Below are positions 1 to 44,937 of a stretch of DNA of 44,937 nucleotides, piece after piece; the first letter of the stretch is position 1; each line of letters begins with the position of its first letter. The stretch spans positions 66,264 through 111,200 of the forward strand of contig PLZO01000034.1 of the NCBI GenBank assembly GCA_003152165.1, written 5' to 3'. Source of the DNA: Chloroflexota bacterium. GTDB taxonomy: Bacteria > Chloroflexota > Limnocylindria > Limnocylindrales > CSP1-4. Below the pieces are notes generated by a model that worked only from the letters and a program-made list of their open reading frames with translations, was not told the origin of the DNA and made no database searches. The position numbers and the translations under genes were made by a program.

Positions 1-765
1 TTGATCAGCCGCGCTCGCGCTGCGTCGGTGTGGGATGTTGGCGATTGGTGTGCGCTGATCGTGCCCCATGGGCTCGCCGCAATTGACGCAATGAGCCCTT
101 GGCTGATGGACCCCTGGTTTGGAGCGTCAGCAGCAATCGTGATCACTCAGGTCGGCGGGCAAGGCTTTGCCAGTCGCGCCCTGCGAGCCCTGCGTCTGGC
201 CCTGCCGTCTGTCCCGAAGTCAGTCGAGCCGGCGGTCCTGAAAGGGATCGATACGCTCGCCCTTACGGGCGTTCAGTTGGTTCCAGCGTACGACGAGCCC
301 CACCTTGTCCACCACGTCGTCGTCGAACACGCCACCGATGACGATGCCGCTCCGAAGGAGCTCTACCTGACGGCATGTCGATGGGCGTACTCGGGTGAAT
401 ATGCAGCGTCGCTCGGCGGGGTAGTGCCGATGTCAGGGCAGCCCATATGCTCGGGCTGCCGTGATGCGTTGTTGAAGGGTCACCAGGGCCTGCCATACAC
501 CCCGTCGGAGGCAAATGAGCGCACCTTTGTGCGCCGGGCGACGGCCTGGCACATCGTCGAGGGCGACCTCTGGAGGGCACCAGACCTAGGATCGTTCTAC
601 CTCTTCAAGTGTTATCGCTGGGCCGAGGTGACGAGCGAGATCTCAATGATGCGAGGCCAACTCATCGGTGCCGAGGGTCCATGCAAGAGGTGCGGCGAGC
701 TCGACAGCAATCCGCAGCACGACCCGGCGACGACCGTGCCTGCTTTTGATGAAGGACCTGATTGA
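1..765 (+). CDS. Hypothetical protein with two CxxC pairs, possibly 5'-partial
   Basis: I do not recognise this protein. The frame is open from the first base of the window, so the TTG at position 1 may not be the real start. The protein has two CxxC pairs, CSGC near residue 149 and CKRC near residue 232, which could together bind one zinc ion. The middle part, with Trp and Tyr spaced through a charged region, reads as a folded soluble domain. There is no signal peptide or membrane segment. It converges on the minus-strand nuclease gene that ends at 849. Antisense frames over the same interval are Arg-rich and low in complexity, which supports this frame as the coding one. Confidence 0.5.
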   Translation: MISRARAASVWDVGDWCALIVPHGLAAIDAMSPWLMDPWFGASAAIVITQVGGQGFASRALRALRLALPSVPKSVEPAVLKGIDTLALTGVQLVPAYDEPHLVHHVVVEHATDDDAAPKELYLTACRWAYSGEYAASLGGVVPMSGQPICSGCRDALLKGHQGLPYTPSEANERTFVRRATAWHIVEGDLWRAPDLGSFYLFKCYRWAEVTSEISMMRGQLIGAEGPCKRCGELDSNPQHDPATTVPAFDEGPD

Positions 766-848
766 GCACGGGGTCTTCCCTGCCCGCGTTGGATCTCCTG
801 AACCCAACCTCCGATAACAGGCCGGGCACATGATGGTTGCCGATTCTT

Positions 849-2402
849 CTAGGAGATCGCGGCCTCGGGCTCCGACGCGATGTCCGACCTTGCTATGTCA
901 GGCTGGACGGCAGGTCGGCTGTCGACCGCTATTCGATCGAGCACGGCGACGACGCGGCTGAGGCTGGCCGGATCCTCGAGAACTGCCAGCTGGATCGTCG
1001 GCCATCGACTGAGCTGCCAGGATCCAATGTCGACGCCGTCGATCTCGTTCAGCATGAGACGGAGCTCATCTCGTGCTTCGATCGAGTCGAACGGCGGCTG
1101 CTTCATCCCGCCGAACTGGATGACCACGTCGCCTCGGGCTCGCACCGCGATTGTCGGCTGCGAGCCCTTTGGTACGAGCTCGAGATCGACCGGGAACCAG
1201 AGCTGCGGCTCTGTCGTGCAACCGTTCATTGGGAAGCGTGTGAGCGTTTTCGTCCGCACCCCGACGGAACCGGCCAGCTCCCGCTCCTTCTGATCGGCCC
1301 AGTTGATGAGCTTCTCGATCACGTCACGAGCACTAGCGCCGTGGCGACGGCCGATCTCCTCTGCGAACGACTCCTCGTCCCAGGTGTGCGGCGTCCGTTC
1401 CGGCGAAAGAGCGAGGTCGAGGATGAGCGGTAGGTGGTCGGACAGACCACTGCCGACGACCGTTGGATCCACCGTCAACGCGTTTACCTGGTCCGCGAGG
1501 GCGGGCGACACAAACAGGTGGTCGAGCTCAGCCCGACCCCATGTTCCGACGTGGTCGCACGTGGCACCACCACCGCACGGGCAGTCCGAAGGGGCGGCTG
1601 GTCGGTCCTTGACGACGGTCTTCGCCTCGACCAGCCCAAGCGAACGAATCGCGGTCATCACGGCTTCCGCTCGAGCGATCTGCTTCGGATCCTTGGTTGA
1701 ACGGGAGACGTTGAGATCTCCGCCGAGAATGACCCGAGCGCCGTACGGCGAGTCGAATAACGGGACGAGGTCTGCGATGACGCGCAGCATGGTTGAGACG
1801 GCCGAGCCATCCATCACGCCGTACACGCTGACGAGCGTGATCGGTTCGATGTCGCCCACGGTCAGTCGCGCGATCGCCACCGCTCCCGGATGGGTGTTCT
1901 CGAGCAGGTAACGGCGACGCGACCAAGGGATCCGCACCGAGCGGAGCGGCTCGAGCTTGATCGCCGGATCGAGCGCGACGACGGCCGAGCCCCAATTCCT
2001 GTGGCCAGCGAGCTCGCCATAGATCGCCCGGTCCCGCTCAAGATCGAGCGGCGGGACGGCCTCCTGGACCAACGCGACCTGCGCCCCGATCGTGCCGTCG
2101 AGGTATGCCCAAGCAGCGCGCCGAGAGTCGATCGGCAGCAGCGGCTGGCGCCAATGATTTAGGTTCCAGGTGACGAGGCGGAGTGGGACAGCTTTGTCGA
2201 CTGGATCTACGGCCGAATCGACCTCAGTCGAAGCTTCTGTTGCGATGCGATTGCCCCCATTGACGTTGTCGATCTCACGATGGCACGCGCCTGTGACAGG
2301 TCGGGTGTCATAGCTCCTTTTGGAGTCCGGCGCAGCGGACAGACGGACTAGGGGTCCGTGCGGTCGAGTCGTCGGCCGTTCTTGACCTGGAGCAGCGACC
2401 AC
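849..2402 (-). CDS. Endonuclease/exonuclease/phosphatase (EEP) family protein with extra C-terminal domain
   Basis: This is a metal-dependent phosphodiesterase or phosphomonoesterase of the DNase I-like EEP fold. Family motifs appear in order: TWNLNHW (Asn80), VQEA (Glu114), GGDLN (Asp229, Asn231), ELDHLFVS (about 292-299) and SDHLP (Asp322, His323). A Cys-rich insert, CPCGGGATCDH, sits at about 274-284. Residues from about 335 onward form an extra domain I do not recognise, containing an Asp/Gly-rich strand near IQFGGMK. The ATG at 2402 overlaps the upstream gene by 55 bp. I found no better in-frame start before the conserved core, so the first 70 residues are uncertain. It is the last gene of a three-gene overlapping operon with an ADP-ribosylglycohydrolase-phosphatase, so its substrate may be a nucleotide or nucleic-acid phosphodiester; that is inference. 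Confidence 0.85.
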   Translation of the reverse strand: MVAAPGQERPTTRPHGPLVRLSAAPDSKRSYDTRPVTGACHREIDNVNGGNRIATEASTEVDSAVDPVDKAVPLRLVTWNLNHWRQPLLPIDSRRAAWAYLDGTIGAQVALVQEAVPPLDLERDRAIYGELAGHRNWGSAVVALDPAIKLEPLRSVRIPWSRRRYLLENTHPGAVAIARLTVGDIEPITLVSVYGVMDGSAVSTMLRVIADLVPLFDSPYGARVILGGDLNVSRSTKDPKQIARAEAVMTAIRSLGLVEAKTVVKDRPAAPSDCPCGGGATCDHVGTWGRAELDHLFVSPALADQVNALTVDPTVVGSGLSDHLPLILDLALSPERTPHTWDEESFAEEIGRRHGASARDVIEKLINWADQKERELAGSVGVRTKTLTRFPMNGCTTEPQLWFPVDLELVPKGSQPTIAVRARGDVVIQFGGMKQPPFDSIEARDELRLMLNEIDGVDIGSWQLSRWPTIQLAVLEDPASLSRVVAVLDRIAVDSRPAVQPDIARSDIASEPEAAIS

Positions 2403-2782
2403 CGTCCGATCGCTAGGTCTCGGACCCGCTTTTCACGCTCAAACCCGAAGTTCGGGATGGTCTTCTCGGCGCGGACGTACTCGTCGAGGAGCGCCTCGCC
2501 CGCCTCTTGCCATTCACGCCAGCCCAGGGCGTGGACTGTGACGTACGCGGACTCAAACGGCGTGCCCCCGAACTCCGGTGCGGCGTCGAATCCCGCGACG
2601 CGAAGACGGTTGACGATGTCCTCCCAGACGCGAACTCGAAGTCGGTGATAGCCCGCGGCGTCTCTAAGGGCGCCGGCCTCACTCGACCAGTAGCCGCGTG
2701 TGGCGATGCTGGAAAGGATCCCGGCAAGGAGTTCGTCCCACCTTGCAGACGCCTCGGGACTCTCCCTGGGTCGAGCCTTCAT
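2348..2782 (-). CDS. Hypothetical protein (144 aa) inside the ADP-ribosylglycohydrolase operon
   Basis: I do not recognise this protein. The ATG at 2782 overlaps the stop of the upstream gene in an ATGA arrangement, which decides the start; a longer in-frame extension would run antisense-style into the upstream gene. The product is a small, charged, soluble protein rich in Trp, Arg and Glu. Helical stretches around residues 13-55 and 85-125 contain a WREWQEAGEALLDEY segment. There is no signal peptide, membrane segment or Cys motif. It is translationally coupled to the ADP-ribosylglycohydrolase-phosphatase upstream and overlaps the EEP gene downstream, so it probably works with those two enzymes. 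Confidence 0.7.
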   Translation of the reverse strand: MKARPRESPEASARWDELLAGILSSIATRGYWSSEAGALRDAAGYHRLRVRVWEDIVNRLRVAGFDAAPEFGGTPFESAYVTVHALGWREWQEAGEALLDEYVRAEKTIPNFGFEREKRVRDLAIGRWSLLQVKNGRRLDRTDP

Positions 2783-4305
2783 CGATGACCCGCCAAGCCT
2801 TCCCAGCCGAGGACAAACGCATCTTGTGCGCCTGTCTCGATCGTCTTGTGCCGACTGTCCCTTGTGAGCCCGATGGCATCTGGCCCGCCAAGGCCGGCAT
2901 CGCGAAGCAGACATCCCACGACCGTGCCGGTGCGACCAAGCCCACCACGGCATGCGACAACCACGGTCTCACCTGCTTGGAGCCTCTGCTCCACCTTCGC
3001 AAGCAGTCGGGCGAAGGTGTCCCGATCTTTCGGCAGGTCGACATCCCTGATGGGATATCGAATCAGCTCGATTCCATGCTTCTTCATCGACTCGGCGATG
3101 CCGGTCGTCTTTGTCATGGCGAGCTCGTCGTCTTCAACGAGCAGGACGAATGTGTCGACCTTCCAATGCCCCGCCAGGCGTTCGACATCCGTCTCGAGGT
3201 CGCGCCAATGACGCCGTTGCGAGCCTTGATCTTTCTTGCCGGGCAGGAACGTCATGCCGAGGCGGCCGGTCCAGCCGGCCGACGCCGGCACGGCCGCCGG
3301 ATCGACCCAATCGACCCGAATCGGATGCGTTTCGGAGGTTTGACTACCGGCGGGTGCAGTTGACGCTAGAACGGCCTTCTCGCCGACGAGGGCCGCGACA
3401 AGGGGCTGGACAATCTCCTGCCCGCGCAACTTCGAGCGCCATTCGGCCGGGATCTCTTCGACACCCCACCGGATGCCGGCCAGACCACCGGCGATACAGG
3501 CGGTCGCGTCGGTATCGTGGCCGTATCGAATGGCTCGCTCGACCGCCTCGCGATAGCTATGAGTGCCGGCGACCGCGTCCCAGGCTGACCAGAACGAGTC
3601 GATGACGTAACCGCGACCGGACCGCTCGGTCCAGCCTTCGATCGTCCCGAGCGCATTCAGCCAGGCTTCAGCGTCGACGTGCGCCTCGTAGATCGCTCGC
3701 AGCGTCGCCCGTGCCTGCGACAGTGACTGGGCTCGGGGGTGACCCGACAAAAGGTTCCGCGCCAGGAGCACATAGAGCGCGCACGTCGCTTGGGGAACCC
3801 GGTGAGCGTGGGTGACCTTCGACGATCGGTGGGCGTGCTCGACCAGCTCCGCGTCGGGTAGGTCGCGCTCCACGAGGGCGATCGGGAGGATCCGCATAAG
3901 CGAGCCGTTGCCTTGGGCGCCTTCATTCGTCCCGCCCGATGCCTCTGCGGTCGCTCCTGCGCGGAATCGGCTGATGGCGCTCGAAGTCGCGTAGCCGATA
4001 TCGAATAGGCCGTCGCCGTCGGGCGTGTAGGCGCGATCGTCCTTCCAGGCGAGGAACCGCTTGGCCTGGTCGGTCGTGTCGAACCCTGCCTCGCCAACCT
4101 TGCGCTCACGCAGTAGCGAATCGAGCGTCGCGAGCATCAGCGCCCCGTCGTCGCTCCAGGTGCCAGGGGGCTGATTGAGCGAGCCATGGCCTCGCCACTC
4201 GACGCTCGTGATCTGGGATGGATTCTTGAACTCGTACGGGACGCCGAGGGCGTCCCCGACCAGATGGCCCCAGACTGCTCCTCGGAGGCGATCGTTCAAT
4301 TCCAT
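2779..4305 (-). CDS. ADP-ribosylglycohydrolase fused to a CDKN3-like cysteine phosphatase
   Basis: This is a two-enzyme fusion. Residues 1-300 are an ADP-ribosylglycohydrolase (DraG/ARH fold), which removes ADP-ribose from modified targets with a dinuclear metal site. GDALG (17-21), TWSDDGAL (49-56) and HDTDATACIAGG (263-274) are the metal-binding segments. Residues 365-508 are a dual-specificity/tyrosine phosphatase domain: the P-loop CRGGLGRTG (Cys452, Arg458) matches CX5R, and Asp421 or Asp423 in RDVDLP is a plausible general acid. Both active sites look intact. The ATG at 4305 follows a GAGGGGG ribosome-binding sequence. The gene heads a minus-strand operon with the 144-aa protein and the EEP enzyme, and diverges from the interrupted HD gene 57 bp away. 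Removing ADP-ribose and a phosphate from one substrate class is an attractive inference; the actual substrate is unknown. Confidence 0.9.
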   Translation of the reverse strand: MELNDRLRGAVWGHLVGDALGVPYEFKNPSQITSVEWRGHGSLNQPPGTWSDDGALMLATLDSLLRERKVGEAGFDTTDQAKRFLAWKDDRAYTPDGDGLFDIGYATSSAISRFRAGATAEASGGTNEGAQGNGSLMRILPIALVERDLPDAELVEHAHRSSKVTHAHRVPQATCALYVLLARNLLSGHPRAQSLSQARATLRAIYEAHVDAEAWLNALGTIEGWTERSGRGYVIDSFWSAWDAVAGTHSYREAVERAIRYGHDTDATACIAGGLAGIRWGVEEIPAEWRSKLRGQEIVQPLVAALVGEKAVLASTAPAGSQTSETHPIRVDWVDPAAVPASAGWTGRLGMTFLPGKKDQGSQRRHWRDLETDVERLAGHWKVDTFVLLVEDDELAMTKTTGIAESMKKHGIELIRYPIRDVDLPKDRDTFARLLAKVEQRLQAGETVVVACRGGLGRTGTVVGCLLRDAGLGGPDAIGLTRDSRHKTIETGAQDAFVLGWEGLAGHR

Positions 4306-4362
4306 GGATCCCCCTCATTCACGCGTTACTCCGACACCAACCGTTCGAGGATACGGATAACG

Positions 4363-4392
4363 ATGGCAAACGGCATCGACGAGGCCGGGTAG
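4363..4392 (+). pseudogene. Severed 5' end of the HD-domain hydrolase gene
   Basis: The ATG at 4363, with GAGG about 12 bases upstream, encodes M-A-N-G-I-D-E-A-G and then hits a TAG inside the inserted element (4390-4392). If the element (4386-5953) and one 12-bp repeat copy are removed, position 4385 joins to 5966. The frame then reads straight through into the HD-domain protein as MANGIDEAGVPLPPEPW. That exact restoration of an open frame, giving a 211-residue protein, is the evidence that this is the original start of the gene now beginning near 5970. Confidence 0.8.
4374..4385 (+). repeat. Target-site duplication, left copy
   Basis: CATCGACGAGGC is identical to 5954-5965. In the HD gene it encodes part of G-I-D-E-A. 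The match extends to 16 bp (4373-4388) if bases shared with the TIR are counted. Confidence 0.85.
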
Positions 4393-4401
4393 TAGATAGA
4401 G
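4386..4401 (+). repeat. Left terminal inverted repeat of the insertion element
   Basis: CGGGTAGTAGATAGAG is a perfect reverse complement of 5938-5953. Pairing stops at the next base inward. Confidence 0.85.
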
Positions 4402-4567
4402 CGTCCGGAAGTTGCCGATCGGCTACGCCTGATCGTCGAACGGTGGGGTGATCGAGTCGAACCGGGCTCCTAGAAGCTCGTGTCCGTTTCAAGCGTCGCT
4501 ATCGGCCGTCCGGATACGCCTCTCGGTACATCCGCTTGCCCGTGCGAGGTCGGTTTGATCGGCGTCT

Positions 4568-5503
4568 TCATTCGCCCGCCTTCGCCTCGGCTGGCTTCAT
4601 CTCCCGGTCCAGTTCGATCGCGGCCCGGGTCACGTCCTGCACCCGGACGTTGGCGACCTCGGCGATCGCCTTCTGCGACAGCACGCCCCGATAGCCGGTG
4701 GACCCGAGCGGCCCTTCGCGCGCCCGGAGTTCGAGCAGCTTCCGGACGACCCGCTCCTTCGGAACATCGCCTGCCATGCCAGCCTCCTTCCTCCTTCCTG
4801 AGACGGACGAGTCAACCAGGTGGCGGTCAAGCTCGGTTCGCCTCCGGGGGGACGGTTTCCCTACGCTGGACGGATACCGCTCTAGCACGAGCCCTAGCTC
4901 CTCGCGCGTAAGGCCACGACGTAGCTGGGACCGACTGACGTTCTCGGCCACCGCGATGAATGCAGCGGCCCGGTGAGGATCCTTGGGGGAAGCGACGATG
5001 GCCGACTTCTTGTTCGTCAGCTCGCACGACGAACACGGCTGGTAGCCACTCGACAGCGCGGCTTCCGTCGGCCACCACCTGCCTCTGTCGTCCTTGTCGT
5101 ACAGGCCGATACCGTCTGGAGCAAACGGTGGGCCGTCCCAGTCCTTGGAGGGCTTGGCCCCCTCATCGGTGCGGCGCAAGCCGGCACCGTCGGGCTGGCC
5201 GCGGTCGATTTCGTATTTGCCGCGCCAGTAACGCAGTCCATCAGGGGCGACCCAGTAGCGATGCGCTGGGTTGTAGCCGCGGAAGTACGCCCTGAAGCTG
5301 TCGGGATTCTTCGCCAGCAGCATGGAGCTGAGGACGTTCCAGGCCCACTCGGGGCCTTTCCCCCAGATCGAGTACTGATGGCGCATCAGCGGACAGAACT
5401 GCGCCTTCCAGGGGAGGGCTTGGATGGCGTCGAGAACGTCGCGCTCGCGCCCGTCTGGGGCTCGCACGGTGCGAGCGTCGACGATGACATAACCGGACGG
5501 CAT
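4568..5503 (-). CDS. Unknown protein of the insertion element, Ada-like Cys motif and C-terminal HTH-like helices
   Basis: This is the only convincing gene inside the 1.57-kb element. The ATG at 5503 is preceded by AAGGAG seven bases upstream, so I prefer it to the ATG 33 bases earlier. The 311-aa protein begins with a compact Trp/Tyr/Arg-rich domain that includes RAYFRGY and LRYWRGKY. The segment GRWWPTEAALSSGYQPCSSC (about residues 143-162) resembles the second half of Ada/MGMT-type zinc sites (A..AGYRPCxRC). The C-terminal 60 residues contain LSQKAIAEVANVRVQDVTRA, which looks like a winged-helix or HTH unit. I see no known transposase or recombinase active site. It may be cargo, a DNA-binding mobilisation protein or a regulator. 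The function is not assigned. Confidence 0.72.
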   Translation of the reverse strand: MPSGYVIVDARTVRAPDGRERDVLDAIQALPWKAQFCPLMRHQYSIWGKGPEWAWNVLSSMLLAKNPDSFRAYFRGYNPAHRYWVAPDGLRYWRGKYEIDRGQPDGAGLRRTDEGAKPSKDWDGPPFAPDGIGLYDKDDRGRWWPTEAALSSGYQPCSSCELTNKKSAIVASPKDPHRAAAFIAVAENVSRSQLRRGLTREELGLVLERYPSSVGKPSPRRRTELDRHLVDSSVSGRRKEAGMAGDVPKERVVRKLLELRAREGPLGSTGYRGVLSQKAIAEVANVRVQDVTRAAIELDREMKPAEAKAGE

Positions 5504-5937
5504 CCTTGGGCTCCTTCGCTGCAGGCTACACGGCACCCGCAGGGTTCGACCTTACCTCCAGCAGGTCAAAAGTACGTCGAGGACCTCCTCTTGAACGCCG
5601 GGAAGAGACTCCATGATCAACCCCTATCAGGCTCCCAGCGACGACTTGAGGGCGTCATCGCGGGACCTTGGACCGAAGAGTCCTTCACCTTCAGCGGTCT
5701 GTCCTCAGGGACGTGACGGCGGCGAACGACGTCGTGTTCCACAGTTGTCTCCATCGAACCTCAGCAGGAGCACCGCGGTCGGACGACTACGTTGCTGCGG
5801 CGTCATCGGGCTGGGTCCCTCGACGGCTCAGGATGGACCAAGCGAGCATAGCGGATCCTGCGCCGCGGAGCGCACGGTTGCCTGCCTGACTCCGCCCGCC
5901 GGGAATCGCCGCGGCCTTCGGCGGCAACTTCACCGCC
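5504..5937. other. Non-coding right part of the insertion element
   Basis: About 430 bp lie between the element's gene and its right terminal repeat. Open frames here translate to Arg/Ser-rich low-complexity sequence and look spurious. On the minus strand, TATGCT around 5850 could be a -10 box for the element's gene, and GGACTCTTCGGTCC (5669-5682 region) can form a short hairpin. Neither is strong. Element-specific end structures or an RNA could lie here. Confidence 0.3.
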
Positions 5938-5953
5938 CTCTATCTACTACCCG
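5938..5953 (-). repeat. Right terminal inverted repeat of the insertion element
   Basis: CTCTATCTACTACCCG on the plus strand is the perfect inverted partner of 4386-4401. Confidence 0.85.
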
Positions 5954-5965
5954 CATCGACGAGGC
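5954..5965 (+). repeat. Target-site duplication, right copy
   Basis: CATCGACGAGGC is identical to 4374-4385 and directly outside the right terminal inverted repeat. Confidence 0.85.
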
Positions 5966-5969
5966 CGGC

Positions 5970-6578
5970 GTGCCACTTCCGCCGGAACCTTGGGTCTACG
6001 CAGACCAGTTGATTCGGGCGATGGCCGTCGCTGCGCAGATCCACGCCGCCCAGGTCCGAAAGGACACGACGATTCCGTATCTGAGCCATCTCCTCGGGGC
6101 CTGCTCGATCGCGATGGAATACGGCGCGACCGAGGACGAGGCGATCGCCGCCTTGCTCCACGACGCAATCGAGGACGGCGAGCCGGTCGAGGCTGCTCGG
6201 GCGACCGTCAGGAGCGTCGGCCCGGACGTCGGCCGGATCGTCGAAGGTTGTACCGACTCAGACACCCACCAGAAGCCCCCGTGGCGTCCGCGCAAAGTGG
6301 CCTACCTGGCCCGCCTCGCGTCAGAGGATCGCTCAGTCTTGCTCGTTTCGGCGTCAGACAAGCCCCACAACGCCCGTTCGATCGTCCGTGACCTTCGCGA
6401 CGTCGGCGCTGCTGTCTGGGATCGCTTCAGCCTGCCGAAGGAAGACTCGCTGATGTCTTACCGAACGCTGGTTGCGACGTACCAAAAGAGCCCGAATCGC
6501 AATCCGGCCCTAATCGATGAACTTGACCGGACCGTCACCGAGATGGAGGCGCTTGCGAGGTCGGTCGTCAAGCGGTAG
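5970..6578 (+). CDS. RelA/SpoT (MESH1)-type HD-domain hydrolase, 5' end displaced by the insertion
   Basis: The protein matches small (p)ppGpp hydrolase-type HD proteins. It has YLSHLLGAC (the HP-like helix), AALLHDAIEDG (the HD metal site) and VSASDKPHN, which corresponds to the (A)D(K/R)LHN motif of the RelA/SpoT family. The conserved metal-binding His and Asp residues appear intact. It likely removes the 3' pyrophosphate or phosphate from a nucleotide. The native start was the ATG at 4363; the element now separates it by 1.57 kb. A GTG at 5970, five bases after a GAGG, could still start a 202-residue version missing only the first nine residues, so the enzyme may remain functional. Promoter supply would then have to come from the element or readthrough. 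Originally the gene diverged from the ADP-ribosylglycohydrolase operon. Confidence 0.82.
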   Translation: MPLPPEPWVYADQLIRAMAVAAQIHAAQVRKDTTIPYLSHLLGACSIAMEYGATEDEAIAALLHDAIEDGEPVEAARATVRSVGPDVGRIVEGCTDSDTHQKPPWRPRKVAYLARLASEDRSVLLVSASDKPHNARSIVRDLRDVGAAVWDRFSLPKEDSLMSYRTLVATYQKSPNRNPALIDELDRTVTEMEALARSVVKR

Positions 6579-6595
6579 CGACTTCTACTGCCAGC

Positions 6596-7363
6596 TCAGA
6601 TTCCGATCCAATCGCGCCACGGTTCACAGACTCGATCCCAAACGTCGCGCGCACTCCAGGCGGCACCAGAGTCTCGGGTGAGTCCGAATCTCAAGCCGAT
6701 AACGAGTTCGACCCACACAAACTCTTCATCTCGGATCGAAGGCAAGGCTGCCGCAATCTCGGCGAACGACGTCGCCTTAGCGAGATGATCCAGCCGACCC
6801 TGTCGACGCGTACCTTGGATCGGCGTCAGCTGTCCGGCCTGGCAGACGAACCGAGCTACATCGGCGTCGCTGTCCTGTGATCCGTGGTCCGCATGCTCCT
6901 TGTCGGACAGCTGAAGGCCGGCGATCAAGGCGACCGTGAGTGGTCGACCGGCAACGGATTCGGCGGTCGCTGCCTGATCCTCGAAGCGACCCGTGCGAAA
7001 TGCGCGAACCAGTTCGTGCCAGCGCCACGTTGCGTCCATGACCATTGCCTCGCGATGATCGATGGCGAACGTAGTCGCGGCGACCTCGCCGTGCACACCC
7101 TTCTCGATATCAAGCCCGATCAAACGGTCGCTCGGTTCGACGACGAAGTGGTCTTTCATCACGATGATCTTGCCGAAGCGATAGGCCGGCCTCTCATTCG
7201 AGTTGAGGAGCCACCACGCCGAGTTGTCCGGGTCGAAGCGGTTGAACGGGAGCGCGTACAGCTGCTCCTGGGTCGCTTTCTTGGCAGCCTCCCTGAGTTC
7301 GACGGCCGTTTCCGATATCGGGGACTCGGCCAAGCTTGGGAACGCTGTATCTGTGAGATTCAT
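6596..7363 (-). CDS. Hypothetical protein (255 aa)
   Basis: I do not recognise this protein. The ATG at 7363 has an AGGGGG just upstream and starts MNLTDTAFPSL; the longer frame to 7486 would run into the start region of the divergent helicase gene. The product is soluble, with a central beta-rich part (KIIVMKDHFVVEP, then DRLIGLDIEKGVHGEVAATTF) and a helical C-terminal half containing several Trp and Asp/Glu clusters. It has no signal peptide and no metal motif. It is convergent with the HD gene and divergent from the NERD-helicase, from which it is separated by 129 bp that probably hold both promoters. Confidence 0.65.
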   Translation of the reverse strand: MNLTDTAFPSLAESPISETAVELREAAKKATQEQLYALPFNRFDPDNSAWWLLNSNERPAYRFGKIIVMKDHFVVEPSDRLIGLDIEKGVHGEVAATTFAIDHREAMVMDATWRWHELVRAFRTGRFEDQAATAESVAGRPLTVALIAGLQLSDKEHADHGSQDSDADVARFVCQAGQLTPIQGTRRQGRLDHLAKATSFAEIAAALPSIRDEEFVWVELVIGLRFGLTRDSGAAWSARDVWDRVCEPWRDWIGI

Positions 7364-7492
7364 GGACCCCCTACAGTTCTTGGAGTGGCCGATTCCCGGC
7401 GACAAGGCGTTCATCCTCGCACGGTTCGTTTGGGACGAGCTCAACCAAGTGCCTTCGCGGCCAGTGTCCGGGTGCGCCGCTACCATCCGCCC

Positions 7493-9229
7493 ATGGCAGA
7501 GGGGGCATCAATCGAGACTCCTGGCGCGATCGCAGAGCAACTTGTCGTCCAGCGACTGCGCGCCGTCCTGCCGCCGAGCGTGGCAGTTCTCGCGAACCTC
7601 AGCTGGATCCTTCGCGAGCACGGCTACGTGCGCGAAGGCGAGGCCGACGTGGTCATCGGAGATCCGGACCACGGGATCATGGTGATCGAGGTCAAGGCTG
7701 GTCAGATCCGCCGCGATGCGACCGGGACCTGGTGGGCGGGCCCAAGGCGCCTGCCGCGCAGCCCTTTCAAACAGGCCTCGGACAGCCGGCACTCGCTGGT
7801 TGACAAGCTGTGCGAACTCCCCGGGTGGCCTGCTCGGCTTAAGCCGATTGCCGGCCAAGCGGTGGCATTTCCCCATGTCGAGCTCGACTCGATGCGCGGA
7901 CGGCTTGGCCTCCTCGGTCCCGAAGTGGACCCCGACCTCATCGCCGACCAGTCGATGTTCATGGAAACGGACGCCAGTCGCGCCGAGCTGACTGCCTTCA
8001 TCGATCGAGCGTTCGCGTCGTGGAGCGGGTCGTCCGACACGCGACCGCCGGGCAAGGCCGGGATCGACGCCCTTGTCGCGATGACCAGCGAGCCATTCGA
8101 GATCACGCCGATGCTCCGTAACGAGATTGCGGAGGGCGAGTCGAAGGTCATCAAGCTGACCGCAGAGCAGTTCAGCCTCCTGAACACGCTCCGGAGCATC
8201 CGCCGGGCCTCGATCGTCGGCGGCGCGGGCACCGGCAAGACGCTGATCGCTGCCGAGAAGGCGCGCCGGCTCGCCCGCGAGGGCTTTCGGACGCTGCTCG
8301 TCTGCTTCAACTCGCCACTCGCCGGGATGCTTGCTCAGGAGGTCGCGAAGACGGTCGACGAGACCGGCCTGCTCGAGGTCAAGACGTTCCACCAGCTCTG
8401 CGAGGACCTCGGCCGCGAGGCTGGCGTCCTGGGTCCGCGGCCAACACCGGTTCGCCAGCCGTGGTTCGACATCACGCTCCCGCGCGCCCTCGATGACGCG
8501 ATCGCGAAGCTCGGCCCGCGCTACCACTCGATCGTGGTCGACGAGGGCCAGGACTTCGATGCGGGCTGGCTTCTTTCGCTCGAGGGTCTGCTGTTCGGCG
8601 GCCGCGAGGACGTCCTGTACATCTTCCACGACCCCGCCCAGGCGCTCTTCCGGGAGGACGCGGTCGGCGGACTCGGGATGGACGAGTACCCGCTCGCGAT
8701 GAACTGCCGGAACGCGCAGCCGATCCACGCGCTCATCCAGCGCTTCGCGGGGGAGGGGCTGTCGGCCGAGGCCCTCCGCCAGGATGGCCGCCGACCGGAG
8801 CTGATCGAAGCGGACGGGCCGCAGGCGACGATCAAGGCGCTGCGGACGGTGCTTCATCGGCTGCGTGTCGACGAGGGCGTCAAGCCCTGGGACATCGCCG
8901 TGCTGACTGGTGCCCGGCTCGAGGATTCGCCCGTCTGGCACGTGCCCGGCCGCCAGCTCGGCAACGAAGTCCTGGGCAATCCCGCGGTTGATGACGCAGG
9001 TCGGAGTCTCGGCGCGCCGGCCCAGGACGTCCCGGAGCTCCCGAGCGACGTGATCCTGTGCGACACGATCCGCCGGTTCAAGGGTCTCGAGCGGCCGGTG
9101 ATCATCCTCGTCGAGCTCAGCACGAACGACGCAGAGATGCTCGATCGGCTGCTCTACGTCGGGGGTTCGAGGGCCCGGCAGTACCTAGTCGTCATAGGTT
9201 CAGCTGGGGTAATTGCCCGGCTGCGCTAA
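7493..9229 (+). CDS. NERD-domain UvrD-like superfamily I helicase
   Basis: This 578-aa protein pairs a nuclease-related domain with a helicase. Residues about 10-150 are NERD: EADVVIGDPDHGIMVIEVKAG carries the D...ExK pattern of the nuclease-like fold. The helicase core has Walker A GGAGTGKT (about 243-250), Walker B VDEGQDF (about 349-355), the motif IV-like NCRNAQPIH, and C-terminal motifs in TIRRFKGLERPVII and LYVGGSRARQYLVV. The ATG at 7493 (MAEGAS) is the natural start just before the NERD core; the frame is open for 600 bases upstream, but that part is antisense to the divergent gene. NERD-helicases are common in phage-defence neighbourhoods, and this one sits beside HEPN and decayed helicase genes. 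A defence role is inference. Confidence 0.88.
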   Translation: MAEGASIETPGAIAEQLVVQRLRAVLPPSVAVLANLSWILREHGYVREGEADVVIGDPDHGIMVIEVKAGQIRRDATGTWWAGPRRLPRSPFKQASDSRHSLVDKLCELPGWPARLKPIAGQAVAFPHVELDSMRGRLGLLGPEVDPDLIADQSMFMETDASRAELTAFIDRAFASWSGSSDTRPPGKAGIDALVAMTSEPFEITPMLRNEIAEGESKVIKLTAEQFSLLNTLRSIRRASIVGGAGTGKTLIAAEKARRLAREGFRTLLVCFNSPLAGMLAQEVAKTVDETGLLEVKTFHQLCEDLGREAGVLGPRPTPVRQPWFDITLPRALDDAIAKLGPRYHSIVVDEGQDFDAGWLLSLEGLLFGGREDVLYIFHDPAQALFREDAVGGLGMDEYPLAMNCRNAQPIHALIQRFAGEGLSAEALRQDGRRPELIEADGPQATIKALRTVLHRLRVDEGVKPWDIAVLTGARLEDSPVWHVPGRQLGNEVLGNPAVDDAGRSLGAPAQDVPELPSDVILCDTIRRFKGLERPVIILVELSTNDAEMLDRLLYVGGSRARQYLVVIGSAGVIARLR

Positions 9230-9307
9230 ACCAGGTGTCTCTGCTTTGATCGCTGAGATGACATTTAAAGTGATTACGCCAGCTATTGGATGCTGCTCGG
9301 CGGGACT

Positions 9308-10315
9308 TCAGGTTGCCAAGGCTTCGATCATGCGCTGCAAGGCCTGCTCGATTGCGATGACGGTCCCCGGAGGTGCGACGACCGCATCCAAGGGAAGACC
9401 CGGCCACCTCCGAAACCCGGAACTCTCGAGTCCTACGAGGTACGGCGCAACTCCCGGGATTCTTCGCAGGTCCTGGGCCAGCTGTTGGACCTCCTTGCGC
9501 GGGACCTTGCGAATGAGCGTACCGAAGTTGATGGCGATCGTTCGGGACCGAGCGTAGCAAGACCACGTCGACACCCAGACACCGCCGATAACCATCCAGG
9601 CACTAATGCTTGGCTGAGCGCCGGCACCGGTGCCGGGTGACCCGCCCTGCTCGGTCGTCCAGGCAACGAGGCGCTGGACCGCCGCGAGCGACTCCGGCAT
9701 TACGTGGCCGCGAAGAGCGGCGATGACGTCGTCAGAAGACCATCTTCTCGTGGGGCTGGCAGGCACATGAATGGGCGCCCCCCGAGGGGCCTGCGACGGT
9801 GCGTCCAGCTGTCTCCGCACAGCTGGCACAGAAGGCTCAAGATTCGCCGAAGTTAAGGGCGGAACGATCCGCGCTGCGTCGGCCGCCCGATGGCCGAAGA
9901 GTGCGCCGAAGACTTCGACGGCGGCGTCCTTCATATCTGCCACGTGCTTGAGCTCGGGGACCATCCCGTTGCCAGCATGGTAGATCTCGTTCCGAAGCAC
10001 GTGATACCACCTGATCGAGGCGATTGGTGTGACCAACTGTTGCCCAGATTCGGCTAGGTACCACTCGAGAAATTGAATCTTGTCCTCGAACAAGCTGCCT
10101 TGAGCTTGCTTCCGCCGGTCGGGCGGGAGGTCCGGTCCCGCCCGAAGCGTCGCAGGGATCGTCGCGAATACCTTGATGGATTGCTCAATCGCCTCGTCGA
10201 AGAGAACCAGGCCTCGACGCTTCCCCGCGTCTGTCCCGCTTTCAAGACGCTCGATCCCCTCCTGGATCAGCTCGAATGCACCGTGCATCCAGGGCTCGAT
10301 CCCCTGGGTTGGCAT
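9308..10315 (-). CDS. HEPN-motif protein with unknown C-terminal domain
   Basis: The N-terminal 150 residues are helical and contain RWYHVLRNEIYHAGNG. RNEIYH (Arg108, Asn109, His113) fits the RX4H signature of HEPN nucleases, which usually cut RNA. A Pro-rich linker (about 155-185) leads to a second domain. That domain contains a hydrophobic stretch, AWMVIGGVWVSTWSCYA, and a C-terminal module (AINFGTLIRK, then LESSGFRRWPGLPLDAVV) that I cannot name. The ATG at 10315 gives a plausible start, but upstream sequence is decayed, so it is not certain. The gene is convergent with the NERD-helicase, with a 78-bp gap. It may be a toxin or effector, but no antitoxin partner is visible next to it. Confidence 0.7.
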   Translation of the reverse strand: MPTQGIEPWMHGAFELIQEGIERLESGTDAGKRRGLVLFDEAIEQSIKVFATIPATLRAGPDLPPDRRKQAQGSLFEDKIQFLEWYLAESGQQLVTPIASIRWYHVLRNEIYHAGNGMVPELKHVADMKDAAVEVFGALFGHRAADAARIVPPLTSANLEPSVPAVRRQLDAPSQAPRGAPIHVPASPTRRWSSDDVIAALRGHVMPESLAAVQRLVAWTTEQGGSPGTGAGAQPSISAWMVIGGVWVSTWSCYARSRTIAINFGTLIRKVPRKEVQQLAQDLRRIPGVAPYLVGLESSGFRRWPGLPLDAVVAPPGTVIAIEQALQRMIEALAT

Positions 10316-10456
10316 AGGATCAGACCTCGTTCCGTCATCGTCGCCGAGGCACCCTCGCCTCGGTTCGGGGCCGCGGCAATCCTACGCTTGCCCGACCCTC
10401 CGGCTTGCCGCGTATGCGGCGAATCTGAAGCCGATGGGTGCGGCCGCGGACCTAGC

Positions 10457-10817
10457 GTGAGCGTTGTTGTGGGGGATCCGATTCTGAGCGAAGAACTTGA
10501 TCCGGGGACGTACGAATCCCTCGTTACCCAGAAACTCAGCGCTCGGATCGAACGGGCTCGCCAAGACGGCAAGATCGTCGACCTCAAAGCCATCGTTGAC
10601 CAAGTCTTGGCCGATGTCCTAGCGAGACACCTTCATGATCGGGCGCGCGAGTGGATCGATCGAGTCCCAGCATCCCACTCCTGCACGACGAGAGGTCCAG
10701 ATTGCCCTAGCCAATCGACTCCTGCGGGAGCTCAATGACCCAGGCGCTTCGGGCGAACACGAACTTGAGCTCGACGCCGCCTTTCTCCTAGAGGTCGCTC
10801 ATCACGCTTTCGGTTGA
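10457..10817 (+). pseudogene. Decayed N-terminus of a DUF3427-type DEAD/DEAH helicase
   Basis: The GTG at 10457 opens a frame containing LDPGTYESLVTQKL and LARHLHDRAREWI. At about 10,669-10,690 the similarity moves one frame on to PARREVQIALANRLLRELN, which ends at 10817. Joined, the two pieces resemble the leading part of large bacterial helicases of the DUF3427 type: a short xPGxYExL(L/V)T opening, then an LARHL helix and a (Q)VALxNRLL helix. Nothing downstream resembles the nuclease or helicase domains. This is therefore a truncated, frameshifted remnant about 100 codons long. The family assignment is from memory of the pattern and is moderate at best; that the coding signal is broken is clearer. 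Confidence 0.4.
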
Positions 10818-11160
10818 ACGGCGCGGGTATCTCTGCTTTCCGCGGCGGAGGGCGGGGTTGCTCGCGGAGTCCGATGTCCAGGAGTGGTTTGCCGCCGATA
10901 TTGGTGCGGCCGTCGGGTCCCCGAAACCTGTGCCTGCAAAGGGTTATCACCACTTTGATACCACGCTCCTCGCCGACCCGGTGGCACGGCAGCGATTCTT
11001 CGACCTTCTATCGAATCTGGCAGCCGAGGTCGCCGCATGCATTCCACGTGGAATCCGTCACGATGCCCAGCGGCGCAACGCACGTGACGTTCAGTCGCTA
11101 AGCCAGTGCTGGGCGGCCCGATCGACCTGATCGAGCCTCAGAGTCGAATAGGCGCCGGGC
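10818..11160. other. Stretch without an intact gene; one possible gene fragment
   Basis: A plus-strand frame at 10858-11130 contains YHHFDTTLLADPVARQRF (around residues 30-47) and looks more protein-like than its surroundings. It has no recognisable start signal or family, and it is out of frame with the helicase remnant upstream. I read this interval as degenerate accessory DNA between the helicase remnant and the LacI gene. Confidence 0.25.
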
Positions 11161-12294
11161 TCAGCGACGTGGGCCGGTCGACTGGCGCACGATGAGTTCG
11201 ACCGGCAAGTCGAGGATCTCAGACTCGCTGGTCACGCTCTCTGCCTCGGCCCGATCCCCAGGTTCAGGACGGGCTTGGCTCGAAGCGACCCTGGGCGAAT
11301 CCAACAGGAACCGCGCAGCCGCGTACCCCTTGAGCTGCAGGGGCTGCCGGATCGTGGAGAGCGACGGGCGGGCCCGAGCAGCTCCGTCGATATCGTCGAA
11401 GCCGATGATCGAGAGTTCGTCCGGCACCTTGATCCGACGCTCGCGCGCCGCGGCGAGGACACCCAGGGCAAGGCGGTCGCTCATGGCGAGGATCGCGGTC
11501 ACCGCCCCTGCTGACTCCAGCAGATACCGCCCGGCCTGGAAGCCCAGTTCCTCGTCAGAACGGGCACATTCGAAGATCGGCACGTCGTCCAGGCTGATCC
11601 CATGGGACGCCAAGGCTGCGCCGTAGCCCTGCATGCGCTCGCCGGGGACGTCATAGGTCGGCGCGGTGATCCGGTCCACCTGCCCTGGGCCGGTGTAGCC
11701 GTCGGCCCTGAATGGAAGCGAGACGATGCCGAAGCGTCGATGGCCGAGACCTGCAAGATGGGTCGCCGCCAGCTGTGCCCCTCGCAGGTCGTCGACATGA
11801 ATGGTTGACACGTCGGGCCGGCGAGGCTGGTCGATCACCACCAGCGGATCGCCCCGGATCACGACTTCTTCCAGGACGGGGAGGTCGCGCGGGAGGGAGT
11901 AGGCAATGAATCCATCGACGGCCACATCGACGATCCGTTGGGTGTCGCGCCCACGCACGACACCGGGAATGATGAGCAGGCCGAGCCGCCGCTCCTCGCA
12001 GGCGTCTGCGATGCCCCGCAGCAGGGCAGCCGTGGCCGGGTCGTCGAGCGTGCTCGGAAGGGACTGCGGCAGGATCAGGCCGATCGCTCCGGCGCGCCCG
12101 GTACGGAGCATCCGGGCGACCGGATCCGGGCCGGAGTAGCCGGCCTCGCGCGCCGCGGCGAGGACGCGCTCACGCAGGTCGCTCGAGAGTTGATCGGGCC
12201 GGCTGAAGGCGTTCGACACGGTTGTCTTCGACACGCCGAGCGTCTTTGCCAGGGTGTCGAGTGTCGGGCGTCGGGGATTCGGATCGCGGGGCAT
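11161..12294 (-). CDS. LacI family transcriptional regulator
   Basis: This 377-aa protein has the usual LacI layout and length. An N-terminal HTH (residues 11-32, LDTLAKTLGVSKTTVSNAFS) and hinge helix (about LREAGYSGPDPVARMLR) are followed by a periplasmic-binding-protein-like effector domain (about 68-375). That domain contains typical segments such as AIGLILPQ, DGFIAYSLP, LGHRRFGIVSLP and IIGFDDIDGAARARPSLSTIRQP. It probably senses a sugar or sugar-like ligand. Two palindromes matching a LacI operator lie just upstream of its own start, so it probably controls itself and the small divergent gene. The nearest metabolic gene is the YghZ-like reductase beyond that. The target pathway is not evident. 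Confidence 0.93.
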   Translation of the reverse strand: MPRDPNPRRPTLDTLAKTLGVSKTTVSNAFSRPDQLSSDLRERVLAAAREAGYSGPDPVARMLRTGRAGAIGLILPQSLPSTLDDPATAALLRGIADACEERRLGLLIIPGVVRGRDTQRIVDVAVDGFIAYSLPRDLPVLEEVVIRGDPLVVIDQPRRPDVSTIHVDDLRGAQLAATHLAGLGHRRFGIVSLPFRADGYTGPGQVDRITAPTYDVPGERMQGYGAALASHGISLDDVPIFECARSDEELGFQAGRYLLESAGAVTAILAMSDRLALGVLAAARERRIKVPDELSIIGFDDIDGAARARPSLSTIRQPLQLKGYAAARFLLDSPRVASSQARPEPGDRAEAESVTSESEILDLPVELIVRQSTGPRR

Positions 12295-12304
12295 TTGCCT
12301 CCCG

Positions 12305-12318
12305 CTTGACCGATCAAG
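12305..12318. promoter_or_regulatory. Putative LacI operator O1
   Basis: CTTGACCGATCAAG has perfect 5-bp arms (CTTGA/TCAAG). It begins 11 bp upstream of the LacI start codon, in the divergent intergenic region. It differs by two bases from the second site 41 bp away, and both approach the palindrome CTTGATCGATCAAG. Confidence 0.6.
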
Positions 12319-12345
12319 ATGCGTGGGCTAGCCTTGTGTCTGGCT

Positions 12346-12359
12346 CTTGATCGATCCAG
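12346..12359. promoter_or_regulatory. Putative LacI operator O2
   Basis: CTTGATCGATCCAG is one mismatch from the perfect palindrome CTTGATCGATCAAG. Its centre lies 41 bp (about four helical turns) from the first site. That places both on the same face of the DNA and would suit cooperative binding or a short loop. Confidence 0.6.
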
Positions 12360-12406
12360 TTCATCGTACGTGATCATCGACCAGGAACAGCGATAGGACA
12401 CGCCTG

Positions 12407-12643
12407 ATGATCAATGCATCGACCGACACCGAGCTCGCTCTCGAGCGAATCGACCACCTGATGAGCGGCTGTGAGCTTTGCCAATACTGCGCACAGCCGA
12501 TGACCCTCAATCCGCGCGACGGATCGCTTTGGTTCGAATGCACCTCACTTGGGGCTCGATCGGGCATCCAGTTGAGGATCGCGATGCATCTCCACGACCG
12601 CAGGCTCGTGGAGATGCCGCCGAGCACGGTCCTGGCCGCCTAG
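12407..12643 (+). CDS. Small Cys-motif hypothetical protein (78 aa)
   Basis: The ATG at 12407 follows an AGGA about eight bases upstream. The product contains GCELCQYC (residues 21-28) and a further Cys near residue 45 (WFECTS), so it resembles half of a zinc ribbon that reads out a short treble. It has no membrane segment. It is divergent from the LacI gene across the two operator palindromes, so it is probably under LacI control. I do not recognise the family. Codon use and the clean start support a real gene, but it is short enough to be uncertain. Confidence 0.5.
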   Translation: MINASTDTELALERIDHLMSGCELCQYCAQPMTLNPRDGSLWFECTSLGARSGIQLRIAMHLHDRRLVEMPPSTVLAA

Positions 12644-12825
12644 CTCGCCACTGTCGGGCGCCGAGCGAGGACGGAACTGGCAACGCGAGCGCGCTTGGCG
12701 AGGGCTGGCTCGGCATCCCGCCGGCCTGAGCCGCGGCAGGGCCTATCAGTGAAGCCGAATGCACGGACTCTCCCCCTGAGGGGCTTGCCTGCTCCGCGCC
12801 CGATTCGAGCGGCCGCACATCCTGG

Positions 12826-13893
12826 CTAGGCCGTGCTCGGACCCACCCACAGGTTGATTCCGCTCTCTGTCGCGTAGCGGTCGATCTCGGTCAGCTCCGA
12901 TGGGTCGAAATCGAGCTGCTCGAGCGCCTGCAGGCTGTCCTCCAGCTGTGCGACCGAGCTCGCTCCGATGACCGTCGAAGTCACTCGTGGGTCGCGCAGT
13001 ACCCAGGCGATCGCCATCTGGGCCAGCGACTGGCCGCGTCCTCGCGCGATCTCGTTGAGCGCGCGGACTTTGGCCAGGTTCGTCTCGCTGAGCATCTCGA
13101 TGGAGAAGGAGTCGCCGCGCGTCGCTCGCGAGGCGGCTGGGATGCCGCCAAGATACTTATCCGTCAGGAGGCCCTGGGCGAGCGGCGAGAACGCGATGCA
13201 GCCGACCCCCTCGCGACCGAGGACGTCGAGGAGGTCCTCTTCCACCCAGCGATTGAGCATCGAGTACGAGGGCTGGTGGATGAGGAGCGGCGTGTCCAGC
13301 GCGCGAAGAATCGCGATTGCCTCCTGGGTCCGACCAGCTGAGTACGACGAGATGCCGACATAGCGGGCCTTGCCGGCCCGAACAGCCGTGTCCAGGGCGC
13401 CCATCGTCTCCTCGAGGGGCGTGTCGGCGTCGAACCGGTGCGAGTAGAAGATGTCGACGTAGTCGAGGCCCAGCCTGACGAGGCTCTGGTCGAGACTCGC
13501 CAGGAGGTATTTGCGCGAGCCGAGGAAGCCGTACGGCCCGGACCACATCTCCCAGCCAGCCTTGGTCGAGATGACGAGTTCGTCACGGTATGGGCGCAGG
13601 TCAGACGTCAGGATCCGACCAAAGTTCTCCTCGGCCGAGCCGTACGGAGGTCCGTAGTTGTTGGCGAGATCGAAATGAGTGATGCCGAGATCAAACGCCC
13701 GCCGGACGATCGTTCGCTGGGTCGCGAGCGGTCGGTCCTCCCCGAAGTTGTGCCACAGGCCGAGCGAAATCGCCGGCAGATCGAGACCACTTCGGCCGGT
13801 CCTGCGATAGGCCATCCCTTTGTAGCGGTCATGAGCCGCCACGAAGGGCGGGCGCTCGGTGGCTGAGAGCTCGGACATCGGCAGGATCCTCAT
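12826..13893 (-). CDS. yghZ: YghZ-like aldo/keto reductase (L-glyceraldehyde 3-phosphate reductase family)
   Basis: The 355-aa protein aligns by eye along its full length with the AKR14 enzyme YghZ. Shared stretches include LPAISLGLWHNFG, FDLGITHFDLANNYG, GSAEENFGR, YVDIFYSHR, LLIHQPSYSMLNRWVE and GVGCIAFSPLAQGLLTDKYL. The catalytic tetrad is present: Asp75, Tyr80, Lys111 and His152. The enzyme reduces L-glyceraldehyde 3-phosphate and other aldehydes with NADPH, which detoxifies non-physiological triose phosphates; the true substrate here may differ. The start is either ATG 13893 or the ATG five codons later, which has AGGATC upstream. It stands alone on the minus strand. A LacI-type regulator gene lies nearby but is separated by the small Cys protein. 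Confidence 0.92.
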   Translation of the reverse strand: MRILPMSELSATERPPFVAAHDRYKGMAYRRTGRSGLDLPAISLGLWHNFGEDRPLATQRTIVRRAFDLGITHFDLANNYGPPYGSAEENFGRILTSDLRPYRDELVISTKAGWEMWSGPYGFLGSRKYLLASLDQSLVRLGLDYVDIFYSHRFDADTPLEETMGALDTAVRAGKARYVGISSYSAGRTQEAIAILRALDTPLLIHQPSYSMLNRWVEEDLLDVLGREGVGCIAFSPLAQGLLTDKYLGGIPAASRATRGDSFSIEMLSETNLAKVRALNEIARGRGQSLAQMAIAWVLRDPRVTSTVIGASSVAQLEDSLQALEQLDFDPSELTEIDRYATESGINLWVGPSTA

Positions 13894-13933
13894 CGAACCG
13901 CGAACGGTGCCCGATCGATGCAGTGCACCGAGG

Positions 13934-14275
13934 TCATTCTAAGGACGCGGTACGTGGGTCCGTTAAAACCCGGACACAGGACCGCGGTTCGCTTGCCTCG
14001 AATCCCCGTCCGGTCACACCAAGGGCCTCACGCAACAGCCTCAGGGCCTTGGGTCCCATGCCGTGCAGCTGCCCGAGCTCAGCTTCGGTGACGTGTGTCA
14101 GTTGTTCGAGTCGCGCGTAACCGGCCTCGGCCAGAGCCCGACGCGCAGGGGCTGGCAGTCTTGCTGGCAAGGCAATCGGGGTCGATACCCACAAGGCAAC
14201 GCTCGCGGCCTGCGCGGTCGATCGCTCGGCACAGCGATCGCCGAGGCGACGTTCGCGAACGATCCGGCCGGCCAC
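13934..14275 (-). CDS. Small helix-hairpin-helix DNA-binding protein, N-terminus probably foreign
   Basis: The recognisable protein runs from about residue 34. LPAPARRALAEAGYARLEQL is followed by the HhH unit EAELGQLHGMGPKALRLLREAL. This is typical of a group of 60-90-aa single-HhH proteins related to the RNA polymerase alpha C-terminal domain. The first 33 residues (14177-14275) are antisense to an IS110 transposase remnant, so the insertion has probably replaced the native 5' end and start codon. Whether the remaining frame is expressed is unclear. The gene lies upstream of the divergent region of the aldo/keto reductase, and it could bind DNA non-specifically. Confidence 0.55.
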   Translation of the reverse strand: MAGRIVRERRLGDRCAERSTAQAASVALWVSTPIALPARLPAPARRALAEAGYARLEQLTHVTEAELGQLHGMGPKALRLLREALGVTGRGFEASEPRSCVRVLTDPRTASLE

Positions 14276-14345
14276 CTCGCGTTCATCGCCTGGGCCCGCT
14301 CGAACGCACCCGAGGCGACGATCGGGATCGAAGCAGACGTTTGCC
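14157..14345 (+). pseudogene. Remnant of an IS110 family transposase (N-terminal part)
   Basis: At 14172-14225 one frame reads AIGVDTHKATLAACAVDRS, the start of the DEDD domain of IS110-family transposases including the first catalytic Asp. The similarity then changes frame to AIAEATFANDPAGHLAFIAW and ARSNAPEATIGIEA, which matches the next segment of the same domain. It disappears after about 14340. Less than a fifth of a normal transposase is left, with one frameshift and no C-terminal half. The remnant abuts the HhH gene on one side and the CBS-HEPN gene on the other. Confidence 0.7.
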
Positions 14346-14354
14346 TCGCCGGCG

Positions 14355-15203
14355 CTAGGGCGGCCCCGATTCCGTTCGGGTGTTGCCTGCTTCCGCGATC
14401 AGGCTGCGGATCGTAGCTTCGGCGCTGGCGAGTTGCCCGACGTCCGACCAGAGAGGCAGGTCGGTTTTCGTCGGGTGCATCACGTAGTTGCGAAGCTCGA
14501 CGAGCCGACCGACTCGGTCCTGCCAGCTTCGGCGACTCGACGCACCGAAAATGACGCGCAGGTCGGGCGATGCACCCACGATCCGGATGAGATCACTTAG
14601 GTCCATGTCGGATACGTAGTCGAGGTCGACGTCAAGCCGCTGCGCTTCCGCGTGTCGCTCCAGGATCACGTTGCGACGTTCGTCGGCCAACAGGGCCACA
14701 GCTTCGGAGCCATCGCCGAATCGGCGCCGGACTTTCTCGGCGAGGGCCATCTCCAGATCGGCGATGTGGAGGTAGAAGTGCACCCGCACGGCCGGTCGTC
14801 CAAGATCGGATTGGGTCACGAACCCTGCGACTTCATGCTTCCCGACAACGAACAGCATGTCCGCGCCCAGAAACGCGTGCAGGAGCGTCTCGACCGTCGC
14901 TTCCTCGCCGACGAGGATTCGAGGCTCAAGCTGGTGGAGTACGTCTCGGACCGTCCGCCCTGGCCCGTCTTCCAGCTCGCGAACCAACGCATATCCGCGC
15001 AGATCATTGCCGCTCCCAACTGGAGCCTGATCGAACCCTAGCGAGCGCAAGTGCGAGGCGGCCACATTCGATGGAGTGTCCTCGGCCAACGCGACAGCCT
15101 CTGACATCGGGGTCATGACGTGGCGGGCTGTGATCGCCAAATCGACTTCGTTGGAGGCGAAGGCCGACCACGTCGGTCGCCTATGTGGAATGGCGTCGAC
15201 CAT
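14355..15203 (-). CDS. CBS-like domain protein with C-terminal HEPN-type RX4H motif
   Basis: Residues about 25-140 look like a CBS pair. DTPSNVAASHLRSLGFDQAPV and VETLLHAFLGADMLFVVGKH are followed by EVAGFVTQSDLGRPA, the usual ending of a CBS repeat, so it may bind an adenine nucleotide. Residues about 145-265 are helical and contain VGRLVELRNYVMHP. RNYVMH (Arg238, Asn239, His243) fits the RX4H signature of HEPN ribonucleases. A nucleotide sensor coupled to an RNase-like domain suits a stress or defence effector; that is inference from the domains. The ATG at 15203 is the start used by the conserved frame. The last codons lie next to an IS110 remnant, so the C-terminus may have been altered. 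Confidence 0.75.
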   Translation of the reverse strand: MVDAIPHRRPTWSAFASNEVDLAITARHVMTPMSEAVALAEDTPSNVAASHLRSLGFDQAPVGSGNDLRGYALVRELEDGPGRTVRDVLHQLEPRILVGEEATVETLLHAFLGADMLFVVGKHEVAGFVTQSDLGRPAVRVHFYLHIADLEMALAEKVRRRFGDGSEAVALLADERRNVILERHAEAQRLDVDLDYVSDMDLSDLIRIVGASPDLRVIFGASSRRSWQDRVGRLVELRNYVMHPTKTDLPLWSDVGQLASAEATIRSLIAEAGNTRTESGPP

Positions 15204-15496
15204 CGCCGCAGCTCCTCGACCGGCTTGGTTGCGGAGGGGTTAATGGCGCCTTTCCGCAGGCCGCCAGTTTGGCACTGCGTCCAACTGCGGCGCTGGCCTT
15301 GGGCGTAGAACGCGGCCTGGGCAGCGACGGTGGCAAAGGAGAGCCCTTAGATCAATGGGCTATTCTGCCCTCAGGCATCCCAGCGATGCCACCTATCAAG
15401 AGCGCCTGAGAGCCCCGGCTCGCTGACGGCGCGGCAACCGATCGGCGTTCCTCACGTCGGCACGGTGCCCCAGCCGGGTGCGATAGGAGACGAGGA

Positions 15497-16225
15497 ATGC
15501 TCACCTATGCCTGGGCTGGCTATGGCAGCCTGCCCGCCTTCGCCGGCTACCCCTACCTGGTCACCCGGATCGGGGCGTGCGCGCTCCGTCATCTAACGGT
15601 CGTGCCGGCCGACTGGTCGCGCGATCGTCTTATCGAGCTCCTCCAGAAGCAAGCGGCATCCAACCAGATGTCGACCTGCCTGGTGCTAGGGCCGGCCGAT
15701 GCCATCTACGTCGACATCGACCGCGATCGCGTCGAAACCGAGGCGCCGGTTGCCTCAACAATCGTGCCGAGCGGGATGCCGGTGGTCGAGCGGATCTTCG
15801 TACCGGCGGACGTGCCGGAGACAGCGGAGATGATCGAACGGCGGCTCGAGCTTCGAACCTTCGCCGAACGCCAGCGTGGCACGGGCTACATCGTCGGCGA
15901 CAACCTCGAGGGCGGCCGGATCGCCTCGAGCGAGGACGTCGTCAGGCTGTCCGCTCGAGGAGCGGGCGACCCAGGACCCGGCCTCGGCGTGTGCCAGACC
16001 TGCGGTGAGTTAGCTGGTGACCTGTTGCAGACTGGCGAGCCGGGGACCCGCTACCCCGGGCCGCGGGTCATCCGGGTCGACTGCCGATGCGCGAACCACA
16101 ACCGCTGTGCCCGCTGCGGCGAGACGCTGGCAGACCGTCGGTTGAGTGCCTACTTCTGGGACGCTGCGAAACAAGGCGTCTGGTACGTCGCCGCGTACAG
16201 TGCGCTCAGCCATCGGTGTGCGTGA
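15497..16225 (+). CDS. Hypothetical protein with C-terminal zinc-ribbon-like Cys cluster
   Basis: The ATG at 15497 has AGGAG seven bases upstream. The N-terminal 140 residues form an unknown alpha/beta domain beginning YAWAGYGSLPAFAGYPYLV. The C-terminal 75 residues contain CQTCGE, then CRC, then NRCARCGE and a final His-Arg-Cys. That is enough Cys/His for two zinc ions in a double ribbon. It has no signal peptide or membrane span. A second zinc-ribbon protein gene follows 200 bp downstream on the same strand, so the pair may be one unit. I cannot assign a function. Confidence 0.65.
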   Translation: MLTYAWAGYGSLPAFAGYPYLVTRIGACALRHLTVVPADWSRDRLIELLQKQAASNQMSTCLVLGPADAIYVDIDRDRVETEAPVASTIVPSGMPVVERIFVPADVPETAEMIERRLELRTFAERQRGTGYIVGDNLEGGRIASSEDVVRLSARGAGDPGPGLGVCQTCGELAGDLLQTGEPGTRYPGPRVIRVDCRCANHNRCARCGETLADRRLSAYFWDAAKQGVWYVAAYSALSHRCA

Positions 16226-16421
16226 GCGAGCCGATCGGAGCCGACACTCGGACACGCATGCAGAGCTAGAGTTCACGTCGGTTGGCCACCCGTTCGGGAG
16301 GCAAATGCAGCCATTCGCAACCGAAGTCACGGACAGATACCGGGCGGCTGCGGCGCCACCCGAGATTGAGAACGGGCGCGGACGACTCGATCCGCACACT
16401 CGCAAATCCCAGGAGGTTGAC

Positions 16422-17272
16422 ATGGCCGATGGCGGGTATCAGCGAACTTGTACACGGTGCCAGCACACCTGGCTTGTCCCCTCGGACATCGCGGAAGAAC
16501 GGCCGAACGTCAAGTCGATCACCGGTCAGTTCGCATCGATGATCGGCGGCAGCGTCCAGGACCAGTTCGCCCTCCGCGCGCACTACCAACAGCTCGGGGC
16601 TGCCGCGAAGTGCCCCCAATGTGGCGCCACGTCCTTCACCCAGGCGAAGGCCCCCGAGTCCCCGACCTCGCCCGAGCCGCCGTCCGCGGTGCCTTCGAGC
16701 GCTCCTCAGGCGTCACCGGCGCCGGATGGCCAGCCCCCAATCTATGTCCTCAACCAGAAGCTGATCTCGCCGACGGGCGATCTTTGGATCGAAGACGGCC
16801 AGGGCAATCACGCCTTCGAAGTCGATGGCAAGCTCCTCAGCCTGCGTGGCACGCATGTCCTCAAGGACCTCGGCGGCCAGGCGCTCTACGAGATCTCGAA
16901 GTCGCTCGCGCCTCACGTGCACAAGACGATCGCCATCTCGAAGGGGGGCCAGACGGCGGCAACCGTCCAGGAGGCGATCTTTCACCTAGGGGGCGACAAG
17001 TTCAAGATCAGCCTCGCCGGCGGGCTGGAGTTGACGGTCCACGGCGACTGGATGAACCGCGAGTTTCAGGTCAGGACCAGGCTGGCCGGGTGGCCATCGT
17101 TGTGTCCCGAGCCTGGTTCAGCATCCACGACGCGTATGGAATCCAGATCACGCCCGGCTTCGAGGTGCCCCTCGCTCTGGCGATCGTCATCGCCCTCGAG
17201 CGCGTCGAAGCCCAGGAGCAGGGCGAGCAGTCACCGATTCAGAATCTGCTCGGTGGCCTCGGCCCGTTCTGA
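16422..17272 (+). pseudogene. Zinc-ribbon plus LURP-one-related (LOR/tubby-like) protein, frameshifted
   Basis: AGGAGG five bases before the ATG at 16422 marks a strong start. The N-terminus is a zinc ribbon: CTRCQHTW at residues 10-17 and CPQCGA about 65 residues in. A Pro/Ser linker leads to a LURP-one-like beta barrel: YVLNQKLISPTGDLWIED, YEISKSLAPHVHKTIAISKG, then FKISLAGGLELTVHGDWMNREFQV. At 17075/17076 the frame breaks. Restoring one G after AGG gives QVRDQAGRVAIVVSRAWFSI and continues to the stop at 17270 with the family's final helix (IAIVIALERVEAQEQ). Either a single base was lost recently or this is a sequence error, since the rest is well preserved. LOR proteins are soluble and often phospholipid-scramblase-like; the function in bacteria is unknown. 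Confidence 0.75.
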
Positions 17273-17316
17273 GCGAGGCGCCGGCTGGTGCCGGCGCCCG
17301 GTTGTGACGATCTGCT

Positions 17317-17329
17317 ACATTTGTGTACA
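17317..17329. promoter_or_regulatory. Putative antitoxin operator overlapping the Phd start codon
   Basis: TACATTTGTGTACA contains the palindrome TGTACA (17324-17329) and an imperfect inverted TACA...TGTA. TGTACA-core repeats are known operators for YefM/Phd-type antitoxins. Its overlap with the start codon of this Phd-like gene fits autorepression. Confidence 0.45.
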
Positions 17330-17601
17330 TGGATCGGACCGTTGGCATTGCCGAACTGCGTCAGAATCTGAGTCGCTATCTGCAGCGCGTGGCGGACGGG
17401 GAGCGGTTGCTCGTGACCGACCACAATCGACCGGTCGCGGAGCTTGGTCCTCCACCCAGCGTCGGCGCGGCCCTGGATCGACTGATCGCCGAGGGAAGGA
17501 TCATCCGCCCGATCCGTCGTGGGCTGCCAGCACCGCTGTCCATGGAAGCCGACCCCCACGCTCTGAGCCGCGCACTCGACGAGATCCGCGGCGAGCGCTG
17601 A
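17329..17601 (+). CDS. Phd/YefM family antitoxin
   Basis: The protein has the standard Phd fold: VGIAELRQNLSRYLQRVADGERLLVTDHNRPVAEL, in which the N-terminal 50 residues form the DNA-binding domain. A 40-residue acidic and Arg-rich tail would wrap the toxin. The ATG at 17329 is chosen because conserved sequence begins immediately; a GTG two codons earlier is possible. The PIN-domain toxin gene starts three bases after its stop, so the pair is an operon. Antitoxins of this kind neutralise the toxin and repress the operon together with it. Confidence 0.9.
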   Translation: MDRTVGIAELRQNLSRYLQRVADGERLLVTDHNRPVAELGPPPSVGAALDRLIAEGRIIRPIRRGLPAPLSMEADPHALSRALDEIRGER

Positions 17602-17604
17602 GGC

Positions 17605-18018
17605 GTGCCGCTGTTCTACGCGGATGCGTCGGCGCTCGTGAAGCTCGTGCGTGACGAACCGGAGAGCCACACACTCCGGACGTTCCTGGCCGACGCGGAC
17701 CTTGTGTCGTGCGAGCTCGCGCTGACCGAGATCCCGCGAGCGATCCGGCGCGCGGCCGCCTACGATCCTCGACTGGATCTTGACCGCCTGATGGCTCGTG
17801 CCGCTGAGGTCGTCGATGCGCTCGGACTGCTGCCGCTCGAGCGCGTTCTGCTCCTGGCGGCGGGCGCGCTGTCCGAGCCGGCGCTCCGAGCCCTGGACGC
17901 GATCCATGTCGCCGGGGCGGTCGACCTCGGGCCCCTCGACGGCTTCGTCACCTACGACGAGCGGCAAGCCGCGGCGGCTCGCTTGGCCGGACTGCGCACG
18001 ATGTCGCCCGGCGCCTGA
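17605..18018 (+). CDS. vapC: VapC-like PIN-domain toxin
   Basis: This is a 137-aa PIN-domain ribonuclease. The conserved acidic residues are visible: LFYADASALVKL (first Asp), the CELALTEIPRAIRR segment (Glu), ALDAIHVAGA (Asp), and FVTYDERQAAAA (final Asp/Glu). VapC toxins cleave tRNA or rRNA and slow translation when their antitoxin is degraded. It begins with GTG three bases after the Phd-like antitoxin stop. The pairing of a Phd antitoxin with a PIN toxin is common. It appears complete and unmutated. Confidence 0.9.
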   Translation: MPLFYADASALVKLVRDEPESHTLRTFLADADLVSCELALTEIPRAIRRAAAYDPRLDLDRLMARAAEVVDALGLLPLERVLLLAAGALSEPALRALDAIHVAGAVDLGPLDGFVTYDERQAAAARLAGLRTMSPGA

Positions 18019-18217
18019 GGCGTCGTCCGGCACTGAGGGATTCGTGCCGACGAGTTCGCCGACGGGTTCCTGCACCAGGGGGATCAGCCAGGCCTGGGCG
18101 TCGACATCGATGACGCGGCCGCGTCCGCATACCCGTATGCGGCTACGTACCTGCCGGTGAACCGCCTCCTTGATGGCACGGTTCATGACTGGTGAAGGTC
18201 GGGTGGACCCGGTACGG

Positions 18218-19378
18218 CTAACCTCTCGCGGCTGAGCCTCGTGCCAGCTCCACGTAGCTCCGGGCCACCTGCTCGTCAATCACGCGCGGCACCGGGACGA
18301 CGCACGACTCCCGCCCGACCGACCCGTTCGCGACCGCCTCGAGGGAGCGCGCCTGGAGACTGAAGCCCAGGTCCATCGACTCGATCGAGTTGCCGAGCGG
18401 GCGCGGGCCGGCCAGGTTGACCATGTGGCCCTCGCCCAGGAGGTGGAACTTCCGCCCATCGGCGAGTTGGACCGTCGTGATCCCTTCGTCCCCGGAGTGC
18501 CCAGTGACGCCCGCGTCGGCGAGCAGGTCCTCGACGTCGATCTCCCGGGGGAAGTGGCCGGCGTTGGCCATCACGACGTCGTCGGCCAGGAGCGCCAGGT
18601 CGCGAGCAGTGATCACTCGCTGGGCGCCGGTTACGGTGATGATGATCTGGGCGCTCGCCAGCGCCTCGTCGCGGTCCGGCACGGTGAACCCGTCGAACAT
18701 CGCCTCGAGCCGGGCGACGGGGTCGATCTCGACCACGGACACGATCGCGTGGTTGTTCCGGAAGTTGAGGGCGACGCCCTTGCCACAGGCGCCGTAGCCG
18801 AAGACGGTCACCCGCCGGCCATTCGTGGCCCGGTTGCTGATCCGCAGGAACGACTCGACGACGCTCTGGCCAACGGAGTGTTTGTTCTCGGCGAACTGCT
18901 TGATCGGGCTGTCGTTGATCACCAGGACCGGCTTGGCGATCTGGTCGCGCAGCGCGGCCAGGCGCATCCGGCCGGACGTCGTCTCCTCGGTCCCCCCAAG
19001 CAGGCGCTCGTACGGGTGGTCGAGGTAGCGGACGAACAGGTCGCCGCCGTTGTCGAGGAGGAGATGCGGCTCGGCGGCGAGGACCTCATCGAGGTGGCCG
19101 GCACGCTCTACAGGGTCCCGCGTCGGCCCGCCGAACACGGTCACGCCGCGCTCGCGGAGGTAGCTGACGGCGCTCGGCTGGGTCGAGTTGAGGTTGCCGG
19201 TCGAGACGACGTCCGCGCCGCCGGCCTGGAGGGTCAGCAACAGCGCCACGGTCTTCGGCTCGAGGTGGATCCCGGTCCCGATCGTCATCCCGGCCAACGG
19301 CTGGGTCCGCTCGAACTCGGCGCTGATCTCGTTGAGCATCCGGCAGCTGCTGCGGACCCACTCGATTCGATACGTCAC
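18218..19378 (-). CDS. Divergent S-adenosylhomocysteinase (AHCY)-like protein
   Basis: The GTG at 19378 has AAGGAG five bases upstream and is the preferred start; an ATG 25 codons earlier is possible. The 386-aa protein follows the AHCY plan: HLEPKTVALLLTL, NLNSTQ, LLLDNGGDL, GGTEETTSGRMRL, then NDSPIKQFAENKHSVGQSV with the conserved Asn-Asp-Ser/Lys/Asn, and the NAD-binding GYGACGKGVA. It probably uses NAD+ to hydrolyse S-adenosylhomocysteine or a related thioether nucleoside. It differs from canonical AHCY in wording throughout and lacks the C-terminal Lys-Tyr tail that completes the partner subunit's cofactor site. It may therefore have a different substrate. It lies between two toxin-antitoxin-like pairs and has no methyl-cycle neighbours. 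Confidence 0.85.
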   Translation of the reverse strand: MTYRIEWVRSSCRMLNEISAEFERTQPLAGMTIGTGIHLEPKTVALLLTLQAGGADVVSTGNLNSTQPSAVSYLRERGVTVFGGPTRDPVERAGHLDEVLAAEPHLLLDNGGDLFVRYLDHPYERLLGGTEETTSGRMRLAALRDQIAKPVLVINDSPIKQFAENKHSVGQSVVESFLRISNRATNGRRVTVFGYGACGKGVALNFRNNHAIVSVVEIDPVARLEAMFDGFTVPDRDEALASAQIIITVTGAQRVITARDLALLADDVVMANAGHFPREIDVEDLLADAGVTGHSGDEGITTVQLADGRKFHLLGEGHMVNLAGPRPLGNSIESMDLGFSLQARSLEAVANGSVGRESCVVPVPRVIDEQVARSYVELARGSAARG

Positions 19379-19479
19379 GGGCGCTCCTTCGGCGGTGTCG
19401 GTGATGTCGCGAGCTACGAGGATGATCCGAGGGGGTTGGGTCAGGAAGTCCACTCGGGTCGGCCAGTCAGGCCCCCTTA

Positions 19480-19507
19480 TTGACGTGTGCCGTCTGTGCA
19501 GTATCGT
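19480..19507 (+). promoter_or_regulatory. Candidate sigma-70-type promoter for the HTH/157-aa gene pair
   Basis: TTGACG at 19480-19485 and TATCGT at 19502-19507 are separated by 16 bp and lie 27 bp before the start codon. The -35 is near consensus; the -10 is only four of six. Confidence 0.35.
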
Positions 19508-19533
19508 ACTTCACAGAGCAGGAGCAGCACAGA

Positions 19534-19812
19534 ATGCATACAAAGAACTTCATCTCGCCCGCCGACGTTGCCGAGGAGCTCGACGTCAGCAGCGCCACCG
19601 TGCTCCGATTGATCCACGCCGGCGCATTGCCGGCAATCCGTGTCTCAGAACGGATCTATCGGATCCCGATCGCGAGCTTCGAGATGTACAAGGCGGGGAC
19701 CCTTCGAGGGCAACCGGCCATCCGGCTTCGGCGTGTAGCAGCGCAGCCGCGACTCGGTGAGGGTGAGGACCTGCCAGAGCCGACCCGGGTGGCTGCCAGC
19801 ACCAGTCGCTGA
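19534..19812 (+). CDS. Excisionase/MerR-type HTH DNA-binding protein
   Basis: The 92-aa protein begins with a short winged-HTH of the excisionase (helix_turn_helix_17-like) type: ISPADVAEELDVSSATVLRL, IHAGALPAIRVSERIYRIPI, then ASFEMYKAG. The last 35 residues are a basic, probably disordered tail. AGGAG lies about 10 bases before the ATG at 19534. Its stop overlaps the start of the next gene by one base (TGATG), so the two are co-translated. It probably binds its own promoter. An antitoxin role is plausible because of the tight pairing, but is inference. Confidence 0.78.
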   Translation: MHTKNFISPADVAEELDVSSATVLRLIHAGALPAIRVSERIYRIPIASFEMYKAGTLRGQPAIRLRRVAAQPRLGEGEDLPEPTRVAASTSR

Positions 19813-20285
19813 TGGCGACGGTCCCCGAACTCAAGGACCACCTTGCTACGCTCGCGGTGATCCTGTGGAACTACGGCGCCATGTTTCCCATGCCCGCGCT
19901 CGACCAGTACGAGGACACCGGCAACCTCGGGTTCTCGTTCTCAGCGGATCTCCCAGGCTCCGATCGCCCCGCGCCCGCGACGATCAAGCTGTCGGAGATC
20001 TGGGTGCCGGGCAGCGCACCCGATTCGTTCGATCGGACGGAGTACGAGTACGACTTCGTCGAGCACCCCAGGAATCGCCGGCGTGCATTCCACTCGACCC
20101 AGCGTGAGTTCTACGCTCGGCAGTTCGGCGTTCTGGTCCACGAGCACTGCGAGGAGATCCTCGGAGCGCCCGCGTGCGGCCACTACTACGGCCTGCCGAT
20201 GACGGCCTACGAAGCGATCGATCGGTTTACGGCCATCTGGGGCCAACCCGGACCGCTCGGCTGCGCGCAGCTCCGCTGCATGTAG
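19812..20285 (+). CDS. Hypothetical protein (157 aa), coupled to the HTH gene
   Basis: I do not recognise a named family. The ATG at 19812 overlaps the HTH stop. The protein is soluble, with an N-terminal helix (LKDHLATLAVILWNYGAMF), a beta-rich middle (TGNLGFSFSADL, ATIKLSEIWVPG), and a very polar central motif, EYDFVEHPRNRRRAFH. It ends with FGVLVHEHCEE, a Cys-x-HYYGLP segment, and a Cys close to the C-terminus. Clustered His, Glu and Arg could form a catalytic or metal site. Small, tightly coupled to a DNA-binding protein and standing alone, it fits the layout of a toxin-antitoxin pair. Confidence 0.65.
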   Translation: MATVPELKDHLATLAVILWNYGAMFPMPALDQYEDTGNLGFSFSADLPGSDRPAPATIKLSEIWVPGSAPDSFDRTEYEYDFVEHPRNRRRAFHSTQREFYARQFGVLVHEHCEEILGAPACGHYYGLPMTAYEAIDRFTAIWGQPGPLGCAQLRCM

Positions 20286-20309
20286 CGCCTTCGTCTATCG
20301 TCTGCAGGC

Positions 20310-21326
20310 ATGGGACTCGGGTTCGGACTCCTCAGCGCGCAGCTTCGCCCTGGCGAAACCGACTGGACCCGGGCTTACGACGAAACGATCCGCCTGGCGG
20401 TCGAGGCTGAGCGGCTCGGCTTCACGTCCGTCTGGACGACGGAGCACCACTTCGTCGATGACGGGTACATGCCCTCGCTCCTCATCGTCGGCGCGGCGCT
20501 CGCCCAGGCGACGTCGCGGATCGAGCTCGGCACGGGCGTGATCCTCGCCCCGCTGTACCACCCGCTGCGCCTCGCGGAGGATGCGGCGACCGTCCAGCTG
20601 CTGAGCCATGGCCGGTTGACCCTCGGCCTCGGGCTTGGTTGGAACGAGGTCGAGTTCGTCGGGCTCGGCGCCGACGCGCGCCGTCGTGGCGCGGCCATGG
20701 AGGAGATCCTCCGGATCCTGCCGCAGGCCTGGACCGGCGAGCCCTTCACCCACCACGGCGCGGTCTACGACCTCCCGACCCTCGCCGTCCGGCCGGCGCC
20801 ATCGACCCGGATCCCGATCCTCGTCGGTGGCGGCGCCGAGCCGGCGATCCGACGCGCTGCCCGTCTCGCCGATGGGGTCTTCCTGAGCACGCCGGCCGCG
20901 AAGTTCGTCGAGCAGGTCCACTGGGTGCTCGACGAGTGCGAGCGCATCGGCCGTGACCCCTCGAGCTTCCGATTCATCCACTATTCAGTGCTCCTGGCCG
21001 GGGTATCGCGGGCCGAGGCGCTCGCCCGGTATCGGGATGTCATGTGGGCGATGCAGTGGAAGTACTCGGACATGGGAGCCTCAGCGACCCGGCCCTTGCC
21101 GGCCGTGACGCCGCCGCGCTTCGATCGCCCGGATGAGGCGCTGGTGACGGGCCGGGCGACCTATGCCGGGACCCCCGACGAGCTCGTTGAGGCCCTGCTC
21201 GATCTGCGAGCGCAGGCCGGCGTGCCCGTCGAGTTCGCAGCTCGGAGCCACTTCCCGCTCCTCGACTACGAGGCGCAGGTCGATCTCATGCAGCAGCTCG
21301 CCGAGGGCGTCGCGCCCCACGTCTGA
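20310..21326 (+). CDS. Luciferase-like (LLM class) F420/FMN-dependent oxidoreductase
   Basis: This is a 338-aa TIM-barrel flavin- or F420-dependent oxidoreductase. Family segments are VEAERLGFTSVWTTEHHFVDDG, ATSRIELGTGVILAPLYHPLRLAEDAATV, GRLTLGLGLGWNEVEF and IPILVGGGAEPAIRRAARLADG. TEHH is the usual active-site His pair. The substrate cannot be read from sequence; such enzymes act on alkanes, sulfonates, cofactors or xenobiotics. It follows the HTH/157-aa pair by 24 bp and converges on the large cyclase gene. The start ATG at 20310 has no strong ribosome-binding site, so it could be translated by readthrough from upstream. Confidence 0.9.
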   Translation: MGLGFGLLSAQLRPGETDWTRAYDETIRLAVEAERLGFTSVWTTEHHFVDDGYMPSLLIVGAALAQATSRIELGTGVILAPLYHPLRLAEDAATVQLLSHGRLTLGLGLGWNEVEFVGLGADARRRGAAMEEILRILPQAWTGEPFTHHGAVYDLPTLAVRPAPSTRIPILVGGGAEPAIRRAARLADGVFLSTPAAKFVEQVHWVLDECERIGRDPSSFRFIHYSVLLAGVSRAEALARYRDVMWAMQWKYSDMGASATRPLPAVTPPRFDRPDEALVTGRATYAGTPDELVEALLDLRAQAGVPVEFAARSHFPLLDYEAQVDLMQQLAEGVAPHV

Positions 21327-21510
21327 GCCGAGTTTCCGCAAGAGCATTCGGCCGGCTGGCACAGTGCCCGGACCACCCCCAATTGCCGGAGGGTCGACCT
21401 CGACTGACGCTCGGCCACGCATACCCACGCGGCCTTACGTTCGGTCAGCCCGCGTGTAACAGGCCACCTGGCACTGGCGGCGTCGGCTCTTTATCGGCCG
21501 CGGAGGGCCT

Positions 21511-24500
21511 TCAGACGGTCGACGGGTCCCGTGCTCGCGCTGGCTCGGGAGTCGGCGCCGACGCCTGTCGTTCTATCGCTGCATCGAGTCGGGCGAGGAA
21601 CGGTTTCGCCCCGAGCCGGACGAAGATCTCGCGGGCCGAATCGGCCGCGCTGCGAACCTCAGGATCGGCCGGATCGAGCAGGGTCGCCATGTCGATCCCG
21701 CACAGCGCCTCGTCCCAGGCGAGCCCGAGATCGCGCCAGGCCCGCAGCGCCTCGCGATAGAGGGGGAGCGCCTCGGCAGGGCGGCCATCGAGCGCTGCGA
21801 TCCCGGCCCGGATCGTGCGCCGGTCGGCTTCATTTGCCGGGCCGTGGACCCCCAACGCATCGAGCTGCGCGAGGTCGTCCCGCGCCCCGGCTCCATTGCC
21901 CATCCAGAGCGCCGCGCGGGCCGCCCGTGGCGCGAGGTAGGGAACGAGACCGTCGACTTGCCCAGCAGCCTGTTGCCACTGCCTTCGAGCCTCACCGAGA
22001 TCCCCGCTCGCGAAGGCCGCTTCCGCGGCGGCGTTGGCCACGTTCGAAGCGATCTGGGGGTCTTCCGTGTTGCTGACAAGGCGCGACGCCTCGTCGAATT
22101 GAGCCTCAACTGGCTCGCCCCGAAATGCGCCGATGGAATACATGGCGAAGAGGAGCCCGGACCGATCCACGGGCTCCCAATCGTCCTCGAGCGCGGCCTC
22201 GAGTTCGATGAGCACTGCCGCCCAGTCGCCCGTCCGAATTCCGGTTACAGCGCTCTTGCCTAAGAGGAGCGCGACGAATTGCCGCAACCCGAGCCGGCGA
22301 GCAAGCACGAGACCTGCGCGCGAGGTCTCGTAGGCAGCCCTGGGGTCTCGGTCGCCATCGATGTAGACGATGTTGTTGATCGCCCGTAGGACGGTGAGCC
22401 AAAGGCCGAGAGTCTCGGCAAAGTCTCGGCCCGTCTTGATCACGCCCACTCCCTCCACGGCACGACCGAGACCACCCAAGGCGGTCCCTTTCGTAACCAG
22501 CGTGTCGGCGATGATCGGCCTTAGGTCAGCCCGTTCGGCCGCCGCGAGAACGCCGTCGGCGGCCTCGACCGCCCGGGCGCTCTCCCCGCGAAGCATTAAG
22601 GCGCGTGCGAGTTGGGCCCCGAGATCGACCTGCGCAGGGTCGGGCGCGAGGTCGGCGAACTCCTGCGCAGCCGGTTCGAGCAGGGCAATCGCATCGGCCG
22701 TTTCATACGCATTCATGAGTGCCCGGCCGAGGGCGGCCGTCGCACTCGCGATTGCCGGACGATCCCCGAACTCTCGTCTCGCGGCGATCGCGCGCCGCAG
22801 GTGAGCCTCGGCGGTTTCGTGGCGGCCGACCGAGGAAGCCGTCTCCCCGGCCCGCTCGAGGAACTCCGCAACCTCAACGGGATTCGTCGTCACGTCCAGG
22901 GCTTGTTCGTAGAACGCCTGGGCCTGCTGATGGGAGCCCAGCTCTGCGGCGCGCCCCGCGGCGGCCCGCAGGGCGATCCGAGCCTGGGTAGCCAGGGCAT
23001 CGGCCTCTGGTCCCTCGGCCGCGTTCGCCTGTGCTGCGAGATAGTGCCCGGCGAGGCCCCCAGCGACCTCGTCCGTCTCGAGGCTTTCGAAGAACCGGGC
23101 CGCGGCGAGATGGCGGACCTTGCGATCCTTCTTCGCCAGTGTGTTGTATGCGACTTCGCGGATCAAAGCCTGGACGAAGGCATATTGGCCGCGCTCCGGT
23201 GAGCGTGGATCGGTCTCCAGGGTGAGCAGCTCGCGGCGGACAAGCGCGCGCAACCGGGGCTCGAGCTCCGACTCGGCGATCCCCGACACCGCAGTGAGGC
23301 CGGCGAGGGTGAAGCTCTGGCCGAGGACTGCGGCGTCGGAAACGAGGACACGGTCGGCGGGATCGAGCCCATCGAGCCGGGATGCGATCAGGGCGGTGAG
23401 CGTCTCGGGGACAGCAAGGTTCGTCAGGTCACCGACCGGGATGTAGCGATCTCCTTCGATCGCGAGCTTCCCGTCAGCCAGGAGCATCCGGACGGTCTCG
23501 ACGGCATACAGGGGCATCCCGTCGGCCCGCTCGACGATCGCCCTAACGGCGGAAGCCGGGAGTCCTGGCACGAGCCCCGCCAGGAGCTCGTGCATCGCGA
23601 GCTCGGATAGGGGCTCAAGGTAGAGCGAGACGAAGTTGCGCTTGCCGGCGCCCCAGTCCGGGCGCTTCTCGAGGAGCTCGGGGCGCGACAACGTCACGAC
23701 GAAGATCGGGACGTTCCGGCTCCACTCGAGAAGGTGATCGACGAAGTCGAGCAGACCGCTGTCGGCGTAGTGGAAGTCCTCGAAGACCATCGTCACGGTG
23801 CCCTGCTCGGCGATCCGTTCGAAGAACGTCCGCCACGCCCCGAAGAGCTGCTCGGTTCCTCCGCTCGCGGTCTCGATCCCGAGCAGGGTGAGTAGAGCCG
23901 GCTCGATCCAGCGCCGCTCGTCGGGATCGGGCACCCAGCGGGTCACGGTCTCCGCGATCTTCGCTCGTGTCGTCGACTCGTCGTCGGTCTCGAGCAGGCC
24001 CGCCCGCCGACGGACCATCTCGCCGAGCGCCCAGAAACTGATCCCCTCGCCATAGGCGGGGGAGCGCCCGGCGTGCCAGTACGTCGTCTCGACAACGCCG
24101 TCGGTGTACTTGGAGAACTCCCAGGCGAGGCGGCTCTTGCCGATCCCGGCAGGGCCGATGACCGACACGAGCCGGGCCCGTCGGTCTCGGCTCGTCGCGT
24201 GGAACAGGTCCTTGAGCATCCGAAGCTCGTCATCGCGACCGACGAACGGTGCCTCGAGGGTCTCGGCGCGGTTGCGCCCACCGAGCTGAGCGATGACCCG
24301 CAGCGCACGCCAGGCTGGGACCGGGCTCGTCTTGCCCTTAAGGGTCTGCTCGCCGGCCTGTTCGAACGCGATCGCCTTGCTGGTTGCCCGTTGGGTGGCC
24401 TCGCCGGCGAGGACGGTCCCGGGCTGGGCGACGGATTGGAGCCGGCTGGCCGTGTTGACGAGGTCGCCGGCGACCATCCCCTGGTTCGTCGCCCCGAGCG

Positions 24501-25107
24501 TGACGGCCGCCTCGCCGGTCAGGACGCCTGCCCGGGCCTCGATGCCCGGGCCTAGCGCCTTCACGGCGTCGACGAGCTCGAGCGCCGCACGGACGGCGCG
24601 TTCGGCGTCATCCTCGTGTGCGGTCGGAGCTCCCCAGACCGCCATGACCGCGTCGCCGATGAACTTCTCGACGACGCCGCCATACCTGGAGATCACATCC
24701 CTCGAGATGTCGAAATAGCGCGAGAGGAGCTCGCGAGTGTCTTCCGCGTCGCGCCCCTCGGCCAGGGTGGTGAACCCGACGAGATCGGCGAACACGATCG
24801 AAACCAGCCGGCGCTCCGCGACCGGTGATCCGGCACTGGGGGCAGGCACGGAGGCGACCCGTCCGCCCGCCGGGAGTGTCGCAACGGGCGTCCCGCATTC
24901 ACCACAGAACCGCGCTTCTGGTTCGAGAGGATTACCGCATGAAGCGCATGCCGAGGCCAGCACGGAGCCGCACTGGATGCAGAACTTCCGCCCAGGTCGG
25001 TTCTCTGTCTCGCAGCTCGAGCAGATCAACGTCGCCCTCGCCCAGTCTCGACCGCTAGGCACGGAGCGTAGCCGATGCTCCGGGCTGGGGCCAGTTAAAT
25101 CAGGCAA
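21511..25107 (-). CDS. Zinc-ribbon / class III adenylate cyclase / ATPase / TPR signalling protein
   Basis: This 1198-aa regulatory protein has four parts. Residues about 29-75 are a double zinc ribbon (CSSC, CIQC, CASC, CGEC). Residues about 99-245 are a class III nucleotide cyclase: the metal-binding Asp of VFADLVGFT and the second Asp in IGDAVMAVWG are present. Residues about 290-620 are a STAND-type ATPase with Walker A GPAGIGKS (about 314-321) and Walker B-like MVFEDFHYAD. From about 690 the protein is TPR repeats. It probably couples ligand or partner binding on the TPRs to ATP use and cyclic-nucleotide synthesis; the output is unknown. The frame starts at ATG 25107, but a TTG at 25029 preceded by GAGG would begin exactly at the zinc ribbon, as relatives do, and may be the true start. 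Confidence 0.9.
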   Translation of the reverse strand: MPDLTGPSPEHRLRSVPSGRDWARATLICSSCETENRPGRKFCIQCGSVLASACASCGNPLEPEARFCGECGTPVATLPAGGRVASVPAPSAGSPVAERRLVSIVFADLVGFTTLAEGRDAEDTRELLSRYFDISRDVISRYGGVVEKFIGDAVMAVWGAPTAHEDDAERAVRAALELVDAVKALGPGIEARAGVLTGEAAVTLGATNQGMVAGDLVNTASRLQSVAQPGTVLAGEATQRATSKAIAFEQAGEQTLKGKTSPVPAWRALRVIAQLGGRNRAETLEAPFVGRDDELRMLKDLFHATSRDRRARLVSVIGPAGIGKSRLAWEFSKYTDGVVETTYWHAGRSPAYGEGISFWALGEMVRRRAGLLETDDESTTRAKIAETVTRWVPDPDERRWIEPALLTLLGIETASGGTEQLFGAWRTFFERIAEQGTVTMVFEDFHYADSGLLDFVDHLLEWSRNVPIFVVTLSRPELLEKRPDWGAGKRNFVSLYLEPLSELAMHELLAGLVPGLPASAVRAIVERADGMPLYAVETVRMLLADGKLAIEGDRYIPVGDLTNLAVPETLTALIASRLDGLDPADRVLVSDAAVLGQSFTLAGLTAVSGIAESELEPRLRALVRRELLTLETDPRSPERGQYAFVQALIREVAYNTLAKKDRKVRHLAAARFFESLETDEVAGGLAGHYLAAQANAAEGPEADALATQARIALRAAAGRAAELGSHQQAQAFYEQALDVTTNPVEVAEFLERAGETASSVGRHETAEAHLRRAIAARREFGDRPAIASATAALGRALMNAYETADAIALLEPAAQEFADLAPDPAQVDLGAQLARALMLRGESARAVEAADGVLAAAERADLRPIIADTLVTKGTALGGLGRAVEGVGVIKTGRDFAETLGLWLTVLRAINNIVYIDGDRDPRAAYETSRAGLVLARRLGLRQFVALLLGKSAVTGIRTGDWAAVLIELEAALEDDWEPVDRSGLLFAMYSIGAFRGEPVEAQFDEASRLVSNTEDPQIASNVANAAAEAAFASGDLGEARRQWQQAAGQVDGLVPYLAPRAARAALWMGNGAGARDDLAQLDALGVHGPANEADRRTIRAGIAALDGRPAEALPLYREALRAWRDLGLAWDEALCGIDMATLLDPADPEVRSAADSAREIFVRLGAKPFLARLDAAIERQASAPTPEPARARDPSTV

Positions 25108-25772
25108 TGCAGGGCGCGTTCGCCGCTCCCTCAGCCGTCAGGCGGCGGCGCCGGCGATCTCGACTTCTTCGGTCTCGGAGTGGATGGCGGCCCTGGCCAG
25201 GGCCGGCGGACCCCAGGGGCCTGAGTTCATCGCGCCTCGGCACCCAGTCGCGCCGATATCACGCTATACCCTTCATGAAATCGGCAGATCGGCGCACCGG
25301 TCACCAGCTGGCTTGTTCGACCGGCGAAGTAATCGGCAGAAAAGCCGCTACCAAGACAAGCTGGTTGGTCCGAGCAACGCACCCGCGCTTCGTCGTGATA
25401 GCAGGACCAGCGGGTGACTCGGCCTGCTCACTGGCACTGGTTGCGTTGTCGACGGGCAACTCGCTCACTTGGATGAAGGAGTGGAGCCGGTGGAATCGCT
25501 GGGTCGGCCGGGCCGCCGCCTGGGACGCCGACAACCAGCGGATCAGACGAGTTCAGCACACGAACGAACGGCGGCCCGATCATCCTGCTCGAGGGCGACC
25601 AGGACTAGCTTGGGCGCACGACCAGTTCGACGCCGCCACCGCCACCGAACGGAATCCATTTACTCTCGATTTCTAATCATCGTGGTGATAACATCCGGCG
25701 ACCAGATGTTGAGGCTAGGGGAGGAAGCACCTCGCCAGTCTGGCTGATGTAGGCGCAGCCAAATCCGTCACG
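25108..25772. other. 665-bp intergenic region with possible ROK operator
   Basis: I see no convincing gene. The frames here translate to Arg/Ser-rich sequence without motifs. From about 25,650 the sequence becomes noticeably more AT-rich (ATTTACTCTCGATTTCTAAT), as expected of a promoter zone. Just after it lies an inverted repeat: AACATC (25690-25695), nine bases, GATGTT (25705-25710). This sits about 60 bp before the ROK gene and is a candidate operator. Confidence 0.35.
25690..25710. promoter_or_regulatory. Candidate operator upstream of the ROK gene
   Basis: AACATC-N9-GATGTT is a perfect 6-bp inverted repeat in the AT-rich zone 62 bp before the ROK start. No second copy was found before the aminotransferase gene. 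Confidence 0.3.
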
Positions 25773-26972
25773 GTGCGCGGAATGCCGGATCCGATCGTGG
25801 CAATACTCGAAGTCCTCGCAGATCGGCCACGGGCGTCCCGCGCCCAGCTGGCCGAGGCGACGGGCCTCTCGGCCGCGACCGTGGGTCGGGTCGTCGATCG
25901 CCTGCGTCGGAGTGGCGTCCTGCGCGAGTACTCGATCGACGCCACCGGCGTCGGCCGGCCACCCCGGCTCGTGGAGCTCGACGACGACTCTGCCTTCGTC
26001 GTCGGCGTCGACGCCGGCGGTCGAACGCTGCGGGCCGCGCTGGCCGATCTCCAGGGCACGATCCGCAGCCGCCTCGCCCGGCCCACCCGCGACCCGAGCG
26101 ATCGCAACGCGGTCCTCGGCGATCTCGTCGCCCTAGTCCAGGAGCTCGCGGCAACCGTCCAGCCGGCAACCGTTCACGCTGTGGTGGCCGGGATCTCGGG
26201 CATCGTGGACCACGATGCCGGACGGGTGCTCCTATCACCGGACCTACCCGGTCTGGATGGCTTTGACCTGGCCGCCGCCCTCGAGGAGCGGGTCGAGCGA
26301 CCGGTGGCGATCGACAACGACGACCTCCTGGCGGCGATCGGCGAGGCGACAGCGGGAGCAGCGATCGGTTGCCGCGACGTGGCCTTCCTATCCCTCGGCT
26401 ACGGTCTCGGCGCCGGGCTCATCGTTGGCGGCCGCCCGATCCGGGGCGCCTCGAATGCGGCGGGCGCGATTGCCTACCTGAGCCCAGGCCGGCTCGAAGA
26501 TCGGGCCAGCGGTCGAGCGATCCCTGCCCGCTACCGGGAGGCCCTGGCCCGACGGTCCACTCGAAGTGCCGACGGCGATGATGACGGCCCGATGGTGACC
26601 GTCGGTGACGCCCGCACGGTGTTCGGGCTGGCCGCGGCCGGCGACGCGACCGCGGTCCGGGTGATCAACGACGTCGTCACTGACCTTGGTGACCTGGCGA
26701 TCGACGTCGCCGCCCTGCTGGACCCGGAGATCATCGTGGTCGGCGGTGGGCTTGCCCAGGCCGGTCCGGCTCTGTTCGGCCCGCTCGAGAAACGCCTCGC
26801 GAGCGCGCTGCCGTACCCGCCCCGGTTGGCCGCATCCGCCCTCCAGGACGCGGCGGTCCTTCACGGGGCGACATCGCTCGCCCTCGCGTTGGCCCGCCGG
26901 CGCCTCGCCGGAATCGGGCCGCCCGATCGCTCTCGCCCCGACCTGGAGCGGAGTGCGCTCCAGCTGATCTAG
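25773..26972 (+). CDS. ROK family transcriptional repressor lacking the zinc motif
   Basis: The 399-aa protein has an N-terminal winged HTH (ILEVLADRPRASRAQLAEAT, SAATVGRVVDRLRRSGVLRE) and a ROK kinase-like fold. The fold is shown by VVGVDAGGRTLRAALADL (phosphate loop), AIDNDDLLAAIGE (catalytic Asp position) and GYGLGAGLIVGGRPIRGASN. The usual zinc site after that signature, a CxCGxxGCxE stretch with preceding GH, is missing: the sequence reads AGAIAYLSPGRLEDRASG. It probably binds a sugar-like or amine effector and represses the aminotransferase/ABC operon 42 bp downstream. The start is GTG 25773 or ATG 25782; neither has a good ribosome-binding site. Confidence 0.88.
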   Translation: MRGMPDPIVAILEVLADRPRASRAQLAEATGLSAATVGRVVDRLRRSGVLREYSIDATGVGRPPRLVELDDDSAFVVGVDAGGRTLRAALADLQGTIRSRLARPTRDPSDRNAVLGDLVALVQELAATVQPATVHAVVAGISGIVDHDAGRVLLSPDLPGLDGFDLAAALEERVERPVAIDNDDLLAAIGEATAGAAIGCRDVAFLSLGYGLGAGLIVGGRPIRGASNAAGAIAYLSPGRLEDRASGRAIPARYREALARRSTRSADGDDDGPMVTVGDARTVFGLAAAGDATAVRVINDVVTDLGDLAIDVAALLDPEIIVVGGGLAQAGPALFGPLEKRLASALPYPPRLAASALQDAAVLHGATSLALALARRRLAGIGPPDRSRPDLERSALQLI

Positions 26973-27014
26973 CCCTCCCGACCACGTCGCCCAAGCTCGA
27001 AACAGGAGCCCATC

Positions 27015-28364
<1,350 letters not shown>

Positions 28365-28399
28365 ACCAGGTCGGTTGCGGCACACGGAGGAGAAGGGAC

Positions 28400-30130
28400 A
28401 TGCGAGGACAGAGTTCCGGAACCACGAGCCGGCGGATGACCGCCGTTCTCGCCGCGCTGGTGCTGCTGGTCGCGGCCTGCAGCTCGAGCAGCACGACGGC
28501 TCCCTCGGCGGCAGCGAGCCTTGGCCCGAGCGCCACGTCGGGCGGCAGCGCGGCGGCGAGCCAAGGCCCGACCAGCGCCCCGACACCATCCCAGGCGACG
28601 CTTAAGGTGGGCTGGCTATCGGAGCCGGACACGCTCAATCCACTGACGACGTACTCGACCGAGGCGGAGGAAGTCCTCCAGCTCGTCTACGACAAATTGC
28701 TCGGGTACGGTCTTGACCTCAAGCTCGAGCCCGAGCTTGCCTCGAGCTTCGCCTACTCCAGCGACGGCAAGTCGATCACCTTCCACCTCCAGCCCAACGC
28801 CAAATGGTCAGACGGCCAGGCCGTCACCTCGGCGGATGTCAAGTACACCTACGAGGAGATCCACAAGGATTCCCTCGGCCAATACGCCCAGTGGCTGACC
28901 GATCTGGTGGGGGTCGATACGCCAGATCCGATGACGGCCGTCGTCAACTTCAGCGCACCCCAGGCCTTCAATCCCGGCCTGACGATCCCAATCCTGCCGA
29001 TGCACATCTGGTCGTCGATGTCGGCCAAGGAGATCGGCACGTTTGCCAACCCCACGCCGATCGGCAGCGGCCCGTTCACCCTGGTCGAGTGGAAGAAGGC
29101 GGAGAGCATCACCCTCAACCGGAGTCCCTCGTTCTGGGGCACCCCGGCGATCGCGGCGAAGGTCGTATTCGTCCACTACACGAACGCGGACGTCGAGGCG
29201 CAGGCCCTCAAGAACGGCGACGTCGACATCCTGACCGAAGTTCCCCCCACGGTCTTCGACGGGCTCACCGGTGCGGCCAATATCAAGGCCGTCTCGATGC
29301 CGTCATTCTCGTTCCACCATATCGGGATCAACGTCTCAACAGCGCCCGGATCGAAGGGCAATCCACTGCTCAAGAACAAGTCGATCCGCCAGGCGCTGAG
29401 TTACGCCCTCGATCGCAACCAGCTCGTCCAGCTCGCCCTCGCCGGTCATGGCAAGCCGGGCAACTCGATCATCCCGGCGGGGTTGACCGACTGGCACTGG
29501 GAACCGACAGCCGCTCAGCTGATGGATGCCAACCCGGCCAAGGCTAACGCCCTCCTCGACGCCGCTGGCTACACCGCCCGCAACTCGGATGGCGTCCGGA
29601 CGACCTCGAGCGGCACGCCGCTCGAATTCCGGCTCATCGCCATTGCGACGACCACGGTCGATGTCCGAGCGGCCCAGTTGTTCCAGAACGACGCCATGGC
29701 TGTCGGGATCAAGCTCGACCTGACGACGCTTGACGAGAACACGCTGGGCAGCACGGTGTACAACGCAACCGCCCCCAACTGGGACATCTTCGTCTGGGGC
29801 TGGGACTTGGGCGTACCTGATCCCGACTACATGCTGGGGGTTCCGCTGTGCAGCCAGATCGGTGGCAACAACGATGTCTTCTTTTGCGACAAGGGCTATG
29901 ACGCGCTCTATGCCCAGCAGGCGACGACCATCGATCCGGTGGCCCGCAAGGTCATCACCGACCAGATGCAGCAGCAGTATTACCAGGACGCCGCGTACTT
30001 GGTCATGTGGTACCAGGACAAGCTCCAGGCGTACCGGACCGACACGTGGACGGGTTGGACCCCGGTAACCGGTGGGATGGTGTTCAACTTCACCCGCGAT
30101 AACTACCTCAAGGTGGCTCCGCTCAAGTAA
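28400..30130 (+). CDS. Dpp/Opp-type ABC transporter substrate-binding lipoprotein
   Basis: GGAGGAGAAGGG precedes the ATG at 28400. The N-terminus is a lipoprotein signal (MTAVLAALVLLVAAC, Cys near residue 31), followed by a low-complexity Ser/Ala/Thr linker of about 40 residues. The family-5 extracellular solute-binding domain follows: LSEPDTLNPLTTYSTEAEEVLQLVYD, LKLEPELASSF, ITFHLQPNAKWSDGQAVTSADV, IGSGPFTLVEW and SIRQALSYALDRNQLV. At 576 aa it has the usual length. It is membrane-anchored and delivers ligand to the permeases encoded next. The ligand is not readable; peptides, opines and amino-sugar conjugates are all possible for this family. Confidence 0.93.
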   Translation: MRGQSSGTTSRRMTAVLAALVLLVAACSSSSTTAPSAAASLGPSATSGGSAAASQGPTSAPTPSQATLKVGWLSEPDTLNPLTTYSTEAEEVLQLVYDKLLGYGLDLKLEPELASSFAYSSDGKSITFHLQPNAKWSDGQAVTSADVKYTYEEIHKDSLGQYAQWLTDLVGVDTPDPMTAVVNFSAPQAFNPGLTIPILPMHIWSSMSAKEIGTFANPTPIGSGPFTLVEWKKAESITLNRSPSFWGTPAIAAKVVFVHYTNADVEAQALKNGDVDILTEVPPTVFDGLTGAANIKAVSMPSFSFHHIGINVSTAPGSKGNPLLKNKSIRQALSYALDRNQLVQLALAGHGKPGNSIIPAGLTDWHWEPTAAQLMDANPAKANALLDAAGYTARNSDGVRTTSSGTPLEFRLIAIATTTVDVRAAQLFQNDAMAVGIKLDLTTLDENTLGSTVYNATAPNWDIFVWGWDLGVPDPDYMLGVPLCSQIGGNNDVFFCDKGYDALYAQQATTIDPVARKVITDQMQQQYYQDAAYLVMWYQDKLQAYRTDTWTGWTPVTGGMVFNFTRDNYLKVAPLK

Positions 30131-30174
30131 GGCGCGGTTGACGCTTCGGCCGGCGGCGAGGATCGTGAGGCATC

Positions 30175-31149
30175 GTGTTCCGACTCGGATATCTGGCACG
30201 CAAGCTCGCGATTCTCGCCCTGACGCTCCTCGCCGTCGCCACCTTCAACTTCATTCTCTTTCGAGTTCTACCGGGCAACCCGATCCAGCTCCAGGCACGA
30301 GCCGGCAATCTGTCACCGGAAGCGATCCAGCGCCTGCGTGAGATCTACGGTCTTGATCAGCCGCTGATCAGCCAGTACTTCATCTACCTCCGCGACGTCT
30401 TCACCGGCCAGTTCGGGATGTCGATCACGTATCAACGGCCCGTCGTCGACATCATTGCCGAGCGGATGCTGAACACGCTGATTCTGTTGTCTGCCGCGAC
30501 CGTCCTGGTCATCGTGCTCGGGATTGGCCTCGGCATTGTCGCGGCCGCCCGGCGCGGATCGCGCATCGACAGCTCGGTCGTCGTCGGGGCGTTGGTGTTC
30601 TGGAGCCTGCCGACGTTCTGGACCGGGCTCATCCTGATTTTCATCTTTGGGGCCTTCCTGAATGTCCTGCCCGTCTCGGGCACGTCGACGCCTGGCGTGG
30701 ACTTCACCTCGCCGATCGCCTCGCTGGCTGACCTCGCCCGGCACCTCGTCCTACCCACGATCACCCTCGCGCTCGTCGACATCGGCCAGTTCGTCGTGAT
30801 CACCCGTTCGTCACTCGTCGATGTCCTGACCGAGGATTACATCCTCACGGCCAAAGCCAAGGGCCTCTCGCGCCGCCAGGTCGTCTGGCGCCATGGCGTC
30901 CGCAATGCCCTGCTGCCAGTCGTGACCACGACGGCCCTTTATGTCGGCCTGACGATCGGCGGCGCGATCCAGGTCGAGACGGTCTTCTCGTGGCCGGGGA
31001 TGGGCGCCCTGATGTACGACGCTGTCCTCCGGCGCGACTACCCGATCCTCGAAGCGACGTTCTTCATCTTCGCCCTCGTGGTCATTGCCGCGAACTTCGT
31101 CAGCGACCTCCTCTACCAGGTCCTCGATCCGCGGGTCCGCGAGGCATGA
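30175..31149 (+). CDS. Peptide-type ABC transporter permease (DppB-like)
   Basis: The GTG at 30175 starts a 324-aa DppB-type permease. Hydrophobic helices occur near residues 10-30, 100-120, 135-160, 190-210, 245-265 and 290-310. The ATPase-contact loop is EDYILTAKAKGLSRRQVVWRHGVRNALLPV. An N-terminal VLPGNPIQLQAR segment is typical of the subfamily. It comes 44 bp after the binding-protein gene and overlaps the next permease gene by four bases (ATGA). Confidence 0.93.
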   Translation: MFRLGYLARKLAILALTLLAVATFNFILFRVLPGNPIQLQARAGNLSPEAIQRLREIYGLDQPLISQYFIYLRDVFTGQFGMSITYQRPVVDIIAERMLNTLILLSAATVLVIVLGIGLGIVAAARRGSRIDSSVVVGALVFWSLPTFWTGLILIFIFGAFLNVLPVSGTSTPGVDFTSPIASLADLARHLVLPTITLALVDIGQFVVITRSSLVDVLTEDYILTAKAKGLSRRQVVWRHGVRNALLPVVTTTALYVGLTIGGAIQVETVFSWPGMGALMYDAVLRRDYPILEATFFIFALVVIAANFVSDLLYQVLDPRVREA

Positions 31150-32023
31150 GCTGGCTGAGCCCGGAGACTCGGGCCGGGATTCGGCGGACCGCGGGGCTAG
31201 TCTGGGAAGACCGCCTCGGCCGGGTCGGGCTGATCCTGCTCGGGTCCACCCTGGTCGTCGCGGTTCTTGGGCCGATCATCTTCCCGTTCGACCCGCAGGA
31301 CTTCGGCAAGACCGCGGCCGACATCCTCAGCCCGCCCAGCGCGGTCCACTGGCTCGGCACCGACGAGCTCGGGCGGGACGTGTTCCGGGCGACGATCGCA
31401 GGCGCCCGGCTATCGCTGCTGATCGGGCTCGTGGCGACCGCGATCTCGATCATCGTCGGGGCAACCATTGGGATCGCGGCGGGCTACCGCCTGGGATTCC
31501 TCGATAGCTTGCTGATGCGGATCACCGACTTCTTCCTGGTCCTGCCGGCCCTGCCGCTGATCATCGTCCTCGCAGCGCTGTTTGGGCAGAGCACCGTCGT
31601 TCTCGTCCTGGTGATCGGCTTGACCAGCTGGCCCTCGACTGCCCGGATCGTCCGATCCCAGGTCCTAAGCCTCCGCGAGCGCCAGTTCATCACCCGGGTC
31701 CGGTCATTGGGCGCGACGGACTACCGGATCGTCACCTCTCACATCCTCTCGAACGTCTTGCCGCTCATCTTTGCGAACACGGTCCTGGTGATCGCTGGCT
31801 CGATCCTGGCCGAGGCGACCCTGGCGTTCCTGGGACTCGGTGACCCGGTCCACGTGTCTTGGGGCACGATGCTCCATTTCGCCTTCGATTCAGGCGCCAC
31901 CGGGCGGGGAGCCTGGTGGTACGTCCTGCCGCCCGGGATCGGGATCGTCGTGGTCGTTCTCGGGTTCGTCCTGGCCGGCCACACGCTCGACCGGATCCTC
32001 AACCCACGCCTGCGAAGCCGCTG

Positions 32024-32024
<1 letters not shown>
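31146..32024 (+). CDS. Peptide-type ABC transporter permease (DppC-like)
   Basis: The ATG at 31146 overlaps the stop of the DppB-like gene, giving a 292-aa permease. WLGTDELGRDVFRATIAGARLSLLIGL is the DppC hallmark, and QFITRVRSLGATDYRIVTSHILSN is the coupling loop to the ATPases. Five to six transmembrane helices are visible. The stop shares one base with the next gene's start (TGATG), so the four transport genes are translationally coupled. Confidence 0.93.
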
Positions 32025-32985
<961 letters not shown>

Positions 32986-32989
<4 letters not shown>

Positions 32990-34011
32990 GCGAACCACTC
33001 ATCTCGGTCGTCGATCTGCGGGTCGAGTTCCCAGCATCGCGTGCCTCGCGGGACCTCGTGGGTCGGGGCCGTCCTGTTCGGGCCGTCGATGGCGTCTCGC
33101 TCGATCTGATGCCGGGCGAGGTGCTGGCGCTGGTGGGGGAGTCGGGCAGCGGCAAGACGACGATCGCCCACGCCCTGATGCGCCTTGTCGCACCCACCTC
33201 AGGACAGATCGTCCACCACGGCCGCGACATCACCCGGTTGGCCGGCGCCGAGCTGCGGGCCCTGCGCAAGAGCTTCCAGCTGATTTTCCAGGACCCCTAC
33301 GAATCGCTCGATCCGCGCCAGACAGTCGGGGCGATCGTCACCGAGCCGCTCCTGATCCATGGCGTCGGCCGGTCGAGCAGAGAGCGCGCCGGGCTCGTGC
33401 GCGAGGCGCTGGCCTCGGTTGGACTCACCCCGGCTGACGAGTTTGCCGGCCGCTTTCCGCACCAGCTCTCAGGCGGCCAGCGCCAGCGCGTGTCGATCGC
33501 GGCGGCGATGGTCCTCGAGCCTGAGCTCGTAGTGGCCGACGAGCCAGTGTCAATGCTCGACGTGTCAGTGCGGGCGGGCATCCTGCGACTCATCCTGGAC
33601 CTGCGCGCCGAGCGCGGCTTTGCCTGCCTGTTCATCACCCACGATCTGTCGCTCGCCTGGGTGCTCGCCGACCGGATCGCGGTGCTCTATCTCGGGCGGG
33701 TCGTGGAGATTGGTGCGGCAGCTGAGGTCATCCGAGCCCCCCGACACCCGTACACGCGTGCCCTCGTATCGGTCGTGCCCGTCCCCCGGCCAAGCGCTCG
33801 CCGGGAGCAGGTGATCCTCGAAGGCGAGACGCCCTCACCTAGCGCGACGCCGGCCGGATGCCGCTTTCATCCCCGTTGCCCACTGCGCCGCAAGCTCGGC
33901 AATCCTGAGATCTGCGAGCGAGTCGACCCCGTCCTCGAGCCATCGGGCGCGGACCATGCCGCCGCCTGCCATTTCCCTCTGGAGGAAGCTGATGCCCGTC
34001 AACGAGTATGA
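32986..34011 (+). CDS. Peptide-type ABC transporter ATPase (DppF-like)
   Basis: This 341-aa ATPase is the partner of the DppD-like subunit. It has Walker A GESGSGKTT, Q-loop LIFQDPYESLDPR (the DppF/OppF wording), signature LSGGQRQRVSIA, Walker B LVVADEPVSMLD and switch His THDLSLAWV. The C-terminal extension ends with Cys-rich GCRFHPRCPLRRK. GTG 32986 overlaps the preceding gene by four bases. Its 3' end overlaps the M20 peptidase gene by 20 bp. Confidence 0.94.
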
Positions 34012-35146
34012 GGTCGAAGACCTACTGTCAGATCTCGTCCGGATCGATTCCGTGACTCCGTTCCTGATTCCCGACGGTGCCGGGGAGGGCGCGATCGCAC
34101 GGTTCATGGCCGATTGGCTGACTCCGCTCGGTGTCGAGGTCGAGCTCGAAGAAGTCGCGTCCGGCCGGCCCAACGTCGTCGCCCGGCTGCCCGGCAGCGG
34201 CGGCGGTCGGTCGCTCTGCCTCAACGCCCATTCCGACACTGTCGGCTTCGCTAACTGGGCCGATCGGGCGCTCCTGCCCGAGCGCCGCGGCGACCTCCTG
34301 ATCGGGGTGGGCGTGGCCGACGACAAGGCCTCCTGCGCGGTCGGCATGCTCGCGTTGCGTGAGCTCGCCCGGTCCGGGACGCGCCTGCGCGGTGATGTCG
34401 TCCTCGCCTGCACGATCGACGAGGAGGGCGATTCGATCGGGACCGCCGATCTCGTGCGGCGCCATTCGTACGACGCTGCGATGGTCCTCGAGCCACATGA
34501 CGTCGACCTGATCCTCACCGAACACCAGGGCTTCGGCTGGGCAGATATCACTGTGCACGGCAAGCCGGCCCACGGCTCGGCCCCCGACGCCGGGATCGAC
34601 GCGATCGTGCACATGGCCCAGGTCGTCGACGGGCTGGCCGCGCTCGATGCCGGGTTCAAGGCCCATCCGGACCCGCGCAACGGACGGACCGTGCTCCACA
34701 CCGGCACGATCTCGGGCGGGACGGACTACGCGACCTATCCGAGCAGGGCGATCCTCGGGATCGAGATCGGCACCCAGCCCGGCGAAACGATGGCGGCCCG
34801 GGTGGGTGACATCGAGGCAATCTTCGCGGACTGCGCCACGCGGCTACCCGGCTTCTCCGCCGAGCTCCGCTTCCAGGTCGAACGCGAGCCGTTCGTGGCG
34901 TCAGGCCACGAGGCGCTCCTTGCAGCCGCGCAGACAGCGGCCCAGGCGACCCTCGGTCACCCGATGAAGGAGGACGGGCTGAACGCGTGGACGGATGCGG
35001 CGCTGATGCAGGCGGCTGGCATCCCGACGATCCTCTTTGGCCCCACCGGAGGCAACTACCACGCCCCCGACGAGTGGGTCTCGCTGTCCAGCTGCGTCAA
35101 GGCAGTCGAGATCGTCCGGGCAACCGCGGCGGACTTCTGCGGTTGA
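33992..35146 (+). CDS. M20 family metallopeptidase/amidohydrolase (ArgE/DapE/ACY1-like)
   Basis: GGAGGAA about five bases before the ATG at 33992 decides the start, inside the end of the ATPase gene. The 384-aa protein has all expected zinc ligands: NAHSDTVG (His80), GVGVADDKASC (bridging Asp), TIDEEGDS (catalytic Glu pair), MVLEPHDVD, and C-terminal NYHAPDEWV (His). The dimerisation domain is around GFGWADITVHGKPAHGSAPD. M20 enzymes hydrolyse N-acyl or peptide bonds of amino acids. Its place as last gene of the importer operon suggests it processes the imported compound, freeing an amine or amino acid for the aminotransferase. Confidence 0.92.
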   Translation: MPVNEYEVEDLLSDLVRIDSVTPFLIPDGAGEGAIARFMADWLTPLGVEVELEEVASGRPNVVARLPGSGGGRSLCLNAHSDTVGFANWADRALLPERRGDLLIGVGVADDKASCAVGMLALRELARSGTRLRGDVVLACTIDEEGDSIGTADLVRRHSYDAAMVLEPHDVDLILTEHQGFGWADITVHGKPAHGSAPDAGIDAIVHMAQVVDGLAALDAGFKAHPDPRNGRTVLHTGTISGGTDYATYPSRAILGIEIGTQPGETMAARVGDIEAIFADCATRLPGFSAELRFQVEREPFVASGHEALLAAAQTAAQATLGHPMKEDGLNAWTDAALMQAAGIPTILFGPTGGNYHAPDEWVSLSSCVKAVEIVRATAADFCG

Positions 35147-35156
35147 AACGCCCAAC

Positions 35157-35648
35157 CTGGGCCATTGCTATGCCCTCGAGGTCGACCGGTTTTGGTCGTG
35201 GGAGTTCCCGTCGACCGACCTTGCCACCCTTGCCCTGGTAGCGGTAGAAGCCGATGTCGCCCTCGATGCCGATGTCCCCAGCCGTAAGGCTGATCACTTC
35301 TGACCTTCGGCGGCCGGTAAGGACGAAGGTGAGCAGAAGTGCCCGATCCCGTCGACCTGGGACCGTGTCCGGGAGGATCGCAAGGAGTCGGCGAACCTCG
35401 TCAGCTCCGAGTCCCCGGGCCACGGACTGGACGCCCTTCGGACGTTCGAGGGCGTCACAGGGTTGGCCGTTGTGACCTGCATCCGGATCAGGAAGCGGTA
35501 GTAGGAAGACAGGCAGGCGATCCGAGCACCGACCGTGGCTGAGCTTGGTTCTCGGCCCGAGAGCCCGATCCCATCCGCCCAGGCGAGGACGTGCGCCGGC
35601 GTGCGAGCTGTAGCGGTGATCCGGACCCGCCGTGTCGTGCCTCATTGG
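35157..35648 (-). pseudogene. Decayed tyrosine recombinase (XerC/XerD-like integrase)
   Basis: The minus strand carries two frames of one recombinase. The SAM-like core-binding part (TPAHVLAWADGIGLSG, then ARIACLSSYYRFLIRMQVTT) runs to TTANP, then one base is missing at about 35,465. The catalytic part continues in the next frame: CDALERPKGVQSVARGLGADEVRRLL, FVLTGRRRSEVISL with the first catalytic Arg, and YQGKGGKVGRRELPRP with the catalytic Lys. The HxxR, His/Trp and Tyr boxes are absent, because the remnant is cut off about 10 bp from the stop of the M20 gene. It is a dead integrase. Its position may mark the end of an old integrated element. Confidence 0.8.
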
Positions 35649-35861
35649 AGGATGGCGCCCGTCATGCTCGGTTCCCAGGTCGAGACAATCCCAGCCAACT
35701 GGCGGTCGGCGCTCGCGCGGGCCGCTCGCTGCCCCGTCATTCGCCCAGCTCGCGGCATTCGGCGCTCAGGAGCGCGCTGAATGGGAAGTCTACCCGCCGC
35801 CTCGCGACCTCTTCGCGGCTCTGCGCCTGGCGCGGTACGGTTGGGGTACGGTTGTCGCGAG

Positions 35862-37220
35862 GTGCGTGTGGTTCGACTAAGCCGTCGTCTTCTCGCCGCT
35901 GGGCTCACGCTCGTCGGGGTCCTCTCGATCGCCGTCGGCCTGGCCAGCCCCGCCCGCGCCGCCGGGCCCGTCGTCCCCGTCCTCTCGGCGACCGGCGTGG
36001 TCGACAGCGTCTTCGCGGCGTACCTCAAAGACGGCATTGCCCAGGCCGCAGGCGACGGGGCACCGGCCGTGGTCATCCAACTGGACACGCCCGGCGGCAG
36101 CCTTGACGCGACCAGCGAGATTGTCTCGGCGCTCCTCGAGGCGCCGATCCCGACGATCGTCTGGGTGGCGCCGGCCGGCGGTCGAGCGGCCAGCGCCGGC
36201 ACGTTCATCACCCTCGCCGCGAATCTGGCCTACATGGCGCCCGGTACGAACATCGGGGCGGCCTCGCCGGTCGACAGCTCGGGCCAGGATATCGGCGGGA
36301 CCCTCGGCCTGAAGGTGAAGAACGATGCGATGGCCAACATCCGCTCGATCGCCGAGGCCCGCGGGCGTAACGTGAACTGGGCCGTCAGCACGGTCGCCTC
36401 GGCGGTCAGCTCGCCGGCTTCGGAGGCGGTCGCACTGCACGCGGTCGACGGCATCGCAGCCACGCGGGACGACCTCCGGGCTGCCGCCAACGGCCGCGTA
36501 GTCACCGTGGCCGGCGGCCAGCAGGTCACCCTCGACCTGTCGGGCGCGACGTTCGACGAGCTGGGGATGAACCCCTTCCAGGGCTTCCTCCACCTTCTCT
36601 CCGATCCGAACATCGCCTTCCTGCTGTTCAGCCTGGGCGGCCTCGCACTCCTGCTCGAGCTCTTCCACCCCAACTTCGTCAGTGGGATCGTTGGCGCGAT
36701 CGCGGTCATCCTCGGGCTCGTCGGCTTCGGCAGCCTGCCGCTCAATGCCGCCGGCCTCCTCCTAGTCGGCCTGGGGATCGTCCTGTTCGGGCTCGAGATC
36801 GCGGTGACGAGCCACGGCCTGCTCGGCGCCGGCGGGGTCGTCTGCTTCGTCCTGGGCGCCTCGACGTTGTACACGCGCCCAGGTGACCCATTCGGCCCGG
36901 CCGTGAGCGTCGCCCTGCCGATGCTCGTGGTGATGACGGCCACCGCGGCCGCCTTCAGTGGGCTCATCATGTTCACCACAATCCGCACCCGCCGGATGGT
37001 TACCGGACCCGGGCTGGTCGGCGGGGCGCTCGAGCCCCGGACACCGGGGATCGTTCGCCGGCCGATCGACCCGCTGGGCTCGATCTCCGTCGGCGGGGAG
37101 GAATGGAGCGCCCGAGCGGCGGACGGCCACCCGATCGGGCGCGGGGAGCGAGTCAAGGTCGTGGCGCTGGACGGACTGACCGTGCTCGTCGAGCGAGATT
37201 CGCAGTCGTCGCCTGTCTGA
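35862..37220 (+). CDS. nfeD: NfeD-family membrane serine protease (long form)
   Basis: I chose the GTG at 35862 (or 35868, two codons later) because the signal peptide begins at once: RLSRRLLAAGLTLVGVLSIA, ending SPARAAG. The ClpP-like protease domain follows, with QLDTPGGSLDAT, then AASAGTFITLAAN holding the nucleophile Ser, and the KVKNDAM segment holding the likely base Lys. Four or more membrane helices and a C-terminal OB-fold NfeD domain (GGEEWSARAADGHPIGRGERVKVV) complete it. It sits in the cytoplasmic membrane, cleaves stomatin-like partners and helps in membrane-protein quality control. The stomatin gene follows 17 bp downstream, the classic pair. Confidence 0.92.
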   Translation: MRVVRLSRRLLAAGLTLVGVLSIAVGLASPARAAGPVVPVLSATGVVDSVFAAYLKDGIAQAAGDGAPAVVIQLDTPGGSLDATSEIVSALLEAPIPTIVWVAPAGGRAASAGTFITLAANLAYMAPGTNIGAASPVDSSGQDIGGTLGLKVKNDAMANIRSIAEARGRNVNWAVSTVASAVSSPASEAVALHAVDGIAATRDDLRAAANGRVVTVAGGQQVTLDLSGATFDELGMNPFQGFLHLLSDPNIAFLLFSLGGLALLLELFHPNFVSGIVGAIAVILGLVGFGSLPLNAAGLLLVGLGIVLFGLEIAVTSHGLLGAGGVVCFVLGASTLYTRPGDPFGPAVSVALPMLVVMTATAAAFSGLIMFTTIRTRRMVTGPGLVGGALEPRTPGIVRRPIDPLGSISVGGEEWSARAADGHPIGRGERVKVVALDGLTVLVERDSQSSPV

Positions 37221-37237
37221 CAGCATCGGAGGGTTCC

Positions 37238-38140
37238 ATGGACCCCGTTATCACCGCCATCGTCGCCTTCCTCCTTGTCGTCGTGTTGGTCGCGATCTAC
37301 CTCTCGGTCCGGATCGTTCAGCAGTACCAGAAGATGGTTGTGTTCCGGCTCGGCAAGACGAACGAGAAGATGGTCCGGGACGCGGGGCTCCGGTTCCTCA
37401 TTCCGGTCATCGACCGCCCGGTGAAGGTCGACATCCGCGAGCAGTTCATCGAGGTCCCCAGCCAGACGACGATCACCAAGGACAACGCCCCGATCAACGT
37501 CGACTTCCTCATCTATTGGCGGATCAGTGACCCGCTCAAGAGCGTCGTCAATGTCGTGAACTTCGCAGGCGCGCTCCAAGGGGTTGCCACGACCACCCTC
37601 CGGGCCGTCATCGGCGACATCCTGCTCGACGAGGTGCTGTCGAAGCGCGAGCAGATCAATGAGGTCCTGCGGGTCAAGCTCGACGACGTCACCGCGCGCT
37701 GGGGCGGCAAAGTGACGACCGTTGAGATCCGCGAGATCACCCCGCCGCGCGACGTCCAGGAGGCGATGAACCGCCAGCTGTCAGCTGAGCGGACACGGCG
37801 CGCCGTCATTACCGAGTCGGAAGGTATCCGCCAGGCGGCGATCAACGTGGCCGAGGGCCAGAAGCAGTCGGAAATCCTCAAGGCCGAGGGCGATCGACAG
37901 GCGGCCATCCTCCGGGCAGAGGGGTTCGGCCAGGCACTGACCCGGATCTTCGAGGCAGCATCCGGGGTCGACCAGAAGACGATGGCCCTCCAGTATCTCG
38001 AGGCGCTCAAGGCGCTGGGGGCGGGTCCCGCCACGAAGTTCGTCATCCCCCTCGAATTTACCCGGCTGATGGAGCCATTCGGCGAGTTCGTCCAGCGGGG
38101 GATGGCCGGACCAGGCAGCGAGAGCAGGTCGGGCGACTGA
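37238..38140 (+). CDS. SPFH/stomatin-like protein
   Basis: The ATG at 37238 follows GGAGGG. A single N-terminal membrane helix (residues 4-26, ITAIVAFLLVVVLVAIYLSV) leads to the SPFH domain: QQYQKMVVFRLGKT, GLRFLIPVIDRPVKVDIREQ, VDFLIYWRISDPLKSVVNV. A helical coiled-coil follows, with AINVAEGQKQSEILKAEGDR, RQAAILRAEGFGQAL and IPLEFTRLM at the C-terminus. Length (300 aa) and order are standard for prokaryotic stomatins. Such proteins oligomerise in the membrane and are the natural substrate or partner of the NfeD protease encoded just upstream. Confidence 0.94.
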   Translation: MDPVITAIVAFLLVVVLVAIYLSVRIVQQYQKMVVFRLGKTNEKMVRDAGLRFLIPVIDRPVKVDIREQFIEVPSQTTITKDNAPINVDFLIYWRISDPLKSVVNVVNFAGALQGVATTTLRAVIGDILLDEVLSKREQINEVLRVKLDDVTARWGGKVTTVEIREITPPRDVQEAMNRQLSAERTRRAVITESEGIRQAAINVAEGQKQSEILKAEGDRQAAILRAEGFGQALTRIFEAASGVDQKTMALQYLEALKALGAGPATKFVIPLEFTRLMEPFGEFVQRGMAGPGSESRSGD

Positions 38141-38161
38141 CCGGGGCCACCCGCTCGGGCA

Positions 38162-38187
38162 CTGACCGGGGCCGCCGGTTCGGTCAG
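38162..38187 (+). terminator. Probable hairpin terminator after the NfeD-stomatin operon
   Basis: CTGACCG (38162-38168) pairs with CGGTCAG (38181-38187). The stem lies 22 bases past the stomatin stop. There is no T-tract, as is common in high-GC genomes. CTGACCGGGGCC also occurs at 38137-38148, forming a direct repeat with 25-bp period. Confidence 0.45.
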
Positions 38188-38280
38188 CACGACCCGCGCG
38201 AGGCGGTCGGTCTCGTCACCGGCCCGACCGGGTAAGCTGCGTCACGTGCATTCGGCTCCTTCTGTGGGAGGGCTCCTTCG

Positions 38281-38745
38281 ATGAGCGACCAGATGGGTCT
38301 GCCGGCCGGGACCGAGCTCGGGCGCTGGGTTCGCATGCGGTGCCGCCTCAATGCACCGCCCGAGCGGGTGTTGCGGGCGTGGTCCAATCCGGAGGAGCTC
38401 GCCCGCTGGTTCCCTGAGCGGATCGAAGGGGGCTTGGCGGTCGGGTCGCGATCGATCCTTGTCTGGCCGGACCGACGGGTCTGGTGGGAGGTCGTCGAGG
38501 CTACCGAGAGTCGCTTCGTCTTCCGCTGGCCGTGGCTGGCCGACGAGCGGCTGATCACGACGGTCCATGTACTCGTCGATCCGGCGGGCTACGGTAGCTG
38601 GCTCGACCTAGAGGACGGTCCATTCCCGCTCGATCAGGCCGGGGTTCTTGACGCCTGGGCGAAGGCGATCGAAGGGTGGAGCGAGGCGCTAGCGCGGCTG
38701 CGCGCTCATCTCGATTTCAGCGTCGACCTGCGACCCCGAAGCTAG
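38281..38745 (+). CDS. AHSA1/SRPBCC family protein
   Basis: This 154-aa protein matches the activator-of-Hsp90-like START-type fold. The N-terminal strand and helix are MRCRLNAPPERVLRAWSNPEELARWFPERI, with VWWEVVEATESRFVFRW in the middle. The C-terminal long helix is DAWAKAIEGWSEALARLRAHL. The fold binds hydrophobic ligands in a central cavity; the physiological ligand is unknown. The ATG at 38281 has GGGAGGG upstream at about 12 bases. It stands alone between the stomatin operon and a lipoprotein gene. Confidence 0.85.
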   Translation: MSDQMGLPAGTELGRWVRMRCRLNAPPERVLRAWSNPEELARWFPERIEGGLAVGSRSILVWPDRRVWWEVVEATESRFVFRWPWLADERLITTVHVLVDPAGYGSWLDLEDGPFPLDQAGVLDAWAKAIEGWSEALARLRAHLDFSVDLRPRS

Positions 38746-38911
38746 GAGCGGGAGCACGACCACGAAGACGATCGCCGGACGCGGCCCACGCCTGGGCACG
38801 ATCCAACGCGTAGCCGGGGCGGCGGGGCGGAGTCGTTCCTCGCCACCGAGACGATTGTCTACGTCCCGCGTCATTCCCCTGGCCTCCGCCGAGGCGTAGA
38901 CTCCCAGACTT

Positions 38912-38948
38912 ACCTGTCTCCGTTTGGGGGCCCACCTCAGGGGCAGGT
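38912..38948 (+). promoter_or_regulatory. Possible leader hairpin before the lipoprotein gene
   Basis: ACCTGTCTCC can pair with GGGGCAGGT across an 18-base loop, with one bulged T and one wobble. It lies 24 bases upstream of the GTG at 38973. It might be a terminator of upstream transcription or a 5' UTR structure. Confidence 0.25.
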
Positions 38949-38972
38949 GAGAGCGGGAAGGGAGCGCCCCTG

Positions 38973-39863
38973 GTGAGGCAACTTCTGGCCACCGTCGTGG
39001 CCGCGATGATGCTGGCGGCCTGCGGGACCTCGGGCGCGTCGCCCACTCCGTCGCCCGCCACGGCAGCAACGGTCACGCCCAGTGCGGCGCCCACATCGTC
39101 GCCGAGCCCGACCGCGCCGCCATCCTCGCCGCCCGCGTCGGTCGGACCGAGTGGATCAGGCGCGTTCGTCCTGGCCGGTCTCGCCGCCTCGGTTGGGACG
39201 AGCGGTCCGCCAGATCCCTCGACATTTGCAACGTCATTTGCCTCGGAGACGCCCACGATCTACGTTGCCTACCAGCTGGCCGCCGGCTTGTCAGGGACGG
39301 TCACGGCGACCTGGGGGACGGTCGGCCAAAACCCGATCGTGAAGTCGTTCGATTACCCGGCCTCGGCGCCATGGGCCTACTTCACCCTGACCTATAAGGA
39401 TGGATTCATCCCGGCCGACTATCTGGAAACCCTGAGGTTCGAGCCGACCGGCGCGTCGGTGAGCCTGCCGTTCACGATCACCGGGCCCCGAAAGGCGCCG
39501 GCGACCCCCACACCGCTGCCGAGCGGAACGAGCGCTTTCACGCTTCTCCGGGCCGCGACTGGCGCGGACTCCTCGAAGCCCGCCCCTGACCCATCGACCT
39601 ACACCGACTCGTTCTCCACAACGGCGTCCGCCATCTACATCGTGTTCTCGTTGCGCTCGGGCCTCACCGGCACCGTGAGCTGCGCGATGACCGCCAATGG
39701 CTCGCCCTACGTCCAGGGACTGTCGCTCGACTACGGGACCGGCAACAGCTGGGGCGATTTCCAGGTCACACCCTCGGGGACCTTCCCGGCGGGCGACTAC
39801 GTGGCCACGATCACGTACACCCCGACCGGCGAGACACAGACAGTCAACTTCACGGTCAAGTGA
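38973..39863 (+). CDS. Secreted lipoprotein with two tandem beta-sandwich-like repeats
   Basis: The GTG at 38973 starts a lipoprotein signal (LLATVVAAMMLAAC). A Thr/Pro/Ser-rich spacer of about 45 residues follows. Two homologous repeats of about 105 residues come next: repeat 1 starts AFVLAGLAASVGTSGPPDPS and repeat 2 starts AFTLLRAATGADSSKPAPDP. Each continues with IY(V/I)V/A-x-x-L....L(S/T)GTV and ends in an F..ADYLETLRFEPTG or FPAGDYVATITYTPTG strand pair. I do not recognise the family; an adhesive or ligand-binding surface role is plausible. The repeats are clearly an internal duplication. Confidence 0.75.
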   Translation: MRQLLATVVAAMMLAACGTSGASPTPSPATAATVTPSAAPTSSPSPTAPPSSPPASVGPSGSGAFVLAGLAASVGTSGPPDPSTFATSFASETPTIYVAYQLAAGLSGTVTATWGTVGQNPIVKSFDYPASAPWAYFTLTYKDGFIPADYLETLRFEPTGASVSLPFTITGPRKAPATPTPLPSGTSAFTLLRAATGADSSKPAPDPSTYTDSFSTTASAIYIVFSLRSGLTGTVSCAMTANGSPYVQGLSLDYGTGNSWGDFQVTPSGTFPAGDYVATITYTPTGETQTVNFTVK

Positions 39864-39918
39864 TGCCGGGGAGAGCCGAAATCGGATGCCGATCGGGTCG
39901 AGCTTGGCGGGCCGGCGC

Positions 39919-40260
39919 CTAACAGCCGTTGCAGACGAGCTCGATGGTGGAGCTCCACGGCGGCCCGGCCGCATGGTCAGTGGTTTCGGCGCGAGCGGTC
40001 GTGGGTGAGGTCAGCGGGACGCTGACGGGTCGCTCCGTTCCGAGCACGCCGAGTGGGATCGTGAGTTGGAACTGGGTGCTCGAGAGTGAGCCGGTGATCG
40101 GGACTGATTGCTGACCCGTGACCGGCGTGGTCTCGCAGGCCGTCCGCAGGTAGAGATACGAGCCGACGGCTGTGCCCGAGACCCGCCCGCCACGATCGAC
40201 CACGAGACTGAGGGTGCCATCGACCGTGATCGAGCAACCGAGTAGGAAGGTCTCGACCAT
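39919..40260 (-). CDS. Hypothetical protein fragment, beta-rich, possibly lacking its secretion signal
   Basis: The frame from the ATG at 40260 gives about 113 residues with alternating hydrophobic/polar beta pattern (CSITVDGTLSLVVDRGGRVS, then LTIPLGVLGTERPV) and ends VCNGC. This looks like the C-terminal part of an extracellular protein. Upstream in frame, the sequence to 40464 is low in complexity and shows no signal peptide, so the 5' end has probably been lost. It is convergent with the lipoprotein gene. The function is unknown. Confidence 0.4.
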   Translation of the reverse strand: MVETFLLGCSITVDGTLSLVVDRGGRVSGTAVGSYLYLRTACETTPVTGQQSVPITGSLSSTQFQLTIPLGVLGTERPVSVPLTSPTTARAETTDHAAGPPWSSTIELVCNGC

Positions 40261-40414
40261 TGCCGGAGCAGTCGGCGAATAGCAGGAGGGTGCTGGCCAT
40301 TGTTGGGGACCGTCTCGCCCCCCGAGACCCCACCTGGCGCGGACAAACCAGCGGCCCCGGTGCGATAATGACCCGACGACCCCGAACTCGCTCCTGCGCA
40401 CGAGGTATCCGGAG

Positions 40415-40830
40415 ATGGCCCAGGCGCCCGCCCCGACCCAGGCCTCCTCCGCGACCGGCCCCAACGCCCCGGCGATGTCCAGTGCGGAGAACGTGCAGGA
40501 CGAACTAGACCCGATCGCGATCGACCACGCCGAGGGCGTCTACCAGTACAGCATCCATCGGTCGGGACGCATCACAGCCTGGGCCTCTTCGGCATCCTCG
40601 ACCTGGTGCGCTCCCGCTCCCCGTACGTGCCGCTCACCGGCTTGAATGGCACGTCTGACGAGATGAAGGGCATCGGCAGGTACTTCCGCCAGCACGGCCT
40701 GTACCCCATGATCGCCAACAACTCGATCCACACAAACCCGCCCCTGTGCATCACCGAGGAGCAGCTGGCGGAGGGCTTCGCTATCATCGACGCCGCCCTC
40801 GACATCGCCGACCAGGCCGTCACCGGGTAG
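40415..40830 (+). pseudogene. Class III aminotransferase reduced to its two ends by an internal deletion
   Basis: From the ATG at 40415 the sequence reads like the opening of an omega-amino-acid aminotransferase: NVQDELDPIAIDHAEGVYQY, where the family continues L(W/Y)DxDGxRYLDF. After about 40,555 the frame changes by one. From 40,561 the last 90 residues of the same family appear: HHSLGLFGILDLVRSRSPYV, FRQHGLYPMIANNSIHTNPP, LCITEEQLAEGFAIIDAALD. The cofactor-binding centre, including the lysine, about 300 residues in all, is gone. It sits 17 bp upstream of the second ABC transporter operon and was probably its first gene, so the original operon may have handled an amine. Confidence 0.78.
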
Positions 40831-40847
40831 CGGCGCAGCCGCGCGGC

Positions 40848-41752
40848 ATGCCAGGCTTGGCTGTGGGAGCAGACGAAGGGGGCCATTCGCGGGCCGTCCG
40901 GATGGCGCTGGTCGCGGCCGTGTTGGTCGCCGTGGTGCTCATCTGGGAAGGCGCCAAGTGGCTGGGCGGCGACCCGTGGCGCCTGCATAACACTTTGTTC
41001 GGCATCCGGATCGACTACGAACATACGCCGCCGTTCCACTGGCCGATCGCCTCGGACATCGCGCTGCCGCACATCTGGGTCATCCTCGCCGCGTTCGTGC
41101 TGCCGTACCAGCGCTTCGGCGACCCGGCCTGGCTCGTGCTCCTGGAAGCGGCGCTCTACACGTTCCGTGAGGCGCTCGTGGGGTTCGTCCTGGGTGCCCT
41201 CCTGGGCCTCGGTCTGGGCATCGTCTTCGTGCGCTCGCGGCTCCTCGAACGTGCGTTCATGCCCTACGTGGTCGCCTCCCAGGCCGTGCCTCTCATTACT
41301 ATCGCGCCGATCATCGTCATCTTCTTCGGCAACGCCTGGACCTCGGTCGCGCTGATCAGTGCCTATCTCACGTTCTTCCCGGTCACCGTGTCCGCCCTGC
41401 GCGGGCTGCGGGCTGCCGACCCACGGGCCTTCGAGTACTTCCGATCGACCGCCGCTAGCGAGCGCCAGATGCTCACCAAGCTGCGCCTTCCGGCGGCCGT
41501 GCCGTACCTCTTCGTCGCGTTCCGCATCAGCGCCGCGGCCGCGGTCGTGGGCGCGATCATCGGGGAGCTGCCGAACGGGCTGCAGCAGGGCGTCGGCGGC
41601 CTGATCCTCCAGTCGAGCCAGTACTACGTGACGGGCCCCGAACGCCTCTGGGCGACGGTCATTGCGGCGGCACTCCTCGGGCTGGCTTGCGTCGGCGCGG
41701 TGGCGCTCGCGGAACGGCTGCTCACCCGGGGCCGCTACCGGACCGTCAGCGC

Positions 41753-41756
<4 letters not shown>
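40848..41756 (+). CDS. ABC transporter permease (NitT/TauT- and RibX/ThiX-like), first of two
   Basis: The ATG at 40848 gives about 302 residues. The signature of the family is the EAA loop: FEYFRSTAASERQMLTKLRLPAAVPYLF. Hydrophobic helices occur around ALVAAVLVAVVLIW, FVLGALLGLGLGIVF, PLITIAPIIVIFFGNAW and AAALLGLACVGAVALAERLL. An unusual insert between the first and second helices (GGDPWRLHNTLFGIRIDYEH and on to about residue 90) makes it longer than its partner. It overlaps the ATPase gene by four bases (ATGA). Confidence 0.9.
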
Positions 41757-42597
<841 letters not shown>

Positions 42598-42601
<4 letters not shown>

Positions 42602-43389
42602 GCGCGCGCATCCGCGGTGCCCTCCCGTCATTCCTGATCTTCGTGGGCGTCCTGCTCGTGTGGGAGTTCGGGTTGGCCGCTCTGAACGTGCAGTCGTTCG
42701 TACTGCCCCGCCCGACCGTCATCCTGGCCGCGTTGGTCGACCAGGCCGACCTGCTCGCCCGAGCGACGCTCTATACCGGCAGCGAGGTCGTGGGCGGCCT
42801 GCTCGTGGGCTGCGGTCTCGGCGTCCTGGCCGCCTTCGCCGCGGCGCGCTGGCGAACGGTGCGAGAGGGCTTCCTCCCCATGGGCGTGGCCGCCAGTTCG
42901 ATCCCCATCCTCGCTTTGGCGCCGCTCACCAACATCTGGTTCACGGCCGAGTCGGCCACCTCGCGCATGGCCATCGTGGCCGTGCTCACGTTCTTCCCCA
43001 TGATGGTCAATACGGTACGGGGCCTGACCCAGGTGGACCCTGCGGCGCTCGAGCTGATGACCGCATGCGCCGCCTCGGAGGGCCAGATCCTGCGCAAGCT
43101 GCGCATCCCCAACGCTCTGCCGTACATGTTCACGGGCCTCAAGGTGGCGACCACGCTGGCCGTCATCGGCGCCGTGGTCGGCGAGTATTTCGGCGGCCCG
43201 CTGGCGGCACTGGGCGTCTACATCCAGAGCGAGGCCTACAACTTCCGCTACAACCACGCTTGGGCGGCGATCCTCATCGCCTGCGCCATGGGCATCGGCT
43301 TCTACGTGCTCGCGATCCTGGCCGAGCGGGTGGTCCTGCCGTGGCACGCTTCCGAACGCCGGGCGGAGGGCGCACAATTAGGCCACTGA
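42598..43389 (+). CDS. ABC transporter permease (NitT/TauT- and RibX/ThiX-like), second of two
   Basis: The GTG at 42598 starts a 263-aa permease in the standard family length. The loop ALELMTACAASEGQILRKLRIPNALPYM couples to the ATPase. Transmembrane helices include FLIFVGVLLVWEFGLAALNV, GGLLVGCGLGVLAAFAAARW and AAILIACAMGIGFYVLAILA. It carries EYFGGPLAALGVYIQSEAYN, typical of thiamine/pyrimidine and riboflavin-precursor permeases. It is followed by the hairpin-rich spacer and then the binding-protein gene. Confidence 0.92.
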
Positions 43390-43391
43390 GT

Positions 43392-43456
43392 CTCGGGTCC
43401 ACTCGACGGACCCGAGAAGGGCCCCGGCGGGCCCGAGGATGGGGCCGATTGGCCCC
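43392..43456 (+). promoter_or_regulatory. Three consecutive RNA hairpins before the binding-protein gene
   Basis: The first, CTCGGGTCC-actcgac-GGACCCGAG (43392-43416), has a perfect 9-bp stem. The second, GGGCCC-cggc-GGGCCC (43419-43434), and the third, GGGGCC-gatt-GGCCCC (43441-43456), each have perfect 6-bp stems with four-base loops. They fill nearly all of the spacer between the permease stop and the binding-protein ribosome-binding site. They could block exonucleases and raise binding-protein mRNA, or attenuate readthrough. Confidence 0.6.
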
Positions 43457-43476
43457 CGAGGAGAGGAGCGACGGGG

Positions 43477-44577
43477 ATGCAGTTGCGCCGTGCCAAGCTG
43501 ACCGGGCTGGTCGTCGCCGCCGCGCTGATGGCCGTGGCTTGCGGGTCGGGCAGTTCCGCCAGCGGCAGCCTGACGCCCGTGAAGTTCGTCCTGCAGTGGG
43601 TGCCGCAGGCCCAGTTCGCGGGCTACTTCGCGGCCGTCGACCAGGGCTATTTCAAGGACGCCGGCTTGGCCGTGACGATCGTGCCCGGCGGGCCGGACGT
43701 GAATCCGATGCAGGTGGTGGCCACCGGCGCTGCCGACATCGGCACCACCTGGGTGCCCAAGATGCTCGCCGCGCGTGAAGGTGGCACGGACCTGACCGAC
43801 ATCGCCCAGATTTACCAGCGCTCGGGCACGCTCGAGATCAGCTTCAAGAGCAAGGGCCTGACGTCCATCACCGCCCTCAAGGGCAAGAAGGTCGGCTCCT
43901 GGTTGGGCGGCGACGAGCCCGAGCTGTATGCCGACCTGACCAAGAACAGCATCGATCCGACCAACGCCAGCGACGTGAGCATCGTGAAGCAGGACTTCAC
44001 CATGAACCAGCTGGTCACCGGCCAACTCGATGCGGCCGAAGCCATGATCTATAACGAGTACGCACAGGTCCTGGAGGCCACCAACCCGGTCACCGGCAAG
44101 CTGTACCAGCCGTCCGACCTCAACGTCATCAACTTCAACACGGACGGCACGGCCATGCTCCAGGACATGATTTTCGCCTCGCAGAAGTGGCTGAGCACGG
44201 GCAACAACGCCACGATCGCGGAGAAGTTCCTGGAGGCCTCGTTCCGCGGCTGGATCTACTGCCGTGACAACGCCGCGTCGTGCGTCCAGTCGGTGCTGAA
44301 GGCCGGCTCGCAGCTGGGCACGTCGCACCAGACATGGCAGCTCAACGAGGTCAATGCGCTCATCTGGCCGTCGTCGGCCGGCATCGGCCAGCTCGACACG
44401 ACGGCCTGGGCCCAGACGGTCCAGATCGCCACCAAGTACGGCATCATCAAGTCGGCCCCGACCGGTGGTGCCTACCGCACCGACCTGGCCCAGCAGGCCC
44501 TGGCCGCCGTCAGCGGCGACACCAAGGGTACCAGCTGGCAGAAGGCGACCGTCACCCTCGCTCCGGGCGGCAACTAG
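43477..44577 (+). CDS. NMT1/THI5-like ABC transporter substrate-binding lipoprotein
   Basis: GAGGAGAGGAG precedes the ATG. A lipoprotein signal, LTGLVVAAALMAVAC, gives the anchored Cys at about residue 22. The mature part starts FVLQWVPQAQFAGYFAAVDQ and continues GYFKDAGLAVTIVPGGPDVN, the hallmark of thiamine- or pyrimidine-precursor and riboflavin-type binding proteins. TGAADIGTTWVPKML and KKVGSWLGGDEPELYADL follow. The length of 366 aa is slightly above average. Family members bind aromatic heterocycles or small amines; with an aminotransferase remnant in the operon, an amine is also possible. It is the last transporter gene, and a strong hairpin terminator follows 27 bp later. Confidence 0.92.
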   Translation: MQLRRAKLTGLVVAAALMAVACGSGSSASGSLTPVKFVLQWVPQAQFAGYFAAVDQGYFKDAGLAVTIVPGGPDVNPMQVVATGAADIGTTWVPKMLAAREGGTDLTDIAQIYQRSGTLEISFKSKGLTSITALKGKKVGSWLGGDEPELYADLTKNSIDPTNASDVSIVKQDFTMNQLVTGQLDAAEAMIYNEYAQVLEATNPVTGKLYQPSDLNVINFNTDGTAMLQDMIFASQKWLSTGNNATIAEKFLEASFRGWIYCRDNAASCVQSVLKAGSQLGTSHQTWQLNEVNALIWPSSAGIGQLDTTAWAQTVQIATKYGIIKSAPTGGAYRTDLAQQALAAVSGDTKGTSWQKATVTLAPGGN

Positions 44578-44603
44578 GCCGGCCGCCGTCGCTGCAAACG
44601 CTT

Positions 44604-44631
44604 CGAGGCCGGTCCACACGGGCCGGCCTCG
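44604..44631 (+). terminator. Hairpin terminator after the second ABC operon
   Basis: CGAGGCCGGTCC (44604-44615) pairs with GGGCCGGCCTCG (44620-44631) around an ACAC loop, with one G-U wobble in 12 pairs. No T-tract follows, but the position 27 bases after the last stop is right. Confidence 0.6.
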
Positions 44632-44785
44632 ACGATTCCCGCAGGTGCGCGATCGGTCGTGCGGGCGGTCGGCGCGTCAAGCGGGATACTGATCGCCGAC
44701 GAACCTGCTCGTGGCCGTCGTGCCCGTGCCCCATGGCGTCTGAGCCGCACGCGATCGTCTGCGGCCGCAGCGGCAACGTCCGCCA

Positions 44786-44937
44786 GTGGCGCCTGCCAAG
44801 CAGTTCCTGGATTACCTGTTGTTCCTCGACGGCAAGGCCCGAATTGCCGTAGAGGCCAAGGCCTTCGACGTCGCGGTCGCTGACGCGAACGGCGGTGCGC
44901 AGGTCGTCCAGTACGCGGTCATCCTAGGCGTCGAGTG
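44786..44937 (+). CDS. Start of a type I restriction-like (HsdR N-terminal) nuclease domain, 3'-partial
   Basis: The final frame, which runs off the window, reads AKQFLDYLLFLDGKARIAVE, then AKAFDVAVADANGGAQVVQY, then AVILGVE. D..L..DGK..IAVEAKA is the PD-(D/E)xK nuclease motif of HsdR-type subunits, and the Q..QYA..LGV tail is typical of that domain. The GTG at 44786 is the first in-frame start, but the true start may lie earlier with a frameshift, because the matching upstream segment is in another frame. The gene may therefore be a fragment. Confidence 0.4.
   Translation, partial: MAPAKQFLDYLLFLDGKARIAVEAKAFDVAVADANGGAQVVQYAVILGVE

Follow-up and report, generated by a model that had tools for sequence, protein, structure and literature searches.

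An ADP-ribosylglycohydrolase–phosphatase fusion in a Chloroflexota defence island resembles predicted ARG systems and adjoins an HD hydrolase gene split by an inserted element

Background

Phages encode ADP-ribosyltransferases, and in the literature we found no experimental test of a host system predicted to reverse phage ADP-ribosylation. A set of candidates, the ADP-ribosylglycohydrolase (ARG) systems, was predicted by Iyer et al. (2022; PMC9503650, section 3.8), who proposed that they undo viral ADP-ribosylation. As set out in that section, ARG systems have a fused or adjacent rhodanese–phosphatase, an optional alarmone-type HD phosphatase, a Nudix/WYL regulator, and nucleases. The phosphatase is found in a little over 55% of the systems described there and the Nudix/WYL factor, which is not obligatory, in over 42%; phage protection is given in that section as a prediction and not as an experimental result. 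Two further groups bear on the locus described here: the small alarmone hydrolases (MESH1/SAH), whose substrates are (p)ppGpp, (p)ppApp, and NADPH and which can be antitoxins (PMC9765508), and the Hma system (PADLOC, PMC8565338), which corresponds to the DUF499-centred BREX-related systems (PMC12839542).

We analysed a 44,937-nucleotide stretch of a Chloroflexota genome (hereafter, the window). Its locus of interest shares with the ARG systems of section 3.8 an intact ARG, a fused phosphatase, an HD gene, and nuclease and helicase accessories, and like them it comes without a recognised coupled ADP-ribosyltransferase or sirtuin; an NrtR regulator adjoins its relatives. It differs in that the window copy has no adjacent Nudix/WYL regulator or recognisable chaperone, and in its EEP nuclease and 144-aa orphan gene (u144), neither of which is named in that section. 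The locus fits the description given there and is best classed with those systems, its EEP nuclease and orphan gene marking it as a variant. The first-pass annotation had suggested an undescribed module, a suggestion superseded by section 3.8 of Iyer et al., where systems of ARG, rhodanese–phosphatase, HD, and nuclease were already predicted. Its broader idea of a hydrolase set with an ADP-ribose and alarmone theme held up, with the catalytic residues of the ARG, phosphatase, EEP, and HD all intact.

Results

The features of the locus are listed in Table 1. The ARH and CX5R phosphatase active sites, read initially as two intact sites in one chain, were confirmed by the Pfam domains and by alignment: S51, D52, D53, H166, D264, T265, and D266 of the ARH domain showed no variation among 16 aligned fusion homologues (46%–61% identity), and C452, R458, and D421 of the phosphatase were unchanged in the same alignment. 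The closest solved structures by sequence to the phosphatase domain were 5z59 (a protein-tyrosine phosphatase) and 1fpz (CDKN3).

Table 1. Features of the locus, in order along the window (strand relative to the window; a point marks a feature without strand)
Feature	Position	Strand	Details and basis
EEP-fold nuclease/phosphodiesterase	849..2402	-	Conserved CxC...CxH insertion and conserved C-terminal domain
u144, 144-aa orphan protein	2348..2782	-	ATG 2782 within fusion stop, ATGA overlap
ADP-ribosylglycohydrolase (ARG/ARH)–dual-specificity phosphatase fusion	2779..4305	-	508 aa; Pfam, full-length homologues
DSP/PTP domain of fusion (rhodanese–phosphatase superfamily)	2812..3195	-	aa 371-498; Pfam PTP-SAK 1.3e-11
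C452xxxxxR458 of DSP domain	2932-2952	-	CX5R; D421 acid candidate
ARG/ARH domain of fusion	3442..4281	-	aa 9-288; Pfam ADP_ribosyl_GH 1.2e-64
ARH metal site: S51-D52-D53, H166, D264-T265-D266	4147-4155 (S51-D52-D53); 3508-3516 (D264-T265-D266)	-	Alignment
Displaced HD 5' end	4363..4388	+	Original start ATG 4363; ~57 bp from fusion start
Target-site duplication, left copy GCATCGACGAGGCCGG	4373..4388	+	Exact 16-bp direct repeat
Left terminal inverted repeat	4386..4417	-	32 nt, 84% complementary to right
Inserted element inside HD gene	4389..5952	.	1564 bp; TIRs and 16-bp direct repeat
Element-borne gene, 311 aa	4568..5503	-	Weak C-terminal HTH match; putative passenger or mobility protein
Right terminal inverted repeat	5922..5953	+	32 nt
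HD gene body	5953..6578	+	HD_4 1.9e-17; profile and alignment
Target-site duplication, right copy	5953..5968	+	Exact 16-bp direct repeat
NERD–UvrD helicase, downstream defence neighbour	7493..9229	+	NERD and UvrD domains; PADLOC RTasNERD-Hel 8e-50

Full-length fusions were found in the family at 46%–61% identity to the window protein. ARG relatives were present in 25 of 107 family genomes and in none of the three from the same genus. Of 400 phylum genomes searched at E 1e-10, 124 gave a match, for the most part to a single domain. The records related to the fusion were from Chloroflexota, with full-length fusions also in a Myxococcales MAG and a Verrucomicrobiaceae MAG; the phages and plasmids searched gave matches to the ARG domain only and none to the full fusion. 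The ARH fold and metal site are shared with the Tri1-type immunity ADP-ribosylarginine hydrolase and with DraG, and the fusion scored far under the equivalog cut-offs of NF041672 (8.6e-35; 120 vs. 490 bits) and TIGR02662 (6.3e-26; 91 vs. 337 bits). Among the eight nearest window genes, no Tre1 toxin or DraT partner was seen with NCBIfam, and no ADP-ribosyltransferase or sirtuin was recognised with Pfam and NCBIfam, some of these neighbours being without an identification.

The fusion had been said to overlap the next two genes. Its overlap with u144 stands, whereas that between u144 and the EEP gene hinges on GTG 2402 and is probable, short of proven. It is likely because this GTG is the sole ATG, GTG, or TTG upstream of the catalytic WN motif, and short of proven because the first ~70 aa of the window EEP have no counterpart among its homologues. 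For u144 itself, Pfam, NCBIfam, and PADLOC profile searches assigned no family, and within the collections searched (60 relatives, 400 phylum genomes, plasmids, phages, and viral contigs) there was no convincing homologue; matches among the 400 phylum genomes were weak and short (best per-genome E 8e-4), and the predicted structure was uninformative (pLDDT 44).

The EEP gene matched Pfam PF03372 weakly (E 2.6e-4, under the curated cut-off). A Foldseek search with its AlphaFold model (mean pLDDT 74) returned DNA-cutting EEP enzymes (best E 7e-11), including the TRAS1/LINE-1 endonuclease, AP endonuclease, and TDP2. Residues W12, N13, E47, D162, N164, D227, D255, and H256 were invariant across five homologues, all of which have the same CxC...CxH insertion and C-terminal domain as the window protein. 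Both the fold and the catalytic Asn, Glu, Asp, and Asp-His thus agree with the EEP superfamily (DNase I/AP endonuclease/TDP2-like). No EEP homologue was found in the plasmids and viral contigs searched.

The HD protein, of ~200 aa, consists of the hydrolase domain alone, without a synthetase domain. Profile searches matched it to 7qoe (3.9e-65) and to MESH1 and RelA structures, and H26, R31-K32, H41, H65-D66, E69-D70, D131, and N135 were invariant in 11 homologues. The HD_4 domain, the HD/ED and other catalytic residues, and the profile match are shared with small alarmone hydrolases, and we assign the protein to this type; its predicted substrates are (p)ppGpp, (p)ppApp, or NADPH. It differs from them in a start displaced by an inserted element, and no alarmone synthetase toxin was recognised beside it. 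With the fusion (16 homologues), EEP (five), and HD (11) proteins all invariant at their active sites, the conservation on which the first-pass annotation had staked its proposal was borne out. Its divergent (p)ppGpp-hydrolase-type gene proved right in type and catalytic residues but not as a gene with a clean start, the element splitting ATG 4363 from the body.

Judged from the assembled sequence of a fragmented MAG, on which the element boundaries rest, the HD gene is cut by a mobile element after about nine codons, because reading across the junction as an empty site gives the N-terminus MANGIDEAGVPLPPEPW, which matches homologues (e.g., MPNSIDERGWPLPPQPW in locus L127). Before insertion, the HD and fusion genes would have been divergent, with ~57 bp between their starts. 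The element leaves the HD catalytic domain intact, and the native start region now lies 1.6 kb off; the usable start today is probably GTG 5970 or ATG 6021. An internal start may still yield enzyme, because several HD homologues are without the first dozen residues.

The element end sequence occurred in five copies in the source genome; of 110 other genomes, two had a single copy. The reversed control pattern gave no occurrence. On contig C86, two element ends (8186 and 18802) border near-identical 16-bp flanks (15/16), which supports the 16-bp target duplication. The C86 stretch with these ends encodes restriction-type genes, as read by eye. The 311-aa gene of the window element had an HTH_Crp_2 match under the cut-off (0.0026) and one partial homologue among the 107 family genomes.

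Two regulatory candidates were rejected. The sequence CTCTATCTACTACCC, upstream of both the fusion and the HD gene, was considered as a common operator or shared promoter, a reading dropped because it is the end of the element's terminal inverted repeat, is accompanied by the 16-bp target duplication, and has related ends elsewhere in the genome. The 311-aa gene, considered as the missing regulator, was set aside as a part of the inserted element with no more than a weak HTH match.

The module sits in a defence island. Upstream of the window, the contig carries ZacABC genes (E 2e-109, 4e-142, and 0) together with BrxD-like genes, and the NERD–UvrD helicase lies downstream, as expected if the earlier suspicion of a defence setting was sound.

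We asked whether the gene set recurs among relatives. The proposed co-occurrence of the four genes beyond this locus was not borne out: none of the 108 wider loci holds EEP, u144, or HD genes, and only pairs recur. In genome G394 an HD gene lies divergently upstream of an NrtR–fusion pair, and in G374 and G437 the EEP gene adjoins a convergent HD gene with a 4-nt overlap. Elsewhere, HD relatives sit among restriction, toxin–antitoxin, and helicase genes. Genomes with HD carried ARG more often (10/19) than family genomes overall (25/107; hypergeometric P 0.002), which is weak evidence because the 107 family genomes are related. NrtR (Nudix plus NrtR_WHD) adjoins ARG in 10 of the 25 family genomes with ARG, and also in loci of Planctomycetota, Verrucomicrobiota, Bacteroidota, and Streptococcus.

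The closest fusions to ours, in G339 and G432 (59%–61% identity), carry a third, C-terminal HNH domain (PF01844, 2.3e-4) and adjoin Hma genes. In G432 the fusion is followed by HmaB (4-nt overlap) and HmaC; in G339 it is preceded by HmaA and followed by a gene resembling the HmaC of G432. Among the genes scanned in the window and in locus L053, there was no HmaA, HmaB, or HmaC.

Discussion

We lean, by a modest balance of probability, toward reading the locus as a variant of the ARG systems outlined in section 3.8 of Iyer et al. (2022), that is, a defence-island operon that reverses ADP-ribosylation made by an invader. The invariant active sites of both fusion domains, the NrtR genes adjoining ARG in relatives, the gene pairs of G394, G374, and G437, the HNH domain and Hma neighbours of the closest fusions, and the upstream ZacABC genes speak for this reading. 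The confinement of the full four-gene set to this locus, the lack of an NrtR or WYL neighbour in the window, and the apparently ordinary metabolic surroundings of several ARG relatives speak against it. The ARH domain, through its conserved two-metal site, would cut ADP-ribose off a modified protein or nucleic acid of the host. The fused DSP would, via C452, dephosphorylate the released ADP-ribose product or the target. The HD enzyme, originally divergent from an intergenic region shared with the fusion, may hydrolyse a related nucleotide with a 2'/3' phosphate, for instance (p)ppApp, (p)ppGpp, or NADPH, as others of its family do. Given its fold, the EEP protein could act as a nuclease effector or in repair, taking the part that HNH and restriction enzymes may have in relatives, with u144 a putative variable accessory. 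The mobile element would have come later, and HD may be weakly expressed or inactive now because the element parted it from its start.

That the fusion is a true ARG-system gene would also hold if island shuffling had brought the rest together, with EEP, u144, and HD as independent defence or selfish genes in a hotspot. The uniqueness of the four-gene set to the window agrees with shuffling, as do the absence of EEP and u144 from all other ARG loci examined, the many different restriction, toxin–antitoxin, and helicase genes that adjoin HD genes, and the mobile element inserted at this very locus. On the other hand, the fusion and u144 are joined by an ATGA overlap within a same-strand gene order, the divergence of HD and fusion is seen again in G394, and the EEP–HD pair returns in G374 and G437, a rare event by chance in ~3-Mb genomes, although both belong to one genus. 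We judge shuffling possible, if somewhat unlikely.

Less probable still, and in our view improbable, is a purely metabolic role, in which fusion and HD recycle NAD(P) and ADP-ribose derivatives (ADP-ribose phosphates, NADPH) outside any conflict. Such housekeeping would explain the NrtR gene beside many homologues as a reflection of NAD homeostasis, and NADPH can be a substrate of small alarmone hydrolases (PMC9765508). Some ARG copies do stand in non-defence contexts: in several relatives, among them G219, G320, G292, and G179, ARG adjoins apparently ordinary metabolic genes, so a housekeeping role is possible for some. The patchy distribution of ARG in the family and its absence from the three same-genus genomes argue against such a role, as do the siting of ARG fusions in defence islands, their Hma neighbours, and the joining of the fusion to an HNH nuclease domain in relatives.

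In a more far-reaching reading, ADP-ribose removal by ARG–DSP, alarmone/NADPH hydrolysis by HD, and a locus-variable nuclease (EEP here, fused HNH beside Hma in the nearest relatives) could together form a three-part "strip, trim and cut" defence unit. We offer this extension tentatively and consider it unlikely; were it true, a restriction-type system would have ADP-ribosylation erasure as one of its arms.

New in this work are the element in the HD gene, with its 32-nt terminal inverted repeats and 16-bp target duplication; the third HNH domain of the two closest fusions, within Hma/DUF499 defence operons; and the placement of the window locus within a defence island, between ZacABC upstream and a NERD–UvrD helicase downstream. 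The locus and its relatives tie the ARG–phosphatase fusion to nucleases of different form, as an operon with EEP here and as an HNH fusion beside Hma, and in two genera they link it with a small alarmone hydrolase. They also offer compact test constructs. If the fusion protects against phage ADP-ribosylation, the erasure of modifications would take its place beside cutting and killing among the strategies of defence.

Neighbors and relatives of the fusion, EEP, and HD genes

The ARG-phosphatase-HNH three-domain proteins adjoin Hma defense genes (Table), and in L139 the fusion gene overlaps the next gene, HmaB, by 4 nt. Within the window, the 255-aa gene between the HD and NERD-UvrD helicase genes had no family match. 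An HD homolog lies close to a homolog of this helicase (58% identity) at L130:9257-12359, an arrangement resembling the window gene order. Near another helicase homolog, a short stand-alone gene (L125:9441-9698) corresponds to the EEP C-terminal domain, which may therefore be a separate module. Upstream of the window, farther along L053 than the ZacABC set, a gene at 15835-19365 partially matches Mokosh models.

Features of the window and related loci
Feature	Coordinates	Remarks
ARG-phosphatase-HNH protein	L033:9243-11684	adjoins Hma/DUF499 defense genes
ARG-phosphatase-HNH protein	L139:9875-12307	adjoins Hma/DUF499 defense genes
Inserted element, including target duplications	4373-5968	ends in inverted repeats of 32 nt; 16 bp of target sequence duplicated
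255-aa gene between HD and helicase	6596-7363	minus strand
Complete ZacABC set	L053:6686-13141	upstream of window; adjoins BrxD-like genes
10.6-kb stretch between two related element ends	L269:8186-18802	contig C86, source genome

The inserted element and a possible larger relative

The element splitting the HD gene carries a single 311-aa gene and no recognizable transposase. Similar ends occur elsewhere in the source genome (C150:31781, C158:2855, and C86:8186), and two other genomes have one each. The 10.6-kb stretch on contig C86, whose 16-bp flanks are identical at 15 of 16 positions, encodes HsdM/HsdR-like restriction genes and is possibly a larger, defense-carrying relative of the inserted element.
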